This document shows positions 1-11,737 of a stretch of DNA of 11,737 nucleotides, piece after piece. The position numbers and the translations under genes are program-made. The DNA is from an uncultured Erysipelotrichaceae bacterium (GTDB taxonomy: Bacteria; Bacillota_I; Bacilli_A; RF39; UBA660), in the NCBI GenBank assembly GCA_902783345.1, contig CACZQI010000080.1, forward strand, positions 1 through 11,737. The letters are read 5' to 3'. The notes under the pieces are model-generated. The model was given only the letters and a program-made list of their open reading frames with translations. It was not told the DNA's origin and searched no databases. How positions within the stretch are numbered: the stretch's first letter is position 1; each line of letters opens with the position of its first letter.

Positions 1-1115
1 GAAGGTGGTTCATGAATAGCAACTGCTTCACGAATAACATCATTTAAAGCACTTGTTTTAACTTCTTTATTAGCATTTTCATAAGCCTTAATAATTTCTG
101 GCATTAATGTGTGAATACGACTTTTAGTTTTTGATGATAAAAAGACGATACTAGCATATGGCATAAACTGAAAGTTATTTCGTACGCTTTTTATCCATTT
201 TTTCATCTCTTCATCTTTATTTTCAATTAAATCCCATTTATTAATAACAATTACAACTGCTTTTCCAGCATTTATTGCATAACTAGCAATATGCTTATCA
301 TGTTCGATAATACCTTCTTCAGCATTAATAACTAAAACACAAACATCAGATCTTTCAATTGCTTTTAGTGAACGGATAAGACTATATTTTTCAATTTGCT
401 CATAAATTTTACCTTTTTTACGCATTCCAGCTGTATCAATAGCAATAAAATCTTGTTTTAAATAAGTAAATCTAGTATCAATAGCATCTCTAGTAGTTCC
501 GGCTTCATTGGAAACAATTACCCTATCTTCATTAAGTAAAGCATTAATAAGTGAGCTTTTACCCACATTAGGTCTTCCAATGATAGAAAACTTTAAGATT
601 GGCTCACTTTCTTCAGTCGTATATGGGTTAAAACCATCCGTAATTTCATTAAGTAATTCGTTAATTCCTCTTTTATGTTCAGCGCTTATTCCAATATATT
701 TATCAAATCCTAGTTCATAATAATTATAAATACTATCATTATGTTTATCATCATCTATTTTATTTACTGCTACAATAACCTTTTTATCAGTTTTTTTAAG
801 CATTTTAGCTATTAATAAATCATTACTGGTAAGGTCAGTTTTTCCATCAATTACAAAAACAATGACATCTGATTCATCCATCGCAAGTTCGGCTTGCATT
901 TTAATACTTTCATTAAAAGTTTCTTTGGCTAAATCAATCCCACCAGTATCAATTAAATTAAATGATTTATCTTGGTAATTAACTATTCCATATATTCTAT
1001 CTCTTGTAACTCCTGGCATATCATCGATTATTGCTTTTTTCTCATTTACTAAACGATTAAACAAAGTTGATTTGCCAGTATTTGGTCTACCAATTAAACA
1101 AACGGTTTTTCTCAT
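1..1115 (-). CDS. der: Ribosome-assembly GTPase Der (EngA), C-terminus cut by window edge
   Basis: Der is a double-GTPase needed for 50S subunit maturation. The frame stays open from an ATG at 1115 to position 1, giving 371 complete codons of about 435-440 usual for the family. GTPase domain 1 shows G1 GRPNTGKST at residues 9-17 (Thr where most homologues have Val), G3 DTGG at 56-59 and G4 NKID at 118-121. Domain 2 shows GRPNVGKSS at 180-188, DTAGMRKKGK at 227-236 and NKWD at 292-295. The start of the KH-like C-terminal domain is visible (LNDVIREAV near 357-365); roughly the last 65 residues lie outside the window. The start is supported by AAGGGGTGAG a few bases upstream. It follows the pilin gene on the same strand but is separated from it by a terminator and has its own promoter. 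Confidence 0.96.
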   Translation of the reverse strand, partial: MRKTVCLIGRPNTGKSTLFNRLVNEKKAIIDDMPGVTRDRIYGIVNYQDKSFNLIDTGGIDLAKETFNESIKMQAELAMDESDVIVFVIDGKTDLTSNDLLIAKMLKKTDKKVIVAVNKIDDDKHNDSIYNYYELGFDKYIGISAEHKRGINELLNEITDGFNPYTTEESEPILKFSIIGRPNVGKSSLINALLNEDRVIVSNEAGTTRDAIDTRFTYLKQDFIAIDTAGMRKKGKIYEQIEKYSLIRSLKAIERSDVCVLVINAEEGIIEHDKHIASYAINAGKAVVIVINKWDLIENKDEEMKKWIKSVRNNFQFMPYASIVFLSSKTKSRIHTLMPEIIKAYENANKEVKTSALNDVIREAVAIHEPP

Positions 1116-1139
1116 CGGACTCACCCCTTAAACAATGTA

Positions 1140-1168
1140 ATTTTAGCATAATTTCAGGGAAAATTCAA
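1140..1168 (-). promoter_or_regulatory. Sigma-A-type promoter of der
   Basis: On the minus strand TTGAAT (1163-1168) and TAAAAT (1140-1145) are 17 bp apart, and TG precedes the -10 by one base (extended -10). The predicted start lies about 18 bases before the der ATG. It sits directly after the terminator of the upstream pilin gene, so der is probably transcribed independently. Confidence 0.7.
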
Positions 1169-1171
1169 TTT

Positions 1172-1194
1172 AAAAACTCACTACTTTAGTGAGT
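1172..1194 (-). terminator. Rho-independent terminator after the pilin-like gene
   Basis: ACTCACTA (1176-1183) and TAGTGAGT (1187-1194) form a perfect 8-bp stem with a 3-base loop. Read on the minus strand it is followed by a run of T. It lies just after the pilin-like stop codon at 1204 and before the der promoter. Confidence 0.8.
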
Positions 1195-1203
1195 ATCGTT
1201 ATC

Positions 1204-1632
1204 TTATTTAAATGAGAATGTTCTTTTAGTTTTATTATATTTAAATGATATCTTGACATTATTCATTGAAGTGTTATCTTTAGGATTAATTACTTGTTTA
1301 ACTCCATCCACTTCTTTGTCATATCCAATCAAATCATTTGAAGCAAGCGTTCCCATTGTAACAGTGCAACTTACAATATTTCCATTTTCAGTGCAACCAC
1401 TACTTAAACCTACTACACATCTAATTGCATTAGTACTTACAAAGCATTTTTCATTTTCTTGGGCCCACGCTAAAATTGCCTGCTCTGCTGTTGTTATTTT
1501 AGTATTGTAAAGTCTTTCTTTAGTTTTAGCATTAGCATTATTAATAGCCGGTACTGCTAAAACTGTAATAAGTCCTAGTAAAACTATGACAGCTAAAAGT
1601 TCTACTAAAGTAAATCCTTTTTTATTCTTCAT
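1204..1632 (-). CDS. Type IV pilin-like / pseudopilin protein
   Basis: The 142-residue product has a classic prepilin N-terminus: a basic leader MKNKKG, a predicted prepilin-peptidase cut between Gly6 and Phe7, Glu at mature position 5 (Glu11), and a hydrophobic helix at about 8-29. The mature part has four cysteines (63, 72, 80, 89) that could form two disulfides outside the membrane. Such proteins build type IV pili, secretion pseudopili or DNA-uptake pili; which one cannot be told here, since no prepilin peptidase, ATPase or platform protein gene is in the window. It starts 10 bases after the engB stop, with GGTGA before the ATG, so it is probably transcribed with engB. A terminator follows. 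The globular part was not recognised. Confidence 0.85.
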   Translation of the reverse strand: MKNKKGFTLVELLAVIVLLGLITVLAVPAINNANAKTKERLYNTKITTAEQAILAWAQENEKCFVSTNAIRCVVGLSSGCTENGNIVSCTVTMGTLASNDLIGYDKEVDGVKQVINPKDNTSMNNVKISFKYNKTKRTFSFK

Positions 1633-1642
1633 AAATTCACCA

Positions 1643-2230
1643 CTAAACCTTTAAATTTTCTTCAATTAAAGATAATATTTCATCTTTACCTTTTTTCGTA
1701 ACACTTGAAAAATAGATAATTTTATCATTGGAATCTAATTTTAAAGTAGTTTCCATTAATTTTAAATTTTTCTCACGATCTTTAGCTTTTATTTTGTCAT
1801 ATTTAGTAGCAATAATTACCACTGGAATATTATAATATTTTAAATAATCATACATTAATAAATCATTTTCAGTAGGTCTAATTCGACCATCTATTAGCAT
1901 AAAAACCAGTTTTAAATTATCTCTAGATGTTAAATATTCTTCAATCATTAGACCAAATTTTTTTTGAACTGCTTTAGAAGTACTTGCATAACCATATCCA
2001 GGAACATCTACTAAATAAAAATCATCATTACATAAATAAAAATTTAATGTCTGAGTTTTTCCAGGAGTACTAGAAGTTTTAGCATAGTTTTTACGTCCAA
2101 TTAAGGTATTAATAAAACTACTTTTACCAACATTACTACGGCCTACTAAAAGGAATTCTAATTTTTTATCTGTAGGATACTGACTAGTTCTTACAGCTAT
2201 TACATTTAAATTTGAACTTTCAATTTTCAT
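1643..2230 (-). CDS. engB: Ribosome-biogenesis GTPase EngB (YsxC/YihA)
   Basis: EngB is a small GTPase acting in late 50S ribosomal subunit assembly. Numbering from the ATG at 2230, the product has 195 residues, normal for the family. G1 is GRSNVGKSS (30-38), followed by STPGKTQ (54-60), G3 DVPG (75-78), G4 TKYD (142-145) and a G5-like FSSVTKKG near 174-181. An ATG 12 bases further upstream (2242) is in frame, but the 2230 start is preferred: GAGTGAT sits at ribosome-binding distance before it, and the resulting MKIESSN N-terminus matches the MKV-type start of Bacillus YsxC as I recall it. It is the first gene of a unit with the pilin-like gene and is divergent from recU. Confidence 0.95.
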   Translation of the reverse strand: MKIESSNLNVIAVRTSQYPTDKKLEFLLVGRSNVGKSSFINTLIGRKNYAKTSSTPGKTQTLNFYLCNDDFYLVDVPGYGYASTSKAVQKKFGLMIEEYLTSRDNLKLVFMLIDGRIRPTENDLLMYDYLKYYNIPVVIIATKYDKIKAKDREKNLKLMETTLKLDSNDKIIYFSSVTKKGKDEILSLIEENLKV

Positions 2231-2247
2231 AATATCACTCATAAAGT

Positions 2248-2276
2248 ATTATAAATGATATGTTAACGAAATGCAA
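2248..2276 (-). promoter_or_regulatory. Promoter of engB
   Basis: On the minus strand a perfect TATAAT (2248-2253) lies 17 bp from TTGCAT (2271-2276), a weak -35. Predicted transcription would start near 2241, at or inside the upstream in-frame ATG, which supports the downstream start at 2230 and a leader of only about 11 bases. Confidence 0.65.
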
Positions 2277-2293
2277 ATTATTATCGAAATATA

Positions 2294-2322
2294 TGGAAAA
2301 ATTTCCCAATTTAAAGTATAAT
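2294..2322 (+). promoter_or_regulatory. Promoter of recU-PBP1A
   Basis: TATAAT (2317-2322) is preceded at 17 bp by TGGAAA (2294-2299), a 4/6 match to TTGACA. The predicted start is near 2329, followed at once by the ribosome-binding site GGTGAAG (2330-2336) and the TTG start at 2341. It is divergent from the engB promoter, with 17 bp between the two -35 elements. Confidence 0.65.
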
Positions 2323-2340
2323 TTATATTGGTGAAGTAAT

Positions 2341-2907
2341 TTGTTATATCCAAATAAAATTAAGAAAGAAAATCTAAACAAAATTTCATATGCTAACCGT
2401 GGTATGGATTTAGAATATTTGGTTAATGAAGCTAATAATTATTATTTGATTAATGATATAGCGGTTGTTTATAAAAAACCAACACCAATTCAAATTAATA
2501 AAGTTAGTTATGCTCATGGAACACCTGAAGTTGTTAAAGGAAAATTTAATCAAAAATCAACTTTAGATTATGTTGGATTATATAAGGGAAAATACATTGA
2601 TTTTGATGCTAAGAAAACTTTAAATAAAAAGTTTTTACCTTTAGAAAATATTCATCATCATCAACTTGAACATATTAAAAGAGTTATAAAACATGATGGT
2701 TTAGCATTTCTTATTATTGAAATATGTAATAAAATTTACTTATTACCAGGAGAAAAAATAATTGATTTCACCATAAACAATGAAAGAAAAAGTATACCTT
2801 TATCTTATATTGAAGAAAATGGCTATTTAATTAATTACGGATATAATCCAGTATTAGATTATTTAAAAATAATTGATGAATTTTATTTAAAGAAAGAAAG
2901 GGATTAA
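2341..2907 (+). CDS. recU: Holliday junction resolvase RecU (TTG start)
   Basis: RecU is the Firmicutes resolvase that cuts four-way DNA junctions during recombination and chromosome segregation. The 188-residue product keeps the family blocks: ANRGMDLE (18-25), KPTPIQ (46-51), STLDYVG (73-79), YIDFDAKKT (85-93) and HHHQL (105-109). Asp76 and the D-x-K core (Asp89, Lys91) match the PD-(D/E)xK nuclease fold. Asp89 stands where Bacillus homologues have Glu (FEAK), a conservative change. The TTG start is accepted because GGTGAAG precedes it and the next Met (22) falls inside the conserved ANRGM motif. One base separates its stop from the PBP start, the conserved recU-ponA pairing of Firmicutes. 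Confidence 0.95.
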   Translation: MLYPNKIKKENLNKISYANRGMDLEYLVNEANNYYLINDIAVVYKKPTPIQINKVSYAHGTPEVVKGKFNQKSTLDYVGLYKGKYIDFDAKKTLNKKFLPLENIHHHQLEHIKRVIKHDGLAFLIIEICNKIYLLPGEKIIDFTINNERKSIPLSYIEENGYLINYGYNPVLDYLKIIDEFYLKKERD

Positions 2908-2908
2908 T

Positions 2909-5692
2909 ATGAAAAAGCAAAAATTAAAATTTAAACCAAAAGAATTAATAAACGCTGATAAAGCTAATGAATTTAAAAAGTTTAAAGCTCGCTTTAAAAA
3001 AGGAAGATTAGGAGAAAAGATTTTAACTTTATTTATGCTTTTTATAGTCTTAGTTTTTCTTGCGGTATTAGCATTTTTAATCTATATAATAATTTCATCA
3101 CCTGAATTTGATGCAGAAAAATTATATACCAAAGAAGCATCTATAATTTATGATGCTAAAGGTAATGAAATTGCGCGTCTTGGTACGGAAAATCGTGAAA
3201 GAGTTACTTATGATGATTTACCAGAAGTATTTATTGATGCTTTAGTAGCAACAGAAGACTCAAGATTTTTCCAACACTCTGGAGTAGACATGGCAAGATT
3301 TTTAAAAGCCACTTTAGGCCAACTTGCTGGTTCTTCTGGGGCTGGTGGTGCTTCTACATTAACAATGCAAATTGCTAAACAAAGAATTAATGGTAATGAG
3401 GCAACTGGAATTAAAGGTATTATTCGTAAGTTTTCAGATATTTACGTTGCCGTATTTAAATTAGAAAAGAATTACACTAAAGAACAAATCATTGAACTAT
3501 ATGTAAATATTCCACAGCTTGGTAGTGTTTATGGAATTGAACAAGCAAGTCAAAAATATTTTGGCAAATCAATTAGTGAGGTTTCTTTATCCGAAGCTGC
3601 CCTACTTGCTGGATTATTCCAAGCGCCATCGGCATATAACCCTTATAATTCACCCGAAAAAGCAGAAAGTCGTCGTAACCAAGTACTAAATCTAATGCAA
3701 AGACATGGTTATATTACTGAAGAAGAATGTGAACTTGCTAAATCTATAAAAGTTGCTGATTTAATTGTTAAAAATGGTACTGCAACTAATAAATATCAAG
3801 GATTTATTAATACTGTTATTGAAGAAGTAAAGAAAAGAACTGGTAAAGATCCATATACAGTTCCAATGAAAATTGAATCAACTATGATTCCTGAAAAACA
3901 AGATGTAATTAATGATATATATAATGGTAAAACTTCATTTAAATGGGCTGATGATGCAATACAAGCAGGTATAGCGGTTACTGATGTTAAAACTGGCGCT
4001 TTAATTGCAGTTGGAGCATCTCGTAAACAAGGCGAACTTGTATATAACTACGCAACAATGATTAATAGACACCCAGGTTCATCTGCAAAACCAATCTTTG
4101 ATTATGGCCCTGCAATTGAATATTTAAACTGGTCAACTGGTACGACAATAGTCGATGATGCTTATACTTATAGTAATGGTGCTTATATTAAAAACTGGGA
4201 TAATAGTTATAAAGGTATTATGACAGTTAAAACTGCACTTGCTTCATCAAGAAACATACCGGCTCTTCAAGCTTTCCAAGCTGTAAATCAAGCCGATATT
4301 AATAAATTTGTTACTGGTTTAGGCATTACTCCAGAATATGAAAAAGGTTCAACATTTATTAATGAATCACATAGTATTGGTGGATTTAATGGCGTTAACC
4401 CTCTTCAAATGTCAGCAGCCTATGGAGCCTTTGCTAGAGGTGGCGTTTACATTGAACCATATTCATTTACTAAAGTAGAATTTTTAGATACTGGCGAAAT
4501 TTATACTGTTACTCCAGAAAAACGTACAGTTATGAGTGAAGCAACAGCTTATATGATAAATATGATTTTAAAATATGCGGTTACATCTGGTAATGTTACG
4601 GCTGGTTCTAAATCTGGTACTGATATTGCAAGTAAAACTGGTACATCTACTGTATCAGCAGCCGCTAAAAAAGCAGCTGGTATTACAGGTAGTATCATTG
4701 GTAACTCATGGCAACTTTCTTATTCACCACAATATGTTTGTGCTGTATGGGTTGGATACGATAATGAAGTTACTAAAGAACATTATTTAACATCATCTAA
4801 AGGTAGTTATGCTCGTAAAACTTTATCTAAAGAACTTACTAAAGGAATTCAAGAATCAGGACATACTTGGACTAAACCATCATCAGTTGTATCTGCAACT
4901 ATTGAACTTGAAACAATTCCTCTAGCACTTGCTAGTGATTATACTCCTTCTAAATTAAAGAGTACTGAATACTTTAAAGCTGGTACAGTTCCTGATGAAG
5001 TTTCAACTAGATTTAGCAAATTAGAAAATCCTACTGGACTTAAAGCAACTTATAATATTGGTTCAGTTAGTCTTACATGGAACGCAATTAAAACACCTGA
5101 TGCTATAGATAATGATTATTTAACTAATTATTTTAAAGAAGGATATAAAACATTTGCTGATAAATATTTGAAAAAACGCTTAGAATATAATGAAAATAAT
5201 ATTGGTAATATTGGTTATGAAGTTTACGTAAGTAATTCTTCTGGTGGTTATACTAATTTAGGATTTACAACTAATACATCATTTACTTATAATGCTACTC
5301 TTTCTGAAAGTAAAACTTTCATGGTTAAATCAAGTTATTCTAAATTTAAAGATAATATGAGCTCTGGTATTACAGTATCAGTTACTCCTACTGGAGAAAT
5401 AACACCTAGTGCAACAGCCAATTGGAAGGTTGAATTAAATGGTGCCGGCAGCATGACTGTTCAAGAATATTATGATTTTATAAATGAAGGCAATAGTCCT
5501 GTTAAAGTAATGGATTCTGGTTATGATGTTACTAAACAAGCTAAAATATCTAATCCTACTTGCTGGGATTCAACGAATAATGAAGTATCATGTTTAACTT
5601 TAGATTGTAATGAAAATTATTATATTCAATATACTATTACATATAATAATAAATCTAAAAGCTTATCTAGAACTTTAACAAGCGGATGCTAA
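2909..5692 (+). CDS. Class A penicillin-binding protein (PBP1A-like) with FN3 and Cys-containing tail
   Basis: A bifunctional peptidoglycan synthase that polymerises glycan strands and cross-links stem peptides. The 927-residue product has a basic cytoplasmic N-terminus, one membrane segment at about 38-62, then a GT51 glycosyltransferase: EDSRFFQHSGVD (116-127, catalytic Glu116), GGASTLTMQ (146-154), RKFSD (173-177, usually RKxxE) and a KYFGK block near 216-220. The transpeptidase has SxxK (Ser391, Lys394), SRN (447-449) and KTGT (576-579). Residues about 706-827 look like a fibronectin type III domain. The last 90 residues are unfamiliar, with four Cys (885, 895, 900, 927), the final one being the last residue. 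AAAGGGAT inside recU serves as ribosome-binding site. It ends at the stem of a bidirectional terminator. It corresponds in position to Bacillus ponA. Confidence 0.95.
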   Translation: MKKQKLKFKPKELINADKANEFKKFKARFKKGRLGEKILTLFMLFIVLVFLAVLAFLIYIIISSPEFDAEKLYTKEASIIYDAKGNEIARLGTENRERVTYDDLPEVFIDALVATEDSRFFQHSGVDMARFLKATLGQLAGSSGAGGASTLTMQIAKQRINGNEATGIKGIIRKFSDIYVAVFKLEKNYTKEQIIELYVNIPQLGSVYGIEQASQKYFGKSISEVSLSEAALLAGLFQAPSAYNPYNSPEKAESRRNQVLNLMQRHGYITEEECELAKSIKVADLIVKNGTATNKYQGFINTVIEEVKKRTGKDPYTVPMKIESTMIPEKQDVINDIYNGKTSFKWADDAIQAGIAVTDVKTGALIAVGASRKQGELVYNYATMINRHPGSSAKPIFDYGPAIEYLNWSTGTTIVDDAYTYSNGAYIKNWDNSYKGIMTVKTALASSRNIPALQAFQAVNQADINKFVTGLGITPEYEKGSTFINESHSIGGFNGVNPLQMSAAYGAFARGGVYIEPYSFTKVEFLDTGEIYTVTPEKRTVMSEATAYMINMILKYAVTSGNVTAGSKSGTDIASKTGTSTVSAAAKKAAGITGSIIGNSWQLSYSPQYVCAVWVGYDNEVTKEHYLTSSKGSYARKTLSKELTKGIQESGHTWTKPSSVVSATIELETIPLALASDYTPSKLKSTEYFKAGTVPDEVSTRFSKLENPTGLKATYNIGSVSLTWNAIKTPDAIDNDYLTNYFKEGYKTFADKYLKKRLEYNENNIGNIGYEVYVSNSSGGYTNLGFTTNTSFTYNATLSESKTFMVKSSYSKFKDNMSSGITVSVTPTGEITPSATANWKVELNGAGSMTVQEYYDFINEGNSPVKVMDSGYDVTKQAKISNPTCWDSTNNEVSCLTLDCNENYYIQYTITYNNKSKSLSRTLTSGC

Positions 5693-5724
5693 AAAGAAGT
5701 GAATTTAAAATTTCACTTCTTTTT
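5691..5724. terminator. Bidirectional terminator between PBP1A and nth
   Basis: A perfect 13-bp stem (5691-5703 with 5712-5724) has an 8-base loop, with A-runs and T-runs on its two sides so it can work on both strands. It includes the last bases of the PBP stop codon and the end of nth, separating two convergent transcription units. Confidence 0.88.
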
Positions 5725-6336
5725 CATTTTAAAGTATTTACAATCTTTTTTAAATAAGCATTCTTCACATTCTGGATTTAAACTCTTACAATGGTATCTA
5801 CCAAATAATAAAATTTGCTCTGATACTTTATTCCATTTATCTTTAGGTATCTTTTTCATTAAAACCTTTTCAATTTTATCAGGATTAGTTTCATCTTTAA
5901 CAATACCTAAACGATTTGATACTCTAATAACATGGGTATCTACTGGTATACATGGCTCATTATATAAATTTTTTAAAACTACATTAGCCGTTTTACGCCC
6001 TACTCCAGGAAGTGTTTCTAAAAACAATCTATCATTAGGCACATGCCCATCATATCTATTAACTATAATCTTAGCAATTTTAAGTATATAATCAGCCTTT
6101 TTTGTATAAGACCCACATGGTTTAATAATATTTTTTATATCTTCTATACTAGCATTAGCCAGAGAAAAAATATCATATTTACTAAATAAATCTTTTGTAA
6201 CAATATTAACTCTTTTATCTGTACACTGAGCACTTAAAACCGTCGCAATTAATAATTCGTAATCTTTATTATATTCAAGTTCACATTTGGGTGATGGAAT
6301 ATAATAATCTAATATTTCATAAAAACTACTCTTCAT
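5713..6336 (-). CDS. nth: Endonuclease III (DNA glycosylase/AP lyase)
   Basis: A base-excision repair enzyme that removes oxidised pyrimidines and nicks the abasic site. The 207-residue product, normal length, has the helix-hairpin-helix LPGVGRKTANVVL (109-121) with catalytic Lys115, catalytic Asp133 in VDTHVIRVSNRLG, and the iron-sulfur ligands Cys183, 190, 193 and 199 in the expected C-x6-C-x2-C-x5-C spacing. Its ATG overlaps the end of dnaD by 11 bases, indicating translational coupling; dnaD-nth is a known Bacillus gene pair. The stop is TGA, which supports the standard genetic code. Confidence 0.97.
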   Translation of the reverse strand: MKSSFYEILDYYIPSPKCELEYNKDYELLIATVLSAQCTDKRVNIVTKDLFSKYDIFSLANASIEDIKNIIKPCGSYTKKADYILKIAKIIVNRYDGHVPNDRLFLETLPGVGRKTANVVLKNLYNEPCIPVDTHVIRVSNRLGIVKDETNPDKIEKVLMKKIPKDKWNKVSEQILLFGRYHCKSLNPECEECLFKKDCKYFKMKKK

Positions 6337-6979
6337 CTTCTAACCAATTATAATCAAATAAAACTTTATTTTCTTCTTTTAATTCATTATTTCTTTTGCG
6401 TTTTAAGTTGTTTTCTACATCAGCTTTAGTTTTAAAGCCTTTTTTACCCCATTCATAAAGAATTTTATCAATATATCTTAAGTTATTTACACCATTAAAT
6501 ACGGCTTCTTTTAAGGCTTCAATAATAAGTTCTTCGCTCATCCCGCTTTTGACCCATTCATTAATAACTTCATATTCCATCGCACTAAGGCCACGTCCAA
6601 ATTCTTTTTCAAAAATAGTAAAAATATTATCTTTAGATTTTGATTTAATATCTAAATTAATATTACTAACAATTGCTTTATATAAATTAGATAAATCAAT
6701 TGTTTCATTAACTTTACCATCAGTAGATTTGCTCATTTTAACGGCAATTAAGCCTTTAGAAGTTAAACTAGTAAAACTTTCTAATATTTCTTTATCTTCT
6801 AATAATATTACATTTTTAATTTCATTTATGTCTAAAACTGGAACATCTTGATTAGAAAAATAGATAATTAATAATAATTCATTTAAAGAAAGGTTATAGT
6901 CTTTAACAATTTGAAATAATTGTTTTTTAAAATAATAATCTTTATCTTTAATTAAACCTTCTAAAACATTATTGCTCAT
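6326..6979 (-). CDS. dnaD: DnaD-family primosome protein
   Basis: DnaD acts with DnaB and DnaI in Firmicutes to load the replicative helicase at oriC and at stalled forks. Counted from the ATG at 6979 the product has 217 residues. About 10-110 is a likely winged-helix N-terminal domain; 119-190 is the DnaD C-terminal domain, starting IFTIFEKEFGRGLSAMEYEVI (split by eye at 119-139) and containing the hallmark RYIDKILYEW (168-177). The tail is acidic and basic mixed, as usual. A GTG three codons upstream is in frame, but GGAGTGAT sits just before the 6979 ATG, so that start is chosen. It overlaps the cca end and the nth start by 11 bases each. Confidence 0.92.
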   Translation of the reverse strand: MSNNVLEGLIKDKDYYFKKQLFQIVKDYNLSLNELLLIIYFSNQDVPVLDINEIKNVILLEDKEILESFTSLTSKGLIAVKMSKSTDGKVNETIDLSNLYKAIVSNINLDIKSKSKDNIFTIFEKEFGRGLSAMEYEVINEWVKSGMSEELIIEALKEAVFNGVNNLRYIDKILYEWGKKGFKTKADVENNLKRKRNNELKEENKVLFDYNWLEDEE

Positions 6980-8066
6980 TAATATCACTCCAATTAGTTA
7001 AAATATAATTTTTAAGATCATTATAATTATTCTTAATTTTTTTATCTAATACTTTATTTATTAAATCATCATGAATTATTTTTAATTTAAAGGTTGGTTT
7101 AAGATTTAAAATGGTCATAATATCATTATTATTAATTTTTAACTCATGATTATTTTTAATAACTAAATTTTGATACTTTTTATTAAGAACTGTTTTATCA
7201 TAACCTAATATTTCTCCAGCAACTAATGAAATATACAAACCTTCTTTAAATAAAGTATAATTAGTAATTTCATTACTGTTTAATATTCCCCTAATTCTTT
7301 TAATAATATTTAAATTATTTTTCGTAAAAGGATAATTAGGTGAAAAAGATAGTTGCGCCCATATACCTAAAAGGTCAGGCACTTCTACTATTTTATCATA
7401 ATCTATCTCTAGTGCCCATAATAAATCCATCTTTTTTAAGACTTCTAATCCACTTAAAATATTTTTGGAAGATAATATCTTATCTAATTCTTCCTTTTTT
7501 CTTGTATAACTTAAATTCTTAATTAAATCCTTATTATTTGAAATAAAGTCAGTTATCTCTTCATCCAATTTAAAATCTAAAGTTATGGCCATTCTAATAG
7601 CCCTTAGCATTCTAAGCGGATCTTCTTTAAGTCTTTCTTTAGCACTACCAATGGTTCTAATAATGTGATTGTTTAAATCTTCTTTGCCATTTAAGTAATC
7701 AAATATATAACCAGCACTGTTCATACATAACGCATTAATTGTAAAATCTCTTCTTTGAATATCAGTAATTAAATTATTAATATATTCAACCTTGTTTGGT
7801 TTATGGTTCTCATAACCACTTTCTTTTCGATATGTTGTAATATCAAAATTATATTCACCATAAGTAAAATTTATTGAACCATACTCTGTAGTTTCCTTTT
7901 TAATATTAAAAATATTAATTATATCTTTAGGAAGAGCATTAGTGCATATATCAACGTCAACTGAATGAATGCCTAGTAGAAAGTCTCTTACATAACCACC
8001 TACCACATAAGCTTCAAATCCATTTTCCTCAATTTTTTCTAAAATACTTTTTATTTCTAAGTTCAT
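6969..8066 (-). CDS. cca: CCA tRNA nucleotidyltransferase (class II)
   Basis: Adds or repairs the 3'-CCA of tRNAs without a template. The 365-residue product, slightly short for the family, has GGYVRD (23-28), the metal-binding DVD (Asp37, Asp39), the RRDFTINAL motif (105-113) and the EDPLRMLRAIR motif (148-158) that helps choose the incoming nucleotide, followed by the helical tRNA-binding region. Full CCA addition is the likely activity, but separate CC- and A-adding enzymes share these motifs. It has its own promoter; GTGGTG precedes the ATG. It leads the cca-dnaD-nth run. The last third is Lys/Asn-rich and weakly recognisable, which fits the base composition. Confidence 0.94.
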   Translation of the reverse strand: MNLEIKSILEKIEENGFEAYVVGGYVRDFLLGIHSVDVDICTNALPKDIINIFNIKKETTEYGSINFTYGEYNFDITTYRKESGYENHKPNKVEYINNLITDIQRRDFTINALCMNSAGYIFDYLNGKEDLNNHIIRTIGSAKERLKEDPLRMLRAIRMAITLDFKLDEEITDFISNNKDLIKNLSYTRKKEELDKILSSKNILSGLEVLKKMDLLWALEIDYDKIVEVPDLLGIWAQLSFSPNYPFTKNNLNIIKRIRGILNSNEITNYTLFKEGLYISLVAGEILGYDKTVLNKKYQNLVIKNNHELKINNNDIMTILNLKPTFKLKIIHDDLINKVLDKKIKNNYNDLKNYILTNWSDINEQ

Positions 8067-8081
8067 TTTTACACCACTTAA

Positions 8082-8110
8082 AGTATATCAAATATTTTAG
8101 ACTTTGTGAA
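8082..8110 (-). promoter_or_regulatory. Promoter of cca-dnaD-nth
   Basis: On the minus strand TTCACA (8105-8110) and TATACT (8082-8087) are 17 bp apart. The predicted start is only about 9-10 bases before the cca ATG. It lies just after the last bacteriocin-peptide gene, so the housekeeping run need not depend on the upstream operon. No clear terminator was seen between the two. Confidence 0.72.
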
Positions 8111-8115
8111 CTAAA

Positions 8116-8274
8116 CTAATAACACTTTTTACCAGATTTATATCTACTTATTGAACTACCAATAGCGCGTCCAATTTCTAAAAAGATTGTAAGCACTCTA
8201 GATACAGCACTAAGTAAATTGCCATTTAAACTACTAGAGCCACCTTTTATTTCTAACATTCTATTATTATCCAT
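8116..8274 (-). CDS. Double-glycine-leader peptide B (putative second bacteriocin peptide)
   Basis: A 52-residue product, not recognised by name. The leader MDNNRMLEIKGG has Gly-Gly at -2/-1 with hydrophobic residues at -7 (Met6) and -4 (Ile9), as C39 peptidases require, although it is a weaker match than that of peptide A. The predicted mature part is 40 residues: a Ser/Asn-rich start, an amphipathic helix, a GxxxG motif (Gly35-Gly39), then a basic tail SGKKCY with one Cys (51) next to the end. Net charge of the mature part is about +5. Its ATG shares a base with the stop of peptide A (TAATG) and has no clear ribosome-binding site, so translation is probably coupled, favouring matched amounts of the two peptides. 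An inner Met6 start would leave too short a leader. Confidence 0.82.
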   Translation of the reverse strand: MDNNRMLEIKGGSSSLNGNLLSAVSRVLTIFLEIGRAIGSSISRYKSGKKCY

Positions 8275-8408
8275 TAGTTACATTTTAAAGGACGAAAATA
8301 TCCATCTAAAATACCGGCAATAAAACTTACAGCAGCCCCAATTATAGCATAAATGCCCCATCTTACAGCACCGCCACTAATATTCTTTAATTCATTATCG
8401 CTAAGCAT
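8274..8408 (-). CDS. Double-glycine-leader peptide A (putative first bacteriocin peptide)
   Basis: A 44-residue product whose 13-residue leader MLSDNELKNISGG fits the double-glycine consensus closely: Leu -12, Ser -11, Glu -8, Leu -7, Ile -4, Gly -2 and Gly -1. The predicted mature peptide has 31 residues: AVRWG, a hydrophobic helix with a GxxxG motif (Gly32-Gly36) and small-xxx-small contacts, then the tail YFRPLKCN with one Cys (43) next to the end. Net charge of the mature part is about +2. The ribosome-binding site GAAAGGAAAGG lies inside the end of the exporter gene, and the ATG overlaps that gene by 8 bases. With peptide B it resembles a class IIb two-peptide bacteriocin; a signalling pair is the alternative. 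Confidence 0.86.
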   Translation of the reverse strand: MLSDNELKNISGGAVRWGIYAIIGAAVSFIAGILDGYFRPLKCN

Positions 8409-10398
8409 TTTTCCTTTCCTTTCTAGCAGTTAAATTAATGATTTTGTCAAAATAATTCCCTTCTAAATTATGACTTACATAAATTATTGTTTTATCTTGA
8501 TAATAATTATTAATATTTTTAATTATTTTATTTCTTAAATGATAACCAATTTCTGATAATGCTTCATCAAATAATAATATTTTAGCATCTTGGTATAATG
8601 CTCTTGCTAAAATTATCCTTTGCCTTTCTCCCCTACTTACATTATTTTTAACAATTGTATTATAACCATTTTCCTTTTTATTAATTATTTCTTTTAAATC
8701 TAAAATAGATTCTATTTTTTTAAATTTCTTTTCATCATATTTTTGATTTAAAAGAATATTTTGATAAATTGTATCAGTAAATAAATTATCAGCATCAGTA
8801 CAATATAAAACATTTTCTTTTAAAGATTTTTTACTTATTTTTTTAATATTTTCTTTTCCTATTTTAATATCTCCAGTATAATCAGTAATATTACCATTTA
8901 AAATATTTAATAATGTTGATTTACCTACCCCATTAATTCCTTTAATTAATACTTTATCATTAGCATTTATTTTTAAATTATATTTATCAAATATTTTATT
9001 TAAATTAATATCATAACTTAAATTAGTTATTTCAATATCATTATTAGGCACTTTTAAGCCAATATTAACCTTTTCTTTATCTAAATAGTAAATTCCATTT
9101 AATCTTGATAAAACACTCTTAAAATAGCTTATATTAGGAATAATATTATTATAGTAATTTATATTATCAATAAAATAGTTATAATATAAGATATATATTA
9201 AAATATCTAAAGCATTGTTATTAAAACTAAATAGAATTATTATTACTAAGCAAAAATCATTAAATAAATTAGATAAAATATTTAATTTATTTAAAAACTG
9301 TTCTAACTTTAAACTATCATCTGAGTTTTTCACTACTAAAGTATTTAGTTTACTTAAGAAAAAGTTTTCTTTACCTAAATTTTTAATTGATGTTAAATTA
9401 TTAATACTTTCAATAATGTTATCCATTAAGAATGATGAACTATCTAAATATTTTAGATAATAATTAAAACATTTTTTATTTAGTAAATAATTAATAAATA
9501 AGAATATTAAACTACTAATAAAGATAATTAAAGTTAAAATAAAACTTAAATTAAACATAATTATTAAACTAGCAACTAATATTATAAAGGTTAAAAAGAT
9601 ATTAATTATTTCTTTGGTAAAAAAATCTTTAATATTATTTAAGTCGCTAATCCGAGATATTATTTCGCCACTTGATTTTAACTGCAAATATTTAAAGGGT
9701 AAATAAAAGAAATGATTAAGATAGTCTTTTATTAAAATAATATTATTATTTCTATTTAAATGCGCGATAATATTATTTTTAAGATAATTTAAGGCGTTTT
9801 TAACAACTAAAAGTATTATAAATAAGATAATTAATCGATAATTATTATTTAAGATTAATTTGATACTATAAGTTGTAAATAAAGATATGCCAATAATAAT
9901 AAAACTAAATAATATTAATATAGATAGTTTAAAAAGATTATCTTTAACTGTTCTAAATAATAAATTCTTAAAATAATTATTCTTATGATATTTAACTATC
10001 TTATTTAAAGGATTTAATTTTAAAATATTGCCAGTAAATAAAGATTTAAATTCTTCTTTAGAGTATTTTTTCATACCTACTGCAGGATCCATGCAAAGTA
10101 GGTATTTATCAAATACCTTATAAACTACTACAAAATGATACATATTATTAATATTTAACTGCGCAATATAAGGAGTATTTACTACTCTTATATTTTTACT
10201 ATTATAACCATTAACTTCAAAACCATATTTGATAGCCGCTTCTTTTAAATTATAAAAGTTAGTTCCTTCGCTATTAGTTAAAGTATCTACTTTAATAATT
10301 TCTAAAGGTACATAGCCATTATAGTATTTAATTAATGATGATAATGCGCACGCTCCACAATCAGCAATATCATTTTGCCTTTCTACAAAATCTTTCAC
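8401..10398 (-). CDS. Peptidase-containing ABC exporter (C39) for double-glycine peptides
   Basis: A bacteriocin-type exporter that cuts leaders after Gly-Gly and pumps the peptides out. Counted from GTG 10398 (665 residues), the C39 domain (about 1-135) has Gln8, Cys14 in DCGAC, His88 and Asp104 as likely catalytic set. About six membrane helices follow (150-420), then the ATPase (455-655): Walker A GINGVGKST (487-495), Walker B LLFDE (608-612) and His643. The signature is VSRGE (587-591) instead of LSGGQ, and the D-loop after Walker B is atypical. An in-frame GTG at 10407 lies within the ribosome-binding site AGGGTGAG, so 10398 is preferred. The two peptide genes overlapping its 3' end are its likely cargo. 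The product is very rich in Asn, Ile and Lys. No HlyD-type accessory gene is visible. Confidence 0.93.
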   Translation of the reverse strand: MKDFVERQNDIADCGACALSSLIKYYNGYVPLEIIKVDTLTNSEGTNFYNLKEAAIKYGFEVNGYNSKNIRVVNTPYIAQLNINNMYHFVVVYKVFDKYLLCMDPAVGMKKYSKEEFKSLFTGNILKLNPLNKIVKYHKNNYFKNLLFRTVKDNLFKLSILILFSFIIIGISLFTTYSIKLILNNNYRLIILFIILLVVKNALNYLKNNIIAHLNRNNNIILIKDYLNHFFYLPFKYLQLKSSGEIISRISDLNNIKDFFTKEIINIFLTFIILVASLIIMFNLSFILTLIIFISSLIFLFINYLLNKKCFNYYLKYLDSSSFLMDNIIESINNLTSIKNLGKENFFLSKLNTLVVKNSDDSLKLEQFLNKLNILSNLFNDFCLVIIILFSFNNNALDILIYILYYNYFIDNINYYNNIIPNISYFKSVLSRLNGIYYLDKEKVNIGLKVPNNDIEITNLSYDINLNKIFDKYNLKINANDKVLIKGINGVGKSTLLNILNGNITDYTGDIKIGKENIKKISKKSLKENVLYCTDADNLFTDTIYQNILLNQKYDEKKFKKIESILDLKEIINKKENGYNTIVKNNVSRGERQRIILARALYQDAKILLFDEALSEIGYHLRNKIIKNINNYYQDKTIIYVSHNLEGNYFDKIINLTARKERKNA

Positions 10399-10412
10399 TT
10401 TTCTCACCCTCT

Positions 10413-10440
10413 ACTATATATATTACCGGTAAAAGGCTAA
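10413..10440 (-). promoter_or_regulatory. Promoter of the exporter/bacteriocin operon, with palindromic spacer
   Basis: On the minus strand TTAGCC (10435-10440) and TATAGT (10413-10418) are 16 bp apart; overlapping TATATA is an alternative -10. The spacer contains the perfect palindrome TTACCGGTAA, a possible operator. The weak -35 suggests dependence on an activator binding the tandem repeats just upstream. The 28 bases from the spacer through the -10 to AGAGGG are identical in the inverted copy. Confidence 0.6.
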
Positions 10441-10458
10441 TTTCCTTTTTTATTTTTT

Positions 10459-10495
10459 CATTTTGTGGAAAACTTTTGCATTTTGTGGAAAACTT
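10459..10495 (-). promoter_or_regulatory. Tandem 17-bp operator-like repeats upstream of the exporter promoter
   Basis: AAGTTTTCCACAAAATG occurs twice, identically, at 10479-10495 and 10459-10475 (minus strand), with a 20-bp period, about two helical turns. Each contains TTTTCCACA, one mismatch from the DnaA box TTATCCACA. The nearer repeat ends 18 bp before the -35, a typical activator position. Either DnaA or an unknown regulator (for example a LytTR-type response regulator, which uses paired direct repeats at about 21-bp period) could bind. Confidence 0.65.
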
Positions 10496-10496
10496 A

Positions 10497-10530
10497 AAAA
10501 AATTTGCAATTTTTTTAATGCAAATTTTTT
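10497..10530 (-). terminator. Terminator of the PF06541-type gene
   Basis: A 12-bp stem (10497-10508 with 10519-10530) with a 10-base loop is followed on the minus strand by a run of T. It overlaps the stop codon of the gene at 10515 and ends where the operator repeats begin. The stem is AT-rich, with only two G-C pairs, so its efficiency is uncertain. Confidence 0.6.
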
Positions 10531-11204
10531 CGCTTTGAGAAATCTTTTTTTAGTGATTTTAATCTTTTAACCAATCGCTCACTTTTAGCGATATAGGGAA
10601 AAGCATCAAATAATCTGGTCTTAATTTTATTTAATTTGATATTTTTATTTTTAGTATATTCATTTAAAATCTTTTCTAAATTATTAGCAATATTACTAAC
10701 TCTATAAGCATCTATATTACTAATTATAATATCTAAAGAAAGAACTATGGCTAAAATAATTGAAGCAATACATTTTTTATTTTCTGGTATACTATCTAAA
10801 AAACTATAAATTAGAGGATTTAAAAGATAAATAATAACTAGCCCACCAATAGCAAAGAAAATACCATTAAATAAACATACACGCCCATTAATATTATATT
10901 TACGCCATGAATAATCCCACCATCTTCGTTTAAATATTTTCTCTAAAATAACGCTAGTTAAATACTCAATTATTGAGCAAATAATAAAACTAAATATAAA
11001 TACTACGAATGGGTCATTATAATAACCCGTTAACAAAAATGTAATAAAAAGTGCACCAAAGCCATATATCGGCAAATAAGGCCCAATTAAAAAGCCACGA
11101 TTAACCCATTTTTTCTCGCCAATATAAACAAAAATTACTTCCGCAATATATCCAATTACACAGTATGCAAAAAAGAACAAAAAATAAAAATATATACTTT
11201 TCAT
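10515..11204 (-). CDS. Multi-pass membrane protein, putative ABC-transporter type IV family (PF06541/COG4905-like)
   Basis: A 229-residue membrane protein of unknown biochemical function. It matches the family known as putative ABC-transporter type IV (CmpB-like): an N-terminal helix (5-28), the conserved NRGFLIGPYLPIYGFGAL block (35-52), a further helix near 65-90, WWDYSW (95-100), NINGRVCL (104-111), and two more helices (112-130, 145-163). The C-terminal 60 residues are basic and probably cytoplasmic. AGGAGT precedes the ATG. It lies alone between the two inverted promoter blocks, with its own promoter and terminator. An immunity role for the neighbouring bacteriocin is possible from position but is inference; the family is widespread outside such loci. 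Confidence 0.85.
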   Translation of the reverse strand: MKSIYFYFLFFFAYCVIGYIAEVIFVYIGEKKWVNRGFLIGPYLPIYGFGALFITFLLTGYYNDPFVVFIFSFIICSIIEYLTSVILEKIFKRRWWDYSWRKYNINGRVCLFNGIFFAIGGLVIIYLLNPLIYSFLDSIPENKKCIASIILAIVLSLDIIISNIDAYRVSNIANNLEKILNEYTKNKNIKLNKIKTRLFDAFPYIAKSERLVKRLKSLKKDFSKRKNLH

Positions 11205-11223
11205 AAATTATACTCCTATTAAA

Positions 11224-11252
11224 ATCTTACTATTAATAAGCAAAATTATCAA
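11224..11252 (-). promoter_or_regulatory. Promoter of the PF06541-type gene
   Basis: On the minus strand TTGATA (11247-11252) and TAAGAT (11224-11229) are 17 bp apart, with the predicted start just before AGGAGT. Its -35 lies about 11 bp from the right-hand operator repeats, so a protein bound there could affect both directions. Confidence 0.65.
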
Positions 11253-11263
11253 TGAAATTTGAC

Positions 11264-11300
11264 AAGTTTTCCACAAAATGCAAAAGTTATTCACAAAATG
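11264..11300 (+). promoter_or_regulatory. Tandem operator-like repeats with DnaA-box matches, right copy
   Basis: The first unit is identical to the left-copy units (TTTTCCACA at 11267-11275). The second differs at two bases and contains TTATTCACA (11287-11295), a full match to the DnaA-box consensus TTATNCACA. Both have the same direction and a 20-bp period. The pair lies upstream of the plus-strand -35 and close to the divergent PF06541-type gene promoter. Confidence 0.62.
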
Positions 11301-11318
11301 CATTTTAAAAAAAGGAAA

Positions 11319-11346
11319 TTGGCATTTTACCGGTAATATATATAGT
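11319..11346 (+). promoter_or_regulatory. Promoter of the small-peptide/spoIIIAH-like unit
   Basis: TTGGCA (11319-11324) and TATAGT (11341-11346) are 16 bp apart with the palindrome TTACCGGTAA in the spacer. The -35 is closer to consensus than in the exporter copy, predicting higher basal activity. Transcription would start near 11353, about 46 bases before the 19-codon gene. It resembles a vegetative promoter; I see no clear sporulation-sigma-factor elements. Confidence 0.6.
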
Positions 11347-11398
11347 AGAGGGAGAAAATTAACCCTTTAATGCGCGAAGAAAAATGAAAGGAGGATTT

Positions 11399-11458
11399 AT
11401 GCTTTATATAAGAATAATTATAAGAATAGCGCTAAAAGCACTACGTTATTTTATTTAG
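11399..11458 (+). CDS. Putative 19-residue cationic amphipathic peptide
   Basis: MLYIRIIIRIALKALRYFI is preceded by AAAGGAGG (11387-11394) at ideal spacing, among the strongest ribosome-binding sites in the window, which argues that the frame is translated. Arg5, Arg9, Lys13 and Arg16 fall on one face of a helix and Ile/Leu/Phe on the rest, with no acidic residue: a membrane-active or membrane-anchored helix. There is no double-glycine leader. It could be a leaderless antimicrobial or toxin-like peptide, a signal, or a leader peptide controlling the spoIIIAH-like gene 45 bases downstream. I do not recognise it, and at 19 codons it may not be a real gene. Confidence 0.5.
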   Translation: MLYIRIIIRIALKALRYFI

Positions 11459-11503
11459 TAATAAAAATTATATAACCTAATATAATTTATTAATGGAGGA
11501 ATT

Positions 11504-11737
11504 ATGATTAATAAACAGAAATTGTGGTTTTTAACATTATTTAGTCTTATTTTAGTATTAGCAGTCTATTATATTGCCTTACCTGATGCAAGTCTATCTA
11601 ATTTAATTGCTAGTGAAAACTCTAAAAGCAATGAGTTAAATGTAACAACTAATAGTGATGATGCCCTAGCAACTCTTAGAATCGAAGATGATGAAAAGGT
11701 TCTTGCTCAAATGGCAGAATTACAAGAAACATTATTA
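11504..11737 (+). CDS. spoIIIAH: SpoIIIAH-like sporulation channel protein, N-terminal part
   Basis: SpoIIIAH is made in the mother cell and joins SpoIIQ across the intermembrane space to form the channel that feeds the forespore. The visible 78 codons start MINKQKLWFLTLFSLILVL and continue to a single membrane helix ending near residue 27 (VYYIALPD), closely resembling the KKQTVWLLTMLSL-type N-terminus of Bacillus SpoIIIAH. A Ser/Asn-rich linker and an acidic start of the next domain (DDEKVLAQMAELQET) follow. GGAGGA precedes the ATG. The C-terminal ring-forming domain is beyond the window. No spoIIIAG lies upstream, unlike the standard spoIIIA operon, although other operon genes could lie downstream. 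Start and family are supported; the function is by homology only. Confidence 0.8.
   Translation, partial: MINKQKLWFLTLFSLILVLAVYYIALPDASLSNLIASENSKSNELNVTTNSDDALATLRIEDDEKVLAQMAELQETLL

What the first reader, a model, noticed from the sequence alone, without database searches (positions are those of the whole stretch)
8116..8408. Hidden two-peptide bacteriocin pair behind a C39 exporter
Two overlapping short genes (44 and 52 codons) follow the exporter with an 8-base overlap and a TAATG junction. Both end a leader in Gly-Gly, and both predicted mature parts are small, cationic and carry GxxxG, the helix-packing motif typical of class IIb bacteriocins. I do not recognise either sequence, so this may be a new family. 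Genes this short are easily missed by automatic annotation.
Basis: partly seen in the sequence, partly recalled or inferred. Interest (0 to 1): 0.82.

Follow-up and report, generated by a model that had tools for sequence, protein, structure and literature searches.

The report
Competence-linked two-peptide bacteriocin of gut Bacilli
Two overlooked tiny genes next to a peptide exporter encode a pair of small helical peptides, probably a secreted toxin against other bacteria, that is kept across an uncultured order of gut bacteria, is probably joined by a disulfide bond, and is probably made when the cell takes up DNA.

Summary
The 44-aa peptide (A) passes NCBIfam's class IIb model TIGR03949; the 52-aa peptide (B) matches no Pfam or NCBIfam model. 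Exporter, A and B form a conserved unit: 80 of 82 exporter loci carry A followed by B. The B profile matches 268 of 291 family genomes and 183 of 193 order genomes, and almost nothing else in a class-wide draw. dN is well below dS. Each peptide keeps one GxxxG.

(2) The exporter's promoter recurs before comEA-comEC and Rpn-type nucleases, so the system probably belongs to a competence regulon. (3) The locus descends mainly vertically, often beside sporulation genes.

Best reading: a class IIb-type, probably covalently tethered two-peptide bacteriocin made during competence. Activity, disulfide, expression and immunity are untested. New variant of a known kind.

The parts
8274..8408 (-). Peptide A precursor, 44 aa: 13-residue double-glycine leader, mature part AVRWGIYAIIGAAVSFIAGILDGYFRPLKCN
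   Evidence: ORF; TIGR03949 30.7 bits, cut-off 21.5; conserved in relatives; dN/dS below 1
8116..8274 (-). Peptide B precursor, 52 aa: 12-residue double-glycine leader, mature part SSSLNGNLLSAVSRVLTIFLEIGRAIGSSISRYKSGKKCY
   Evidence: ORF; B profile in 268 of 291 family and 183 of 193 order genomes; no curated family
8401..10407 (-). C39 peptidase-ABC exporter; from the alignment with L001 the true start is probably the GTG at 10398
   Evidence: Peptidase_C39, ABC_membrane and ABC_tran above Pfam cut-offs; 68% identical relative in L001
8301..8315 (-). GxxxG of peptide A (GILDG, residues 32-36)
   Evidence: G36 invariant, G32 nearly so, in 36 relatives; GxxxG in 115 of 119 mature A
8158..8172 (-). 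GxxxG of peptide B (GRAIG, residues 35-39)
   Evidence: G39 invariant, G35 nearly so, in 36 relatives; GxxxG in 116 of 119 mature B
8280..8282 (-). Single cysteine of mature A (Cys43)
   Evidence: Invariant in 36 relatives; co-loss with Cys51 of B
8122..8124 (-). Single cysteine of mature B (Cys51)
   Evidence: Nearly invariant in 36 relatives; co-loss with Cys43 of A
10407..10450 (-). Promoter block of the exporter-A-B operon: AAAAAGGAAAT, spacer, CCGGTAATATATATA, GAGGG
   Evidence: Motif rule met in 53 of 79 exporter loci against 13 of 521 other upstream regions; recurs before comEA-comEC
10459..10493 (-). Two direct repeats GTTTTCCACAAAATG, 20 bases apart, just upstream of the promoter block
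   Evidence: 5 matches in the window, mean 1.63 in shuffles, 2 of 200 shuffles reach 5; similar repeats before most G001 sites
11307..11352 (+). Second copy of the promoter block, before a 19-codon ORF and the spoIIIAH-like gene
   Evidence: Read; same in L001, where it is one of 8 genome sites

Best explanation
A class IIb-type two-peptide bacteriocin. The C39 exporter cuts both precursors after Gly-Gly and secretes two cationic helical peptides (shown: genes, leaders, exporter domains; inferred: cleavage and export). The helices pair through their conserved GxxxG motifs, and the single C-terminal cysteine of each forms an inter-peptide disulfide that fixes a one-to-one heterodimer (inferred from conservation and co-loss). 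The pair permeabilises the membranes of competing or kin cells (inferred from class IIb bacteriocins). The operon starts from a promoter shared with comEA-comEC and Rpn-type nucleases, so the toxin is made when the cell is ready to take up and recombine DNA (promoter sharing shown; expression inferred). Separate estimates: secreted pair 0.95, membrane-active bacteriocin 0.75, competence control 0.75, disulfide 0.65.
For: A passes TIGR03949. A then B behind the exporter in 80 of 82 loci. B in 268 of 291 family and 183 of 193 order genomes. Purifying selection. One GxxxG in each peptide. Predicted helices A 4-42, B 14-47. Exactly one Cys in 107 of 119 mature A and 107 of 119 mature B; Cys present in both 111, in neither 7, only A 1, only B 0. 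Promoter motif in 53 of 79 exporters against 13 of 521 controls; 8 sites in G001 with reversed control 0, one of them before comEA-comEC; before comEA in G304 and in 11 of 19 fetched comEA loci by script, 14 with three added by eye. ComEC domain in 57 of 60 order genomes.
Against: No activity, expression or mass data. No immunity gene recognised next to A and B. One pair (L153) has the Cys in A only; the Cys rule was refined after seeing the data, and under the cruder rule the table is 109 both, 7 only A, 0 only B, 3 neither. Five of 19 comEA loci lack the motif, and those genomes were mostly picked because their exporter has it. The strict pattern occurs in only 26 of 184 genomes. The SigH-family sigma factor is below the family cut-off in all 60 genomes and the recalled sigma-H consensus is only moderately enriched (15 of 81 against 11 of 529). 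A+B distances follow exporter distances only loosely (r 0.32). Disulfides in peptides of gut anaerobes need an oxidant that I did not look for. Monomer models only, mean pLDDT 75-78, A from 3 sequences.
Confidence: 0.5

Rival explanations
1. Ordinary class IIb bacteriocin: the two peptides act as a non-covalent pair; the cysteines are free, form homodimers or serve something else; the promoter likeness has no functional meaning.
For: Known class IIb pairs work without a bond between the peptides (recalled); A belongs to TIGR03949; L153 keeps Cys in A only.
Against: Co-loss of the cysteines; one Cys per peptide in most pairs; promoter motif 53 of 79 against 13 of 521 and its recurrence before comEA.
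Confidence: 0.22
2. A pair of secreted signals (pheromones) rather than a toxin: double-glycine peptides exported by a C39 transporter that induce competence or another programme.
For: Streptococcal competence pheromones of the ComC type use the same leader and exporter type (recalled); promoter shared with com genes.
Against: Two co-conserved helical peptides of about 31 and 40 residues with GxxxG and paired Cys; no histidine kinase noticed in the window; sequences are conserved in plan over an order instead of diversifying.
Confidence: 0.12
3. A developmental factor tied to the unusual sporulation programme of these bacteria, for example cannibalism of siblings or an engulfment-stage factor.
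For: Neighbours are SpoIIIAH-like in 37, GerM-like in 33, GerE-like in 33, YqfD in 18 of 82 loci; in the window's subclade spoIIIAH stands behind a copy of the same promoter; exporter distances track GerM (r 0.74, 31 loci) and SpoIIIAH (r 0.68, 35 loci); Spo0A_C in 57 of 60 order genomes.
Against: SpoIIIAE in 0 of 60 genomes; most other targets of the promoter are DNA-uptake and nuclease genes; close synteny may only reflect an old gene order.
Confidence: 0.1
4. Chance open frames, not genes.
For: Both are short, and B matches no curated family.
Against: 80 of 82 loci; dN well below dS; invariant GG, Gly and Cys columns.
Confidence: 0.01

Closest known systems
Class IIb bacteriocins, lactobin A/cerein 7B family (NCBIfam TIGR03949)
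   Same: Peptide A passes the model's cut-off; double-glycine leader, C39 exporter, small helical cationic peptides with GxxxG
   Different: B is outside the model; one C-terminal Cys in each peptide; order-wide near-core gene; competence-type promoter; no immunity gene recognised
Lactococcin G / enterocin 1071 (NF038034, NF038035, PF11632)
   Same: A comes near the beta-peptide models (28.8 bits against a cut-off of 37; PF11632 18.4 against 29.4); pairing of two helices through GxxxG (recalled)
   Different: Below the cut-offs; that these pairs lack an inter-peptide bond is recalled
Streptococcal bacteriocins co-regulated with competence by SigX/ComX (PMC4497675, PMC9765292; titles and abstract starts seen)
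   Same: Toxin production switched on with DNA uptake
   Different: Other bacteria, other peptides, other promoter; here only promoter sharing is shown, and no pheromone circuit was identified
Mbov_0121-family peptidase-domain ABC transporter and TIGR01193 bacteriocin ABC transporter
   Same: Best NCBIfam matches of the exporter over nearly its whole length (277 and 244 bits)
   Different: Below both curated cut-offs (500 and 523.85 bits)

Membership tests
Class IIb two-peptide bacteriocin | Two adjacent co-oriented structural genes | tested here: met
   A then B in 80 of 82 exporter-chosen loci
Class IIb two-peptide bacteriocin | Double-glycine leaders and a C39 exporter | tested here: met
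   GG invariant in 36 A and 36 B relatives
Class IIb two-peptide bacteriocin | Helical peptides with GxxxG | tested here: met
   GxxxG in 115 and 116 of 119 pairs; helix models of modest confidence
Class IIb two-peptide bacteriocin | Both peptides needed for killing, about 1:1 | not testable with these tools
   Needs peptides and assays
Class IIb two-peptide bacteriocin | Cognate immunity gene next to the structural genes | tested here: inconclusive
   None recognised in the window; a gene of about 141 aa without a family match lies between exporter and A in 44 of 82 loci, role unknown
TIGR03949 lactobin A/cerein 7B | Peptide A above the curated cut-off | tested here: met
   30.7 against 21.5 bits
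TIGR03949 lactobin A/cerein 7B | Peptide B above the curated cut-off | tested here: not met
   No match up to E 1; 3 of 36 B relatives match at E up to 0.001
NF038034 lactococcin G-beta/enterocin 1071B | Score above the curated cut-off | tested here: not met
   28.8 against 37 bits
Disulfide-linked heterodimer (predicted) | One conserved Cys per mature peptide | tested here: met
   107 of 119 A and 107 of 119 B have exactly one
Disulfide-linked heterodimer (predicted) | The two cysteines are kept and lost together | tested here: met
   111 both, 7 neither, 1 only A, 0 only B; about four independent losses by eye; cruder rule 109/7 only A/0/3 neither
Disulfide-linked heterodimer (predicted) | The bond exists in the secreted product | not testable with these tools
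   Needs mass spectrometry
Competence regulon member | Promoter shared with DNA-uptake genes | tested here: met
   G001 comEA-comEC and G304 comEA; 11 of 19 comEA loci by script
Competence regulon member | Dependence on a competence sigma factor | tested here: inconclusive
   SigH-family protein in 56 of 60 genomes, none over the cut-off; weak consensus enrichment
Competence regulon member | Co-expression with com genes | not testable with these tools
   Needs transcriptomes

The most novel reading that the evidence does not exclude
A whole uncultured order of reduced-genome gut Bacilli (probably RF39) keeps, as a vertically inherited near-core gene set, a two-peptide toxin whose subunits are tethered by a disulfide between dedicated C-terminal cysteines, fired by the same promoter class that switches on DNA uptake (ComEA-ComEC) and recombination-type nucleases: a kill-and-take-up-DNA programme outside the streptococci, built on a covalent kind of class IIb bacteriocin.
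Probability: 0.4. Interest if true: 0.85.

Novelty: new variant of a known kind. Interest (0 to 1): 0.72.

Why it matters
If true, it gives a peptide family and a mechanism to an abundant but uncultured order of the animal gut, and predicts that these cells are naturally competent and kill neighbours for DNA. It would add a covalently tethered type to the two-peptide bacteriocins, where an obligate 1:1 dimer makes the question of how the two peptides meet on the target directly testable. The mature peptides (31 and 40 residues in the window) can be synthesised and tested without culturing the host. It is also a clear case of short genes left unnamed although selection keeps them in more than nine of ten genomes of the order.

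Tried and rejected
Rejected: chance ORFs. A LytTR-type reading of the upstream repeats: only the spacing of about 20-21 bases fits; the letters TTATCCACA look like DnaA boxes (recalled), so this is left open. A clean sigma-H promoter: the -35-like half AAAGGAAAT fits the recalled consensus, the -10 half mostly does not. A full classical endospore programme: Spo0A_C in 57 of 60 genomes but SpoIIIAE in 0 of 60.

Led nowhere: the gene of about 141 aa between exporter and A has no Pfam or NCBIfam match (L050 member only) and is poorly conserved. PDB sequence searches with both profiles gave nothing significant; the best was the CtA peptide chain with B's leader at E 0.11. The PADLOC hits of the exporter look like generic ATPase matches. 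Nine paper searches listed no paper that, by title and abstract start, describes this system; I saw listings only, plus passages of PMC11536998, PMC6784871, PMC12306168, PMC7616364 and PMC10868615. The library holds open-licence PMC papers only.

Biases: the first 80 fetched loci are among the best exporter hits, 80 of the 215 genomes with E<=1e-60 (one search scored four candidates per genome, so 215 of 291 is a lower bound). Of 40 later loci, 35 were chosen by B hits and 5 (L153-L157) because B's C-terminal match was missing. The Cys rule (a buried FCG[LF]F cysteine not counted as C-terminal; L088 and L105 re-paired because a third peptide lies between) was set after seeing the data. Most of the 19 comEA loci were chosen because their exporter has the motif; three of the 14 positives were added by eye. 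The exporter label of about half of the 23 exporter sites rests on the C39-like start of the ORF read by eye. No tree was used for the co-loss count.

Full report
What is in the window. Two short ORFs lie on the minus strand directly behind a C39 peptidase-ABC exporter: A (8408..8274, 44 codons) and B (8274..8116, 52 codons). The exporter ORF overlaps A by 8 bases; A and B share a TAATG junction. The exporter carries Peptidase_C39, ABC_membrane and ABC_tran above Pfam's cut-offs. A passes TIGR03949, the class IIb lactobin A/cerein 7B model (30.7 against 21.5 bits), and comes near lactococcin G-beta (28.8 against 37 bits). B matches no Pfam or NCBIfam family by a meaningful score. Downstream lie a CCA-adding-type polymerase and a DnaD-like protein and an endonuclease III-like protein (by eye). 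Upstream lie a CmpB-like membrane protein (PF06541) and, divergent and cut by the window's end, a gene whose full-length counterpart in L001 is SpoIIIAH-like (PF12685, 35.4 against 30.6 bits).

A close relative. A rumen MAG contig (uncultured Erysipelotrichaceae, RUG12877) carries the same block: exporter 68% identical, A and B intact and in the same order, same neighbours.

More relatives. Through that genome (G001) I searched its family. The exporter matches in 215 of 291 genomes at E<=1e-60, a lower bound because four candidates per genome were scored. I fetched 80 of those loci. With window and L001 that makes 82 loci; A followed by B lies behind the exporter in 80 (misses: L082, and L119 where the contig ends after A). 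With 40 more loci (35 chosen by B, 5 because B lacked its C-terminal match) there are 119 A-B pairs in 117 of 122 loci (misses L082, L119, L144, L146, L167).

How widespread. The B profile (36 rows) matches 268 of 291 family genomes, ten of them with two or three matches, 183 of 193 order genomes, and 31 of 247 in a class-wide draw. Of those 31, 29 had been seen as family or order members; the other two (G354, G511) match only positions 2-29 inside 139-aa frames, which looks like leader resemblance. So B is a near-core gene confined, as far as this draw shows, to one order. The genomes are 0.4-1.9 Mb and some are incomplete, so some absences may be artefacts. I infer that the order is GTDB's RF39 (class Bacilli, reduced genomes, PMC6784871, passages; predicted spore formers with an unusual gene set, PMC10868615, passages). 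No tool named it.

Selection. NG86 gives dN below dS for both genes in all 22 closest pairs printed, for example window-L001 A 0.10/0.57 and B 0.23/0.82, L062-L063 A 0.09/0.19 and B 0.01/0.33.

Anatomy. Invariant or nearly invariant positions are GG, G32, G36, P40 and C43 in A and GG, G35, G39 and C51 in B, so each peptide keeps one GxxxG. AlphaFold2 gives one helix in each: B residues 14-47 (35 sequences, mean pLDDT 74.8), A residues 4-42 (3 sequences only, mean pLDDT 77.5). These are monomers of modest confidence; I use only the helix assignment.

The cysteine pair. Exactly one cysteine is found in 107 of 119 mature A and 107 of 119 mature B. With L088 and L105 re-paired past a third peptide, and the buried FCG[LF]F cysteine of one subgroup not counted as C-terminal, 111 pairs have both cysteines, 7 neither, 1 (L153) only A, 0 only B; Fisher p 1.4e-10. 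This rule was set after seeing the data. Under the cruder rule (any Cys in the last ten residues, no re-pairing) the table is 109 both, 7 only A, 0 only B, 3 neither, p 4e-4. Rows are related: L047 (second pair), L065, L154 and L156 (second pair) look like one group, so I see about four independent co-losses by eye (that group, L093, L155, L157). Among the 82 loci chosen only by exporter, the three pairs without it (L047 second pair, L065, L093) lack it in both peptides. Among the five loci chosen because B had lost its end, A had lost it in four. A lone cysteine cannot bond within its own peptide; co-loss points to an A-B bond. If the helices pack in parallel through GxxxG, as recalled for class IIb bacteriocins, both cysteines come out at the same end. 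The bond itself is not shown.

Neighbours and descent. In the 82 loci the flanks include SpoIIIAH-like genes (37 loci), GerM/Germane (33), a GerE-like LuxR protein (33), YqfC (19) and YqfD (18), and by eye ribosomal protein S21-like (36) and YqeY-like (26) genes. A gene of about 141 aa is found in 44 loci at the place of the roughly 400-base gap between exporter and A. Exporter distances correlate with GerM (r 0.74, 31 loci) and SpoIIIAH (r 0.68, 35 loci), near the value for GerM against SpoIIIAH (0.78, 31 loci), so the block descends mainly vertically. The fast-evolving A+B letters follow the exporter less well (r 0.32, 75 loci) and GerM moderately (r 0.57, 30 loci). Spo0A_C is in 57 of 60 order genomes, SpoIIIAE in 0 of 60.

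The promoter and its regulon. Upstream of the exporter stands AAAAAGGAAAT, a spacer, a TAATATATA-like stretch, and GAAGGGAG or GAGGG. A scripted rule finds it in 53 of 79 exporter loci and in 13 of 521 upstream regions of other genes. In G001 a longer pattern with up to three mismatches has 8 sites, 0 in the reversed control. They precede the exporter, the short ORF plus spoIIIAH, a comEA-comEC pair (SLBB protein and DUF4131 protein; ComEC domain at G001:C98:4517-5230), two PDDEXK_2 nucleases, a DUF1016 protein and two unknowns.

A stricter pattern finds all eight exporters of eight other genomes plus four further sites: a DNA-damage-inducible protein D (G220, equivalog above cut-off) and, by eye, three PDDEXK-like genes (G120, G255 twice). 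In a draw of 184 order genomes it has 43 sites in 26 genomes, reversed control 0. My tally: 23 exporters (by position or C39-like start), 7 PDDEXK_2/Rpn-like (four checked), 1 comEA (G304; TIGR00426 75.6 against 53.1 bits), 1 DUF1016, 1 CCA-adding enzyme (by eye), 1 DinD (the G220 one), 1 thioester/SpaA surface protein, 3 unknown, 4 at contig ends or not examined, 1 inside another gene (G158). The strict pattern misses many true sites, among them all of G001's.

As a direct test I fetched the region upstream of comEC in 19 genomes: a comEA ORF was found in all 19, and the motif lies before it in 11 by the script, 14 with three added by eye; five lack it. Within one genome the exporter and comEA promoters can be nearly identical in their second half (G161, G292). 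ComEC is in 57 of 60 order genomes. A SigH-family sigma factor matches in 56 of 60, none above the family's cut-off, and the recalled sigma-H consensus (up to one mismatch) fits 15 of 81 exporters against 11 of 529 controls. A shared regulon is well supported; its sigma factor is a guess.

Mechanism. Most likely the peptides are trimmed and exported by the C39 transporter, pair through GxxxG, are locked by a disulfide, and permeabilise neighbouring cells while the producer is ready to take up DNA. In streptococci the coupling of bacteriocins and competence is in print (PMC4497675, PMC9765292: title and abstract start only). Self-protection is unexplained: no immunity gene was recognised.

Novelty. 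It works like a class IIb bacteriocin and by peptide A belongs there. Peptide B, the cysteine pair, the order-wide conservation and the promoter link were not found described in my searches (open-licence library, no preprints). I call it a new variant of a known kind.

Noticed in passing
window 11399-11458 (+): A 19-codon ORF (MLYIRIIIRIALKALRYFI) with a strong ribosome site stands behind the second promoter copy, before spoIIIAH. L001 and L043-L046 have 17-19-codon counterparts behind the same promoter, and L094 one without it (by eye): possibly a leaderless peptide, signal or protective peptide.
   Followed up: partly
window 10459-10493 (-) and 11266-11300 (+); L174-L180: Pairs of GTTATCCACA(AAATG)-like repeats about 20-21 bases apart stand just upstream of most promoter copies in G001 (not L176). 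They resemble DnaA boxes (recalled) and could tie the regulon to replication state.
   Followed up: partly
L208, L219-L224 (genome G089): Genome G089 has 11 copies of the promoter pattern, mostly before PDDEXK_2/Rpn-type nuclease genes where the next gene could be read.
   Followed up: partly
order of G001, 60 genomes: Spo0A_C is in 57 of 60 genomes but SpoIIIAE in 0 of 60, although SpoIIIAH-like, GerM, GerE-like, YqfC and YqfD genes occur: an abridged or altered sporulation set.
   Followed up: partly
window, exporter 8401-10407 (-): The ABC signature reads VSRGE in the window's exporter but LSGGE in L001; the window's copy may be weakened.
   Followed up: no
L047, L156; L088, L105; L053, L115, L116: Some loci have extra peptides: two A-B pairs (L047, L156), a third double-glycine peptide between A and B (L088, L105), or a B-like ORF without a leader after B (L053, L115, L116).
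   Followed up: no
window 10515-11204 (-): A CmpB-like membrane protein (PF06541) lies directly upstream of the exporter; relatives occur in 14 of 82 loci. A possible but unsupported immunity candidate.
   Followed up: no
window 1204-1632 (-): A pseudopilin-like protein with an N-terminal methylation motif (PF07963 above cut-off), of the kind that could serve a DNA-uptake pilus.
   Followed up: no
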